From a virus: 47,741 bases of DNA. The DNA is taken from the IMG/VR virus record IMGVR_UViG_3300031825_000390, positions 1 to 47,741 of that record; one strand, 5' to 3'. The position numbers and the translations under genes were made by a program. Positions within the stretch are counted from its first letter, which is position 1. The number at the start of each line of letters is the position of its first letter. The notes beneath the pieces are model-generated. The model searched no databases, had not been told where the DNA came from, and saw only the letters and a list, made by a program, of their open reading frames with translations. Positions 1 through 47,741 of this stretch are shown here, piece by piece.

Positions 1-1125
1 TCACTCTTTGGTCGGCGCCACGAGGTGCATGGCGTCGCCCGCGAGGCGCTTGCGGTTCGCCTTCCTGGTGTAGCGGGCGGCCTGCTTGGGGCTCTCCCAT
101 CCATAGATCGCCATGAGCTGATGCTCGGTCGCGCCGTTCTCGGCGGCGATCGTGGCGCCGGCTTTGCGCAGGCCGTGGGCCGAGCACTGCGGCAGGCCGG
201 CTTCGTCGCACCGATCGCGAAACCAGTTTCCAAAGCCGGCGTCGCTGAAGGGCGCCCCGAACTCCGTCACGAGGAAGGTCATGTGGCTTCCGGGCGTGGC
301 GTCTATGACCGCCTGGAGCTGCGGCAGCACGGGGATCTCCCGCTCCTTCACGAGGTGGCGGCGGCCCTTCATCTCCGTGAAGCGCAGCCATCCGTTCCTG
401 ATCATCTGGCGGCCGAGCTGGACCACATCGGAGCGCCTTACTCCGGTGTAGAGGAGAAGCGCGAGCGCGAGACGGGCTTTGGAGCCGAGGGGGTGCCGCG
501 CCTCATATTGCTCGATCTCGTCCACGGTCCATGTGTGCCAGCCGTTACCGGCCGCCGTGAAATAGGGCACGTCGCGGGCAAGGTTGACCGTGATGCCGGG
601 GAGTTCATCGGCGATCGCCCAATTGAACACCTTCCGCAGCACCTTGATTCGGCTGTTGCCGGCTTCCGGCGCGGCGAGCTTGCGATCGCGCAGCACGCGG
701 ATCGCCTTGACCGTGAGTCGATCGAGGGGGAAGTCTGCATAGAAGGTCTTGGCGCCGGGCTCGGTCGGCTCCTCGAACATGCTTTCCAGAATGAGTTTTC
801 GGACGTGGCGGGTGCGCGCGCTGTCGCGCTTGTGGTCCGCGCTCTCGGCCATGAACCGAATGCACATCCACCGGAACGTGCCGGGCTTCGGGGTGCGGTC
901 GCGGGACCGTTCTTCCGTCTCCTCCGGTTCGATTGGTACGGGGGAGAAGGCGCGCGCGATCGCCTCGTCATAGGCCTTGCGGAATTCCGGGGTGCCGGGG
1001 CGCTCGCGGATGCGGATCTTCTTGTGACCCTTGCCGCGCCACACATAGATCCGCACGTTGCCGTGGCGGTCCATGTCCTCATAGACGTATTGCAGCCGGT
1101 CCATCATGGGTGCGCCGCCCGTCAT
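1..1125 (-). CDS. int: Tyrosine-recombinase integrase of prophage A
   Basis: Site-specific tyrosine recombinase that would integrate and excise prophage A. The C-terminal catalytic domain (about residues 200-370 counted from an upstream ATG at 1143) shows the family residues in order: TGVRRSD with Arg about 236, HGLR with His 323 and Arg 326, Trp 349 in YGWE, and nucleophile Tyr 358 in ARYTR. The N-terminal part is a core-binding SAM-like region. I chose the ATG at 1125 because it overlaps the stop of the preceding excisionase-like gene as ATGA, giving 374 residues; 1143 and 1107 are alternatives. It is the last gene of the leftward operon, so it would be expressed with the replication genes after induction. 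Its stop is at the very edge of the window, so attL lies outside. Confidence 0.95.
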   Translation of the reverse strand: MTGGAPMMDRLQYVYEDMDRHGNVRIYVWRGKGHKKIRIRERPGTPEFRKAYDEAIARAFSPVPIEPEETEERSRDRTPKPGTFRWMCIRFMAESADHKRDSARTRHVRKLILESMFEEPTEPGAKTFYADFPLDRLTVKAIRVLRDRKLAAPEAGNSRIKVLRKVFNWAIADELPGITVNLARDVPYFTAAGNGWHTWTVDEIEQYEARHPLGSKARLALALLLYTGVRRSDVVQLGRQMIRNGWLRFTEMKGRRHLVKEREIPVLPQLQAVIDATPGSHMTFLVTEFGAPFSDAGFGNWFRDRCDEAGLPQCSAHGLRKAGATIAAENGATEHQLMAIYGWESPKQAARYTRKANRKRLAGDAMHLVAPTKE

Positions 1126-1373
1126 ACCGCCACCCGTGCCCACGGATCGTCGCGGTTTTCCTCCTGTGCGCCATCGGGCAACGCATCGAACGCAGCGTCA
1201 AGCTTCCTGCGATCCCACACCGTGCGGGAGTTGATCCTCTTCGCCGGCGGCATGCGGCCATCCTTCACCAACTGATCGAAGGTGCCGGCGGACACACCGA
1301 TATAGGCCGCAGCCTCCGTGCGGGAGAGGCCGCGCGGAGGCAGGCTGATCGGGAGAATGTCATGCCGCGCCAT
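1122..1373 (-). CDS. Excisionase-like small HTH protein
   Basis: An 83-residue protein with a MerR/excisionase-type winged helix motif near residues 15-60 (LSRTEAAAYIGVSAGTF followed by a basic wing with KRINSRTVW). Proteins of this kind bind attachment-site arms and steer the integrase toward excision. It sits directly upstream of the integrase and overlaps it by 4 bp (ATGA), the usual xis-int arrangement. The excisionase role is inferred from fold and position; a simple transcriptional regulator of the same fold is the alternative. Confidence 0.8.
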   Translation of the reverse strand: MARHDILPISLPPRGLSRTEAAAYIGVSAGTFDQLVKDGRMPPAKRINSRTVWDRRKLDAAFDALPDGAQEENRDDPWARVAV

Positions 1374-1575
1374 CGCGAGCCCTCCCTTGGTCTTCCGCCG
1401 CCATACGGGCGATCAGCGGCCATGCAGCCGTCAGCTCTTCCACCAGCCGCCGGCCGGCTTCGGCCACCTCGCAGAGATCCTCGATGCGGGTGAAGAGGAG
1501 CATCCGCGCGGCGCTCGTCTCGCCGGCGGCTTCATATTCGGTGACAATGCCGAGGGTGCGTTCAAACGGCGTCAT
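1360..1575 (-). CDS. Hypothetical 71-residue phage protein
   Basis: Small acidic, helical protein beginning MTPFERTLGIV and containing a stretch rich in Glu/Leu (LCEVAEAGRRLVEEL). No recognised domain. The ATG at 1575 was chosen because upstream sequence in this frame reads as out-of-frame SSB shadow. Its 3' end overlaps the start of the excisionase-like gene by 14 bp, so it is translated as part of the leftward operon. A 13-codon ORF (1572-1613) ends in an ATGA overlap with this start and could serve as a leader, but that is speculative. Confidence 0.6.
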   Translation of the reverse strand: MTPFERTLGIVTEYEAAGETSAARMLLFTRIEDLCEVAEAGRRLVEELTAAWPLIARMAAEDQGRARDGAA

Positions 1576-1621
1576 GGCAGCACCGCCGGGGCGAGGATGG
1601 CGATTTTGTCCATGGCGCACC

Positions 1622-2071
1622 TCAGAACGGGATTTCGTCATCCACCCCATCGGCGTGCGCCGGGGCGGCATCGCGGGTGCGGGTGGAGCCATAGGCGTTC
1701 TCATCCGGCGCCGGGGCCTTCTCGGCCCGATCGAGGATGGCGAGATCCCCGCGGTAGGGGCGCATGACGATCTCGGTGGTGTAGCGCTCCACCCCTTGCT
1801 TGTCGGTCCACTTCCGGGTGCCGAGCTGCCCTTCAACGAAGACGTGCGAGCCCTTCTTCAGGAAGCGCTCGGCCACCCCCACGAACGTATCGTTGTAGAT
1901 GACGACGCGGTGCCACTCGGTGCGCTCCCGGCGCTCGCCGGTGGCCTTGTCGCGCCAGCTTTCGGAGGTGGCGACGTTGAGGGTCGCCAGCTTCGAGCCG
2001 GATTGCGTGGTGGCGATCTCGGGATCGCGGCCGAGATGGCCCACGAGGATGACTTTGTTGACGCCGGCCAT
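1622..2071 (-). CDS. ssb: Single-stranded DNA-binding protein
   Basis: OB-fold SSB of 149 residues. The N-terminus (MAGVNKVILVGHLGRDPE) and the core (WRDKATGERRERTEWHRVV, then FVEGQLGTRKWTDKQG) are characteristic of bacterial SSB, and the protein ends in the acidic tail DDEIPF that recruits replication and repair partners. The start at 2071 matches the conserved SSB N-terminus; the 30 bp upstream in frame are not SSB-like. It lies 2 bp after the beta-clamp gene in the leftward operon, so the phage carries its own SSB together with its own clamp. Length is slightly short of chromosomal SSBs, as is usual for phage copies. Confidence 0.95.
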   Translation of the reverse strand: MAGVNKVILVGHLGRDPEIATTQSGSKLATLNVATSESWRDKATGERRERTEWHRVVIYNDTFVGVAERFLKKGSHVFVEGQLGTRKWTDKQGVERYTTEIVMRPYRGDLAILDRAEKAPAPDENAYGSTRTRDAAPAHADGVDDEIPF

Positions 2072-2073
2072 GG

Positions 2074-3249
2074 TTACACTCTCAGGGGCATGACGACCCA
2101 CAGGGCGCCGGCCTCGGCCGGGTTGCGCCAGAGCATGGGATCGCCGGGGGTGGACATCTGGATCTCGACGGCCTCGCCCGGCAGGGAGCGCAGGGCGTCG
2201 AGGGCGTAGCGGGCGGAAAAGCCTATGGCGTAGCCGTCCGCGATCTCGCTGGCGGTGGCGCCGTCCAGCGTCTCGCTGGCTGCCGATCCTTCGTGGCGGG
2301 CGGCGAGCGATATCTCGCCCCCATCCATGCTCATCTTGATCGAGCGCGTCTTGCCGGTGTCCACCGTGACGATGCGTTCGATGGCGCTGGCAAGAGGGGC
2401 CGCCGGCATGGCGAGCGCGGACGTGCCTCCCCTGGGCACCACGCGCTCATAGTCCGGATAGGTGCCGTCGATGAGCTTGCTGCACACCGCCACGGCCTCG
2501 CCCTCGATGAGGACGCGCGACTTGTCGATGGAGATCTTCAGCACGTCCTTCGACTTCGCCCATAGGCTGCAGGCGATGCGGGAGAGGTCCGGCGGGAGGA
2601 TGCCGCCGGCCAAGGCCTCCGAGCCTTCCGGCGCGGGCACCTCGCGCAAAGCGAGCACGTGGCCGTTGGTGGCGACGGCACGGAGCCGGTCACCATGGCG
2701 ATGCAGATAGACGCCGCACAGGTAGAAGCGGGTCACCTCTTTCGAGATTGCGGCATCCACCGCGTCGAGCATGTCGCACAGGGTGGCGGCCTCCAGCGTG
2801 AAAACCGCCTTGCCCTCGCCCACCTGGGGCACGGGATCGAGCGGAGTGCCGAAGGTCGGGAAGTCCACCGCCGGCAGCGTGGCGAGCCGGAAGCGGCTGC
2901 GGCCATAGGAGAGGTGCAGCTCGCCGTCCTTTGCCTTGAAGGTGGCCGTTGCGTTGTCGGGCGCCTTCTTCATGGTGTCGGCGAGGATCTTCGCCGGTAC
3001 GGTGGCCGAGCCCGGTGCCGTCACCTCGGCGGGCACGCGCAGCGTCACGGACTGATCGAGGTTGGTGCTGATCACCAGAAGCTCACCGGTGCCGTCCGCC
3101 TTGCGGCGGGCGTCGATCAGCACGTTGGAGAGGATCGGGATCGTCGTCTTGCCGGGCACCAGCCGCGCGGCATGATCGAGCGCGGCGGACACCACCTTCG
3201 CCGGCAGGCTCGCCGCAAGCTTCTCCTCTGTCAGGACAGAGCTGCGCAT
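2074..3249 (-). CDS. dnaN: DNA polymerase III beta sliding clamp (phage-encoded)
   Basis: A 391-residue beta-clamp homologue: N-terminal domain with ALDHAARLVPGKTTIPILSN, then STNLDQSVTLRVPAEV, central region with FTLEAATLCDMLDAVDAAIS, and C-terminal domain with KLIDGTYPDYERVVP, the classic DnaN signature. The clamp tethers polymerases and other partners to DNA. The ATG at 3249 overlaps the AAA ATPase stop by one base (TGATG), indicating coupled translation. It lies between an AAA ATPase and SSB. A full-length clamp is unusual for a siphophage of this size; whether it loads phage or host polymerase cannot be read from sequence. Confidence 0.95.
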   Translation of the reverse strand: MRSSVLTEEKLAASLPAKVVSAALDHAARLVPGKTTIPILSNVLIDARRKADGTGELLVISTNLDQSVTLRVPAEVTAPGSATVPAKILADTMKKAPDNATATFKAKDGELHLSYGRSRFRLATLPAVDFPTFGTPLDPVPQVGEGKAVFTLEAATLCDMLDAVDAAISKEVTRFYLCGVYLHRHGDRLRAVATNGHVLALREVPAPEGSEALAGGILPPDLSRIACSLWAKSKDVLKISIDKSRVLIEGEAVAVCSKLIDGTYPDYERVVPRGGTSALAMPAAPLASAIERIVTVDTGKTRSIKMSMDGGEISLAARHEGSAASETLDGATASEIADGYAIGFSARYALDALRSLPGEAVEIQMSTPGDPMLWRNPAEAGALWVVMPLRV

Positions 3250-4178
3250 CACGCGGCTCCCTTCCTCGCCGGACGGATCGGCGGCCACGGCAGCGCGGCG
3301 AGCGCCTCCGCGTGGCCCTCGAAGCTCTTCCATAGGGGCGGTTGGCGCAGCTCCGGGTGGGGCGCCACGGCGGCGGTGACGCCGCGCAGCACCTCCACCA
3401 GATCGCCCACCGGCCGGCGGAAGCGCGGGGCGAGCACGATGGCGCGCTTCAGCCCTTCCATGAGCTGGCGCAGGAGGGCAGGGGAGGATCCCGCCGTCAG
3501 GTCCACGAGAAGATCGAGGGTCTCTTCCTCGAACTCGAAGGGCACCCCGTAGCGCTTGAGGATGGCAAAGCGCTCCTCGGCGGCCGGCAGGTCCACCGAG
3601 ATCTGCATGCCGAACCGCCGCCACAGGGCGCTGTCCAGATCCTCCTTGCGGTTCGTGGCGGCGAGGGCGATGCCCTCGAAACCCTCGATCCGGGTGAGGA
3701 GGGTGGTGAGCACCATGTTGCGGTCACGCGACGCAGAGTCCTCGTGGCTGATGCGCTTGCTGCCGATGGCATCGATTTCGTCCAGCAGCAGGACGCAGCT
3801 GCCCCGCACCTGCGCCAGCGCATCGAACAGCTCGCCGAGGTTTGCCGCGCTGGCGTTGGAATACATGGATGTGAGCCGCTCGGCCTGGACGGCCACCAGC
3901 GGCAGGCCGAGGCGGGCGGCGAGGTGGTGCGCGAGCGTCGTCTTGCCGGTGCCGGGCGGGCCGTAGAGGAGGGCGGTGGCGCGGGGTTTCACCCCCACGC
4001 TCTTCAGCTCTGCGCGGGCGTTCAGCTCCAAGAGCCATTCATAGATGGCGATGCGCGGCGCCGCGGCGAGGATGGGCTCTTCCGCGTCTTTGGGATGCAG
4101 GATCTGCGCGAACTTCTCCAGCCGATCGAGGCCGGCGGTGATGTCAGGGCGAGGGGGGCGGCGGGCGGGTTCGCTCAC
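3249..4178 (-). CDS. AAA ATPase, possible clamp-handling or remodelling factor
   Basis: A 309-residue AAA-family ATPase: Walker A GPPGTGKT (residues 73-80), Walker B VLLLDEID (129-136), sensor-1 region AATNR (173-177) and an arginine-finger-like WRRFG (186-190). The N-terminal 60 residues form a helical cap (LDRLEKFAQILHPKD). The fold belongs with FtsH/Cdc48-type AAA modules rather than canonical clamp-loader subunits. It overlaps the downstream clamp gene by 1 bp and the upstream GapR-like gene by 4 bp. Tight coupling to dnaN suggests a clamp-related or replisome-remodelling role, but this is inference from context only. Confidence 0.85.
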   Translation of the reverse strand: MSEPARRPPRPDITAGLDRLEKFAQILHPKDAEEPILAAAPRIAIYEWLLELNARAELKSVGVKPRATALLYGPPGTGKTTLAHHLAARLGLPLVAVQAERLTSMYSNASAANLGELFDALAQVRGSCVLLLDEIDAIGSKRISHEDSASRDRNMVLTTLLTRIEGFEGIALAATNRKEDLDSALWRRFGMQISVDLPAAEERFAILKRYGVPFEFEEETLDLLVDLTAGSSPALLRQLMEGLKRAIVLAPRFRRPVGDLVEVLRGVTAAVAPHPELRQPPLWKSFEGHAEALAALPWPPIRPARKGAA

Positions 4179-5023
4179 GGGCGCGCCTCCCCGTTTCCGG
4201 CCGGCCGGCGCTTCGTGCGCGGCGCCGCCGCCTTCGGGGCCTTGGGCTTGGTGGCCTTCGGCGCCTTGGGTTCCTTGGCCGGCTTCGCCTTGGCCTCACT
4301 CGCCTTGCTGCGCGTCTGCCTCACCAGCGCGTCGAGGCGGGTGGCCGGATCGGCATCCCCGGAACTGGCGGGCGCGGCCTTGCCATCGGCGGCGGCGCCT
4401 TCCGGCTCCTGCGGCTCGAAGGGCAGGGCCTCCTGATCGGGATCCGTGGCGGGCTCGGGAGCTTCCTCGGCGGGCGTGGCGGCAGGCGCGGCGGCGGCCT
4501 TGGCGGTTGCTTTGCCCTTCGGCTTGCGGCGCCACGCTTCCGGGATATCCATCCCGTCCGAGCCCGATGCGGCGCAGAAGCCCTCATCCCACGACGCGCG
4601 GCGCGGGTCGCCGGCGGTATAGGGGTTATCGATGATGCGGGCGCCGTCGCGGTGCGCCTGCGCGCCCTCCTCGCGGGCCTCGGCCGTGGTGCGGCTGCTG
4701 TCCGGCTCCGGCTCGGCGGCGGGCGGGGGCGCGTTCGGATCGTCCGCCATCATGCGATCGCGGGCCGCATCGCCGAGCGGCGTTCCGTCGAGAATGCCGA
4801 CGCCGGCGCAATACATCTCCGTCATGGCGCGCTCGTTGCGGCGCTCTTCGGGGGTCATGCGCCGCAAGGCCATGACGCGGGCGATGTACTTGAGATCGAA
4901 CCCGGCCGACTTCGCTTCGGTCTTCACGTCGCGGATGTCGGCGGCGATTTCCTTCTTGTCCGCTTCGAGCCGCTCCAGCCGCTCGACGTAGGACAGCAAC
5001 TGCCTGTTGATGGCGGGGTTCAT
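4175..5023 (-). CDS. GapR/DUF2312 fused to Rmf-like segment and histone-H1-like tail
   Basis: A 282-residue composite protein. Residues 1-77 are a GapR/DUF2312 domain (coiled-coil LSYVERLERLEADKKEI, then AGFDLKYIARVMALRRM), a nucleoid-associated family in Alphaproteobacteria that binds overtwisted AT-rich DNA. Residues about 116-166 carry the Rmf/CrpP pattern (small residues spaced A..G..A..G, then IDNPYTAGDPRRASWDEGF). Residues about 240-275 are Lys/Ala/Pro-rich (KAPKATKPKAPKAAAPRTKR), like histone H1 tails. The start at 5023 overlaps the HD-domain gene as ATGA; upstream in-frame sequence is Arg/Pro-rich shadow. Its role in phage chromatin, replication or host takeover is unknown. Confidence 0.85.
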   Translation of the reverse strand: MNPAINRQLLSYVERLERLEADKKEIAADIRDVKTEAKSAGFDLKYIARVMALRRMTPEERRNERAMTEMYCAGVGILDGTPLGDAARDRMMADDPNAPPPAAEPEPDSSRTTAEAREEGAQAHRDGARIIDNPYTAGDPRRASWDEGFCAASGSDGMDIPEAWRRKPKGKATAKAAAAPAATPAEEAPEPATDPDQEALPFEPQEPEGAAADGKAAPASSGDADPATRLDALVRQTRSKASEAKAKPAKEPKAPKATKPKAPKAAAPRTKRRPAGNGEARP

Positions 5024-5598
5024 GCGACGCTCCGGAGGGTGGCGGGGAGGTGGATGCGCAGCTCTTCGACAAAGGCTTCCTCGGCCTTCGGCCACGTCTG
5101 CGGGCGGATGCGGGTGCCGAGCGGGCGGCACGGCACAGGCGCGGGTTCGTTCGGGCTCGGCCCCACGTCGCGCCATTCGGTGGCGAAGGCCCTGAGGTCC
5201 GCCTGGTGCACGGCCTCAGCCACATCCGGCGGAGGCGGCCATTGCAGCCCGGCGGCTTCGTGGATGGCGGCATCGGCGCGCGAGACGAGGGCGGCGAGCG
5301 CCTCGCCCCCGCCGAGCGCGCCAAGCGCCTTTTTGAAGGGCGTGGAGATGTCCGCGAGATAGGCCTCGTGCGCGTCGTGCAGCAGGCCATAGGCGCGCAG
5401 GCCCGGCGGCAGCTGCGCCGCAACGAACAGGGAGTGTTGCGCGACGGAATAGAAGGGGCCTGTCGCGCCCACGAAACGGCAGATCTTGGCGAGGTGCGAG
5501 GCGATGTCGCGGAAATGCACGTCGCCGGGGCGGGGATCGAGAAGGTACCACCGCCGGCCCGACGCAGTGGTGATGAAGATGTCGGCGGCGTGGCGCAT
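5020..5598 (-). CDS. HD-domain phosphohydrolase (YfbR-like)
   Basis: A 192-residue HD-superfamily protein. Metal-binding residues are visible: His 55 in YSVAQHS, His 74-Asp 75 in GLLHDAHEAYLAD with Glu 78, and a late Asp about 134 in HQAD. This arrangement resembles YfbR-type 5'-nucleotidases and related phage HD proteins that hydrolyse nucleotides. Such enzymes in phages adjust nucleotide pools or process nucleotide signals. It sits in the leftward early operon, overlapping the GapR-like gene by 4 bp. Exact substrate is unknown. Confidence 0.85.
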   Translation of the reverse strand: MRHAADIFITTASGRRWYLLDPRPGDVHFRDIASHLAKICRFVGATGPFYSVAQHSLFVAAQLPPGLRAYGLLHDAHEAYLADISTPFKKALGALGGGEALAALVSRADAAIHEAAGLQWPPPPDVAEAVHQADLRAFATEWRDVGPSPNEPAPVPCRPLGTRIRPQTWPKAEEAFVEELRIHLPATLRSVA

Positions 5599-5601
5599 GC
5601 G

Positions 5602-5859
5602 CTAGAGGCTCCGCAGGAGGACGATGAAGAGCGCGGCGAGAGCCCCGCCGGCGAGGAAGAGGGGGGCGAAGCGCGCCTCGGCGCGGGGCGGGTCGCCGAA
5701 GCCGACCGGCAGGCGGCGGGGGAGCCGCTGGCCGTGGTGTTCGCCCAAAATGGCAAGGGCTTCGTCCGGGTCGCGCGGTATGCGGCGAAGCGCATCGGGG
5801 GACATGCCGGACTGCGGCCATTGAAGATCGCAAGGGGCGGAATAGACGGGCTGGGCCAT
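5602..5859 (-). CDS. Small protein with C-terminal membrane helix
   Basis: An 85-residue protein: a soluble N-terminal half (YSAPCDLQWPQSGMSPDALR, then a Pro/Arg-rich stretch) followed by one strong hydrophobic helix near residues 64-83 (LFLAGGALAALFIVLL) ending in RSL. It would be a tail-anchored inner-membrane protein. No family recognised. It is the third gene of the leftward operon, 3 bp before the HD gene, so it is an early membrane protein rather than part of the lysis cassette. Confidence 0.7.
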   Translation of the reverse strand: MAQPVYSAPCDLQWPQSGMSPDALRRIPRDPDEALAILGEHHGQRLPRRLPVGFGDPPRAEARFAPLFLAGGALAALFIVLLRSL

Positions 5860-5860
5860 G

Positions 5861-6136
5861 TCAAAGGCCCTCCGCTTTGCCCGCGTCGGCGAGCGCCTGA
5901 AGCGGCTCGGCGGCGAGGATGAGGAGGGCGAGCATCACGTCCGTGTCGCAGGTGACCTGCGCGGCGCCGCGCTTGTGGGCGGCTTCTGTGAGGGTGGTGA
6001 CCTCGTGCAGTCCGCCGCCGACGAGATAAGTCAGGGCGCCCTGCAGGTGCGGGAGGGTCGCGGGCTGGGCGCCGGCCGGGCGCATGCCCGCGCGGATCGC
6101 CGCCGTCTGGCTGGCTGAAGTGAGGGCCTCAGCCAT
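5861..6136 (-). CDS. Hypothetical early phage protein
   Basis: A 91-residue mainly helical protein without a recognised domain. Its C-terminal half (TDVMLALLILAAEPLQALADAG) is hydrophobic and could be a packed helix or interface. It overlaps the upstream small gene by 8 bp and ends one base before the next start, placing it firmly in the leftward operon. No functional clue beyond early expression. Confidence 0.65.
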   Translation of the reverse strand: MAEALTSASQTAAIRAGMRPAGAQPATLPHLQGALTYLVGGGLHEVTTLTEAAHKRGAAQVTCDTDVMLALLILAAEPLQALADAGKAEGL

Positions 6137-6332
6137 GGCCTACGTCTCCGATGAGGCCGAGGCGGAGGCGTGCGGCGGGCAGGAGGCGCTTCACGTCCTC
6201 TGTACGCCAGCCGAGGCGCGCGAGATCGTCTTCGGTTGCCGCGCCCGTCGAGACGTGGAGGTCGCGCAGGTTTGCGACCAACTGGTCAAGGCTGCGGCTA
6301 GGGGAGGTATGGCGTTCGGCGATAAGAGGCAT
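6129..6332 (-). CDS. First gene of the leftward operon, hypothetical
   Basis: A 67-residue protein (MPLIAERHTSPSRSLDQLV at the N-terminus). The segment TEDDLARLGWRTEDVKRLLPAARLRL looks like a small helix-turn-helix of the kind where one helix reads DDLARLGW, but I cannot assign a family. An AAAGGA ribosome site lies about 10 bp before the ATG, and the PL1 promoter about 30 bp upstream, so this is the first early leftward gene. A small regulatory DNA-binding role is possible. Confidence 0.65.
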   Translation of the reverse strand: MPLIAERHTSPSRSLDQLVANLRDLHVSTGAATEDDLARLGWRTEDVKRLLPAARLRLGLIGDVGHG

Positions 6333-6358
6333 GGCCCGCGTCCTTTGTGGAGACGGCT

Positions 6359-6388
6359 ATAGTAGGCATTGCCTACCTTCCATGTCAA
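6359..6388 (-). promoter_or_regulatory. Leftward early promoter PL1
   Basis: On the minus strand: -35 TTGACA (plus 6383-6388), 18-bp spacer, -10 TACTAT (plus 6359-6364). The spacer and the -10 element contain the perfect operator at 6362-6376, so repressor binding would occlude RNA polymerase. It would drive the operon from 6332 to the integrase. The architecture is nearly identical to PR. Confidence 0.8.
6362..6376. promoter_or_regulatory. Operator, perfect palindrome GTAGGCATTGCCTAC
   Basis: Perfect 7-1-7 palindrome overlapping the -10 of PL1. It defines the consensus GTAGGCA-N-TGCCTAC seen in variant form at 6397, 8419 and 8469. It is the likely binding site of the S24-type repressor and/or the Cro-like protein. 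Confidence 0.8.
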
Positions 6389-6396
6389 TTCGATAA

Positions 6397-6411
6397 GTAG
6401 GTAATGCTTAC
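6397..6411. promoter_or_regulatory. Second operator GTAGGTAATGCTTAC, inside a second leftward promoter
   Basis: Imperfect copy of the 15-bp operator 35 bp from the first. On the minus strand it lies between a -35 TTGACT (plus 6412-6417) and a weaker -10 TATCGA (plus 6390-6395, 16-bp spacer), a possible second promoter PL2. Two operators about three helical turns apart fit cooperative repressor binding. Confidence 0.65.
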
Positions 6412-6489
6412 AGTCAACTTAGGTGGCGAACGTTCTTGATTTGTTCCTATCGCTGAGTCAGGGTGTCGCAGCCTCACAGGGAGGAGACG

Positions 6490-6750
6490 ATGGCTCATGT
6501 GACGTACTTCGTGGTGGTGCCCTATAAGCTCGCGAAGCGGGGGCGGCTGGTGGATGGTCAGCCGCAGGCTGCTCAGTCCGCCGACCAGGCGCGGCGGATG
6601 GCGGTTCGTCTGCGAGCGCACAATGATGGTGTTGTGGCATTCTCGCGGTCTGGCGACCCAGAGACCGGCGACTGGGATGATGCCGTAATTCTCCTTTTTG
6701 ATGGGCATGTCCCCAATGAAGTTGTGGGGGCTCTCGTTACGGTTGCGTAA
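6490..6750 (+). CDS. Hypothetical 86-residue protein, rightward from the PL region
   Basis: Begins at an ATG with a clear GGGAGGAG ribosome site; an upstream in-frame ATG at 6463 lacks one. The protein starts MAHVTYFVVVPYKLAKRGRL and contains a short alpha/beta pattern ending in FDGHVPNEVVGALVTVA. No family assigned. It is transcribed divergently from the leftward operon and converges with the repressor, together with the following gene. It could therefore be expressed in the lysogen from a promoter in 6412-6480. Confidence 0.65.
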   Translation: MAHVTYFVVVPYKLAKRGRLVDGQPQAAQSADQARRMAVRLRAHNDGVVAFSRSGDPETGDWDDAVILLFDGHVPNEVVGALVTVA

Positions 6751-6762
6751 GGAAGCGGGGCT

Positions 6763-7680
6763 ATGATCCGAGGCATTAAAATAACAGCGTCGGATACTGC
6801 GCCAATGCCCCCTGAGGAAGTGGACTTTTCCATCACAATTGATTTTGAGAAGGGGACATCAAACCCGAAGCGGATTTTCGATGCTGCAAGCGCCATAATC
6901 GAAGGGTTGGAACGATTTGATCGTGCCGCTGCCATATCCATCGACGCCGGCATCGACCCGGTTATGGTTTTGGAAGACGTTGAAAGAGGCTCGTTGAAGA
7001 TTTTATTGCGAAATCTTTTAAAGTCGGTAGACGATGACGCTCTGAAAGACCTTGAGTGGAAAAAACAAGTCGGTAAATATTTGGTTCGTGCCAAATATAT
7101 CGCCCTTGAGTGGCTCGATGAAGACAGAGCGGATGTCAAAATCAGCGATCTGAGAGAAGGTCTGCAAAAAATAGCCTCAGAGACCGATGTTCGGTATCTG
7201 CCGGACTACAGTTTTGCCGATGGAGACAAGCTTGTGTCGGCTCTTGAGAAAATTCAAGATGCAAAACGTATTCTCCGTCCTAGCGAAAAAATTATATTTG
7301 AAACAGACGAAATGTCATATTCGCTCAATACGAGCTCTACATGGAGTCCAACTGAAGTCTCAGGTGAAGAAACTACCACTAGGGATTCATATGGTCGGGC
7401 AGAGCGGATTTATACAATTCGGAAGCCAGACTATCTTGGGAACACGATGTGGCAGTTCAGGCATGGAAAGGCTTCGGTGTCGGCCCCTGTTTTAGATGAG
7501 GAGTGGATAGGGCGCTTCCGCTCAGGAAATGTCGTAATCAAGCCGGGCGACGCTATCCGTTGCGAAATAAAAGAAATATACACATATGATAAAAATGGTG
7601 AACTTATTGATCAGAAAATTGAAATTGTCAGAGTGTTAGAGGTAATCCCGGGGTGGTCGCAACAAGAGCTGTTCGATTGA
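6763..7680 (+). CDS. Unknown 305-residue protein in the immunity region with clamp-motif-like C-terminus
   Basis: No domain recognised. The N-terminal half is helical (DFSITIDFEKGTSNPKRIF, then AAISIDAGIDPVMVLEDVE); the C-terminal half looks beta-rich (VSAPVLDEEWIGRFRSGNV, then a strand-rich segment with IRCEIKEIYTYDKNG). The last residues are SQQELFD, which fits the QxxLF form of beta-clamp-binding peptides. Base composition is lower in G+C than the phage core, suggesting later acquisition. It is 12 bp after the preceding gene and ends 6 bp before the convergent repressor stop. Position between operator clusters suggests a lysogenic-expression moron, for example in superinfection exclusion, but there is no direct evidence. 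Confidence 0.75.
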   Translation: MIRGIKITASDTAPMPPEEVDFSITIDFEKGTSNPKRIFDAASAIIEGLERFDRAAAISIDAGIDPVMVLEDVERGSLKILLRNLLKSVDDDALKDLEWKKQVGKYLVRAKYIALEWLDEDRADVKISDLREGLQKIASETDVRYLPDYSFADGDKLVSALEKIQDAKRILRPSEKIIFETDEMSYSLNTSSTWSPTEVSGEETTTRDSYGRAERIYTIRKPDYLGNTMWQFRHGKASVSAPVLDEEWIGRFRSGNVVIKPGDAIRCEIKEIYTYDKNGELIDQKIEIVRVLEVIPGWSQQELFD

Positions 7681-7686
7681 CGAGGT

Positions 7687-8415
7687 CTATCGACGTTTGT
7701 AGCTTCCAACGACCCGATGGCAGGTCGGCCAGTTTGCCCTCAACTCACTCCATTCGCGAGGCGGGTTGTATTGCTCAAGCTGCCATTCCGTGCTGGTCCA
7801 CCCGACCAAGTGCTTGATGATAGCCTCGGCCTGGCCGTCCTCGAGTTCCGTTAGCGGGTGGTCGAAAAGCACCACGTCCTCGCCCCGCTGTGGCGGCAAG
7901 CCGGGATGCACGAGCGCCATGTCGCCATGACGGTAGGCTGGCTTCATGCTGTCGCCCGAGACGAGCAGCCCATAGGCGTTCTTAACGCCCTCAAGGACAG
8001 CGGGGCGCTTCACGCGCTCAATCTCCTCGAAAGTCACAATCATGTGGCCCTTGCCGCCTTCGGCAGCGGCGTAGATCGGAAAATCGCGAACCCCAACGAG
8101 CTCAGTACCTGAAATGATCTCGGGTGCAAATGCACCAATAGCGTTCCTGCCAGCCTTTGCTGGAGCGGCGGCTGCACTAGGTGTGGGCTTGGCTGCGACC
8201 GGCGCATGTCCGACGCCATCGATGAGCCACTCGGGCGACGTTTTCAAAATACGGGCGAGTTCGCCCAGCTTGGCAACTGCAGGTCTGGTGATGTCGCCTT
8301 CCCACTGTGTCACCGACACGCGCCGAATTTTGAAATGGTCAGCGATCTGATCCTGCGTGAGGCCAGCTGCATCCCGCGCGCTGCGAATGCGTGAACCAAG
8401 CGTCTGCATGAGCAT
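7687..8415 (-). CDS. S24/LexA-type phage repressor
   Basis: Residues about 1-65 form an XRE-type HTH (RIRSARDAAGLTQDQIADHF, then RRVSVTQWEGD). A linker rich in Ala/Pro is followed by an S24 peptidase domain from about residue 110: Ser 156 in VSGDSMKPAYRHGDMALV and Lys 201 in AIIKHLVGW form the catalytic dyad, with a cleavage-region-like YAAAEGGKG near 115-123. RecA-stimulated self-cleavage, and hence SOS induction, is expected for the family. Start ATG at 8415 (or 8409) has no ribosome site and lies 4 bp from an operator, so the mRNA may be leaderless and autoregulated. I see no strong promoter for it. Confidence 0.9.
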   Translation of the reverse strand: MLMQTLGSRIRSARDAAGLTQDQIADHFKIRRVSVTQWEGDITRPAVAKLGELARILKTSPEWLIDGVGHAPVAAKPTPSAAAAPAKAGRNAIGAFAPEIISGTELVGVRDFPIYAAAEGGKGHMIVTFEEIERVKRPAVLEGVKNAYGLLVSGDSMKPAYRHGDMALVHPGLPPQRGEDVVLFDHPLTELEDGQAEAIIKHLVGWTSTEWQLEQYNPPREWSELRANWPTCHRVVGSYKRR

Positions 8416-8418
8416 TTG

Positions 8419-8483
8419 GTAGCCAATACCTACCACGCTTGCACCTACTGTAGGTGTTGACCAAGCAGGTAGGCTGTGCCTAC
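8419..8483. promoter_or_regulatory. Right operator cluster, three palindromes
   Basis: Within 65 bp there are GTAGCCAATACCTAC (8419-8433), the perfect palindrome CACCTACTGTAGGTG (8442-8456, half-sites back to back in the opposite order) and GTAGGCTGTGCCTAC (8469-8483). The outer two are variants of the PL operator. Centres lie 23 and 27 bp apart. Together they occupy nearly the whole 76-bp gap between the repressor and cro, the layout of a lambda-like OR. Confidence 0.8.
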
Positions 8484-8486
8484 ATT
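8457..8486 (+). promoter_or_regulatory. Rightward early promoter PR
   Basis: -35 TTGACC (8457-8462), 18-bp spacer, -10 TACATT (8481-8486). The spacer holds the operator at 8469-8483, exactly as in PL1. A start site 6-7 bp after the -10 falls on the ATG of the Cro-like gene at 8492, so the transcript is predicted to be leaderless. Confidence 0.75.
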
Positions 8487-8491
8487 GGGCC

Positions 8492-8710
8492 ATGACAGTC
8501 ACCATTCGCGAATTGGCCGAACGCGCAGGGGGTATCAAGAGCTTCGCCCGTCAGCTCGGGGTGAAGCATCAGTCCCTGTACTCTTGGCATAAGGTGCCCG
8601 CTGAGCGCGTTCTCGAAATCGAACGCATCACAGGCGTATCCCGCCACGTCCTGAGGCCCGACATTTACGGGCCCCCTCCCTGTCCCCTTTCGCCGGAGTC
8701 CGCCGTATGA
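8492..8710 (+). CDS. Cro/YdaS-like regulator
   Basis: A 72-residue HTH protein (TIRELAERAGGIKSFARQLG, then VKHQSLYSWHKVPAERVLEI), the YdaS/Cro pattern found opposite CI-type repressors. It would compete for the operator cluster and favour lytic growth. There is no ribosome-binding site and the ATG falls at the predicted PR start site, suggesting leaderless translation. It is followed by early rightward genes. Confidence 0.85.
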   Translation: MTVTIRELAERAGGIKSFARQLGVKHQSLYSWHKVPAERVLEIERITGVSRHVLRPDIYGPPPCPLSPESAV

Positions 8711-8859
8711 CGCGCGCGCTCCGTCCCCTTTCCGCTCCTTCCTGTGAGCCCCTCGGCGCCGGCGCGGCGGGCAGGGGGCAGGCCGATGCGTTCGCAAGCG
8801 CTCCGCAGATCGCGGATAGCTGCGTCGAGGGCGGGGCTGGTGAGGTGGCGGCGGGTCAT
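8665..8859 (-). CDS. Doubtful small minus-strand ORF
   Basis: A 64-residue reading frame on the minus strand starting MTRRHLTSPALDAAIRDL, with a helical N-terminal half and a Gly/Arg-rich tail that runs antisense into the 3' end of cro. No ribosome site is visible. G+C at codon position 3 does not decide between this frame and a Gly/Ala-rich plus-strand frame at 8707-8922. One of the two may be real, or neither. Confidence 0.25.
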   Translation of the reverse strand: MTRRHLTSPALDAAIRDLRSACERIGLPPARRAGAEGLTGRSGKGTERARHTADSGERGQGGGP

Positions 8860-8993
8860 GACGCCAGCTTGGCCGATGGATCGCCCGCGGTCACCGCGAA
8901 TGCAGTGGGAGGTTTCGCATGAGCACGCAAAATGTTGACGTTGCCCCCGCCGGCACGATGGCCGGAGAGGCATGCTTTCAAAAGCTTTGCACC

Positions 8994-9275
8994 TCAGTCG
9001 GTGCGTCGCGCGTCGCGAGCTATCTTGCAATGTTCGTCAAAGATGGCCTCGGCCTGCAGGATCGCCTTCTCTACATCGAAGGGGTACCGGCCGATATTCT
9101 TCCGCTCCTTGCCGATCTCGATGCGGATGCGTCGCTCGATCTCGTCAATCTGCGCCTCGTCAAGTTGGCCTTTTCGTGCTGCGCGGGTGATATCGACGTA
9201 GAGCATCAGGGTGGCGAGGCCGCTGCTCATCCGCACCATCTCGTCAGCCGTCTTCGGAACCATCCAGTTCTGCAT
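8994..9275 (-). CDS. Hypothetical 93-residue helical protein, minus strand
   Basis: Starts at an ATG with a strong AGGAG site 7 bp upstream. The product is charged and helical (KGQLDEAQIDEIERRIRIEI, then GKERKNIGRYPFDVEKAILQ). G+C at its codon position 3 is about 78 percent against about 62 percent for the overlapping plus-strand frame, supporting this strand. It is an isolated minus-strand gene inside the rightward early region, so it is probably expressed separately, possibly in the lysogen, and its transcript would be antisense to the early mRNA. Confidence 0.65.
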   Translation of the reverse strand: MQNWMVPKTADEMVRMSSGLATLMLYVDITRAARKGQLDEAQIDEIERRIRIEIGKERKNIGRYPFDVEKAILQAEAIFDEHCKIARDARRTD

Positions 9276-9340
9276 CCCTATCTCCTGCTCGCGAGGGCCT
9301 TCCTTCTACCGCGCGCCCGCACTGTCGAGAACAGCGCAGC

Positions 9341-9829
9341 ATGAACAAGCTCGCGCGTCCGCACCGCGAGGCGGACTATCTCACCCTCAAGGGCGCCATG
9401 CGGCGCCTCGTGGAAGCCTGCGGCGGCGTCGAGAGCGCGGCGGCGGTGACCCGGACAGGGTTTCAGACACTCTCGAAATACGGGCTCCCGAAGGAGGCCG
9501 TCTTCGTGCCCGTGGACGTGGTGGCGGATCTCGAAGCTGATGCCGGCGAACCGCTGGTGACGCGAGCGCTGGCGGCGCTCGCGGGCCACGTGCTGGTGCC
9601 GTTGCCCCACGGGGATGCCGGCAAGGGGCGCTGGTATCGCCACATATCCGAGATCGCGAAGGATGTCGGCAGTGTCGTGCAGCGCCTGGGGGAGGCGCTG
9701 GAGGACGATGGCGAGGTGTCGAAGGCCGAGATGCGCGCCCTTGCCTTGCGCGAGCGCGTTCAGCACGCGATCGCCGAGCTTGCCACCCTCGACCAAGCCT
9801 TGGCCGGCCTTGAGCGGGGAGGGGGCTGA
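9341..9829 (+). CDS. Phage regulatory protein, CII-like candidate
   Basis: A 162-residue protein with an N-terminal HTH-like region (GAMRRLVEACGGVESAAAVT, then FQTLSKYGLPKEAVFVPVDV) followed by a helical C-terminal half (IAKDVGSVVQRLGEALEDDG). The layout resembles CII-type phage regulators that choose between lysis and lysogeny, and the position after cro and before the replication gene fits. The family assignment is tentative. Its stop overlaps the next start (TGATG). Confidence 0.65.
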   Translation: MNKLARPHREADYLTLKGAMRRLVEACGGVESAAAVTRTGFQTLSKYGLPKEAVFVPVDVVADLEADAGEPLVTRALAALAGHVLVPLPHGDAGKGRWYRHISEIAKDVGSVVQRLGEALEDDGEVSKAEMRALALRERVQHAIAELATLDQALAGLERGGG

Positions 9830-10020
9830 TGCGCCGGGCGCCCTGCTATGCCACGCGGCCATTGCCGCCGATCGAGCGGATGGAATGGCCCGTGCGGACG
9901 CTTCATCCGTTTCGCCCCTTGGTGCTGGCAGAGGGCGGGGTGCGCCTGCCTCTGACACTGGACCGGATCGAAATCGTGACGCTGGCACGCGTGCGCTTTC
10001 TTGAGCGGGTGGCGGCGTGA
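9829..10020 (+). CDS. Small hypothetical early protein
   Basis: A 63-residue Arg-rich protein (MRRAPCYATRPLPPIERM at the start; LTLDRIEIVTLARVRFLERV near the end). Its ATG overlaps the upstream stop by one base, showing translational coupling. No domain recognised. It lies between the CII-like gene and the primase-polymerase gene. Confidence 0.6.
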   Translation: MRRAPCYATRPLPPIERMEWPVRTLHPFRPLVLAEGGVRLPLTLDRIEIVTLARVRFLERVAA

Positions 10021-10048
10021 ATATGGTTTGCGAAGCGGGGTGTGGCCT

Positions 10049-12625
10049 GTGACCATGCTCGAAGCTGCGTTGCACTACGCCCTTGTGCTCGGCTGGCGGA
10101 TCTTCCCGTGCGACCCTCACCCTGATAAGCCGCGCTCGAAGCGGCCTCTGGTGGTGGCGGACAAGGGTCCGGACGGGAAGCCGATCGAGGGCACCGGCTG
10201 GCCTTTGAAGGCCACCACGGACGAAGCGCAGATCCGCGCATGGTGGGCGAGGTGGCCCAATGCCTTGATCGGTATGGCTCCCGGCTGGGCTGGCGGCTAT
10301 GTGGTGGATCTCGATCCCAAGGGCGAGAGCGTCGAGGCAGTAGAGGCGCGCCTCGCCGAGGTGCTCGGCGGCCCGCTGCCGGCCGGCCCGCGCACCATCA
10401 CGCAATCGGGCGGCCGGCACCTGTGGTTCCGCCGGCCGGAGGGGGCACATTTCCCCAATGACCCACCTGGGCTGAAGAACATCGATATCCGCTGTGACGG
10501 CGGCTATGTGATCCTGCCGCCGAGCGTGCTGGCGAACGGTAACGCCTATCGGTGGGAGGGCGAGCCCTTTGACCCGGAGACGGCGCCGGACGTGCCGCCC
10601 GCGCTCCTGAAGCTGATCGCTGATCGCAAGCTGCATCGGCATGACCATGATGGCCCGGCCCTCTCCCCCCGCGACAGCGGGCCGGCGCGCGTGCTTGCCT
10701 CCGACAGGCCGGGCGAGGAGGCGAAGCGCCGCTATGCCCGTGCGGCCCTCGATCGGATCGCGGCGGATCTCGCCCGCGCCCCGCAGGGGACACGCGGCAC
10801 GGCGCTGTTCACGGCCGCCTGCCAGCTGGGGCGCTTCGTCGCCGCCGGCGCGATCTCCGAGCGCGAGGCACTCGCCGCCCTGGAGGATGGAGCCGACGCC
10901 AACGGCCTGATGCGAGAGGACGGGCGCAACCGCGTGTCCCGAGACATCCGGCGGGGTCTCGATACAGGAGCCGGCGACGCGGCGGACGTGATCGCCCGCC
11001 TCGATGAGGTTGCGCGCGAGGCCGAGGAGCGGCGGCGCTCCTTCGGCGGCACCCGTGCGCCGGAGCCGCCCCTCCCGGATGGGGCGGTGCCCGTACCGCC
11101 CTCGGCCGAGCCCGATGGGGAGGAGTGGGCGCCTCCGGCAAACAAGGCCGAGTTGGACGCCATGACGGCGGCGCTGGATGCCGCAGTGTTGGGCGACGCG
11201 GCCGAAGGCGAGGAAGAAGAGGAAGGCCCGGAAGCCGCGGGCGGTGAGGTGCGGCAAGCGCGCGATTGCGGCTTCGACATTGACGATCTGAATGCGGAGT
11301 GGAGCCTCGTGCTGATGGGGTCGCGCGCCGTCATGGTGCAGGAGCAAGCCATAGCGCCCATAGACGAACGGCTTCGTATCCTGACGATCGAGGCATTTCA
11401 CCAGTGGCTTGCCAACACCTACACCGAAACAGTCTCCCCCGATGGCAAGGTGAAGGGGATGACGCATGCCAAAAGATGGTTCAACCACCCCAAGCGGCGG
11501 CAGTATAGGGGGATCGAGTTCTTTCCGAACCCTGATGGCGCCAAGAGCACGCCCGGTTATCTGAACCTGTGGCGCGGCTTTTCAGTGAAGCCGAGGAAGA
11601 AGGGCTCCTATGCCATCTTCCGCGATCACCTGCTGAACAATGTGTGTGAGGGAGACCCCCAACTATTCCGGTGGGTGTGGGGATGGTTCGCGCATCTGGT
11701 GCAGCGGCCCCGCGAGAGGATCGGTACCGCGATCGTCATGCGCGGGAAGATGGGCACCGGAAAGACGAAGGTGGGGGAGGTCATGGGTTCGCTAGCCTCC
11801 TCCCATTACTTCGCCGTGGATGATCCCCGCTACGTGGTAGGACAGTTCAATGCACACATGGCCACCTGCCTACTCTTGCAGGCGGAAGAGGCCGTGTGGG
11901 CCGGCGACAAGGCGGCCGAAGGTCGATTGAAGGGCCTTGTCACCTCGAAATTCCAAATGATCGAAGCAAAGGGCATCGATCCCATCCGGATCATGAACTA
12001 TGTCCGGCTGATCATGACATCGAATGAGGATTGGGTCATCCCAGCGGGCAAGGATGAGCGCCGCTTCTGTGTCCTCGATATCAACCCACGCTGCGCGCAG
12101 AACATCGATTACTTCCGCGAGATGGATCAGGAGCTTGATGCAGGTGGGCGGGAGGCCTTGCTGCACGATCTCCTTGCCTTCGACCTCGCAACGGTTGACC
12201 TGCGCAAGATCCCACGGACGAAGGCGCTGCTTGAACAGAAGATGCGCTCGCTGGACACGGTGGAGGGCTGGCTCCTGGACCGGCTCAAGGCCGGCGCCGC
12301 GACGGCGGGGGCAGAACGGTGGGTCGAGGCGCTGCCCTGCGCCACGCTCTTCGACGATTACGTGGCGTGGTCTGACAAGCTCGGGGTGCGGCGCAAGAGC
12401 GATCCGACCGGGTTTGGCATCAAGCTAACGAAGATGCTGCCGGGCCTGAAGCGGGCGAAGCGGATGATCGAGTATTCGCCGGCGCAGATGAAGCGCGTGT
12501 GGTGCTACCTGTTGCCTTCTCTCGATGCCTGCCGCGCCGCCTTCGGGCGCGAGATGGGGCAGGAGATGGATTGGGAGGCGGACGATGCCGCGCCCGCCCC
12601 TGAGTATCCCGACGACATTGAATAG
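10049..12625 (+). CDS. Primase-polymerase fused to a DUF5906/SF3-like helicase
   Basis: About 858 residues. The N-terminal ~200 residues are a bifunctional Prim-Pol domain: LEAALHYALVLGWRIFPCDP, then GYVVDLDPKG with the metal-binding Asp pair, and TQSGGRHLWFRRP. A middle linker is rich in Glu/Ala/Pro. The C-terminal half is a DUF5906-type helicase: Walker A GKMGTGKT (566-573), then QAEEAVWAGDKAAEGRLKGL and IMTSNEDWVIPAGKDERRF. It would unwind and prime phage DNA. I chose GTG 10049, which has a GGGG site 8 bp upstream; ATG 10055 is equally possible. A candidate origin lies directly downstream. Confidence 0.9.
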   Translation: MTMLEAALHYALVLGWRIFPCDPHPDKPRSKRPLVVADKGPDGKPIEGTGWPLKATTDEAQIRAWWARWPNALIGMAPGWAGGYVVDLDPKGESVEAVEARLAEVLGGPLPAGPRTITQSGGRHLWFRRPEGAHFPNDPPGLKNIDIRCDGGYVILPPSVLANGNAYRWEGEPFDPETAPDVPPALLKLIADRKLHRHDHDGPALSPRDSGPARVLASDRPGEEAKRRYARAALDRIAADLARAPQGTRGTALFTAACQLGRFVAAGAISEREALAALEDGADANGLMREDGRNRVSRDIRRGLDTGAGDAADVIARLDEVAREAEERRRSFGGTRAPEPPLPDGAVPVPPSAEPDGEEWAPPANKAELDAMTAALDAAVLGDAAEGEEEEEGPEAAGGEVRQARDCGFDIDDLNAEWSLVLMGSRAVMVQEQAIAPIDERLRILTIEAFHQWLANTYTETVSPDGKVKGMTHAKRWFNHPKRRQYRGIEFFPNPDGAKSTPGYLNLWRGFSVKPRKKGSYAIFRDHLLNNVCEGDPQLFRWVWGWFAHLVQRPRERIGTAIVMRGKMGTGKTKVGEVMGSLASSHYFAVDDPRYVVGQFNAHMATCLLLQAEEAVWAGDKAAEGRLKGLVTSKFQMIEAKGIDPIRIMNYVRLIMTSNEDWVIPAGKDERRFCVLDINPRCAQNIDYFREMDQELDAGGREALLHDLLAFDLATVDLRKIPRTKALLEQKMRSLDTVEGWLLDRLKAGAATAGAERWVEALPCATLFDDYVAWSDKLGVRRKSDPTGFGIKLTKMLPGLKRAKRMIEYSPAQMKRVWCYLLPSLDACRAAFGREMGQEMDWEADDAAPAPEYPDDIE

Positions 12626-12660
12626 GCCCGCGCCCTACCTTGAGGTGGGGCGCGGGCGCG

Positions 12661-12877
12661 AGGTGGGGCGCGATAACGCATTGATTTATAAGGTCGCGCC
12701 CTACCTGCCCCACCTGCCCTACCTTTTCTCACACGTACGCGCGCGCCTGCGCGCAACAGGCCGATTTGGATGGGCAGAGGGGACGAAGTGCATCTTCCAG
12801 AAAGTGCGCTGAAAGGTGGGGCAGGTGGGGCAGGTAGGGCGCCGCCTTTCGTATCAACGGGTTATCGCGCCCCACCT
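12661..12877. repeat. Long imperfect inverted repeat with iterons, candidate replication origin
   Basis: Arms 12661-12726 and 12812-12877 are inverted copies that align without gaps, about 57 of 66 positions identical, separated by 85 bp. Each arm contains GGTGGGGCGCGATAAC, a TTGAT core and a GC-to-AT transition, then CTACCTGCCCCACCTGCCC. Further copies of the GGTGGGGC/GGTAGGGC unit lie at 12643-12668 and 12898-12915. This non-coding block occupies the gap 12626-12926, immediately after the Prim-Pol/helicase gene. Dyad-symmetric iterons beside a replication initiator suggest an origin. Confidence 0.7.
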
Positions 12878-12905
12878 CTCTTTTCTTTTGAGAGAGAGGT
12901 GGGGC
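12869..12905. repeat. Hairpin with 13-bp perfect stem
   Basis: GCCCCACCTCTCT (12869-12881) pairs with AGAGAGGTGGGGC (12893-12905) around an 11-base pyrimidine-rich loop. It is not followed by a T-run, so it is not a typical terminator. It contains the same GGTGGGGC unit as the inverted repeat and ends 22 bp before the next gene. Confidence 0.6.
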
Positions 12906-12926
12906 AGGTAGGGCAGGGAGAGGGAC

Positions 12927-13511
12927 ATGGCCGAGGGGGTGGACATCGAAGCGCTCGTGGGCTGGGCCTATCGGGTGCAGTGCGTGGACCGTATGGCCGG
13001 GCTGATGGATGTCGCTTGGGGCGAGGCCGGGCCGTCGTTCCGCTCTGCGACGCATGCGATGCTGGATTTCGCCGCGCTCGGGGTGCGGGTGGACAGCTCG
13101 CCGGGCTTCGTGGTCGCCATGGGTGCGACAGCGCAGGACGATGCGCTTGTGATCCATGACGCTGTGCTGCGCCTGCCGGCCGAGGCCTTCGCCCTTGTGG
13201 TCGCGCATGCGAAGGGCGGGAGCCGCCCGCCGTGGCACGGGATCGAGGCCGAGGCGCTGGTGGCGGATACGGATCGGCGCGGGCGAGTGCGCGTGATGCT
13301 CGGCACGGATCGCCGGCCCGTCGCTTGCTGCCTCCGGCACAAGGTCGATCCCGCGTTGGTGGAGTTCAGCCGGGCCCAGTATGTGGTGTGGTGGGAGGCG
13401 CTCGTGGTGCTCGCCGGCGAGCTTGCGGGGCGGCTGGAGGGGAGCCAGCCCCTCGCTCCTGCAGCACCTCGGGAGCCGTGGTTCCTGCCGGCGCTCGCCT
13501 ATATTGAGTAG
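12927..13511 (+). CDS. Hypothetical 194-residue phage protein before the late genes
   Basis: Begins at ATG 12927 with an AGGGAGAGGGA ribosome site. Mostly helical (MAEGVDIEALVGWAYRVQ at the start; AQYVVWWEALVVLAGELAG near the end). No recognised domain. In many phages the gene between replication and packaging regulates late transcription, and this is a possible role here, but nothing in the sequence shows a DNA-binding or antitermination motif. Confidence 0.7.
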   Translation: MAEGVDIEALVGWAYRVQCVDRMAGLMDVAWGEAGPSFRSATHAMLDFAALGVRVDSSPGFVVAMGATAQDDALVIHDAVLRLPAEAFALVVAHAKGGSRPPWHGIEAEALVADTDRRGRVRVMLGTDRRPVACCLRHKVDPALVEFSRAQYVVWWEALVVLAGELAGRLEGSQPLAPAAPREPWFLPALAYIE

Positions 13512-13594
13512 CTTTGGGTTGAAGCATGTTAGAAATTATGGATGACTATGAACTAAGATCTAAACGGTGACTCCTTTTCGACTCGGACTGAAAA

Positions 13595-14245
13595 ATGGCA
13601 CTAACGAGAGATCAAAAAACAATATCAAGAATTCTGGCTTCCGAGGCAAATAACGTTGTGCAAGAGGAATACTCTTATACTCAAGAACATCAAATAACCG
13701 CTAGCATTGCTGAGCGGCTAAAGACAATAAGTAGGAATATGCAGCTTGGAAAAACTGAAATAGCAATTGAAAAACAGGATATTAAAGATCGCGGTGGCGA
13801 ATCTGACGAATATTGGATTGGTGCAGATCTGTTTTTATCATTATCAACCAATGGTCCCGGTAGTTTTGATAAATCGCTAATAATACAAGCAAAGAAAATG
13901 CCCGCCTCAATAGATAATAAACTTATAGAAAAATGCGAATACATGCTATTGCACACATCTGCGTCTTACATATGGGTATATTCACAGAAAGAAATTCGTG
14001 TTATTCATGCAAATGAAATACTGTCATATAATAAAAGGAAAATTAGTGATATTGATGGAATAACATTATATGGTTTTTTTATAAATATATTTGAGTGCAA
14101 CGCAGGTAGTAAAAAAATTGGAATTCCATTTAATTCAAATCGAAAGAAAATGATAGAAGAAAAAATACGTGAATTTGAAGCAAAGAACGGGTTAGACATA
14201 AAAATATCTCATAAAAACAAACGAAAATCCTTCCGGGATATCTGA
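13595..14245 (+). CDS. AT-rich cargo gene with PD-(D/E)XK-like nuclease core
   Basis: A 216-residue protein in a stretch of about 30-35 percent G+C, far below its neighbours, so recently acquired. The region around residues 70-101 (ESDEYWIGADLFLSL, then SLIIQAKKM) fits a restriction-endonuclease-like core: Asp 78 in a GAD turn, then Gln 98-Ala-Lys 100 on the next strand. The rest is helical and lysine-rich. It sits alone between the last early gene and the HNH/terminase genes, a typical moron site. A nuclease acting on competing phage or host DNA is inferred; a non-catalytic relative is possible. Confidence 0.7.
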   Translation: MALTRDQKTISRILASEANNVVQEEYSYTQEHQITASIAERLKTISRNMQLGKTEIAIEKQDIKDRGGESDEYWIGADLFLSLSTNGPGSFDKSLIIQAKKMPASIDNKLIEKCEYMLLHTSASYIWVYSQKEIRVIHANEILSYNKRKISDIDGITLYGFFINIFECNAGSKKIGIPFNSNRKKMIEEKIREFEAKNGLDIKISHKNKRKSFRDI

Positions 14246-14335
14246 AGGCGTCACTCGCCTCGGTCGGCGCAGATTGGTGCTTGACCATGCGACGAAAATT
14301 TGACTACCTTCATCCACAGATAAACAGGTTTCGAG

Positions 14336-14368
14336 AGAGCCCCGCCGGTATTCGCCGCGCGGGGCTCT
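14336..14368. other. Strong hairpin upstream of HNH and terminase genes
   Basis: AGAGCCCCGC (14336-14345) and GCGGGGCTCT (14359-14368) form a perfect 10-bp stem with a 13-base loop. It lacks a long T-run. It could stop transcription of the AT-rich cargo gene, or be part of the packaging start (cos) region, which usually lies just before HNH/TerS genes. Confidence 0.5.
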
Positions 14369-14385
14369 TGCGTTAGAGGGGAACG

Positions 14386-14742
14386 ATGCCGCGCCTTCAA
14401 TCCGCGCCGCCTCGCCTGCCTGCCACCCCGAGCCGTCTCCCGACACAGAGCGCAGATGAAGCCGAGCGCAGCCGCCAGCGCGCAGCCGAGGCGCCTTGGC
14501 GCGCCTGGTACAAGTCGGCCCGATGGCAACAGGTGCGCGAGCGGGTGTTCACGCGCGACCTCTTCGGGTGCCAGATGCCGGCTTGCGGGAAGGTGATCTC
14601 CAACAGGCGGCAGCTGGTGTGCGACCACATCCGCCCGCACCGTGGGGATCCCGTGCTGTTCTGGGATGAGGGCAACCTGCAGACGCTGTGCAAGCCCTGC
14701 CACGACGGGGCGAAGCAATCGGCCGAGCGCCGCGCCCGCTGA
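14386..14742 (+). CDS. HNH endonuclease of the packaging module
   Basis: A 118-residue HNH protein: zinc-binding pair in CQMPACG, the core DHIRPHRGD with the catalytic His, then NLQTLCKPCHDGAK with the second Cys pair. In HK97-type cos phages a small HNH protein adjacent to the terminase is required with TerL for cos cleavage (established for phage HK97 and relatives). It has a GAGGGG ribosome site and lies directly before TerS. The Pro/Arg-rich N-terminal 35 residues are probably disordered. Confidence 0.9.
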   Translation: MPRLQSAPPRLPATPSRLPTQSADEAERSRQRAAEAPWRAWYKSARWQQVRERVFTRDLFGCQMPACGKVISNRRQLVCDHIRPHRGDPVLFWDEGNLQTLCKPCHDGAKQSAERRAR

Positions 14743-14883
14743 TACCCGCCCGCCGCGCCGCCGCGCGGGCGATGCCTAAAAACACACCTGTAAGCCGTGG
14801 TCTGGCGAGGAGGGGAGGGGGGTCAAAACGCCCCACCCCTCTCCCGCCGGGACCCGCGGCCCCCCCATTCGGAGATTTTTTCC

Positions 14884-15384
14884 TTGGCTGATGAGAAATC
14901 GGGCGGGGCGGCCCCTGATGCCGCCCCGTGTGATCTATTCGGGAATGCGATCGAGCCCATTCGGGATCGGCGTGGCCGACCGAGCTTCAGGAAAGACAAG
15001 GAAAATCAACAGTTTGTAATGGTGCGCGTCGCGGAGGGTTGGACCCACAAGGCCATCGCCGCGAACATGGGGATCGATGAGAAGACCCTGCGCAAACATT
15101 TTTCCCGCGAGCTGATGGACGGCGCGGTGCACATCCGGGGCATGCTGCTGGACGTGCTCGTGCACAAGGCGCGCGAGGGACACACCCCGTCCGTCCGCCT
15201 GCTGCTGGAGCGGCTTGACGGGGCGGGTCCGCTGGCGCCCCGGAACCATCCTCGCGGGGATGATGACGACGACGCGAAGGCGCCGGCCTTGGGCAAGAAA
15301 GAACAGCGCGTCCAAGATGCCCAAGCCGTCCCCGACGATTACGGCGACATCTATGCGCGTCTCGAAGGCCGGCGGCAGCATTGA
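14884..15384 (+). CDS. Terminase small subunit
   Basis: Read from a TTG start at 14884 (CGGAG site upstream), 166 residues. The N-terminal half contains a helix-turn-helix: RVAEGWTHKAIAANMGIDEK followed by TLRKHFSRELMDG, typical of small terminases that recognise the packaging site. The C-terminal half carries an Asp run (DDDDD) and a tail ending in GRRQH. It overlaps TerL by 4 bp (TTGA). The stretch 14743-14883 between HNH and this gene contains GC-rich inverted repeats and could hold cos. Confidence 0.85.
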   Translation: MADEKSGGAAPDAAPCDLFGNAIEPIRDRRGRPSFRKDKENQQFVMVRVAEGWTHKAIAANMGIDEKTLRKHFSRELMDGAVHIRGMLLDVLVHKAREGHTPSVRLLLERLDGAGPLAPRNHPRGDDDDDAKAPALGKKEQRVQDAQAVPDDYGDIYARLEGRRQH

Positions 15385-17096
15385 CCGCGCTGTCCTTCGC
15401 CTGCCTCGATTGGGAAGACAGGCTGCGGAAGGGACTCACGCCCATTCCGTCCCTGCCTCTGGATCCGGTGCTCGCCGATTGTGCGGTGGCCCTCTTCGAC
15501 AAGCTGCGGGTGCCTGACATCCCCGGCACGCCCACCATGGCGGAGGTGGCCGGGCCGTGGATGCGGGACATCGTGCGCGCGGCCTTCGGCTCCATCGATC
15601 CAGTGACCGGCGAACGCTTCGTCGGCGAGATCTTCAACCTGGTGCCGAAGAAGAACGGGAAGACGACAAACGCCGCCGCGCTCGGCCTGTTGGCCCTGCA
15701 GCTCAACCAGCGCCCCAACGTGGAAGGGGTCATCGTCGGGCCGACGCAGGAGGTGGCCGACAAGTGCTTCGCGCAGGCGGCGGCCATGATCGCGCTCGAT
15801 CCCTATCTGAAGCGCCGCTTCGACGTGATCGAGCACAAGAAGACGATCCTTGATCTCCATGTGGATCCCATCACGGGGGTCAAGCGAAACGTGAAGCTGA
15901 AGATCACGAGCTTTAGCCCGAAGGTGGTCACCGGCTCTATCCCCGCCTTTGCCATCGTGGACGAACTGCACGAGATGGCGGCAGCGAGCTACGCCAGCCG
16001 CGTTCTCGGCCAGATCCGCGGCGGCATGATCACGAACCCCGAAAGCCTCCTGATCATCATCACCACGCAATCGGCGACGCCGCCGGCCGGCGTGTTCAAG
16101 GATGAGCTGACCTATGCCCGCGGTGTGCGCGACGGGACGATTGCCGAAGGGGTGCGCATGCTCCCCATTCTCTATGAGTTCTCGGAGAAGATGCAGACGG
16201 CAGAGGGCAAGCCGTGGGCGGATCCCAAGAATTGGCCGATGGTGCTGCCCAATCTCGGCCGCTCGCTCACGATCGAGCGCCTCGCCAAGGAATGGCGCAC
16301 CGCGCAGGAGAAGGGCGATCAGGCCGCGCAGGAATGGGCCTCCCAGCACCTCAATGTGCAGATCGGCATGGCCATGCACAATGACCGCTGGATCGGCGCG
16401 GACTTCTGGCCTCAGGCGGCGGACCCCGGCATCACGCTCGATAGCATCATTGCGACATCGGATGTGGCGGTGGTGGGCGGCGACATCGGCGGCATGGATG
16501 ACCTGTTCGGCCTCGCCGTGGCCGGCCGGCACAAGGTGACGCGCCAGTGGCGCGCCTGGGCTCGCGCCTGGGCACAGCCGAAGCTCTTCGAGCGTCACAA
16601 GGAAATTGCCGAGACGCTTCGGGATTTCGAGAAGGCCGGCGACCTGGTGGTGTGCAAGGAAGTGACGCAGGACATCGCCGAGGTGGTGGCGATCATCCTG
16701 CGCCTCAAGCATGCGGGCCTTCTGCCGCAGGCCGGCGCCATCGGCCTTGATCCGGCGCTCGCCATCACGCTCCTCGATGCGCTGTCCGAGCACGAGATCG
16801 TGCACCCGCAGGTGCTTGGCGTGTCGCAGGGCTACAAGCTGTCCTCGGCGATCTTTGCGGCCGAGCGCAAGCTCGCGGACGGCACGCTGAAGCATTGCGG
16901 CTCGGGGCTGTTCAACTGGTGCGTCGGCAACGCCATGGCCGAACACCGGGGCTCAAACATCTACATCACGAAGCGCAAGGCCTCGGCGAAGATCGACCCG
17001 CTCATGGCCTTCTTCAATGCGGTGGACATGGTGAGCCGCAATCCGGTTGCCCGTGGGCTCTCGGTCTACGAGAGCCGCGGCATTCTCATGGTGTGA
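15381..17096 (+). CDS. Terminase large subunit (Terminase_1, HK97-like)
   Basis: A 571-residue ATPase-nuclease that packages DNA into proheads. Walker A is PKKNGKT (89-95), Walker B AFAIVDELHE (189-198), and coupling motif LIIITTQSATP follows. The C-terminal nuclease contains GGDIGGMDDL near residue 368 with metal-binding aspartates. It starts at a TTG that overlaps the TerS stop. The family is Terminase_1 as in HK97, consistent with cos packaging using the nearby HNH protein. Confidence 0.95.
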   Translation: MTALSFACLDWEDRLRKGLTPIPSLPLDPVLADCAVALFDKLRVPDIPGTPTMAEVAGPWMRDIVRAAFGSIDPVTGERFVGEIFNLVPKKNGKTTNAAALGLLALQLNQRPNVEGVIVGPTQEVADKCFAQAAAMIALDPYLKRRFDVIEHKKTILDLHVDPITGVKRNVKLKITSFSPKVVTGSIPAFAIVDELHEMAAASYASRVLGQIRGGMITNPESLLIIITTQSATPPAGVFKDELTYARGVRDGTIAEGVRMLPILYEFSEKMQTAEGKPWADPKNWPMVLPNLGRSLTIERLAKEWRTAQEKGDQAAQEWASQHLNVQIGMAMHNDRWIGADFWPQAADPGITLDSIIATSDVAVVGGDIGGMDDLFGLAVAGRHKVTRQWRAWARAWAQPKLFERHKEIAETLRDFEKAGDLVVCKEVTQDIAEVVAIILRLKHAGLLPQAGAIGLDPALAITLLDALSEHEIVHPQVLGVSQGYKLSSAIFAAERKLADGTLKHCGSGLFNWCVGNAMAEHRGSNIYITKRKASAKIDPLMAFFNAVDMVSRNPVARGLSVYESRGILMV

Positions 17097-17103
17097 GGCG
17101 GGC

Positions 17104-18339
17104 ATGAACATTTGGAACGTGTTCCGCCGCCGGGCGCGCGCGGAAGGCGGCGCCGTCGCGAACCCGCTCATTTCCGAGCTGCTGCGGTTCGGCGTGTCGG
17201 AGACGGCGACGGGCATCCACGTCAACGTGGACAAGGCGCTGAAGAACCCGGCCATGTTCCGCGCGGTGTCGCTCATCTCGGGGAGCATCGGCATGCTGCC
17301 GCTGCACCTGATCGACAACACCACGAAGAAGAAGCGCGACACGCATCCGCTGTACCGGCTGCTGCATCGCCGGCCGAATGCGTGGCAGACGGCGTTTGAC
17401 TTCCGCGTCCTGATGCAGCTGCGCGCCCTGGTGAAGGGCAACGGCTATGCGCTTGTGGTCCGCAGCCCGAACCTGCGCGCCGGCGGAGCGCTCACCCCAA
17501 CGCAGATGGTGCCGCTGGATCCGGACCTCGTGACGCCGGAGCAAGGGGCGGACTGGTCGGTGTCTTATGTCTACCGGCCCGTGAAGGGCGCGGCCGTGCG
17601 CTATCCCGCGCGGGACATCCTGCATCTGCGCGGGATTACCCTCGACGGCATTTCCGGCCTCTCGCTGGTGAAACAGGCGGCCGAGGCGGTGGGCATCGCG
17701 CTCGCGGCCGAGCTCGCCGCCGCCCGCATGATGCGCAACGGCACGATGGTGGGCGGCGCGCTGGAGCATCCCGAGCGCCTCTCACTGGAGGCGTATGCGC
17801 GCCTGCAGGAGAGCCTTGACAGTAAGTCGGGAGCCGACAAGGCGGGGCGCAACCTCATCCTCGAAGAGGGGATGAAGTATGTGCCGATCTCCTCGACGGC
17901 GCGGGACGCGCAGATGATCGAGATCCGCAAGATGCAGATCGAGGAAATCGGCCGGATCACAGGGGTGCCGCGTCCGCTCCTCATGCTCGATGAGACGAGC
18001 TGGGGCTCCGGCATCGAGGCCCTCGGCCAATTCTTTGTCACCTATGCACTCAACCCATGGTTCGAGGCGTGGCAACAGGCCTGCGAGCGCACGCTGCTGA
18101 CCGAGGCCGAGGCGGACGAAATGGCCGTCAAGTTCAACGCGGGCGCGCTGCTGCGCGGGTCGATGAAAGATCAGGCGGACTTTCTCGCCAAGGCGCTCGG
18201 CGCCGGCGGCAGTGCGCCGTGGATGTGGGTGGATGAGGTGCGCGACGTGCTGGATCTACCGGAGCGCGACGCGCCGCCGCACGTGATGGCCGGCGGCTCG
18301 GCAGATCAAGGGAGCAAGGGAAATGCGACTGCAGCGTAA
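17104..18339 (+). CDS. Portal protein (HK97 family)
   Basis: A 411-residue portal that forms the dodecameric DNA channel. Diagnostic stretches include AMFRAVSLISGSIGMLPLHL, HPLYRLLHRRPNAWQTAF, LVKGNGYALVVR and GRITGVPRPLLMLDETSWGS. The start at 17104 follows TerL by 7 bp. Its 3' end overlaps the protease gene by 17 bp. Confidence 0.95.
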   Translation: MNIWNVFRRRARAEGGAVANPLISELLRFGVSETATGIHVNVDKALKNPAMFRAVSLISGSIGMLPLHLIDNTTKKKRDTHPLYRLLHRRPNAWQTAFDFRVLMQLRALVKGNGYALVVRSPNLRAGGALTPTQMVPLDPDLVTPEQGADWSVSYVYRPVKGAAVRYPARDILHLRGITLDGISGLSLVKQAAEAVGIALAAELAAARMMRNGTMVGGALEHPERLSLEAYARLQESLDSKSGADKAGRNLILEEGMKYVPISSTARDAQMIEIRKMQIEEIGRITGVPRPLLMLDETSWGSGIEALGQFFVTYALNPWFEAWQQACERTLLTEAEADEMAVKFNAGALLRGSMKDQADFLAKALGAGGSAPWMWVDEVRDVLDLPERDAPPHVMAGGSADQGSKGNATAA

Positions 18340-19219
18340 GCCGGCCTGCTGCATGGGCCGGATCATGGCAAAGGCGCGCCCTGGCGCCATGCCGATCCCC
18401 GCCGAGCGCATGGTGCAGGCGTTCACCTCGCCTGCCGCCCTGGAGCGGTGGGGCGAGGACGCGGCCGGCGTGCGGGCGCTCGCCCCCGGCGACAACGTGA
18501 TCACCATGTTCGACATGATCGGAGAGGACTTCTGGAGCGGCGGCGGCGTGACGGCGAAGAAGGTGTCGCAGCAGCTGCGCGCCATCGGTGACCGCCCCGT
18601 CGAGGTGCAGATCAACTCGCCGGGCGGCGACGTGTTCGAAGGCCTCGCCATCTACAATGTGCTGCGTGAGCATCCGCAGGACATCACGGTCAAGGTCATG
18701 GGCTGGGCCGCCTCGGCCGCGAGCCTCATCGCCATGGCCGGGGATCGGATCGAGGTCGGCGCGGCCTCCTTCATCATGATCCACAATTCGTGGGTCGTTG
18801 CCGCCGGCAACCGCAATGACATGCGCGAGGTGGCCGACTGGCTGGAGCCCTTCGATCGGGCGATGGCCGACCTCTACGCGCAGCGCTCGGGGCAGGATGC
18901 CGCAGCGATCGCGAAGTGGATGGACGCCGAAACCTATATGTCCGGCTCGATCGCAATCGAGCGCGGGTTCGCGGACGGCCTCCTGCCGGCCGATGCGGTG
19001 AAGGTGGACGATGTCGCCCGCGCATCCGACCGTGCCGTGAATGAACTTCGCTCGCTGGAGCTGACCCTCGTGTCTGGCGGCATGACCCGCGCGCAGGCAC
19101 GCACCCGCATTTCCAAGATCAAGGGCACGCCGGGCGCTGCCCCTGAAGACGCCACGCCGGGCGCTGGCGACGACTGGACCGGCCTCGCGGCCGCCCTCCT
19201 TGCCAACCTGAAATCCTGA
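18323..19219 (+). CDS. ClpP-type prohead maturation protease
   Basis: A 298-residue S14-family serine protease: Ser 131 in GWAASAASLIAMAG, His 154 in IMIHNSW and Asp 178 in LEPFDRA form the expected triad, with QINSPGGDVFEGLAIYNVL upstream. It would cleave the capsid delta domain during maturation. The C-terminal 80 residues, rich in Ala/Gly, may act as an internal scaffold or targeting segment. It lies between portal and capsid as in HK97-like phages. Confidence 0.93.
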   Translation: MRLQRKPACCMGRIMAKARPGAMPIPAERMVQAFTSPAALERWGEDAAGVRALAPGDNVITMFDMIGEDFWSGGGVTAKKVSQQLRAIGDRPVEVQINSPGGDVFEGLAIYNVLREHPQDITVKVMGWAASAASLIAMAGDRIEVGAASFIMIHNSWVVAAGNRNDMREVADWLEPFDRAMADLYAQRSGQDAAAIAKWMDAETYMSGSIAIERGFADGLLPADAVKVDDVARASDRAVNELRSLELTLVSGGMTRAQARTRISKIKGTPGAAPEDATPGAGDDWTGLAAALLANLKS

Positions 19220-19230
19220 AAGGTTTCGCC

Positions 19231-20523
19231 ATGCACCACGTTTCGACCTCCGCCCTCCTGGGCGCGACCGCGCTTGTCCCCGTTCCCCGCGCCGTCCACG
19301 CGACCCCGCGTGCCGACGCCAGCAACCCGGCGCAGATCCTCGCCAAGCTCAATGAGGCTTTCGAGGAGTACAAGAAGACCAACGATGAGAGGCTGAAGGG
19401 CAAGGCCGAAGACACCGTTGTGACCGCCAAGCTGGAGAAGATCGATCTGGCGATCGAGGCGGCACAGAAGGCGCTCGATGACATCGTGGCCAAGCAGGCC
19501 GCCGCCGGGGCGAGCGCCGGAGACCATCGGCCCGCGCCCACGGATCCGGCCTACAGCACCGCGTGGGCGGCCTTCTTCCGCGAGGGCGAGGGCGAGACGC
19601 AGATCAAGGCCATGAACCGCTCCGGCCCGCGTGCGGCGATGACGGTCGGCACCAACGCGGACGGCGGCTATCTCGCCCCAGTGGAGTGGGACCGCACCAT
19701 CACCGGCAAGCTGAAGGAGATCTCGCCCATTCGCCAGAATGCGCAGGTGCAGAGCATCTCCGTGGCCGGCTTCACCAAGGTCTTCAATGACCGTTCGGTC
19801 GGCTCCGGCTGGGTCGGGGAGACGGCGGCCCGGCCCGCCACCAGCACCCCGCAGCTCGCCCCCCTGACCTTCACCCCCGGCGAGATGTACGCTTTCCCCT
19901 TCGCGTCGCAGACGCTCCTCGAAGACGCGGAAGTCGATATCGAAGCGTGGCTCGCGGGCGAGGTGGACACCGAGTTCTCCCGTCAGGAGAACATCGCCTT
20001 TCTGTCCGGCGACGGCGCCAACAAGCCGTTCGGTATCCTCACCTATGTGACCGGCGGCGCCAACGCGGCGAAGCATCCGTGGGGGGCGATCGAGGTGAAA
20101 AACTCCGGGGCGGCGGCGGCCGTCACCGCGGATGGCATCATCGATCTCATCTATGCGCTCCCGGATGCTTTCCGTCCTGGCGCGAAGATGTACATGAACC
20201 GCCTCACGCGCTCGGCGGTGCGCAAGCTGAAGGATGGTCAGGGCAACTATCTGTGGCAGCCGTCCTATGTGGCGGGCCAGCCCTCCACCATCGCCGGAGA
20301 AGCCATCGTGGATGTGCCGGACATGCCGGGCGTGGCCGCGGACAACATCGCCATGCTCTTCGGCGACATGGCCGCCACCTACCTGGTGGTGGACCGCGTC
20401 GGCATCTCGATCCTGCGCGATGCCCTCACGAACAAGCCCTATGTGGGCTTCTACACCCGCAAGCGCGTGGGCGGCGGGGTGCAGAACCCGGAGCCCATGA
20501 AGGCGCTCAAGATCGCGGCCTGA
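19231..20523 (+). CDS. Major capsid protein (HK97 fold)
   Basis: A 430-residue capsid protein. Residues about 30-100 are a helical, charged delta domain (LAKLNEAFEEYKKTNDERLK) expected to act as internal scaffold and be removed by the upstream protease. The mature part begins near SGPRAAMTVGTNADGGYLAP and shows the HK97 pattern FPFASQTLLEDAEVDIEAWL, FLSGDGANKPFGIL and KPYVGFYTRKRVGGG. It has a GAAAGG ribosome site. A hairpin follows the stop codon. Confidence 0.95.
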   Translation: MHHVSTSALLGATALVPVPRAVHATPRADASNPAQILAKLNEAFEEYKKTNDERLKGKAEDTVVTAKLEKIDLAIEAAQKALDDIVAKQAAAGASAGDHRPAPTDPAYSTAWAAFFREGEGETQIKAMNRSGPRAAMTVGTNADGGYLAPVEWDRTITGKLKEISPIRQNAQVQSISVAGFTKVFNDRSVGSGWVGETAARPATSTPQLAPLTFTPGEMYAFPFASQTLLEDAEVDIEAWLAGEVDTEFSRQENIAFLSGDGANKPFGILTYVTGGANAAKHPWGAIEVKNSGAAAAVTADGIIDLIYALPDAFRPGAKMYMNRLTRSAVRKLKDGQGNYLWQPSYVAGQPSTIAGEAIVDVPDMPGVAADNIAMLFGDMAATYLVVDRVGISILRDALTNKPYVGFYTRKRVGGGVQNPEPMKALKIAA

Positions 20524-20538
20524 GGTCGGTCATGCGTT

Positions 20539-20562
20539 CCGGCGGCGCTCCGGCGCCGCCGG
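20539..20562. other. Perfect GC hairpin after the capsid gene
   Basis: CCGGCGGCGC and GCGCCGCCGG form a 10-bp perfect stem with a TCCG loop, 16 bp after the capsid stop. No T-run follows. It may stabilise the highly expressed capsid mRNA 3' end or partially attenuate downstream transcription. Confidence 0.5.
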
Positions 20563-20581
20563 CCCAATCAGGAGGATCGAG

Positions 20582-20800
20582 ATGGCCGAGACCGACGAAA
20601 ACCAGATCACCGCCCCCGAGGCCCCGGCGCCCGAAGAGGTCGCCCCCGCCCCCGAGGCTCCTGCCCCGGAAGAGGTCGTCCCTGTCCAGCTGCTGCGCCT
20701 CGTGCCGACCGTGGGCGAGCCGGACATGAATGACACCCGCCTCGACGGCTCCGCCATTGTAGAGGCGGCGTTGGCGCGGCATGCGGCCGATGAGGCCTGA
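20582..20800 (+). CDS. Small acidic Pro/Glu-rich head-region protein
   Basis: A 72-residue protein with an internal tandem repeat (EAPAPEEVAPAP, then EAPAPEEVVPVQ) followed by a short structured end (LARHAADEA). It has a perfect AGGAGG site. Such small acidic genes between capsid and connector genes are common in HK97-like phages and may be head decoration or assembly factors; the function here is unknown. Confidence 0.7.
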   Translation: MAETDENQITAPEAPAPEEVAPAPEAPAPEEVVPVQLLRLVPTVGEPDMNDTRLDGSAIVEAALARHAADEA

Positions 20801-21392
20801 CGTGCTCGCGCCGGTGCGGGTGACCGCTCCCACATCGGCGCTCCTGACCGTCGCCGAAGCACGCCTCGCCCTGAAGGTGGACCTGCCCGACGATGATGAC
20901 CTGATCGAGGATCTGATCGCGGCGGCGGAAAGCTTGCTGGACGGGTACAGCGGCGAGCTGGGGCGGGCGCTGGTGACGCAGGTGTGGCGGCAGGATCTGC
21001 CGTGCTTCCCCGCCTGCGGCGTCATCCGCCTGCCCCTCGCGCCGGTGCGGGCGGTTTCCTCCGTGACCTATTGGGGATCGGATGGGGTCTCCCGCCCGCT
21101 GGCGGCACAAGTCTATGGTGGGGTGCTGAACGGTGCCGCCGACCCCTATCTGAAGCTCGCCTATGGCCAGTCCTGGCCTGCCACCTATCCCCGCGACGAT
21201 GCGGTCTCGGTGACATTCGAGGCAGGGTATGGCGAGCCGGGTGATGTTCCGGCCGCGATCCGCCGGGCGGCGCTCCTCATCGTCGGCCACCTCTATGAGA
21301 ACCGGGAAGCGGTGACGGTCGGCGTCTCCGCTTCCGACCTTCCCTTCGGCGCGAACCGCCTCACGGCCGGGTTCCGCCGGGTGCGGGTGTAG
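20781..21392 (+). CDS. Head-tail connector (gp6-like)
   Basis: A 203-residue connector of the HK97 gp6 / DUF-type DNA packaging family: LTVAEARLALKVDLPDDDDL, then IAAAESLLDGYSGELGRALV at the N-terminus and a C-terminal IRRAALLIVGHLYENREAV. It would form a ring under the portal. Starts at 20781 and 20790 are both possible; both overlap the upstream gene. Confidence 0.88.
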   Translation: MRPMRPDVLAPVRVTAPTSALLTVAEARLALKVDLPDDDDLIEDLIAAAESLLDGYSGELGRALVTQVWRQDLPCFPACGVIRLPLAPVRAVSSVTYWGSDGVSRPLAAQVYGGVLNGAADPYLKLAYGQSWPATYPRDDAVSVTFEAGYGEPGDVPAAIRRAALLIVGHLYENREAVTVGVSASDLPFGANRLTAGFRRVRV

Positions 21393-21393
21393 C

Positions 21394-21849
21394 GTGGCGA
21401 AGGTGGACAACGGGCTTGCCCGTCTCAACCGGCAGCTCAACGCCATCCCGCAGAATGTACGGGCTGCGGTGCAGCCGGCCCTTCTGAAGGCCGGCAGTGC
21501 GCTCGCGGATGACATGCGCGCACTCGCGCCCGTCGATGACGGCGACCTCAAAGAAAGTATCGCCGTGACGCCGGGCGGGTCCACGACGCCGCCCTATTCC
21601 CAGCCCGGCGGGCGGCAGGTGGTGCCCGAGCTGCAGGTGCTCGTGACCGCCGGCAACACCAAGGTGCGCTACGCCCACCTGGTGGAGTTCGGGACCGCTC
21701 CCCACGAAAACCGGGGCCTCTTCGCGGGCACCCGCCACCCCGGCACCAAGGCCGAACCCTTCTTCTGGCCAGCCTTCCGCCTGCACCGGAAGAAGCTTGC
21801 CTCGGCCATCAAGCGGGCCATTCGCAAAGCGGTGAAAGACGCCAAATGA
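21394..21849 (+). CDS. HK97 gp10-like tail completion protein
   Basis: A 151-residue protein read from a GTG start. The pattern LARLNRQLNAIPQNVRAAV, ALADDMRALAPVDDGDLKES, then VRYAHLVEFGTAPH is characteristic of the HK97-gp10 family, which completes the tail or joins it to the head. It overlaps the next gene as ATGA. Confidence 0.88.
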   Translation: MAKVDNGLARLNRQLNAIPQNVRAAVQPALLKAGSALADDMRALAPVDDGDLKESIAVTPGGSTTPPYSQPGGRQVVPELQVLVTAGNTKVRYAHLVEFGTAPHENRGLFAGTRHPGTKAEPFFWPAFRLHRKKLASAIKRAIRKAVKDAK

Positions 21850-22187
21850 CAGACCTTCTCGACGGCCACGTGAGCCTTTCCCTCGGCGGCGACGCCTTCA
21901 CCCTGGCGCCCACCCTCGGCGCCGCCATGGCGCTCTGCCGCGCGCACCAGAGCTTCGGGGCGCTGATCGACAAGCTGGAGGCCTATGACCTGCCGGCGGC
22001 AATCGACGTGGCGCGGGCCGGCATCGGCCTGTCGGCTCCCGGCGATCTTGATGCCCGCGTCTATGCCGCCGGCGTCATGAACATCGCGCCGGATCTGATC
22101 CGGTTCGTGATCCTGCTGGCCAATGGCGGGCGCAGCCCGAAGGCGGAGGCGGAAGACAGGCCGGAGGCTCGCCCTTTCGACGCATGA
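21846..22187 (+). CDS. Tail assembly chaperone, N-terminal frame (G-like)
   Basis: A 113-residue protein similar to gene-transfer-agent and phage tail-tube-side chaperones: LGGDAFTLAPTLGAAMALCR, then DLIRFVILLANGGRSP. Such proteins bind the tape measure during tail assembly. The following frame is offset by -1 and overlaps by 4 bp, with a slippery heptamer 10 bp before the stop, so this may be the G part of a G/GT pair. Confidence 0.8.
   Translation: MTDLLDGHVSLSLGGDAFTLAPTLGAAMALCRAHQSFGALIDKLEAYDLPAAIDVARAGIGLSAPGDLDARVYAAGVMNIAPDLIRFVILLANGGRSPKAEAEDRPEARPFDA
22172..22178 (+). other. Possible -1 programmed frameshift site CCCTTTC
   Basis: In the reading frame of the upstream gene the bases read C CCT TTC, matching the X XXY YYZ rule. 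A -1 slip continues through CGA CGC into the ATG and the whole downstream chaperone frame without a stop, giving a fused G-T product. Only the sequence pattern supports it. Confidence 0.5.
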
Positions 22188-22405
22188 GCCACGCGGACTA
22201 TCACGCCTGGCTCTTCAAGGCCGCGACTGGCTGGCTGGGCTGGACCCCGGCCGTCGCCCTCGCCACGCCCATTCCGCAGATCGCCGCTGCCCATGAGGGG
22301 CGGATCGACATGCTCGCCGCTTTGTTCGGCGGGCGGAAGGAAGCCGCGCCGCAGGCGCCGCTCACTGCGGCGGCCTTCGACGCCATGTTCACAGCCAAAG
22401 GTTAG
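22184..22405 (+). CDS. Tail assembly chaperone, C-terminal frame (T-like)
   Basis: A 73-residue protein (SHADYHAWLFKAATGWLGWT, then AAHEGRIDMLAALFGG), the phage TAC pattern found after the first chaperone in siphophages and gene transfer agents. It could be made separately from its ATG, which overlaps the upstream stop, or as the C-terminal part of a -1 frameshift fusion. Confidence 0.78.
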   Translation: MSHADYHAWLFKAATGWLGWTPAVALATPIPQIAAAHEGRIDMLAALFGGRKEAAPQAPLTAAAFDAMFTAKG

Positions 22406-22416
22406 GAGCAAGCACC

Positions 22417-22905
22417 ATGGCACTCTTCAGCGCGAGCGGATCGAAGATCTATATCGGGGCCGTCAAGGTGCCCGGCGCCACGGACTTCACGTCCGCCGAC
22501 TTCACGGCCGAGGTCTGGACCGAGATCGGCGAGGTGGAGAGCATCGGGTCGTTCGGTGACACCTCCGAGCTCATCACCTCCAACGTTCTCAGCCGTGGGC
22601 GGACCCGCAAGGCCAAGGGCACGAAGAATGCGGGCTCGATGGAAGTCACGATGAATTCGGACTATGCCGATGCGGGCCAGCTCGCGCTGCGCGCAGCAGC
22701 GGCAGCCCGCGACAGCTACTCGTTCAAGATCGAGTTTGCTGACAAGCCGTCCGCCGGCGCTTCCCCGAAGAACTCTATGCGGTACTTCGCTGCCCTGGTG
22801 ATGTCGGCCAATGATCAGGCGGATGAGGCGAACGCCATCATCAAGCTCACGTCCACGCTGGAGATCAATTCCAACGTGGTTGTCGTGCACGCTTCCGCCA
22901 CCTGA
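22417..22905 (+). CDS. Major tail tube protein
   Basis: A 162-residue tail tube protein (ASGSKIYIGAVKVPGATDFT, then FTAEVWTEIGEVESIGSFGD and RTRKAKGTKNAGSMEV), with the compact beta-rich pattern of siphophage tube proteins. It has an AGGAG ribosome site. The stop overlaps the next start by one base. Confidence 0.88.
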   Translation: MALFSASGSKIYIGAVKVPGATDFTSADFTAEVWTEIGEVESIGSFGDTSELITSNVLSRGRTRKAKGTKNAGSMEVTMNSDYADAGQLALRAAAAARDSYSFKIEFADKPSAGASPKNSMRYFAALVMSANDQADEANAIIKLTSTLEINSNVVVVHASAT

Positions 22906-23312
22906 TGGCGCCGGATCGCGCCCTGCAACGGGCGCTCCTCGCGCGGTTCGTCGCGGAGCCGGACCTCCTCGCGCTGGTGCCTGCCGCCAACATCATCGAT
23001 GGGGACGGCGCACCGCAGCGCTTCCCTTCGATCCTGTTCGGAGAAGGGCAGGCAGTGCGCGAGCCGCAATCCCTCTGCGGCCGCGAGCGGCGCCTCTACG
23101 CCACGCTGCACGTCTGGACGAAGAGCGCGCCGCTCGCCCGTGACATCGCGGACAGCATCGTGGCGGCGGTGGAGGGCGCGACGCTGCCGCTTGAAGGGGG
23201 GCACCGGGCCGTGACGGCCATCGTGTCGTCGGTCCGCCTCTTGCGTGATCCGGACGGGGAAACCTCCCACGGCGTGGTCACCGTCGAAAGCCTGGTGGAG
23301 GTGGCGCGGTGA
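22905..23312 (+). CDS. DUF3168-type tail terminator/completion protein
   Basis: A 135-residue protein: RALLARFVAEPDLLALVPAA, then YATLHVWTKSAPLARDIAD and GHRAVTAIVSSVRLLRDPDG, the DUF3168 pattern (HK97 gp10/lambda U-like minor tail proteins). It probably caps the tail tube at the head side. Confidence 0.85.
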   Translation: MAPDRALQRALLARFVAEPDLLALVPAANIIDGDGAPQRFPSILFGEGQAVREPQSLCGRERRLYATLHVWTKSAPLARDIADSIVAAVEGATLPLEGGHRAVTAIVSSVRLLRDPDGETSHGVVTVESLVEVAR

Positions 23313-23629
23313 AGGCGGGGCAGATGGACCGGCGCGTCACGATCGAGCGCGGCACCGAGGCGCGGGACGCCGATGGCGTGCTCACCACCACATGGGCGCC
23401 CGTGGCAACCCTGTGGGCGAGCCTCATCCAGTCCAGCACATCGGAATTCCTTCAGGGCTCCGGCCTGCAGGGCGACACGGCCACGATCTTCCGCATCCGC
23501 TGGCTCGCCGGCGTGACCCTGCTGGACCGCATCCGCTTCGACGGGGCGGGGTACGACATCAAGGAAATCAAGGAACTCGGCCGCAGGCGCGGCCTGGAGA
23601 TCCGCACCATTGCGCGGGGAGTGGACTGA
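23309..23629 (+). CDS. Head-tail joining/closure protein
   Basis: A 106-residue protein read from GTG: MDRRVTIERGTEARDADGV, then TTWAPVATLWASLIQSS and FRIRWLAGVTLLDRIRFDG, the classic phage head-tail joining (H_T_join, SPP1 gp16-like) pattern. It is overlapped at both ends by neighbours. Confidence 0.9.
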   Translation: MKAGQMDRRVTIERGTEARDADGVLTTTWAPVATLWASLIQSSTSEFLQGSGLQGDTATIFRIRWLAGVTLLDRIRFDGAGYDIKEIKELGRRRGLEIRTIARGVD

Positions 23630-26007
23630 TGGCCGGCGAAGAGGAACGTCTTGTCGTTGCCCTTGAGGCGCGGATCCGCGATTTCGAAAAGAACTTCGAG
23701 AAGGCGAAGGCCGTCTCGAACCGCCGCTTTCTGGAGATCGAGAAGCGGGCGCAGCAGAACGCGGTGAACCTGAAGAACTACTTCAACGGGTCCACGGCCT
23801 CGATCAGCTCCGCCTTCGAGGCGCTCGGCGGCGCCGGCATCATCGCCAGCGGTGGCATTGCCGGCGCCATCACGACGCTGAAGGCGGCGGCCACCTCCGT
23901 CGCGGATCTCGCGGCCGAGGCGCAGAAGGCCGGCGTCGCCTTCGAGCCCTTTCAGGAGCTGAAGTTTGCCGCCGAACAGGCCCGCGTCGGCGTGGATGCG
24001 CTGACCGATGGCCTGAAGGAAATGCAGCTGCGGGCGGATGAGTTCATCCGCACCGGCGCGGGATCGAGCGAGGAGGCGTTCAAGCGCCTCGGCTACACCG
24101 CCGCCGATCTGAAACAGAAGCTGCAGGATCCCGCCGCTTTGTTCGAAGAGATCATCGACAAGATGAAGCGCTTCAGCAAGGCGGGGCAGATCCGCATTTC
24201 CGATGAGATCTTCGGCGGCTCCGGCGGCGAGCAGTTCCTCCGCTTCATGGATCAGGGGATCGGAGCGATCTCGCAGGCGCGCGAAGAGGCCCGGCGGCTC
24301 GGCCTCATCATGTCGGATGAGGTAGCGAAAGAGGCGGCCAAGGTCGCCAAGATGTTCGACATGCTGGCGCTCAAGATCGAGGTCGCTCTGAAGTCCGGCG
24401 TCCTCGAAGGGGCTGCCGCGCTGGAGAAGTACAAGACGGAGATCCTCGCGATCGGCGTCGCGATCGGTGCGGTCACCTCCGGCATCGTGCTTGGCCCTCT
24501 GGCCGCGTCGCTGGCGTCTACGGCGGCGGCGGCGGTCACGGCCGCCGGCAGGATCACCGCCCTGAACGCCACCATCCTCGCGGTCGCGGCGGCACAGCGC
24601 ACGGCGGCGCTGGCGTCGGCTGGCCTCAGTGCCGCCTTGAGCCTCCTCGGTGGTCCATGGGGCATTGTCATTGCTGCGGCGGTGGGGACCATTGCCGCGC
24701 TGGCTCTCCGGCAGGACCAAGCGAAGGTCGCTGCCGAGGCGCACAAGAGCGCGATGGGGGACCTCGACGGGGCCATTGCGCAGGTCAAGGCCGGCGCGCC
24801 TGGTGCCAAGGAAGAGCTGAAGGCCCTGGCTGACCAGCACGTGGCGAATGCCGAGAAGGCACTCGCCGATGCGCAGGCCGAGTTGGAGTACGCCCGCGCC
24901 GTCGCCGCGAACCAGAAGGTCGGCGGCTGGGCCGGCAAGTACAATGCGAAGATGCCGACCGCCGACACGGCGGAAATGACGGCGGCGCTGGAAAAGTACA
25001 TCGCCGCGGTGGAGCTTGCACAGAAGCGGCTTGATGAGCTGAAGGGCAAGAGCGACAGCGCGCCCACGGCCCCCGCTCCGGCGCCGGATCCGTCCATCGG
25101 CTATGGCTTCAAGGACGTGCAGAAAACCATGTCGGAGCGCCTGCGGGATCTTCAGCAGGAACAGGCGCAGCTCGGCATGACGACGCAGGCCGCCGCCGAA
25201 TACAAGTTCATGATGGACGCCATCGCGACGGCGCAGGAGCACAATCTCAAGCTCTCGCCGGAACAGCTCCAGCAACTTCAGATGCTCGCCGCGCGCTATG
25301 GCGACGTGACCGCTGCCGTCGAAAAGACGAAGGCGTCGCAGGAGCGCCAGCGCGAGATGCAGCAGGAGGTGGGCAATCTCGCGCAAAGCTCGATCATGGG
25401 CCTGATCGACGGAACGAAGAACTGGAATGATGTCCTGAAGGACAGCATCAAGCTCCTCGCGGAAATGGCGCTGAAGGCGGCCTTGCTCGGCGAAGGGCCG
25501 CTCGGGTCGGGTGGCGGCGGCATCGTCGGCGGACTGGTGAAGTCCGCGGGCTCGGCCTTCTCGGGCGGGACCACCTGGTATGCGGATGGCGGTGTCCACA
25601 CCCCGCAAGGCCCCCGCAAGCTGAAGAAGTATGCGCGTGGCGGCGTCTCGCGCAACGCGGCGATCTTCGGAGAGGCCGGGCCGGAAGCGGCCGTGCCCCT
25701 GCCGGACGGTCGCCGGATCCCGGTGGATGTGCGCGTGCCCATTTCCCCGGCCGAGACCATGATCCGGAACGCCTTCAGCAACACTGTGAGCGTGGCGCCT
25801 TCCTTCGTCATCAACCAGCCCGGCGGCGGGAACGACGGGCGCGCCAGCGACAGGGACAATCTGAGGGCTGCGCTGCGCGACGCCACGGCCGATATCGAGG
25901 CCATGGTGCGCAAGATCTTCACCAACGATATGACCACCATGGGGCCGATGGGGCAGGCCGTGCGCGCCCGCTTCGGCCTCAATCCCATGCGCGGTGTCGG
26001 CCGATGA
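23629..26007 (+). CDS. Tail tape measure protein
   Basis: A 792-residue protein. The N-terminal third is coiled coil (LEARIRDFEKNFEKAKAVS), the middle contains hydrophobic segments near residues 283-305 and 342-362 (PWGIVIAAAVGTIAALAL), and the C-terminal region is typical of lambda-like tape measures (SIMGLIDGTKNWNDVLKDS, FGEAGPEAAVPLPDG). Using the usual 1.5 angstrom per residue the tail would be about 120 nm long. The start at 23629 overlaps the previous stop by one base. Confidence 0.93.
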   Translation: MAGEEERLVVALEARIRDFEKNFEKAKAVSNRRFLEIEKRAQQNAVNLKNYFNGSTASISSAFEALGGAGIIASGGIAGAITTLKAAATSVADLAAEAQKAGVAFEPFQELKFAAEQARVGVDALTDGLKEMQLRADEFIRTGAGSSEEAFKRLGYTAADLKQKLQDPAALFEEIIDKMKRFSKAGQIRISDEIFGGSGGEQFLRFMDQGIGAISQAREEARRLGLIMSDEVAKEAAKVAKMFDMLALKIEVALKSGVLEGAAALEKYKTEILAIGVAIGAVTSGIVLGPLAASLASTAAAAVTAAGRITALNATILAVAAAQRTAALASAGLSAALSLLGGPWGIVIAAAVGTIAALALRQDQAKVAAEAHKSAMGDLDGAIAQVKAGAPGAKEELKALADQHVANAEKALADAQAELEYARAVAANQKVGGWAGKYNAKMPTADTAEMTAALEKYIAAVELAQKRLDELKGKSDSAPTAPAPAPDPSIGYGFKDVQKTMSERLRDLQQEQAQLGMTTQAAAEYKFMMDAIATAQEHNLKLSPEQLQQLQMLAARYGDVTAAVEKTKASQERQREMQQEVGNLAQSSIMGLIDGTKNWNDVLKDSIKLLAEMALKAALLGEGPLGSGGGGIVGGLVKSAGSAFSGGTTWYADGGVHTPQGPRKLKKYARGGVSRNAAIFGEAGPEAAVPLPDGRRIPVDVRVPISPAETMIRNAFSNTVSVAPSFVINQPGGGNDGRASDRDNLRAALRDATADIEAMVRKIFTNDMTTMGPMGQAVRARFGLNPMRGVGR

Positions 26008-26384
26008 GCCTCCCCGTCTGGCCGGCCGCTGTGCCGTTCGAGCCGCTGCGCGACACGTGGGACGTGAAGCCGTTCCGCGACCCGCTGGAAACCGAGATGG
26101 AGGCGGGGAACATCCGCACACGGCGCCGGCCGGGCGATGCGCTGCCGCTCATCAAATGGTCGGCCGATCTCTCGGCGGCCGAGTTCGCGGCCTTTCAGGC
26201 GTTCGTTTCGGGATCGCTGTTCAACGCCTCGGTGCGCTTCCGCATGCCGGTGAGCCTCGACGGCGCGGCCTTCGCGACACGCACGGTGCAGATGCGCGCC
26301 GGCACGCTCGGATGGAGCGCCAGCGGCGACAAGGTGCGCGTCGTGTTCGACCTCTACGTGTTCCCTCCTTCCGTGGTGTCCTAA
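26004..26384 (+). CDS. Minor tail protein
   Basis: A 126-residue protein (PVWPAAVPFEPLRDTWDV, then LPLIKWSADLSAAEFAAFQA and RVVFDLYVFPPSVV). The length and place between tape measure and DUF1833 fit lambda M-like or gene-transfer-agent-like distal tail proteins. It overlaps the tape measure by 4 bp. Confidence 0.75.
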   Translation: MSLPVWPAAVPFEPLRDTWDVKPFRDPLETEMEAGNIRTRRRPGDALPLIKWSADLSAAEFAAFQAFVSGSLFNASVRFRMPVSLDGAAFATRTVQMRAGTLGWSASGDKVRVVFDLYVFPPSVVS

Positions 26385-26385
26385 G

Positions 26386-26919
26386 ATGGCGGATCTGTGG
26401 ACCGAGGCATGGGCCGAGGCTGAGGCCTCCTGCCCCAACAGCGTGCTCGTGTTCGATACGATCGAGCTGCAGCACCCGGCTTTCCTCGAAAGCGGCGAGC
26501 CGATCCCCCTGCGCTTCGTCTGCGATGCGGAGCCACGCACCTTCGGGATCGAGCCGGGGGCGACATTCGATGCCGGGTCGCCGGCGGAGTTCACTCCGAT
26601 CGCCTTCTCTGCGGATGCGCCGAACTTCTCGGAACAGCAGGTGCCTCAGTGCCGCGTCGTCATCGATAACGTGGCGCGCGACGTGTTGCCCTACCTTGAA
26701 GCGGCCATCGGCTACAGGGCGGATCTCAAGGTGCTGTTCCGGCAGTACCGCGAGGATGACGTGAGCGAGCCGGTCTGCGGCCCGTGGGAATTCCTTCTCC
26801 GCAAGGTGACGGTCGCCGGGTCAACCGTCGAGGGCACCGCCTCATTCGACGATCTCACCAACATGAAGTTCCCGCGGCGGATCTATTCGCGCCGGGAATT
26901 CAGCTCCCTGATCGCCTGA
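26386..26919 (+). CDS. DUF1833 minor tail protein
   Basis: A 177-residue DUF1833 protein: VLVFDTIELQHPAF, CRVVIDNVARDVLPYLEAAI, then LKVLFRQYREDD and FDDLTNMKFPRRIYSRREF, the conserved end. These proteins occupy the lambda L position in the tail tip. The stop overlaps the next start by one base. Confidence 0.85.
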   Translation: MADLWTEAWAEAEASCPNSVLVFDTIELQHPAFLESGEPIPLRFVCDAEPRTFGIEPGATFDAGSPAEFTPIAFSADAPNFSEQQVPQCRVVIDNVARDVLPYLEAAIGYRADLKVLFRQYREDDVSEPVCGPWEFLLRKVTVAGSTVEGTASFDDLTNMKFPRRIYSRREFSSLIA

Positions 26920-27341
26920 TGACTGCGGATGCGCCAGCCCGCGCGGCCTATCTCTCCGCCCTCATCGGCCGGCCATGGTCTCCCGGAGCCTCGTGCTGGC
27001 ACCTCGCGTGCGAGGTGGAGGCGTCATTGTGGGGGCGCCACCTTCCCGCGGTGGAGATCCCGGATGCGGTGACCTGGCGGTGGATGGTGGACACCCTCGC
27101 CGTCCATCCCGAGCGCCAGCGCTGGCGGGAGCTTCCTCCCAATCCGGCGGGACTCGTGGCGCCGTCTGACGGTGCGCTTGTGCTCATGGCGCGCGTGACG
27201 CAGGGCGCGCACGTGGGCATCTGGCTCCAGCCCGAAGGGCGGGTGCTGCATGCCGATGCCGAAGCCGGCGTCGCCCTCGACGCCATGGTGACCCTACGCG
27301 CCCGCGGATGGGCGCGCCTGCGCTTCTTCGAGCCCATCTGA
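26919..27341 (+). CDS. NlpC/P60-like tail-tip peptidase (lambda K-like)
   Basis: A 140-residue NlpC/P60-fold protein: Cys 26 in GASCWHLACEVEASLWG, His 98 in GAHVGIWL, and a third polar residue His 111 in VLHADAEAG. In siphophages this protein sits at the tail tip and can open peptidoglycan during DNA entry. It is followed after 7 bp by the TipJ-type protein, the usual K-J order. Confidence 0.82.
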   Translation: MTADAPARAAYLSALIGRPWSPGASCWHLACEVEASLWGRHLPAVEIPDAVTWRWMVDTLAVHPERQRWRELPPNPAGLVAPSDGALVLMARVTQGAHVGIWLQPEGRVLHADAEAGVALDAMVTLRARGWARLRFFEPI

Positions 27342-27348
27342 GGACACC

Positions 27349-30300
27349 ATGCACGAAGCGGTTCACATCGTCCTGCCGGGACAGGTGCTCGGCCGGGCGC
27401 AGCCCCGTGCGCGCGAAACGGTCGCCGGCTTCCTGCGCCGTGCGCGCCGATCGGGCGGCGCGCCGCGTGCCTGGGCAACCGACATCCTGCCGACCGTCGT
27501 CGCCATCAACGGCGAGCCGGTGCTGCGCGCCGACTGGCGCCGGCGCCGCATCCGCGCCTCGGATCGGCTGGTGGTCATGTCGAGGCCGCTCGGGGGAAGC
27601 CGGGCGCAGAACAAACAGGTGCTCGGCCTCGTGGCGCTGGTCGGCCTCTCGCTCCTCGCGCCGGGGGTGGGCACGTGGATCGCGGGCCTCGGCCTCGGGA
27701 TCTCCGCCAGCGTCGGCAGCGCGGCTTTCCTCATCGGCGGATCATTCCTCGTCTCGACGCTGGTGAAGGCCAAGGCCGGCGGACAGGATGACGATGCGGG
27801 GCAGGTCTACAGCTTCGCAAAGCAGGCCAACTCTGCCCGGCTTCTGCAGAGCATCCCCGTCAGCTATGGACGCGTGAAGAGGTCTCCCGACTACGCCGCA
27901 GTGCCCTGGTCGGAATACATCGGGAACGATGAATATCTGAACATCCTGCTTTCCGAGGGTTGTGGGCGGTACAGCCGCGAACAGATCCTCATGGATGACA
28001 CCATCCTGTGGGATGCCGCGAGCGGGGTGAACCCCGAATTCACCGGCGTGTCGGTCGCCTTCTATGAGCCGGGCGAAGAGGTCACGCTCTTTCCCGTCAA
28101 CGTCTATTCCTCGCCGGAGGTGTCGGGGCAGGAGCTGCCAAAGCCGGCCGATGGCTACGTGGGCGGCTTCATCTCGGCGCCGGCCGGCACCACCACCACG
28201 GATATCGCCATTGATGCCGCCGCGCCGGGTGGCATCTACACCACGAATTCGGACGGGGACCGGCGGCCTTATTTCGTGCCGATCGTGGCAGAGTACCGGC
28301 CGGTCAACGATCTCGGCGCGCCCACGGGCGGCTGGACGCAGCTTCTCGCCGAAAGCCTTGGCGGCTTGACGAACAAGCCCAAGCGCTGGAGCTTCAAGGT
28401 CCCCGTCGCGCCCGGCCGTTATGAGGTCCGCCTGAAGCGGACCTCGCCGCCGAGCACGGACAGCAACGTCTCGGACACCATCGTGTGGATGGGGCTGCGG
28501 GCCTTCCTGTCGGGGCCGCGCGCCTTCGCCGGGGTGAGCACGATTGCGCTCCGCCTCAAGGCGACGCAACAGCTGACCTCGGCCGCGGCGCAGGCCCTGA
28601 AGGTGATCGAGACGCGGATCCTGCCGGTGTGGACCGGATCGGCCTGGGTGGAACAGCCGACGCGCTCGCCCGCCTGGGCCTTCTGGGACATGGCCACCAA
28701 TACGGACTATGGCGCGCGGCGGTCGGCCGCGAAGGTCGATCTGCAGGGCGTCCTAATGCTGGCGGCGACGGCGGCGGCGCGGGGCGATTGCTTCGACTAT
28801 GAATTCACCTCGTCGGTCGGCGTTCCTGAGGCCTTCGACACGGCATTGGCGACCGTCCGGGCGAAGCATCGTTGGGCTGGAGACATGCTCACGCTGGTGC
28901 GCGACGAATGGCGGGCCGTGCCCAGCATGTTGCTCACGGATCGGGAGACGGTGCGCGGCACCTTCGCCGTGGACTATGAGTTCGCTTCTTCCGACGCGGC
29001 GGATGCGGTCATTGTCGAGTATGTGGATGAGACCACGTGGCAGGCCGAGGAGGTCCAGTATCCTGCCGGCATCGTGGCCGAGAACCCGATGCGCATGCAG
29101 ATCCCCGGCATCGTGCAGCGGGCGCAGGCCTACCGGGAAGCCGGCTTCCACTATCGGCAGAATGTCTATCGCCGGGTGCGACCCTCGGTCACCACGGAAC
29201 ACGACGGGCGGCTGATCAGCCTCGGCGAGCATGTGCAGATCCAGTCGGATCTTCCGGGGGCGTGGGGCGCCGCCGGCGTGGTGGCGGCGCGGGCCGGTGC
29301 GACCCTCACCCTTGAACCGGCGCCCGCCTGGGCTGGCGCGGGGCAGCACTATGTGGTGCTGCGCGACAGGACGGGTGCCGCCTTCGGCCCGGTGAAATGC
29401 ACGCGGGGTGGATCGGATGCCCTGTGCGTCCTCGATGCGGCGGATCTCGCCATCGTCGAGGCGGCGCAGGGGCAGACGCTCGCGGCGGTGCTCGCGCGTG
29501 TCGATGGGTCGGAGCTGCCGACCTTCGCCCATGGATTGGGCTCGGCATGGCAACGCCGCTGCATTGCCCTGTCCGGGGCGCCGAGCGGAGACCGCGTGTC
29601 TCTGACCTTCGTCGTGGACGATCCGCGCGTCCATGACGACGATGGCGCGCCCGATCCCCTGCCGGGCCTGCCGTCCCTCAGCCTGCCCAAGGCGCCCATC
29701 GTCGCGGGCTTGCTGGCGACGCTGGAGCAAAACGTGCTGGAGCCGGTGCTCTCCGCTTCGTGGTTTCCTGCGTCGGGCGCGCTCTTCTACCGGGCACGGA
29801 TCTCCTATGACGAAGGGGAGAGCTGGACCTCGCTCCCGGATGCCACGGCGGCGGAACTGTCCGTGGTGGCGGAGCCGGCGGCGCTCCGGCTTCAGGTCTC
29901 CGCAGTGGGCACGACACAAGGCCCGTGGGCGACGGTGGAGGTGGCCGCGCCGGTGATCGACGGCAGCAAGCTCCCGGTGTCTGCGGAACAGTTCACGGAC
30001 GCGACGCACGACCTGGTGGTGGCGAAGACGGCGGTCGATGTGCTTGATCTGCGGAATTCGATCGAGCGGCTGTCCCAGCTGCTGGCCGACGTGGACGCGG
30101 CGGGCGACCTCAACCGGCTGAAACTGACCCGCACCCTGGTGCAGCGGCTCGGTGCGGCGACGGCGCGCTTTTCCGAGGAGATCACCGCCGCGACCGGACC
30201 GGGGAGCGCGCTGGTGCAGCAGATCACGGATCTGCAAGCCTCGCTGGAGGCTGCGGATGTGTCCCTTTCCGCGCTCATCACCACGGAGAGCACGACCCGC

Positions 30301-31413
30301 GCGACGGCTGACAGCGCTTTGGCGGTGCAGATCAGCACTCTCCAATCGACGCTGGAGACCGCCGATGCCAGCCTGTCGGCGTCCATCAGCAGCGAGGCGG
30401 GCACCCGCGCCAGCGCCGACACTGCCCTCAGCAGCCAGATCACCACGCTCCAGTCCAGCATGGAGACAGCGGACGCGGCGCTTTCGGTTTCCATCACGTC
30501 TGAGGCCGGGACGCGGGCCAGCGCCGATAGCGCGATGGCAACGCAGATTGAGACGCTGGAGGCGGCACTCGGCGATGTGGGCGCGAGCCTTGCGGCGCGG
30601 TTCGTGGTGGCAGTGACCCCATCGGGCGCCATCGCGGCCTATGAGCTGGAGGCGACGGCGGAAGCGGCGAAGGCCGGCTTTACTGTGGTCGCCAAAAGCG
30701 ACGGGGCCGGCGGCGCTATCGGCGAGGTGCATATCAATGCCGACCGTTTCTTCATCACCGCGCCGGACCTGCCGGGCGTGGCGGTGTTCTTGGTGGACAA
30801 CTCCGGCCCCACGCCGAAGATCTACATCGCCTCCGATGTCATCGCCGACGGTACGATCACCTCCGGAAAGATCGCTGCCGGGGCTATCGAGACGGTGAAC
30901 CTCAAGGCGTCGTCGATCACAACGGACAAGATCATCATCGGTGGTGTCGGCACCAGCAACATCGCGCCCGGCGCCGTCACCGCGTTCGTGACGGAAGCAC
31001 TGACGACCAACGTTCCGTCCTCGTTTTCAGCGACGACTGTGACGCTCTTCACGACCACCATCGTCCGCACGGTCGGCTCGTCCTGCATCGTGCGGGCGAA
31101 CATCAACACCAACCCCGAGAACATGCCCTACACCGACCGGGGCAGCGGCTCGGTGGCCGTCACCGTCTATCGCTCTGTCGGGGGAGGCGCCGAGACGACC
31201 GTCTTCAGCGGGGCGCTCTTCATCGGCGCTTATCCAGCGGGGTACAGCGGCGGAACGGCCATGATCAATTTCGGCGGGAACCCCCTGAACTTCGAGTTCC
31301 TGGACAGCGACAACATTTCCGGCGCGACAACTTATCGCGTCGTCGTCGCCGGTGTGAGCATCGCCAGCTTCTACCGGTCCCGCCTCATCTCCCTGACCGA
31401 GTACAAGAGATGA
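27349..31413 (+). CDS. TipJ/host specificity protein J
   Basis: A 1354-residue tail-tip protein. The N-terminus contains the ubiquitin-like I-domain (VLRADWRRRRIRASDRLVVM) and a hydrophobic block (VALVGLSLLAPGVGTWIAG), followed by the conserved J core (RLLQSIPVSYGRVKRSPDYA, then VNPEFTGVSVAFYEPGEEV). The C-terminal third carries 36-residue alpha-helical repeats and ends in a beta domain. It contacts the receptor and triggers DNA release. It has a GAGGA site and overlaps the next gene as ATGA. Confidence 0.9.
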   Translation: MHEAVHIVLPGQVLGRAQPRARETVAGFLRRARRSGGAPRAWATDILPTVVAINGEPVLRADWRRRRIRASDRLVVMSRPLGGSRAQNKQVLGLVALVGLSLLAPGVGTWIAGLGLGISASVGSAAFLIGGSFLVSTLVKAKAGGQDDDAGQVYSFAKQANSARLLQSIPVSYGRVKRSPDYAAVPWSEYIGNDEYLNILLSEGCGRYSREQILMDDTILWDAASGVNPEFTGVSVAFYEPGEEVTLFPVNVYSSPEVSGQELPKPADGYVGGFISAPAGTTTTDIAIDAAAPGGIYTTNSDGDRRPYFVPIVAEYRPVNDLGAPTGGWTQLLAESLGGLTNKPKRWSFKVPVAPGRYEVRLKRTSPPSTDSNVSDTIVWMGLRAFLSGPRAFAGVSTIALRLKATQQLTSAAAQALKVIETRILPVWTGSAWVEQPTRSPAWAFWDMATNTDYGARRSAAKVDLQGVLMLAATAAARGDCFDYEFTSSVGVPEAFDTALATVRAKHRWAGDMLTLVRDEWRAVPSMLLTDRETVRGTFAVDYEFASSDAADAVIVEYVDETTWQAEEVQYPAGIVAENPMRMQIPGIVQRAQAYREAGFHYRQNVYRRVRPSVTTEHDGRLISLGEHVQIQSDLPGAWGAAGVVAARAGATLTLEPAPAWAGAGQHYVVLRDRTGAAFGPVKCTRGGSDALCVLDAADLAIVEAAQGQTLAAVLARVDGSELPTFAHGLGSAWQRRCIALSGAPSGDRVSLTFVVDDPRVHDDDGAPDPLPGLPSLSLPKAPIVAGLLATLEQNVLEPVLSASWFPASGALFYRARISYDEGESWTSLPDATAAELSVVAEPAALRLQVSAVGTTQGPWATVEVAAPVIDGSKLPVSAEQFTDATHDLVVAKTAVDVLDLRNSIERLSQLLADVDAAGDLNRLKLTRTLVQRLGAATARFSEEITAATGPGSALVQQITDLQASLEAADVSLSALITTESTTRATADSALAVQISTLQSTLETADASLSASISSEAGTRASADTALSSQITTLQSSMETADAALSVSITSEAGTRASADSAMATQIETLEAALGDVGASLAARFVVAVTPSGAIAAYELEATAEAAKAGFTVVAKSDGAGGAIGEVHINADRFFITAPDLPGVAVFLVDNSGPTPKIYIASDVIADGTITSGKIAAGAIETVNLKASSITTDKIIIGGVGTSNIAPGAVTAFVTEALTTNVPSSFSATTVTLFTTTIVRTVGSSCIVRANINTNPENMPYTDRGSGSVAVTVYRSVGGGAETTVFSGALFIGAYPAGYSGGTAMINFGGNPLNFEFLDSDNISGATTYRVVVAGVSIASFYRSRLISLTEYKR
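30286..30609 (+). repeat. Three 36-residue repeats in TipJ
   Basis: Three units of exactly 108 bp begin at 30286, 30394 and 30502. Each encodes a version of ExxTRAxADxALxxQIxTLQ followed by SxxETADAxLSxSIxS; the third diverges in its second half. Regular heptad spacing predicts a trimeric coiled-coil stalk. Such in-frame units can change in number and so alter stalk length. Confidence 0.8.
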
Positions 31414-31835
31414 TCTACATCAAGTTCGACAACCGCACCGGCGAGATTATCTCGACACTCACCGTCACGCGACTTGAGGATGCTCTGGCCGCCGTGCGGA
31501 CCGGCTGGGAAGAGCTGATGCCGGGACCTGCGGTCCCCGCAGACGCGTCCGTTCATTATGTGGCCGATGGTGTCCTTCGCCCCCGGCCGGCCGCCCCTTC
31601 CATCGAAGCCGGGGAGATTGCCGGTGTCGTGGGAGCGCCCGCCGTGCTCGCGCGCAGCTTGCCCGCAGGCACCACCTGCGCCTTCTCCGGCGGCCCCGGC
31701 GCGCCGGAAGTCACCGTGCTCGATGGCAGTGCGACGGCGGTGCCGATCAAGCCCGGCGCATGGACGGCGGAGATCGTGCCGCCCTGGCCGCAGCAGGCGG
31801 CGCACTGCCGCATCGTCGTTTCCGCCGGCGCCTGA
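31410..31835 (+). CDS. Small tail protein, receptor region
   Basis: A 141-residue protein (MIYIKFDNRTGEIISTLTV, then RTGWEELMPGPAVPADASVH). The beta-rich C-terminal half (VTVLDGSATAVPIKPGAWTA) resembles tail-fibre accessory or chaperone-like domains. It is translationally coupled to TipJ and precedes the large tail-fibre gene. Exact role unknown. Confidence 0.7.
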   Translation: MIYIKFDNRTGEIISTLTVTRLEDALAAVRTGWEELMPGPAVPADASVHYVADGVLRPRPAAPSIEAGEIAGVVGAPAVLARSLPAGTTCAFSGGPGAPEVTVLDGSATAVPIKPGAWTAEIVPPWPQQAAHCRIVVSAGA

Positions 31836-31857
31836 CCCCGCAGCTCAAGGATCATCC

Positions 31858-34191
31858 ATGGCCTTCACCGCCTTCTATTCAGCGGGATCGATCTCGGTCG
31901 ATCCCGGCAGCAGCACCGTGACCGGAGCGGGCACGCTGTGGGCGACGCCCATCGTTGCCGGGGACGCGCTGGAGGCGGCGGGCCTGTCCGTGCGCATTGC
32001 GGATGTGCCGGGCGACGGCACGTTGACGCTGGCCTATCCCTGGCCGGGCGGCCCGCTCTCCGGCGCCGCCTACATCATCGCCTACACCTCGCCCACGCGG
32101 CTCTCCTCGACCTGGCTGGCCGAGCGCGCCCGCGAGCTGATCGAGCGCCAGCGGGTGCTGGATGCGGGCGTCGCCATCTATTCGGCGCTGGTGGTCGGGC
32201 TCAACGCGCCGCCATCCACGCCAGCGGCCGACGACCTCTATGTGGTCGGCACCGCGCCCACGGGCGCATGGTCCGGCTATGCCGGCCATCTCGCCATCTG
32301 GAGCGGGACTGCGTGGCTGGTGACCTCGCCGGAAGAGGGCATGCACGCCTACGACAAGAGCGTCGGCCGCATCTGGGCGCGGGGCGCGGGCAGCTGGACC
32401 ATGTACAACGGGCTGGCCTCCGGCATCATCTGGCGCGGCGCCTGGTCGAGCGTGACCCCCTATGTGGCGGGGGACGCGGTGTCGTTCGCCGGCACCGCCT
32501 ATGTGGCCAAGGCGAGCAACACCAACTCTGCCCCGCCCTCCGCCAACTGGGACACCTTCGTTGCCGGAGTCGCGGGTGCGGCCGGCGCGACGCCGGCCAT
32601 GCGGTTCACCTTCTCCACCACCACCACCGACGCGGACCCCGGCGCCGGGACAGTGCGCTTCAACAGCGCGACCCTCGCCTCTGTCACGCTGGTGTTCATG
32701 GACCTGCTGGAGGCCGGCGGCGCGGACGTAACCGCATGGCTCGCCGCGCTTGATGACAGCACCACGCTGAACACCCGCGGCTATCTGCGCTTCACCAGCG
32801 TGTCGACCCCCACCAAATGGGTGGAGTTCGCGATCACCGGCGCGAACGTGGACGTCTCCGGCTATCGCAAGATCGCGGTCGGCTTTGTGGCCGGGCCGGG
32901 CGGCTTCACCAACGGCGAGACGGTGGCGGTCTCCTTCTCCCGCACGGGCGACATGGGACCGGCTGGGGCTGTGGCGGGCGCCGGCGCCGAGCTGGCGCGC
33001 CTGCGGGGCCTCGTCGCCAAGCCGCCGACGCTGATCATGGACTTCACCCGCGAAGCACTGTGGGTGGATGGCGCGTCGGGTGGATCTATCTCGGGCGCGC
33101 CGGTGGCGTTCGCATCCATGCTTGGAGGGTCATTTTCCCGTGCGTCCATCGGCTTTCACCGTGGATTCGATGGGCTGCTGAAGCAGGCTGCGTCGGGAGT
33201 GCCGCGGATCGATTTCGACATGGTGACCCGTGAGCGGAACGGCATCCTGATCGAGCGGGCTGCGACGAACCTCTTGCTGCGCTCGCAGGAGATGGGGGCA
33301 TCGCCATGGGTAAGCAGTCCCACGGTGACGTCGGACGCTGTCGCGGCCCCAGACGGGACGATGACGGGGGACCAACTGACCTGCACCGGCTCCGCTTCGC
33401 CGGGGCACTACCAGACCGTCACCGTGACGGCGTCGTCGGTCTACACCTTCTCGGTGTGGGCGATGCTCGGCTCCCTCGTGGCGTCCGACTTCAAATTGGC
33501 CTTCCGGGACGATACGGCCGGGGCCTTCATCGCGTCCGATATCGTGCCCTCTGTCGCCCCGACGGCGTCAGGCTGGACCCGCATCAGCTACACGCTCACC
33601 ACCCCCGCAGGGTGCACTGCGCTCCGCGTCTACCCTTTCCGCAATAGCGGATCGCCGTCGGGCACATTCTACCTGTGGGGGGCGCAGCTCGAGGCCGGCG
33701 CCTTCGCTTCCTCCTACATCCCCACGACTGGTGCGAGCGCGGCCCGCGCCCAGGACAATCTTGGCCTCGCCCTTTCCGGATGGGGTCTGTCGACTGTGGG
33801 GACGGTGTTCGCCGAGTTCTGGGCAAATGCCCCGGCATCCGCGAATGCGGTGGCGGTGGAGTTGTGGGGATCTGGGGTGGACAACATCCAGATCGCCCGC
33901 AACGTCAGCGGCAACGGCGCGGTGCTTGCGGTGACGGCGACCGCAAGTCAAATCGCCACCACCGCCGGCATGACGTGGCCCTCCAGCGGTGCGGCCCGGA
34001 TCGCGATGGCGTGGGCAGCCAACGACGCGGCTTGGGCCTGGATGGGAGCGATCGCAGGCACCTCGGGTTCCTACACGGCCAACACCGGCATGACACAGCT
34101 GCGGCTGCTCGGCATGTCCGGCTACGTCCGGCGCGTCGCCTACTGGCCCCGCCGCCTCACCAACAGCGAGCTTCAGGGCCTCACGGCATGA
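31858..34191 (+). CDS. Tail fibre, DUF2793-like with carbohydrate-binding region
   Basis: A 777-residue structural protein. The N-terminal part is a virion-attachment beta domain (SAGSISVDPGSSTVTGAGTL); residues about 110-190 match DUF2793-like fibre segments (VVGTAPTGAWSGYAGHLAIW); a collagen-like junction (GDMGPAGAVAGAGAEL) precedes a C-terminal lectin-like half (QTVTVTASSVYTFSVWAM, FYLWGAQLEAGAFASSYIPT) typical of carbohydrate-binding modules. It likely binds surface polysaccharide. AAGGA ribosome site. Confidence 0.82.
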   Translation: MAFTAFYSAGSISVDPGSSTVTGAGTLWATPIVAGDALEAAGLSVRIADVPGDGTLTLAYPWPGGPLSGAAYIIAYTSPTRLSSTWLAERARELIERQRVLDAGVAIYSALVVGLNAPPSTPAADDLYVVGTAPTGAWSGYAGHLAIWSGTAWLVTSPEEGMHAYDKSVGRIWARGAGSWTMYNGLASGIIWRGAWSSVTPYVAGDAVSFAGTAYVAKASNTNSAPPSANWDTFVAGVAGAAGATPAMRFTFSTTTTDADPGAGTVRFNSATLASVTLVFMDLLEAGGADVTAWLAALDDSTTLNTRGYLRFTSVSTPTKWVEFAITGANVDVSGYRKIAVGFVAGPGGFTNGETVAVSFSRTGDMGPAGAVAGAGAELARLRGLVAKPPTLIMDFTREALWVDGASGGSISGAPVAFASMLGGSFSRASIGFHRGFDGLLKQAASGVPRIDFDMVTRERNGILIERAATNLLLRSQEMGASPWVSSPTVTSDAVAAPDGTMTGDQLTCTGSASPGHYQTVTVTASSVYTFSVWAMLGSLVASDFKLAFRDDTAGAFIASDIVPSVAPTASGWTRISYTLTTPAGCTALRVYPFRNSGSPSGTFYLWGAQLEAGAFASSYIPTTGASAARAQDNLGLALSGWGLSTVGTVFAEFWANAPASANAVAVELWGSGVDNIQIARNVSGNGAVLAVTATASQIATTAGMTWPSSGAARIAMAWAANDAAWAWMGAIAGTSGSYTANTGMTQLRLLGMSGYVRRVAYWPRRLTNSELQGLTA

Positions 34192-34574
34192 TCGACTATC
34201 TCCTGACCTATGCCGACGAGGCCACGGCCGCGGCGGCGCCGGAGCTTGCCGCCTATCGCGCCGGCGAGGCGTGGGATACGAGCCGCGTTATCCCCGGCGC
34301 GAGCGTCTACCGCCACCTCGGCACAGAGATGGTGGCCGACCCCGAGGGGGACTGGCCGCGCGAGCTGCGCGCCCCGCTTGCAGGCTGGTTTCTGGTGGTG
34401 GCGCTGCCGACCCGCGACGCCGCGTTGGAGACCGCCGCTTGCGTCCTGATCGCCGATCGCGACGCCGGGACCGTGCTCCACACCATCACGACTGCCCAAG
34501 ACCTCGCTACGCTCCGCCTGGAGCCCGTGTTCGCCGGCTCGGCCTATCCCTTCGGCGCGCCCGTGGTGGGCTGA
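34188..34574 (+). CDS. Small protein downstream of the tail fibre
   Basis: A 128-residue protein (MIDYLLTYADEATAAAAPEL, then PRELRAPLAGWFLVVALP). Its ATG overlaps the fibre stop as ATGA. The size and place fit a fibre assembly chaperone or a small tail component, but no motif proves this. The 170 bp after it hold no supported gene. Confidence 0.65.
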   Translation: MIDYLLTYADEATAAAAPELAAYRAGEAWDTSRVIPGASVYRHLGTEMVADPEGDWPRELRAPLAGWFLVVALPTRDAALETAACVLIADRDAGTVLHTITTAQDLATLRLEPVFAGSAYPFGAPVVG

Positions 34575-34744
34575 CGGGCGCGCCCGCCGATGCCTTCCTG
34601 CCGCTGGAGGAGGGCGCCAGCACCGGCCCAATGACCACTTGGACGTGGATCACCTCGTGCAGCGGGCTCGCCGCTGCATGGGCTTTCTGACCCGGCGCGA
34701 GCGGCGAAGCCGACTTGATTTTAGTCTCACAAAAGGAGGCGCAC

Positions 34745-36271
34745 ATGGCGCAACAGTACTCCGTGGCTCCGGACGGGTCGGTCAACATCGCCAACATGCG
34801 CGGGCGTGGGCTTTATGTGTGGGCGGACCTTGACGCATCCGGCGTCGCGGAGATCAGGGGGCGAGACGGCGTTTACAGGGACAGCCGTATTGTTCCTGCA
34901 GGGGGCATCATCGTTCTTCCTGCCGTGGCATTTGATGCTGAGGCGCGCATCATCGCAACCGGTGGCGCCCTCTATTATTCCTTCGAGCCGCCGGGCGACA
35001 CCTCGGCCGGCGCCATGGTTGGAGATCATCCGCCGATTGACGATGTCGCGCGAAAGCTGGCGGCGGCTGCGAACTCTCGCACCGATCCCACCTCGCCCCT
35101 GGTCCGCCTGCAGCGCGACTTTAGGCGCGCCTCCGGCAAGCGGCCGGCCAATCCCGCGTCCCCGGCGACCATCACGCTGAGCGCGCCGACGGCCTCCGGC
35201 AGCGGCGCGTCGCAGATCACCAGCAAGGTGGATCATTTCCTGCCGGGCGGAAATTTTTCCGTCTACAACGGCGCCAGCTGGACCGCCTTTTTCAACACCG
35301 GCGTCCAATATTATCTTCCGAACTCCTCGAATACCGACAAAATCAACATGGCCACGCTGGCCTTTCGCCACGAAGGCTCGAAGTTTGAGCTGATGGCGCG
35401 CTCGTCGGACAGCTGGACCATCTTCGCCGACGGCGAGCTGGTGATCGATTCGCCGATCCAGATCCCGCCTGCGGCCGGGTATGCGGTGGTGCGCCTGACC
35501 GTTGATTTCGGCACGCGCGCGGTGCGCAACATCGTCTGCTACGGCATCACCTTCGGCTTCGCCGGGGTCTCCGTCGGACCCACCGACAGCATCGCGCCCA
35601 TCGACCTTGCGCCGCAGGTGAAGATCGCGACGATGAGCGACAGCTACGGGCAGGGCACCTCGTCCAACGCCAACGGCGGGCCGTTCGCGGAAGCCGCGCT
35701 GGCGCTCGTGAGCAAGACCGAATTCCCGCTGCTCTCGTTCTCCGCGGGGGGCGGAAGCGGCTACATCACCGGCGGCACGGGCGGAAACGCCTTTCTGGCC
35801 CGGGTGCCCAACATCGTCGTCGGGAGCCCGGACCTGGTGATCGTCGCGGGCGGCATCAACGACAGCACGACGGGTCTTGCGGCCGGCGTGAGCGGGGTGC
35901 TGTCCTCGATCCGCACGGCACTGCCCAACGCGGTCATCGCCACGGTCGGCGTGTGGACGCCCAGCACCTCCTACTACGGATCGGGCCTGGCGAAGCACGA
36001 CATCATTCTCCCCGTCCTCCAGACCATCTCCGGACCCTGGATCGACGTCGACGTGACGCGCGGCGCCTGGACCAACAGCGCCGGCGGAACCGGGCGTGTC
36101 GGACCCGCGCCCTGGGTCACCGGCTCCGGCAAGGTGGGCACCACCACCGGCACCGGCAACGCCGATTTCAATACCTCGGCCGATGGCGTGCACCCCTATT
36201 CGCCGGATGGCCAAGACTACCTCGCCGGCCACCTCTACAGCGCCCTGAGGGCCGGTCTCCTCGACCTGTGA
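34745..36271 (+). CDS. Tail-associated SGNH hydrolase
   Basis: A 508-residue protein with an SGNH/GDSL esterase domain in its C-terminal half: nucleophile Ser 300 in MSDSYGQGTS, oxyanion Asn 372 in AGGIND, and Asp 480/His 483 in DGVHPYSPDGQ. The N-terminal 290 residues are beta-rich and probably attach it to the tail. Phage SGNH proteins remove acetyl groups from capsule or LPS O-antigen, so this is probably a receptor-modifying tailspike. It has a strong AAAGGAGG ribosome site and ends at a terminator. Confidence 0.85.
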   Translation: MAQQYSVAPDGSVNIANMRGRGLYVWADLDASGVAEIRGRDGVYRDSRIVPAGGIIVLPAVAFDAEARIIATGGALYYSFEPPGDTSAGAMVGDHPPIDDVARKLAAAANSRTDPTSPLVRLQRDFRRASGKRPANPASPATITLSAPTASGSGASQITSKVDHFLPGGNFSVYNGASWTAFFNTGVQYYLPNSSNTDKINMATLAFRHEGSKFELMARSSDSWTIFADGELVIDSPIQIPPAAGYAVVRLTVDFGTRAVRNIVCYGITFGFAGVSVGPTDSIAPIDLAPQVKIATMSDSYGQGTSSNANGGPFAEAALALVSKTEFPLLSFSAGGGSGYITGGTGGNAFLARVPNIVVGSPDLVIVAGGINDSTTGLAAGVSGVLSSIRTALPNAVIATVGVWTPSTSYYGSGLAKHDIILPVLQTISGPWIDVDVTRGAWTNSAGGTGRVGPAPWVTGSGKVGTTTGTGNADFNTSADGVHPYSPDGQDYLAGHLYSALRAGLLDL

Positions 36272-36297
36272 GCCGCCTCCGGGCGGCTTTTTTGTTT
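36271..36297 (+). terminator. Rho-independent terminator of the late structural operon
   Basis: AGCCGCC (36271-36277) pairs with GGCGGCT (36282-36288) around a short loop and is followed by a run of T to 36293. It overlaps the stop codon of the SGNH gene. It separates structural genes from the lysis cassette and may attenuate rather than fully stop transcription. Confidence 0.9.
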
Positions 36298-36319
36298 CAC
36301 CACCTGAAAGGACCAACTG

Positions 36320-37198
36320 ATGGCCGCGGAGAACTTCCCCCCCGCGCTCGCCGCCGTGCTCGTGCACGAAGGCGGGTATTCCAACCACCCGTCCGATCCC
36401 GGCGGCCCCACCATGAAGGGCGTCATCAAGCGGGTGTATGACGACTATCGCCGCTCCAAGGGCCTCCCGGTGCGCGACGTGCGCGAGATCACGGACGCCG
36501 AGCTGCAGGAGATCTACAAGCGCCGCTATTGGGATCTCGTGCGCGGCGATCGTCTGCCGGCCGGTCTCGACTATGTGGTCTTCGACGGGGCGGTGAACTC
36601 CGGCCCCGCGCAGGCGACCAAGTGGCTGCAGCGCGCGCTCGGCCTGCCGGCAGACGGTGTTCTCGGCCCGTCCACCCTGGCGGCCGTCGACGCCATTCAG
36701 GATGTGGACGCGATCGTGGCCGATGTGCAGGCCCGCCGGCTCGCCATGCTGAAGTCGCTGCGCACCTGGTCCGTCTTCGGGAATGGCTGGGGCCGGCGGG
36801 TGGCAGAGGTGCGCGAGCTGGGCCTCGCCATCGCCCGTGGCTCGGTCAACCTGCCCATGCCGACGAAGACGGCGAGCGGCAAGGCCTATGTCTCCTCGGC
36901 CCGCAAGGCGCCGCCCAAGGCCATCGGCGATGCGCTCGCCGGTGGCGGCGTGGTGAGCACCACCATTTCCACGGCGACGGACGCGGTGACGCCGCTGGCG
37001 GACAAGAGCGCGATCGCCGGCACGGTTCTGACCGTTCTCATGGTGCTCGGCGCGATCGCCCTGGTGGGCGGCGTGGTCTATCGCATGTGGGCCAAGAGCA
37101 AGGCCGACGCGCTCGCGGATGCGCTGGATCTCAATCCGCCGCAGCTTGGCACTGCGGCCAATGACAACCCGGCCGAGCCGGCCGAGGCGGCGGCGTGA
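36320..37198 (+). CDS. GH108 endolysin with C-terminal membrane segment
   Basis: A 292-residue lysozyme: catalytic Glu 17 in VLVHEGGYSNHPSDPGGPT, the GH108 signature, followed by a peptidoglycan-binding_3 region (WLQRALGLPADGVLGPSTLA). An extra C-terminal part has one strong TM helix near residues 231-255 (TVLTVLMVLGAIALVGGVVY) and an acidic tail. The core cleaves the glycan strand. The membrane tail is unusual and could tether the enzyme to the inner membrane until release. AAAGGA site upstream. Confidence 0.88.
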   Translation: MAAENFPPALAAVLVHEGGYSNHPSDPGGPTMKGVIKRVYDDYRRSKGLPVRDVREITDAELQEIYKRRYWDLVRGDRLPAGLDYVVFDGAVNSGPAQATKWLQRALGLPADGVLGPSTLAAVDAIQDVDAIVADVQARRLAMLKSLRTWSVFGNGWGRRVAEVRELGLAIARGSVNLPMPTKTASGKAYVSSARKAPPKAIGDALAGGGVVSTTISTATDAVTPLADKSAIAGTVLTVLMVLGAIALVGGVVYRMWAKSKADALADALDLNPPQLGTAANDNPAEPAEAAA

Positions 37199-37566
37199 TG
37201 CTCGCCGCTCTCCTCGCAACCCTGTGGTTCCTCCCCGCGGTATCGGCCGCGGGGGGCCTGGTGGTCGCGCTGCTGTTCGGCGGGGACTGGACCGAGGTGC
37301 TGCTCGCCGCCGCCTTCCTAGCTGCGGCCGTGTTCGCCTTCCGCTTCCTCGGCCTCAAGGGAGCGCTGACGGTTCTCGCCGCCGGCGCCGTTGCCATCGC
37401 CTTTCGCCGCGGGGAGCGCCGCGGCGCCGCCCGCCAGATCCAGAAGGACAAGGCCAATGCCAACCGTGCTGTCCAGCGGGCGAATGAAGCTCGCGCTGAT
37501 GCTGACCGCCGCAATGCCAATCCTCGCCGGCTGCGTGACGACGACGGGTTCAAACGGCGCGACTAG
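37198..37566 (+). CDS. Multi-TM lysis protein with helical C-terminus (holin or i-spanin-like)
   Basis: A 122-residue protein with about three hydrophobic segments (LLATLWFLPAVSAAGGLVV, then VLLAAAFLAAAVFAF and ALTVLAAGAVAIAF) followed by a charged coiled-coil region (QIQKDKANANRAVQRANEAR). The TM part resembles a class I holin; the helical tail resembles an Rz i-spanin. The Rz1-like lipoprotein starts inside it in another frame, as in Rz/Rz1 pairs, which favours a spanin role. It overlaps the endolysin stop by one base. Confidence 0.65.
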   Translation: MLAALLATLWFLPAVSAAGGLVVALLFGGDWTEVLLAAAFLAAAVFAFRFLGLKGALTVLAAGAVAIAFRRGERRGAARQIQKDKANANRAVQRANEARADADRRNANPRRLRDDDGFKRRD

Positions 37567-37681
37567 CGTCTATTGCGCCTCGGCAAAGCCCATGCGCTGG
37601 TCTGACAATGACACCGATGAAACCATCCGTCAGGCCAAGGCGCACAACGCTGTTGGCAAGCGGCTCTGCGGCTGGAGGTGA
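37484..37681 (+). CDS. Rz1-like o-spanin lipoprotein
   Basis: Starts inside the preceding gene in a different frame and runs 115 bp past it. From the ATG at 37484 the product has a short signal peptide (MKLALMLTAAMPILAGC) ending in a lipobox LAGC, then a short polar mature part. This is the organisation of outer-membrane spanins (Rz1). ATG 37457 is an alternative start with AAGG just upstream. Confidence 0.75.
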   Translation: MKLALMLTAAMPILAGCVTTTGSNGATSVYCASAKPMRWSDNDTDETIRQAKAHNAVGKRLCGWR

Positions 37682-37684
37682 GCG

Positions 37685-38011
37685 ATGACGGGGGAGGTTC
37701 CGGCCGCAGCGCGCGCGCCGAGCGGGGCTATCATCATCTCTGAACGGGCGTTGGAGCTGATGGTGGTGGAGGTGGCAGAGGACGCAGCCGAAAAGGCGGT
37801 CCGGAAGGTGCTGAAGGAGATCGGCCTTTCCACCTCAGACGAAGCGCGGATCGAGGAGGCGCGCGCCGACATCGAGCACCTGCGCCGCTTCCGCCGCATG
37901 TGGAACCGGGCGGCGCTCGTAATCGGTACCGCCGTCCTGACGGTGCTGGTCGGCGGCGCCCTGACTGTGTTCTGGCTGGGGATCAAGACGCATGTGCTCA
38001 AACAGCCCTAA
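37685..38011 (+). CDS. Small tail-anchored membrane protein of the lysis region
   Basis: A 108-residue protein: amphipathic helix (LMVVEVAEDAAEKAVRKVLK), then a charged coiled coil (ARIEEARADIEHLRRFRRMW) and one C-terminal TM helix (AALVIGTAVLTVLVGGALTV). The pattern resembles XhlA-like or other holin-accessory proteins. It begins 3 bp after the Rz1-like gene, so it belongs to the lysis cassette. Function unproven. Confidence 0.65.
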   Translation: MTGEVPAAARAPSGAIIISERALELMVVEVAEDAAEKAVRKVLKEIGLSTSDEARIEEARADIEHLRRFRRMWNRAALVIGTAVLTVLVGGALTVFWLGIKTHVLKQP

Positions 38012-38192
38012 GGTCCGCCTGCGAATCGACTGGGATGCGGACGGGGCGTTCGCATCCCTGACCCGGCCGGGGGAGGCGGCGGAAGAAGTCCGCCTGTCCA
38101 CTGAGGACACCGTGCGGATCATGAAGGAGGCCGCAGAGGCGTGGCTGCAGAGGCGGGAAAAGGAGAGCATAAGTCCGGCAAGGGATTTCTAG
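37992..38192 (+). CDS. Small hypothetical protein ending the lysis cassette
   Basis: A 66-residue protein with a strand-rich start (KVRLRIDWDADGAFASLTR) and a helical end (TVRIMKEAAEAWLQRREKE). It overlaps the previous gene by 20 bp. No family recognised. After this gene the G+C content drops and accessory genes begin. Confidence 0.55.
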   Translation: MCSNSPKVRLRIDWDADGAFASLTRPGEAAEEVRLSTEDTVRIMKEAAEAWLQRREKESISPARDF

Positions 38193-38307
38193 GTTGGCGC
38201 TGGCAACTCCATACTCGCGGAGCGAGCCTGGTGATCTAGACCAACTTCGCAAATCCCGATATCCCACAAGAGCATCAGAATTTTGTCGGGGATTGCCGGG
38301 GGGAGAG

Positions 38308-39456
38308 ATGGTCAACAATGTCAGCATGGCTGTTTGGTGTATAGGGCGGGCCGCCGCCGCCGATTCCCAGATGGAGGCGCATTTTAACTATTGGAGACTC
38401 GCGGGAGAACGCACTTCAATATACAAAAAGTCGTCAAATGACTTCGTAGAAGTTGGTATAATGTTGACTAGACCGAAATTAGTTGACGAAGTAAAAATAT
38501 ACTTCCCGGAAAAAATTGAAAGAAACGCAATATCGGACTGTTCTCCATATTTTAAAGATCCGCTTATTTGTCAAGGTATATTCAATGAGCCGCTAAAAAT
38601 AACCGATCATGGTGTTGGTGGGATGCGATGTTTTGAATTAACAAACGAAATATCATCATTGCCATTTTGTTGTATTCATAAATTCCTGCAGAATGGGGCC
38701 GAGATCGACCAATCAGAGTTAGAATTAAATTATAAAAGTGATGGAACAATATTAACAATACGTAGTTCTGCAATGTCTGACTATCATAGTCAGGATGAGG
38801 CATCATCTGTTCCATTGTATTTTAGATTGAGAATCGTTGTTCCATCTCAAAATCCTTTTGTTAAATCAATAAATACGTCCGAACGATTTTTTCAAAGCGG
38901 TTTTGAGCAGGTCGAATATGTTGATTTTAGGTTAAACGAGGCTAGGACCCTGCCGAATAACATTGAAGTTATGATGAAGAATGAGCGGGCTTCCCGGGGA
39001 AGGGTAGAGTTAACCACGGTCGCGTTTCTGACCGCAATTCCCATTACATCGCAACTATCCACATCAAGCAGTCAGCCTCATAAATTTCGTATATTGGAAG
39101 ATAGAATATGGAATAAATATATATCCGGAGGAATTCCGAGCGGAATGTTAGTCTATCACTGGAAGAGTGAGAAGGACGTCGAGATACCGTATTTCTCGGC
39201 TTTTGTTCGTATTCAGACTCGAAGATCTGGATGGAAGAGCATAACTATTTATCTTATCATCGCGTTTCTGTTCGGAGTTCTTGGAAATTTGACGGCGGCA
39301 GTCATGCAAAGCATAATCCCTATCCCGTGGGCGATTCGGTCGTCGGGGGAGGCGCAGGGATCCCCGGAGGGGCAAGAGAATGCAGCTCGAGCAAGTTCTT
39401 TGCCGTCAAAGCCGGCCGCTGGTGGTTCGGGAGGGGCTGCCGATGCTCGTCCGTGA
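38308..39456 (+). CDS. Membrane-anchored accessory protein of unknown function
   Basis: A 382-residue protein read from ATG 38308, which has a GGGGGGAGAG site; an upstream in-frame ATG lacks support. The first 300 residues look soluble and beta-rich (FVEVGIMLTRPKLVDEVKIY, YFRLRIVVPSQNPFVKSINT). One strong TM helix lies near residues 311-332 (SITIYLIIAFLFGVLGNL), followed by a 50-residue Pro/Gly/Ala tail. Its G+C content is low, so it was acquired separately. The pattern suggests a membrane-tethered sensor or surface protein such as a superinfection-exclusion or defence protein, but no family is recognised. Confidence 0.75.
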   Translation: MVNNVSMAVWCIGRAAAADSQMEAHFNYWRLAGERTSIYKKSSNDFVEVGIMLTRPKLVDEVKIYFPEKIERNAISDCSPYFKDPLICQGIFNEPLKITDHGVGGMRCFELTNEISSLPFCCIHKFLQNGAEIDQSELELNYKSDGTILTIRSSAMSDYHSQDEASSVPLYFRLRIVVPSQNPFVKSINTSERFFQSGFEQVEYVDFRLNEARTLPNNIEVMMKNERASRGRVELTTVAFLTAIPITSQLSTSSSQPHKFRILEDRIWNKYISGGIPSGMLVYHWKSEKDVEIPYFSAFVRIQTRRSGWKSITIYLIIAFLFGVLGNLTAAVMQSIIPIPWAIRSSGEAQGSPEGQENAARASSLPSKPAAGGSGGAADARP

Positions 39457-39928
39457 ACATAATTTGCGAAAGCTTGAATTGCTTGGCGGGGCGAGCGATT
39501 CAGTTCGTGCAACGCATGCGGAGGCCCTGGAGTTTCTCCTGCCGCTTTCCCTTGACTATCCAAATATCGAGCATTGGTATCGACGTAAAGTTATTCCTGG
39601 ATTTTATAGGGGTACAAGGCAAATAATTAGGGTGGAGCGCGATGGACGTCTGGTCGGTCTCGGCATTGCCAAAAATGAATGCGGAGAGCGGAAGATATGC
39701 ACTGTCCGGGTTTCTCCTGCTTACTTTGGTCGGGGGATAGGCGTTCGTTTGTTCGATGGGCTGTTGCGTTGGCTCGACTTTGATCAGCCTTGTTTGACCG
39801 TTTCGGAGGAACGGCTTCCGCAATTTCATAAGATCTTCGATTACTATGGATTCAAGATGACGTCGAGCCAGCTTGGGCTCTATACTCCTCGTTCAGTCGA
39901 AGTTGGTTACAACGAAGAGTGTCTTTGA
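39443..39928 (+). CDS. GNAT-family acetyltransferase
   Basis: A 161-residue GNAT protein: acetyl-CoA-binding motif A around CTVRVSPAYFGRGIGVRLFD, with the C-terminal QFHKIFDYYGFKMTSSQLGL typical of the fold. Starts at 39443 (overlapping the previous gene by 14 bp, good GGGAGGGG site) or 39380 (also with GGAGGGG). Its 3' end overlaps the 3' end of the convergent kinase gene by 22 bp, so the two transcripts are antisense to each other. It may acetylate a protein, a tRNA or a small molecule; the target is unknown. Confidence 0.8.
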   Translation: MLVREHNLRKLELLGGASDSVRATHAEALEFLLPLSLDYPNIEHWYRRKVIPGFYRGTRQIIRVERDGRLVGLGIAKNECGERKICTVRVSPAYFGRGIGVRLFDGLLRWLDFDQPCLTVSEERLPQFHKIFDYYGFKMTSSQLGLYTPRSVEVGYNEECL

Positions 39929-40506
39929 GCTATTTCGATAAAGCTCAGCAGCGAGGGCCACGTCGTCGTCGGGATCGTTCCGAACTGTAGTCTTAGCTCG
40001 CTTGCGTAGCTTTCTGCGGCGAGCCTTTCGTTCGCCATCTCTTCGGCGAGCTGCTGATGCGATCGCGGTGGCCTGTGGCGCGACAGATCGTGTCGACGTT
40101 GTAAATCGACTTCATGCGCAGGCTTCTCGACTAACGCTATCGCTGTGGGTCTGATCGACGCAATCACTTCCAGCGGTACCGTGAGAAGCCCGTCTCGGGT
40201 CGGTACGGTGGCATGGGCGTCTATCAGGACAGGATGTCCTCGCATCTGCAGGCGGTATCGGATAAGTAGGTCAGCCAGGCGAAATTGATCTCCTGCGGCT
40301 TCCTGAGCGGTTCGGGTTGAAAAGCTTTCGGGCGTGGGGCTAGTTCCTGCTCGTAAGAGTTCGCTCGCACTCACGTATCTCAAAGTTGGAAGAGCTCTTA
40401 CAGCGTCGAGGCAAGCTGTAGTCTTGCCCGAGCCGGAGATGCCGAATACCAATATGCATGGATCTTCAGTGACCGAACAGGCGGTCGAGTTGCCGGTTGG
40501 CCTCAC
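39907..40506 (-). CDS. P-loop kinase, archaeal AdkA-like
   Basis: Read from GTG 40506, which has a GGAGAAG site 4-7 bp upstream, giving 199 residues. Walker A is GISGSGKT (22-29). The following parts PVLIDAHATVPTRDGLLTVP, then ALVEKPAHEVDLQRRHDLSR with a conserved RR..D, and ERLAAESYASELRL match archaeal-type adenylate kinases (AdkA) and related AAA_18 nucleotide kinases. It would phosphorylate a nucleotide or nucleotide-like substrate. It overlaps the ASCH gene by 41 bp and is the last gene of the trio. An unannotated upstream ATG at 40677 gives non-conserved extra residues. Confidence 0.75.
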   Translation of the reverse strand: MRPTGNSTACSVTEDPCILVFGISGSGKTTACLDAVRALPTLRYVSASELLRAGTSPTPESFSTRTAQEAAGDQFRLADLLIRYRLQMRGHPVLIDAHATVPTRDGLLTVPLEVIASIRPTAIALVEKPAHEVDLQRRHDLSRHRPPRSHQQLAEEMANERLAAESYASELRLQFGTIPTTTWPSLLSFIEIAQRHSSL

Positions 40507-40885
40507 CGTACTTCTCCATGTACATGTAGGACTGAGGCGGCGTAAAATTTGAGATAAGCTCGCTCGGAGCGATTGGTTCTGGCAACCGGTGAACTTGACC
40601 AATTTGAAGGGCAAAGGCTTGCGTCCGCCCATCAAAATATTCGTCGAAAGCGCTCCTGTTGATGCCAGAAAACTCAAACGTCAGTTCCCATAGGCGTGCT
40701 GGGTCGCTTTGTATAATTTTCTGAATGTCAAATTCTGCGACTATTTTACTAACCGGAGAGGTTGAGTATATGACAACTCTTGTTACGTCAGTGCGGCCGA
40801 AGATCCTCCGACGAAACTCAAAGCGTTTCGATCCATCAAGTATGCGATCAACATATATTGGTTTAATCGATAATAAGGCGCGCAT
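40466..40885 (-). CDS. ASCH-domain protein
   Basis: A 139-residue ASCH (PUA-related) protein: ALLSIKPIYVDRILDGSKRF followed by EFRRRIF, containing the signature GxKxxExR with Lys 20, Glu 23 and Arg 25, then VVIYSTSPVSKIVAEFDI. ASCH proteins are linked to RNA binding or RNA modification, and some are RNases. The start at 40885 matches the conserved start of the fold; an upstream ATG at 41017 adds non-conserved residues. It overlaps the upstream GNAT-fusion gene by 23 bp, so the two are co-translated. Confidence 0.88.
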   Translation of the reverse strand: MRALLSIKPIYVDRILDGSKRFEFRRRIFGRTDVTRVVIYSTSPVSKIVAEFDIQKIIQSDPARLWELTFEFSGINRSAFDEYFDGRTQAFALQIGQVHRLPEPIAPSELISNFTPPQSYMYMEKYGEANRQLDRLFGH

Positions 40886-41909
40886 TAACCCCTCCAGACG
40901 CAATGATGGACCTGAATTGTGTTTGTGATAGTGCACGGAGGTCCCACCTTGGCTGCTCTGAGACCAGCCCATCATCGATGAGCTGTCCACGCGTGATGCG
41001 CCTATTGAAAGCCGCATTATATGTCAACTTGGCGACCGCCATTCGCTGCTCCTCATACCAGGCGCGCAGTTCATTGTCGTCGAACACGCTTCGTGGGCGA
41101 GTGTACGAGAGGAAGTCGTCAAGCGAGCCGAAACTTCGTCGTGGGCGGACCTCCTCGACAACGCAAACGGACGTGACAACCGAACGGAAACGAGCCGGCG
41201 CCACGTGGTCCGTGGTTCGGTAGAATATGACTGCGTCGCCTGGCCGCATGCGAGTTAGTGCTAATTTTGAGATGTAAACCTTATGTATCGTATTGGTATG
41301 AGAAACGTCTTGTATGATCTGTGTAGGTTCGTTATTCAAAATAGAGTCCGGCAATAGTCTTGTGTGAAATTCGGGATATATGGCCAATAGCCAAAAATTG
41401 TGATCTAACGTATGTATAAAAGGGTAATCCAGTAATATATTTCCTGAAAAAGTATTTAGGTCGCGGACAAATACGCGTTCAGTTCCATTGTCGGTTGTTT
41501 TCGTTGCCGATTCAATAAATCCATATCGCTCAAATAGGTCGATCAATTCGGCGTGAACGTCGAAAATTGTCACGTAAATTGAATCTGCGTCGATCGATAA
41601 GGCTGTGTCGAAGATTTTTTTGATAACTCGCTCGCCTAGCTTTGTTCCTCTTCCGATGATTTTCAATGTACCTACTTTTAGCCATTTCCGATTTGGCAAG
41701 TTTGGGTTCGTATCGGTTATGGGTCCAGTTTCCGTCTTAAGATATATCATTCCAGAAAGTTCTAGTTCGTCTTGGACAATATAGACATCCTCATCGTACT
41801 TACTTTGAAACCAGGTTGTAAACTCTCTATACGCTACCTTGAGACTGTCAAAAAATGGGTCAGATATGGAGAGGTCACGAAATTTCGTGAGTTTGAGTTG
41901 CCTCGACAT
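40863..41909 (-). CDS. GNAT acetyltransferase fused to PUA/ASCH-like domain
   Basis: A 348-residue two-domain protein. ATG 41909 was chosen because GGGAGG lies 5 bp upstream; ATG 41954 is possible but lacks one. Residues about 1-150 are GNAT (KVGTLKIIGRGTKLGERVIK, then IFDVHAELIDLFERYGFIES). Residues about 195-348 look PUA/EVE-like (HKVYISKLALTRMRPGDAVI, FRSVVTSVCVVEEV), a fold that reads modified bases or RNA. It begins a minus-strand trio with the ASCH protein and the kinase. The fusion suggests acetylation directed to RNA or to a base-bound target. Confidence 0.8.
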   Translation of the reverse strand: MSRQLKLTKFRDLSISDPFFDSLKVAYREFTTWFQSKYDEDVYIVQDELELSGMIYLKTETGPITDTNPNLPNRKWLKVGTLKIIGRGTKLGERVIKKIFDTALSIDADSIYVTIFDVHAELIDLFERYGFIESATKTTDNGTERVFVRDLNTFSGNILLDYPFIHTLDHNFWLLAIYPEFHTRLLPDSILNNEPTQIIQDVSHTNTIHKVYISKLALTRMRPGDAVIFYRTTDHVAPARFRSVVTSVCVVEEVRPRRSFGSLDDFLSYTRPRSVFDDNELRAWYEEQRMAVAKLTYNAAFNRRITRGQLIDDGLVSEQPRWDLRALSQTQFRSIIASGGVNARLIID

Positions 41910-42601
41910 TCGTTCCTCCCCCGACTGTTCGATTCGCTTTTGCGATTTGGACATGCGCCAATGCCGCGCGTCTAGGGGGTGGTGCGACCAGAGGTGTCGG
42001 CTGTGCTACCGATTCAATTCGCTCTACGCACTGTTCAGCCCCACATTTCCCGGCTGATCAGTGCCGGAGATGACCGTTGGGAAGTGAGGCCTAGTCCGCC
42101 GAGGGGGGGCAGCGATGCGGAGATAGACGAGGCCTCGGTCTCAGCGTGGGGAAGCCGCGTGCCAGGATCCGCGCTCTCTCGGTCGGTCGGGCCTACCTCG
42201 ACCAAGAGACGTCGCTTTTTCGGGTATCGATCGGAGCGAGTGGGCAAAGGCCTCGATAGCCAGCGCAAGTGACGGGACTGATGAAACGGCCTGATCTTCC
42301 TTCGAGGGCGGGATGGAGCCCCCTCGGTGAGAAAGAGCCAACCGCGAGCCGTTGCGGCTGGCTGCAATAACTTGCTTTACCACATAGCCCTAGGTGGTTG
42401 ATCTTTCGAGCGAACACCGCCCCGCCCCTGGGCACCATTTTACCATCCAGAGACGTCTCGTAACGTCCAATTCCGATGGCAGATCAAGTGCTTAGCCCCC
42501 TTTGATGGTCCGGCAGGGTCCATAGTGGTCCGGTTGAATCTCGCGCACGCGTAGGCATGCTTGTAGGCATCGATTTTGTGCCTACAGCGAGATGCCTACA
42601 G
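41910..42601. other. 692-bp non-coding junction between prophage A cargo and element B
   Basis: No reading frame here has convincing codon usage or a ribosome site. The region contains the promoter region of the trio (right part of 41910-42050), a stem-loop at 42338-42365 (AGCCAACCGC against GCGGCTGGCT, one mismatch), the tRNA-end-like att core at 42423-42437, direct repeats TGGTCCGG at 42506-42513 and 42526-42533, and the GTAGGCA repeat block before the integrase. Confidence 0.7.
42423..42437 (+). other. Candidate att core, tRNA 3'-end copy CGCCCCTGGGCACCA
   Basis: The 15 bases match the 3' end of a tRNA: the end of the T-stem, acceptor strand CCTGGGC, discriminator A and CCA, as in tRNA-Phe-type genes with a GCCCAGG 5' end. 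No T-loop or other tRNA parts are present upstream, so this is only a copy of the end. It lies 165 bp before a DUF4102 integrase that reads away from it, the standard layout of attL for such elements. It may also be attR of prophage A. Confidence 0.6.
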
Positions 42602-42607
42602 ATGCCT
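42551..42607. repeat. Nested repeats GTAGGCA/TGCCTAC before the second integrase
   Basis: Half-sites GTAGGCA at 42551 and 42563 and inverted TGCCTAC at 42580 and 42593, plus a partial ATGCCT at 42602, are arranged symmetrically about position 42575. They end at the integrase start codon and could be integrase/AlpA arm sites or an operator. The half-site equals that of prophage A's operators. Confidence 0.75.
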
Positions 42608-43804
42608 CTCACGGATCTGGCGTTGCGCAACGCCAAGCCAAAAGACAAGCCCTACAAGCTATTTGACGGCGGTGGCCTTCACCTGCTGGTTAATCCCAAC
42701 GGAAGCCGGATCTGGCGCCTCGCCTATCGCTTCGCCGGCAAGCCGAGGCAGGTTTCCTTCGGCCCCTATCCCACCGTTTCGTTGGCCGAGGCGCGCGAAA
42801 AGCGCGAAGACGCCAAGAAGCTGCTCCTCGATGGCAAGGACCCCTCCACGGTCCGCAAGGTCGAGAAGGTGACCGCAGCCATCTCCGAGGGCAACACGTT
42901 CTCCCGTTTGGTCGGCGAGTACATCGAGCGGCTCGAGATGCGGAACTCGGCGCCCGCGACCATCGCAAAGAACAAGTGGCTATTGGAGAGTTTGGCAGGT
43001 CCGGCACTGGGTCGCCGGCCGATCAGCGAGATCACGCCCTTCGAGGTCCTGGCGGTGCTGCAGCAGGTAGAACGCAGCGGCCGGCGCGAATCGGCGCGGC
43101 GCCTGCGCTCTGCCATCGGCAGCGTGTTCCGGTTCGCGATCGCCACGCTTCGCGCCCAGAATGATCCCACGTCTGCCCTGAAGGACGCGCTTGAACGTCC
43201 GAAGGTGAAGCATCGCTCGGCTCTGACGGATCCAAAGAAGCTTGGCGGGCTGATGCGCGCGATTGATGAGTATGACGGCTGGCCGACCCTGCGGGCCGCG
43301 CTGTTGTTCACGGCCCTCACGTTCGCCCGTCCCGGAGAGGTTCGCGGGGCTCGATGGAGCGAGATTGACTTCCACAAGGCAACCTGGAGCATCCCGGCGG
43401 AACGCATGAAGATGCGCCGACCGCATGTGGTGCCCATCTCTCGCCAAGCGCTCGCGGTGCTCGCCGATATTCGCCCGCTGACTGGCGCCAGCGAGCTGAT
43501 CTTCCCGTCGATCCGCTCGAACAAGAAGCTCCTGAGCGAGAATGCCATGAACTCGGCGCTACGGCGCATGGGATTCACCCAGGACGAGATGACCTCCCAC
43601 GGGTTCCGGGCGGCGGCCAGTTCGATTCTCAACGAGAAGGGGCACTCTCCCGACGTGATCGAGGCGGCGCTGGGGCATCTGGACCAGAACGAAGTCCGCC
43701 GAGCCTACAACCGCGCGACATATTGGCCGGAGCGCGTGGTGCTCATGCAAGTGTGGGCAGACCTGCTGGACGATTTCCGAGCGATGAAGGGGCAGAGGGC
43801 TTAA
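42602..43804 (+). CDS. int: DUF4102-type tyrosine integrase of element B
   Basis: A 400-residue P4-type integrase starting MPLTDLALRNAKPKDKPYKL (Arm DNA-binding_3 domain, residues 1-90). The catalytic residues are Arg 243 in FARPGEVRG, His 333 and Arg 336 in HGFRAAAS, His 359 in ALGHLDQ and Tyr 369 in RRAYNRA. The ATG 42602 matches the family N-terminus; ATG 42557 would extend into the repeat block. These integrases usually insert into tRNA 3' ends. It is unrelated to prophage A's integrase in domain layout and marks a separate element. Confidence 0.95.
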   Translation: MPLTDLALRNAKPKDKPYKLFDGGGLHLLVNPNGSRIWRLAYRFAGKPRQVSFGPYPTVSLAEAREKREDAKKLLLDGKDPSTVRKVEKVTAAISEGNTFSRLVGEYIERLEMRNSAPATIAKNKWLLESLAGPALGRRPISEITPFEVLAVLQQVERSGRRESARRLRSAIGSVFRFAIATLRAQNDPTSALKDALERPKVKHRSALTDPKKLGGLMRAIDEYDGWPTLRAALLFTALTFARPGEVRGARWSEIDFHKATWSIPAERMKMRRPHVVPISRQALAVLADIRPLTGASELIFPSIRSNKKLLSENAMNSALRRMGFTQDEMTSHGFRAAASSILNEKGHSPDVIEAALGHLDQNEVRRAYNRATYWPERVVLMQVWADLLDDFRAMKGQRA

Positions 43805-43890
43805 ATTGGCAATGGCGTGAAATACGACATGTGGGCTGTTTATATAAACGGATCCGGCGCAGCGTGAAATGTAATTTAGGGGGTTCTGAA

Positions 43891-44376
43891 ATGTCAGATG
43901 ACGCCAATAATGAGTCAGAAACAAAAGAATCAGCATACGATGATGAAGTTACGCGGGAAAAATTCTCAATTTCGGATGACCGCATTAGATATTGGTCAAC
44001 TCTTGATATGTGGACTCCATCTGAAGCGTCGGCATTGATTCTTCTTCTAGATCCAGACTATGTAAATGTAAAATATATTGAACGTATGTCATGCAATAGT
44101 GTGATATTGAAAAAATTTAAAGACAATAAAAGGATCATCGAAAGATCCGATAATCTAACAGGTGACGATTCACCAAAAGATATAATCGAAGTATTGATTT
44201 CTAAAAATGTTAGTATTTCCGAAAGATTACTTAATAATGTAAATGTATATCAAGAACTTAATTCAAATAAAATAAATAAGCTAAAAGTAATAAATAAAAA
44301 GCTACGAAACGATATTGATACTATAAAAAAGAACATGAATGAGAGGAGAATTGATAGTATGAAGAAAATTATTTGA
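43891..44376 (+). CDS. AT-rich hypothetical gene of element B
   Basis: A 161-residue acidic then lysine-rich protein (MSDDANNESETKESAYDDEV at the start; LNSNKINKLKVINKKLRNDI near the end, coiled coil). The centre (YWSTLDMWTPSEASALILLL) resembles a small helical domain. It has an AGGGGG site 8 bp upstream. Its G+C content is about 33 percent, marking it as cargo. No function recognised. Confidence 0.65.
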   Translation: MSDDANNESETKESAYDDEVTREKFSISDDRIRYWSTLDMWTPSEASALILLLDPDYVNVKYIERMSCNSVILKKFKDNKRIIERSDNLTGDDSPKDIIEVLISKNVSISERLLNNVNVYQELNSNKINKLKVINKKLRNDIDTIKKNMNERRIDSMKKII

Positions 44377-44388
44377 TATATATCGATA

Positions 44389-44622
44389 ATGAATACAGAA
44401 TATAAACCTGGAAGAAACAGCGGTATACCGCAGCGAGTTGAGTCGGACCTGAGGAGTATAGGGGTTAGTTTGAGCCACGACACAGTTAAATCCGTCTTAG
44501 ACGATTGCGCGGCGTTCATCGCTGAGGAGGGCGATCTCGACGCCTTGATTGAGAAGGCTCGCAAGCGCGGGTCGGCAAAGAAGTCCGAATTCGGGAAAAA
44601 TAATACGACTTCGGGCACATAG
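44389..44622 (+). CDS. Hypothetical 77-residue protein of element B
   Basis: A helical protein (SLSHDTVKSVLDDCAAFI, then DLDALIEKARKRGSAKK). It begins 12 bp after the previous stop and probably shares its transcript, but it has no clear ribosome site. No family recognised. Confidence 0.5.
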   Translation: MNTEYKPGRNSGIPQRVESDLRSIGVSLSHDTVKSVLDDCAAFIAEEGDLDALIEKARKRGSAKKSEFGKNNTTSGT

Positions 44623-44668
44623 CGGGGCGCTTCTGCCAAAACCATGACGGTCCAAAAAAGGAGCGTTC

Positions 44669-44881
44669 ATGGACGCAAAACCCCAAAATCCCAACGGCTT
44701 ACTTCGGCTTCATCAGATTGTCGGAGCTCGGGGCCTAATACCCATCTCCCGTTCGAGGTGGTATTCTGGTATACAGTCGGGCGAGTTTCCGAAGCCCGTC
44801 AAACTCGGCTCGCGGGCCGTCGCATGGCGTGCATCCGATATCGCCCTCCTCATCGAAAGAGGCGTGCGCGATGACGGCTGA
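44669..44881 (+). CDS. alpA: AlpA-family transcriptional regulator
   Basis: A 70-residue AlpA-type HTH protein: LLRLHQIVGARGLIPISRSR, then WYSGIQSGEFPKPVKLGSRA and VAWRASDIALLIERG, the usual signature. In P4-like elements AlpA activates the integrase/excision genes. It has an AAAAGGAG site. Its 3' end overlaps the next gene by 11 bp. Confidence 0.92.
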   Translation: MDAKPQNPNGLLRLHQIVGARGLIPISRSRWYSGIQSGEFPKPVKLGSRAVAWRASDIALLIERGVRDDG

Positions 44882-45059
44882 CCATAGTCACGGTGCCCGC
44901 CGTCGTCCGATACTCCCGATGTCCGCGCAGTTGCTCAGCTCAACCGGAATTGACGGCTTCAGGCTAGAGGATCGCACCGCCGATCGCAGGAAGCTTATCC
45001 GGGCGCTGTGCATTCGCCTCTCCGAACGTCTCCGTGGATGCGGCAGGCCCCGGAAGTAG
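44871..45059 (+). CDS. Small basic hypothetical protein of element B
   Basis: A 62-residue Arg-rich protein (MSAQLLSSTGIDGFRLEDRT, then RRKLIRALCIRLSERLRGCG) read from ATG 44871. It is translated together with AlpA (11-bp overlap). Possibly a small nucleic-acid-binding protein, but no family recognised. Confidence 0.5.
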   Translation: MTADHSHGARRRPILPMSAQLLSSTGIDGFRLEDRTADRRKLIRALCIRLSERLRGCGRPRK

Positions 45060-45095
45060 TCGCGACAACCTCAACCTATCGCCAACTCCCTGCAC

Positions 45096-45111
45096 GCGCG
45101 CTCCGGCGCGC
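45096..45111. other. Small GC hairpin before the DUF927 gene
   Basis: GCGCGC (45096-45101) and GCGCGC (45106-45111) flank a TCCG loop in the 114-bp gap between the small basic gene and the DUF927 gene. It is not followed by a T-run. It may be a weak attenuator. Confidence 0.35.
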
Positions 45112-45173
45112 GCGCAGGCCCTTGTCTGCGGCCATGTGAGCCATTGGTGGCTCCATCAACTCAGGATTCCAAC

Positions 45174-46823
45174 ATGACGCGCGCGTACAAGATGCAATGG
45201 GTCCAGCCTATCGAGATCCATCACAACATCGACGACAATTTCTACTCGGTGAAGGTCGACTTCGACACCGTTAGTGGTGGCCGTTCGACCGCGATTATTC
45301 CTCGATCCCAGATCGATGACCCCCGCGGAGCTAAGCGAACCCTCGCAGCGCAGGGCGCCCGCATGCCGGAGGATTGGCTCGAGGATCTGCGGCTGGCGCT
45401 GATCGCGGAGGGCTGCGACATCGTTCATTCGACAAGCATCCTTGGATGGCACGGCCGCGCCTACCTGTTCCCAGATGGCGCTGTCGGCCATGGCCTCCGG
45501 TTGGTCCCCACTCACCCCGTTCCAGCTCGGCAATGCGCGAAGGGCAGGACCAAGGCATGGCGCGAAGGGCTGGCTGAGGCGTGTGCGAGTTCCAGCTATC
45601 TCACCTTCGCGGTGAGTGTCGCATTCGCCGGGTGCCTGCTGCGACCGGTCGGCCAGGACGAGGGGGCAGTGTTCCACTTCATCGGCGAGTCCTCGACCGG
45701 CAAGAGCCTGGCCTCGACCGCGGCGCAGTCCGTCATCGAGAAGGCAGGACGGGAGTGCCTTCGCACTCATGACCTGACCGACCGTGCCCTCGAAGAGCAG
45801 GCTGCCCGCAGTAACGACTCGCTCCTCGTCCTCGACGAACTGGGTCGGATTGAGGGAACGCCCGCCAAGCGCCTCCAGCACGCTCAGAACCTTGCCTACA
45901 AGATGACCGGCGGGCAAGGACGCCAAAGATCCAACCGGGCGGTCTCCGACTTCGAGTTGCGCAACGTCCAGTACCTGCTTTTCGGGCTGTCATCCGGAGA
46001 GGAGCCCCTCGACGGCACCGGGATCCGACGGCGCAACGACGGCGAGCAGGTCCGCCTGATCGGCATTCCCGTGCCGGCTCGGGATGAGGGTGGAATCTTC
46101 GACCGGGAGCCGTCCGGAGAGCGCCGGGCAGAACTGGCCCGCCGTGCGGAGCTGGCGATCTGCGAGAATTATGGCCGCCCCATCCGGCGCTTCATGAAGA
46201 GGTTCCTTGCCGATCCAGAGGCCGAGCAGAGTGCCCGGGAGTATGTGGAGCGGTTCATGGCCAAGGCCGTTACGGCTCCCTCGCCTTTCGCCGAACGTTT
46301 CGCCCGCAAGTTCGCGGCGGTGTACGCGGCCGCGATGCTCGCCGCGCACTACAAGGTCGCGCCGTGGACGAAGAAAGCGGCCGCAGCCGCAATCCGCAAG
46401 GTGCATCGGCAGGCCTGGGAGATTGTGCGACCTGCCGGCTCCGCCGCTGACGATATGCTGGCCTGGCTGCGCGCCCACGCCGGCGACCCCAAGCTGTTCC
46501 CCAAGGTGGCCGAAGGGATGAAGGTGCGCCCGGCCACCGGGAAGACAATGTTCGGCATACGTCGCGATATCTCGGGTGTGTCGGGACTGGCACTCCTGCG
46601 TGACCGCCTGCCGGACATCGTGCCTGCGTGGCAGGCGGATGGTGTGTTGGCTTCCCTGAAGGCGCGCGGGTATCTCCTGCCCGGCAAGGAGGCGGGCCGC
46701 TATGTGCGCCAGATCCGCGTGAAAGGCCTGCATCCACCCCGGCGCCATTATGTGGTGTTCGATATCGCGCGAATTGCGGGACCTGCCAGGAATACGCCGA
46801 AGAAGGAACCGGATGCCGCCTGA
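45174..46823 (+). CDS. DUF927-type helicase/primase-associated ATPase
   Basis: A 549-residue DUF927 protein: ILGWHGRAYLFPDGAVG, then HFIGESSTGKSLAST with Walker A GESSTGKS (171-178), LLVLDELGRIEG with the Asp-Glu of Walker B near 221-222, and LLFGLSSGEEPLDG. DUF927 proteins are replication helicases of plasmids, satellites and genomic islands. The start ATG 45174 was chosen over an upstream ATG for lack of conservation. It is the main replication gene visible in element B and is followed by a terminator. Confidence 0.88.
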   Translation: MTRAYKMQWVQPIEIHHNIDDNFYSVKVDFDTVSGGRSTAIIPRSQIDDPRGAKRTLAAQGARMPEDWLEDLRLALIAEGCDIVHSTSILGWHGRAYLFPDGAVGHGLRLVPTHPVPARQCAKGRTKAWREGLAEACASSSYLTFAVSVAFAGCLLRPVGQDEGAVFHFIGESSTGKSLASTAAQSVIEKAGRECLRTHDLTDRALEEQAARSNDSLLVLDELGRIEGTPAKRLQHAQNLAYKMTGGQGRQRSNRAVSDFELRNVQYLLFGLSSGEEPLDGTGIRRRNDGEQVRLIGIPVPARDEGGIFDREPSGERRAELARRAELAICENYGRPIRRFMKRFLADPEAEQSAREYVERFMAKAVTAPSPFAERFARKFAAVYAAAMLAAHYKVAPWTKKAAAAAIRKVHRQAWEIVRPAGSAADDMLAWLRAHAGDPKLFPKVAEGMKVRPATGKTMFGIRRDISGVSGLALLRDRLPDIVPAWQADGVLASLKARGYLLPGKEAGRYVRQIRVKGLHPPRRHYVVFDIARIAGPARNTPKKEPDAA

Positions 46824-46852
46824 GGCGGTGGCTCACATGTGCCTCACATTTT

Positions 46853-46882
46853 GGCCTCGCGCGCGCAGCGCGGGGCCTTTTT
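46853..46882 (+). terminator. Rho-independent terminator after the DUF927 gene
   Basis: GGCCTCGCGC (46853-46862) pairs with GCGCGGGGCC (46868-46877) through one wobble, with a five-base loop and a T-run at 46878-46882. It ends the AlpA-DUF927 transcript. Confidence 0.88.
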
Positions 46883-47408
46883 CGTTTGTAAACGCGATCG
46901 TGGTGCGGCGGGCCGCGCTTTAATTTTCAGAGAGCACGCCGTGAGGGTGCAAATCGCAATTCTGTAAATCATCAGAACATCAGCGCATATCGATCGACGA
47001 TTGGGTTTTCGACGTGGATCGGATCGCCTTCGACAGCTTCCATGTGGGCCGCATCGTGCTCCGCATATGGCAAGTCATATGGCAAGTCATGTCTGAATGC
47101 GAGATGGATGATTCAGCTCTGCATCAAAGGGCTTGAATGAGTGAATTCTGAATCAGGAAAGCGAACTGAGACACGATCAAAAACGATTCTGATTAAGGCT
47201 TTCAGTTGGCTTTTCAATGAGAGTGTATGTATCGATCTAAATATCAATCATGCGGAGCATAAACGATAATTTGATCGATTATGCATATGTATTTATACAT
47301 ATAATATAGATGATAGTATTTCACGATTTTCGTTTAATTAATCCGATTATGCAGTTGCATTGGCAGATTCTGTAAACATGTATCATCGTAATATTTATCA
47401 GGTGTTCT
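46883..47408. other. Non-coding AT-rich region with repeats
   Basis: No gene found. It contains a perfect 12-bp tandem repeat CATATGGCAAGT (47064-47087), a perfect palindrome ATATGTAT-TT-ATACATAT (47285-47302) and several ATC-rich direct repeats in a stretch of about 30 percent G+C. It could be a promoter/operator or replication region for the next gene. Confidence 0.6.
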
Positions 47409-47741
47409 ATGAAACAAATGCTTTCTGGTTTCTCACGCTCGAGGCGGGGTCGCGTCAACAACCTCGTCAGCAGCTACGGCCAATGGGTCGAAGACCATAT
47501 CGCCGAAGGCTGCACCGGATACATGTTCACTTTCATGTTCAAGAGCCTCTCAGCCACGACCCAGGCGGGGAAGATCGATCTCATGCATGGGGATATCGAG
47601 AAGGTCTATTGGCGGCTGGCTCACCGCTTTGCGCATCATCCCGACAAGCCCTCCCAGCGCCGGTACCTGCCCTTGATGCTCGCCGCGCCCGATCTGCCGG
47701 TGTTCAAGACGGACAAGGTGTCTTTGGCCGACGTCTCTCTC
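47409..47741 (+). CDS. Partial gene of element B, function unknown
   Basis: Open from ATG 47409 to the window end (111 codons). The product starts MKQMLSGFSRSRRGRVNNLV and continues with YMFTFMFKSLSATTQAGKID; it is basic and aromatic-rich with the look of a phage/satellite replication or regulatory protein, but I recognise no family. G+C jumps back to the high-GC norm, unlike the region before it. The gene is cut by the window edge. Confidence 0.65.
   Translation, partial: MKQMLSGFSRSRRGRVNNLVSSYGQWVEDHIAEGCTGYMFTFMFKSLSATTQAGKIDLMHGDIEKVYWRLAHRFAHHPDKPSQRRYLPLMLAAPDLPVFKTDKVSLADVSL

Follow-up and report, generated by a model that had tools for sequence, protein, structure and literature searches.

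What might a compact group of overlapping genes, encoding two acetyltransferases, two proteins with PUA/ASCH-like folds and a nucleotide kinase, do for a prophage, and does it form a single system? We addressed this question for the viral record IMGVR_UViG_3300031825_000390 (IMG/VR), the full 47,741 nucleotides of which are referred to as the window. A first-pass annotation had described four such genes at the right end of a prophage, and had interpreted them as a toxin-antidote or anti-phage system acting on RNA or nucleotides. Our analysis favours a mobile five-gene conflict module built on a GNAT-EVE/ASCH toxin-antitoxin (TA) pair, most likely serving abortive infection or phage exclusion, and we give this reading a probability of about 0.6.

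Layout and setting of the gene set

The four open reading frames are real and are present where the first-pass annotation had placed them. The overlaps that it listed are exact when calculated from gene coordinates: 23 bp between the fusion and ASCH genes, 41 bp between the ASCH and kinase genes, and 22 bp, tail to tail, between the kinase and stand-alone GNAT genes. However, a fifth gene, here called MEM, lies outside the annotated interval and had been missed; it overlaps the start of the stand-alone GNAT gene by 14 bp, both being on the plus strand (Table 1). The domains named for the four genes (two GNATs, an ASCH, an EVE/ASCH-like domain and an AdkA-like kinase) were matched by profiles, by fold, or by both.

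Table 1. Genes of the set and the dual-coding overlap, in window positions
Feature	Positions	Strand	Remarks
MEM	38308-39456	+	ATG behind GGGAGG
Stand-alone GNAT	39443-39928	+	
AdkA-like kinase	39907-40506	-	GTG start behind GGAG
ASCH-domain protein	40466-40885	-	
GNAT-EVE fusion	40863-41909	-	ATG behind GGGGGAGGAACGA
Fusion/ASCH dual-coding overlap, 23 bp	40863-40885	-	Fusion C-terminal NARLIID-stop and ASCH start MRALLSI on the same bases

The lower G+C content claimed for this region was also found, with values falling from about 0.68-0.70 to 0.37-0.57 (38.2-42.0 kb). The position at the right end of the prophage did not stand as described: because a second integrative module, consisting of a tyrosine integrase, an AlpA-like regulator and a DUF927 helicase, follows at 42.6-46.8 kb, the site is a junction rather than the true end of the prophage. 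No convincing direct repeats were found as attachment sites, promoter and terminator counts were the same as in shuffled sequence, Rfam returned 0 matches, and megablast revealed neither a host nor a near phage relative.

The fusion and its ASCH partner

The fusion, a protein of 348 aa, consists of a GNAT half (residues 1-150) followed by an EVE/ASCH fold (residues 160-348). It matches the PADLOC profile PDC-M11A with an E value of 2.7e-126, and shows weak matches to EVE and GNAT in Pfam. In Foldseek searches with its AlphaFold model (pLDDT 85.9), the GNAT half matched PaiA (1tiq), and the second half, for which a fold check had been proposed, proved to have a PUA/ASCH/EVE fold, matching ZmASCH (5y6b, target TM 0.71-0.72) and THYN1 with 5mC DNA (5j3e, 0.53). 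Residues K58, K78, T81 and K83 are invariant in the fusion. The acetyl-CoA loop is altered, reading [H/K/R]-G-T-[K/R/L]-[L/R]-G across 186 sequences, and as the usual second glycine of the loop is replaced by K, R or L, the use of acetyl-CoA by the fusion is not certain.

The ASCH protein matches PDC-M11B (E 3.2e-46) and, weakly, Pfam. It belongs to the subfamily of ZmASCH from Zymomonas mobilis (5GUQ/5GUS; E 1.8e-22 against 5gus), and most nucleic-acid-contact residues of that protein are kept. The six pocket residues Y47, T49, P51, Q127, S128 and R32 correspond to Y40, T42, P44, Q118, S119 and R25 here, the equivalents of Tyr47 and Ser128 being invariant. ZmASCH-type single-strand RNases are marked by these two residues together with Lys53; K53 of ZmASCH is replaced by S46 in the window protein (mostly G or S in relatives), and RNase activity is not implied by the likeness. 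In 137 of 165 pairs of fusion and ASCH genes, drawn from many phyla, the ATG of the ASCH gene occupies the exact position of the 23-bp overlap, an overlap that most likely reflects translational coupling. We predict that the fusion is a toxin and the ASCH protein a nucleic-acid-binding antitoxin.

Bell, Wolf and Koonin (2020, PMC7641849) have already described GNAT-EVE/ASCH/AAA_17 operons in prophages and made the case that these are TA systems. In the GenBank record of a lambda-like phage, a homologous pair between cI and kil is named GevT toxin and GevA antitoxin, roles assigned by the annotation of that record; the fusion is 45% identical to GevT and the ASCH protein 47% identical to GevA. 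PDC-M11 is listed in PADLOC as a candidate defence system only. The window resembles all of these in the fusion, the overlapping-start ASCH gene, the AAA_17 kinase and the prophage location. Since the core pair with AAA_17 was described before, the four-gene set is not novel per se, and the first-pass interpretation was borne out in part: its toxin-antidote component fits both PMC7641849 and the GevT/GevA record. Compared to the published operons, the window adds two genes in a convergent layout, MEM and a stand-alone GNAT that is a relative of the toxin domain; the text of Bell et al. (PMC7641849) mentions neither. What is new is the five-gene set with MEM. In the open-licence literature, we found no published experiments on the GNAT-EVE/ASCH family; the names GevT and GevA matched unrelated papers only, and the one paper on PhiR47 says nothing about the pair. 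The (PIN-)GNAT-EVE systems with an HTH-ASCH protein follow the same three-part logic, whereas the window carries the short form of the fusion and an ASCH protein with no HTH domain.

In type II TA systems, GNAT toxins of the TacT/AtaT type act on charged tRNA; they are paired with a ribbon-helix-helix antitoxin and carry a canonical R/Q-x-x-G-x-G/A acetyl-CoA loop. The window is similar in combining a predicted toxin of GNAT fold with a small partner gene. However, the partner is an ASCH protein, the putative toxin has an EVE domain, and its loop is altered. Two features of this group are therefore absent here: the ribbon-helix-helix antitoxin, and the canonical loop in the fusion.

The same data bear on a base-modification or anti-restriction module, in which the GNAT-EVE protein would acylate a DNA base and so shield the phage genome, while the ASCH and EVE domains would read modified DNA. 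Base modification was proposed by Iyer et al. 2013, as cited in Bell et al. (PMC7641849), who themselves suggest that prophage GNAT-EVE proteins may guard phages against host restriction. The EVE half has THYN1 bound to 5mC DNA as one of its structural matches, which points the same way, as does the fact that GNAT-EVE proteins are typical of prophages. However, among ASCH proteins of solved structure, the nearest relative acts on single-stranded RNA; the small size and the close overlap resemble a TA system; toxin and antitoxin are the names given to the homologous pair; and a membrane protein would be unexpected in a DNA-modification set. We consider this reading unlikely.

A write/erase version of the toxin-antidote pair would have the ASCH protein remove the acetyl group that the GNAT adds to cytosine. 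There is a precedent in E. coli YqfB, an ASCH amidohydrolase of N4-acylcytosines that hydrolyses N4-acetylcytidine by means of a Lys-Thr-Glu triad with Thr24 as the nucleophile, the T24A mutant being inactive (PMC6972931). Residues K20 and R25 of the family match K21 and R26 of YqfB, but the position of T24 is a glutamate, E23, in 20/20 aligned members. As the Thr nucleophile is missing, a YqfB-type deacetylase role was rejected, and erasure by the ASCH protein is the least probable of the readings considered here.

Accessory genes and recurrence of the set

The kinase matches AAA_17 (1.8e-12) and AdkA/PRK04040 (1.7e-13). Judging from its sequence, it has the features of an AdkA-like adenylate kinase, with the P-loop, the acceptor-site Asp/His (DxH) and the LID arginines intact; among 56 relatives, the Walker A Gly/Lys are conserved in 98%, D96 and H98 in 100%, and R137/R143 in 95-96%. 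Compared to archaeal AdkA, however, it is strongly diverged (E about 1e-5 against structures 1ki9/3h86) and is encoded in a conflict operon. The stand-alone GNAT matches Pfam Acetyltransf_1 (1.5e-5), has a canonical GRGIG acetyl-CoA loop, and is a homolog of the fusion's GNAT half; stand-alone GNAT and fusion share a match to phrog_13728. Full-length relatives of this protein encoded near a fusion were accompanied by MEM and the kinase in 14/14 cases.

Co-occurrence across unrelated elements had been proposed as a check, and the genes do recur together. Eight further alphaproteobacterial loci carry all five genes in the convergent layout of the window, and the flanks of these loci share no DNA outside the module. 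Other arrangements of the set occur in Pseudomonas, Nitrosophilus and Paenibacillus. In each of the 12 convergent loci listed, the kinase and stand-alone GNAT genes overlap tail to tail, by 4-74 bp, and because this overlap and the 23-bp overlap are recurrent, the gene arrangement is beyond chance. All five genes are together in 14 of 177 loci (window counted). These loci fall into four or more separate regions of the fusion tree, which requires at least six changes on well-supported branches. Just the fusion/ASCH pair was found in 103/177 loci and the kinase in 60/177; as most fusion/ASCH loci lack the kinase, GNAT and MEM, the core does not need these three genes. When the neighbourhoods of 97 loci were clustered blindly, the top true families were the fusion (97), ASCH (96), the kinase (40), MEM (20) and the stand-alone GNAT (11); the remaining large clusters consisted of shadow ORFs on the antisense strand.

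The set is rare, mobile and assembled repeatedly in the same combination. This pattern, together with the strong matches of the core proteins to candidate-defence profiles, argues against ordinary lysogenic-conversion cargo, that is, metabolic or stress genes with no defence role. The breadth of the kinase and GNAT families speaks for such a reading, but we regard it as very improbable; the possibility that all members belong to housekeeping families, raised in the first-pass annotation, was likewise judged not to apply.

MEM and a possible working of the module

MEM is the sole undescribed component of the gene set. The N-terminal region of this 382-aa protein is rich in beta structure, a C-terminal transmembrane helix spans residues about 309-336, and a hydrophobic C-terminal segment is present in 28/28 complete members. 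The window protein has no family match in Pfam, NCBIfam, PADLOC or PHROGs and no sequence match in the PDB; isolated weak profile matches were seen for single relatives only. The AlphaFold model (pLDDT 81.7) gave no fold match in Foldseek (TM <=0.32 by query length), and glycine-receptor and M1-aminopeptidase folds were rejected at TM 0.12-0.32.

MEM homologs adjoin the same partner genes in every locus found. In searches independent of the fusion, which covered plasmids, 385 alphaproteobacterial genomes and viral contigs, MEM lay beside partner genes in 6/6 plasmid records, at each of five loci in the genomes, and without exception in the viral contigs. These data are relevant to whether the module is really two independent cassettes, MEM-GNAT and GNAT-EVE/ASCH/kinase, with the convergent junction merely a favoured layout. 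In the window, as at the other same-layout loci, the two groups do lie on opposite strands, and many fusion/ASCH loci have neither MEM nor the stand-alone GNAT. However, MEM adjoins the fusion/ASCH pair in the same orientation and without the GNAT in Rhizobiaceae and in six viral contigs (L138, L152, L154, L161, L168 and L169); in Paracoccus, it directly follows the kinase gene with an 8-bp overlap; one contig (G001 contig 30) carries all five genes on a single strand; and none of the searches found MEM away from its partners. Two cassettes are thus rather improbable, slightly more so than DNA-base modification.

For the TA-based module, we envisage the following working. The EVE domain of the toxin would read a modified base and bring the acetyltransferase to RNA, most likely aminoacyl-tRNA, the acetylation of which would halt translation. 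The translationally coupled ASCH protein would act as antitoxin, either holding the toxin or occupying the same RNA with its own PUA-like pocket. Three genes extend the pair in the lineage of the window: the AdkA-like kinase may be a nucleotide-dependent regulator; the second GNAT, a relative of the toxin domain, may be a dedicated accessory; and MEM, with its C-terminal membrane anchor, is the component most likely to serve as a sensor or second effector at the membrane. A cluster of four tRNA genes immediately upstream of the fusion/ASCH genes in Lactobacillus prophage Lj965 was considered as a hint of the target and dropped, as ARAGORN revealed no general tRNA pattern at fusion/ASCH loci; the lack of any evident tRNA enrichment weighs against a tRNA target.

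We propose, tentatively and at clearly less than even odds, that MEM founds an undescribed, C-terminally membrane-anchored family dedicated to GNAT-EVE/ASCH systems. The pair would thereby become an immune system of several components linked to the membrane: the reading of base modifications by EVE/ASCH, nucleotide sensing by the AdkA-like kinase and the second acetyltransferase might control MEM as membrane sensor or effector. Prophages and defence islands commonly carry GNAT-EVE/ASCH systems, and a five-gene version that crosses lineages with a dedicated membrane protein suggests that such a system can extend beyond the two core genes; MEM provides a new family to look for in defence islands. 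The dual-coding overlap, the invariant lysines and threonine of the fusion (K58/K78/T81/K83) and the ASCH pocket residues Y40/Q118/S119 provide handles for further studies.

MEM also occurs in further combinations. In Paracoccus, it is found with a longer GNAT-EVE protein, an HTH-ASCH protein and the kinase, and it accompanies a longer GNAT-EVE protein in genome G194 as well. In some Rhizobiaceae, MEM and a fusion without an ASCH protein of its own lie beside a second, longer GNAT-EVE system.

Gene layout and surroundings

Four genes had been described by the first-pass annotation at positions 39443-41909, and all of them were found with the overlaps it gave (23, 41 and 22 bp). As a gene set, however, this was incomplete, since it omitted MEM, which encodes a protein with a C-terminal transmembrane helix, directly precedes the separate acetyltransferase (GNAT) gene and lies within the same low-G+C block. 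Across 38.2-42.0 kb, G+C falls to 0.37-0.57 from about 0.68-0.70. To the left of the module is a tailed-phage genome (terminase, portal, capsid, tape measure, tail and endolysin genes), and to its right are a tyrosine integrase, an AlpA-like regulator and a DUF927 helicase; these three genes (42557-46823) together resemble an additional integrative element, or a satellite, beside the prophage. An AT-rich 217-aa ORF at 43723-44376 gave no match. The source record, a virus contig of 47,741 bases, includes no host genome.

Features of the module and of the region to its right
Feature	Position	Strand	Remarks
MEM	38308-39456	+	382 aa; overlaps GNAT start by 14 bp
GNAT (separate)	39443-39928	+	22-bp tail-to-tail overlap with kinase
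AdkA-like kinase	39907-40506	-	GTG start; 41-bp overlap with ASCH
ASCH	40466-40885	-	overlaps fusion by 23 bp, kinase by 41 bp
GNAT-EVE fusion	40863-41909	-	23-bp overlap with ASCH
Tyrosine integrase	42557-43804		
AlpA-like regulator	44669-44881		Pfam 5.7e-12
DUF927/SCCmec Cch-like helicase	45144-46823		

The fusion/ASCH core pair

The core pair, a GNAT-EVE fusion (predicted toxin) and ASCH (its predicted antitoxin partner), is a new member of an already known predicted system. The two proteins match the PADLOC profiles PDC-M11A (2.7e-126) and PDC-M11B (3.2e-46), respectively, which together represent a candidate phage-defence pair. GNAT-EVE fusions with an ASCH gene, often also with an AAA_17 ATPase, are frequent in prophages, and a toxin-antitoxin reading has been argued for such modules, none of which had yet been tested according to the authors (Bell, Wolf and Koonin 2020, PMC7641849). 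A homologous pair (45% identical for the fusion, 47% for ASCH) lies in the cI-kil region of Escherichia phage PhiR47_2 (PV340567), where the record annotates it as GevT toxin and GevA antitoxin; a literature search for this pair found no paper. The initial proposal of a toxin-antidote or anti-phage system is partly supported: a toxin-antidote function is in line with the argument of Bell et al. (PMC7641849) and with the GevT/GevA annotation.

Of 165 fusion/ASCH pairs, 137 have an ATG precisely where the 23-bp overlap places it, and the seven C-terminal residues of the fusion share their bases with the first strand of ASCH. Such coupling goes beyond the short overlaps that operons often show, and is consistent with the pair needing joint production.

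A diverged fusion and ASCH occur in the archaeal virus psiM100, a Methanothermobacter prophage (L017 4001-5381), at the edge of the annotated inserted fragment IFa. In Lactobacillus prophage Lj965 (L010 4301-4876), four tRNA genes (Ser, Glu, Tyr, Phe) lie directly upstream of the pair; such a cluster was not seen as a rule at other loci.

Recurrence of the five-gene version

Relatives of the fusion came from a single genome scan, from scans of viral contigs, and from phages and plasmids, with partial genome-wide sampling, and partner genes were labelled with iterated profiles. Among the 177 loci, the genome and viral ones being the best 80 per scan, 103 carried the fusion and ASCH only, 14 (including the window) carried all five genes, and 15 more had MEM without GNAT. 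The exact convergent layout of the window recurred in eight of the loci so collected (Methylobacterium L004, Brytella L019, Bradyrhizobium L020 and L024, Microvirga L021, Sphingobium L022, Sphingomonas L023 and Rhizobium L025), among which DNA matches end at the module borders. The kinase and GNAT genes overlap tail to tail (4-74 bp) in 12 of the 12 convergent loci listed. Other gene orders were found on Pseudomonas (L008) and Nitrosophilus (L014) plasmids, in Paenibacillus (L085) and in viral contigs L106 and L116. A maximum-likelihood tree built from 106 fusions requires at least six changes to or from the complete five-gene set on well-supported branches, so that this set has been repeatedly gained or lost. 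Blind clustering of neighbours at 97 loci returned the fusion, ASCH, kinase, MEM and GNAT as the top families, antisense shadow ORFs aside. With MEM included, the five-gene set represents a new variant of the predicted GNAT-EVE/ASCH system.

As the partner profiles were built on the loci that they then labelled, searches outside this set, in plasmids and genomes, guard against circularity; in this reverse test MEM replaced the fusion as query. All six plasmid records with MEM had it next to a fusion. Four of 385 alphaproteobacterial genomes carried MEM, at five loci, each adjoining at least two of the other four module genes. One of these genomes was the search centre, picked for having the module, so that the independent loci are those of G365, G140 and G194 and the second locus of G001. 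The G140 locus (L187 6355-14000) has MEM, GNAT, kinase and ASCH but no fusion; the neighbour of ASCH is instead a large helicase-like ORF (9009-14000). Every viral-contig match lay beside partner genes, most of these contigs being already in the fusion set. MEM is rare in Pseudomonadota at large (found in the seed genome and G365 alone) and in Bacillota (in the seed genome alone). Within this partial genome-wide sampling, MEM is dedicated to its partner genes.

Five Rhizobiaceae loci (L032, L034, L035, L036, L038) carry a fusion and MEM without their own ASCH, adjoining a second, longer ASCH-fusion system on the opposite strand, with a kinase in two.

Protein folds and possible mechanism

The AlphaFold model of the fusion (34 sequences; pLDDT 85.9) has two domains. 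Its N-terminal half resembles the GNATs PaiA (1tiq) and Naa50. The PUA/ASCH-type fold first suggested for the C-terminal half is borne out in the model, by similarity to ZmASCH (target TM 0.71-0.72) and to THYN1 bound to 5-methylcytosine DNA (TM 0.53). Among 186 sequences, K58, K78, T81 and K83 are near-invariant in the GNAT half, and the acetyl-CoA loop is altered to G-T-[K/R/L]-x-G. The separate GNAT, with a normal GRGIG loop, is related to this half, as both match phrog_13728. In the EVE half, residues 179-210 form the most conserved loop (H182, P187-D-S-I-L, D201, N206, K210), and model confidence is low only at 188-204, inside this loop, which suggests a segment that may be ordered only with a ligand or partner.

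MEM is modelled as a beta-rich region to about residue 306 followed by a helix at 309-336 (AlphaFold, pLDDT 81.7), and a hydrophobic C-terminal stretch is present in 28 of 28 complete relatives. Invariant residues include H25, N27, W29, P67, D77, F92-N93, R173, R175, R208, N210, R213 and W268. Profile libraries and known folds gave no explanatory match for MEM, and it has no recognised catalytic signature. Possible roles are those of a membrane sensor, an anchor or a pore-type effector.

GNAT toxins block translation through acetylation of charged tRNA, and the ligands of EVE and ASCH domains are modified bases or RNA. Beyond the gene order, coupling, folds, conserved pockets and recurrent combination observed here, a mechanism is proposed in which ASCH would hold the fusion silent, infection would disturb the balance between the two, and the fusion would then acetylate modified RNA; tRNA as its target is a guess. 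MEM, the second GNAT and the kinase might link fusion activity to membrane or nucleotide state, all of these accessory roles being likewise conjectural.

The closest relative of ASCH with a solved structure is Zymomonas ZmASCH (1.8e-22), which binds nucleic acids and cleaves single-stranded RNA (PMC5615036). Its pocket residues Y47, T49, P51, Q127, S128 and R32 are kept in the window's ASCH family, but K53 is not conserved. A YqfB-type deacetylase role for ASCH was rejected, as the YqfB nucleophile is absent. The kinase, which resembles AdkA in sequence, retains the P-loop, the D96-x-H98 motif and the LID arginines.
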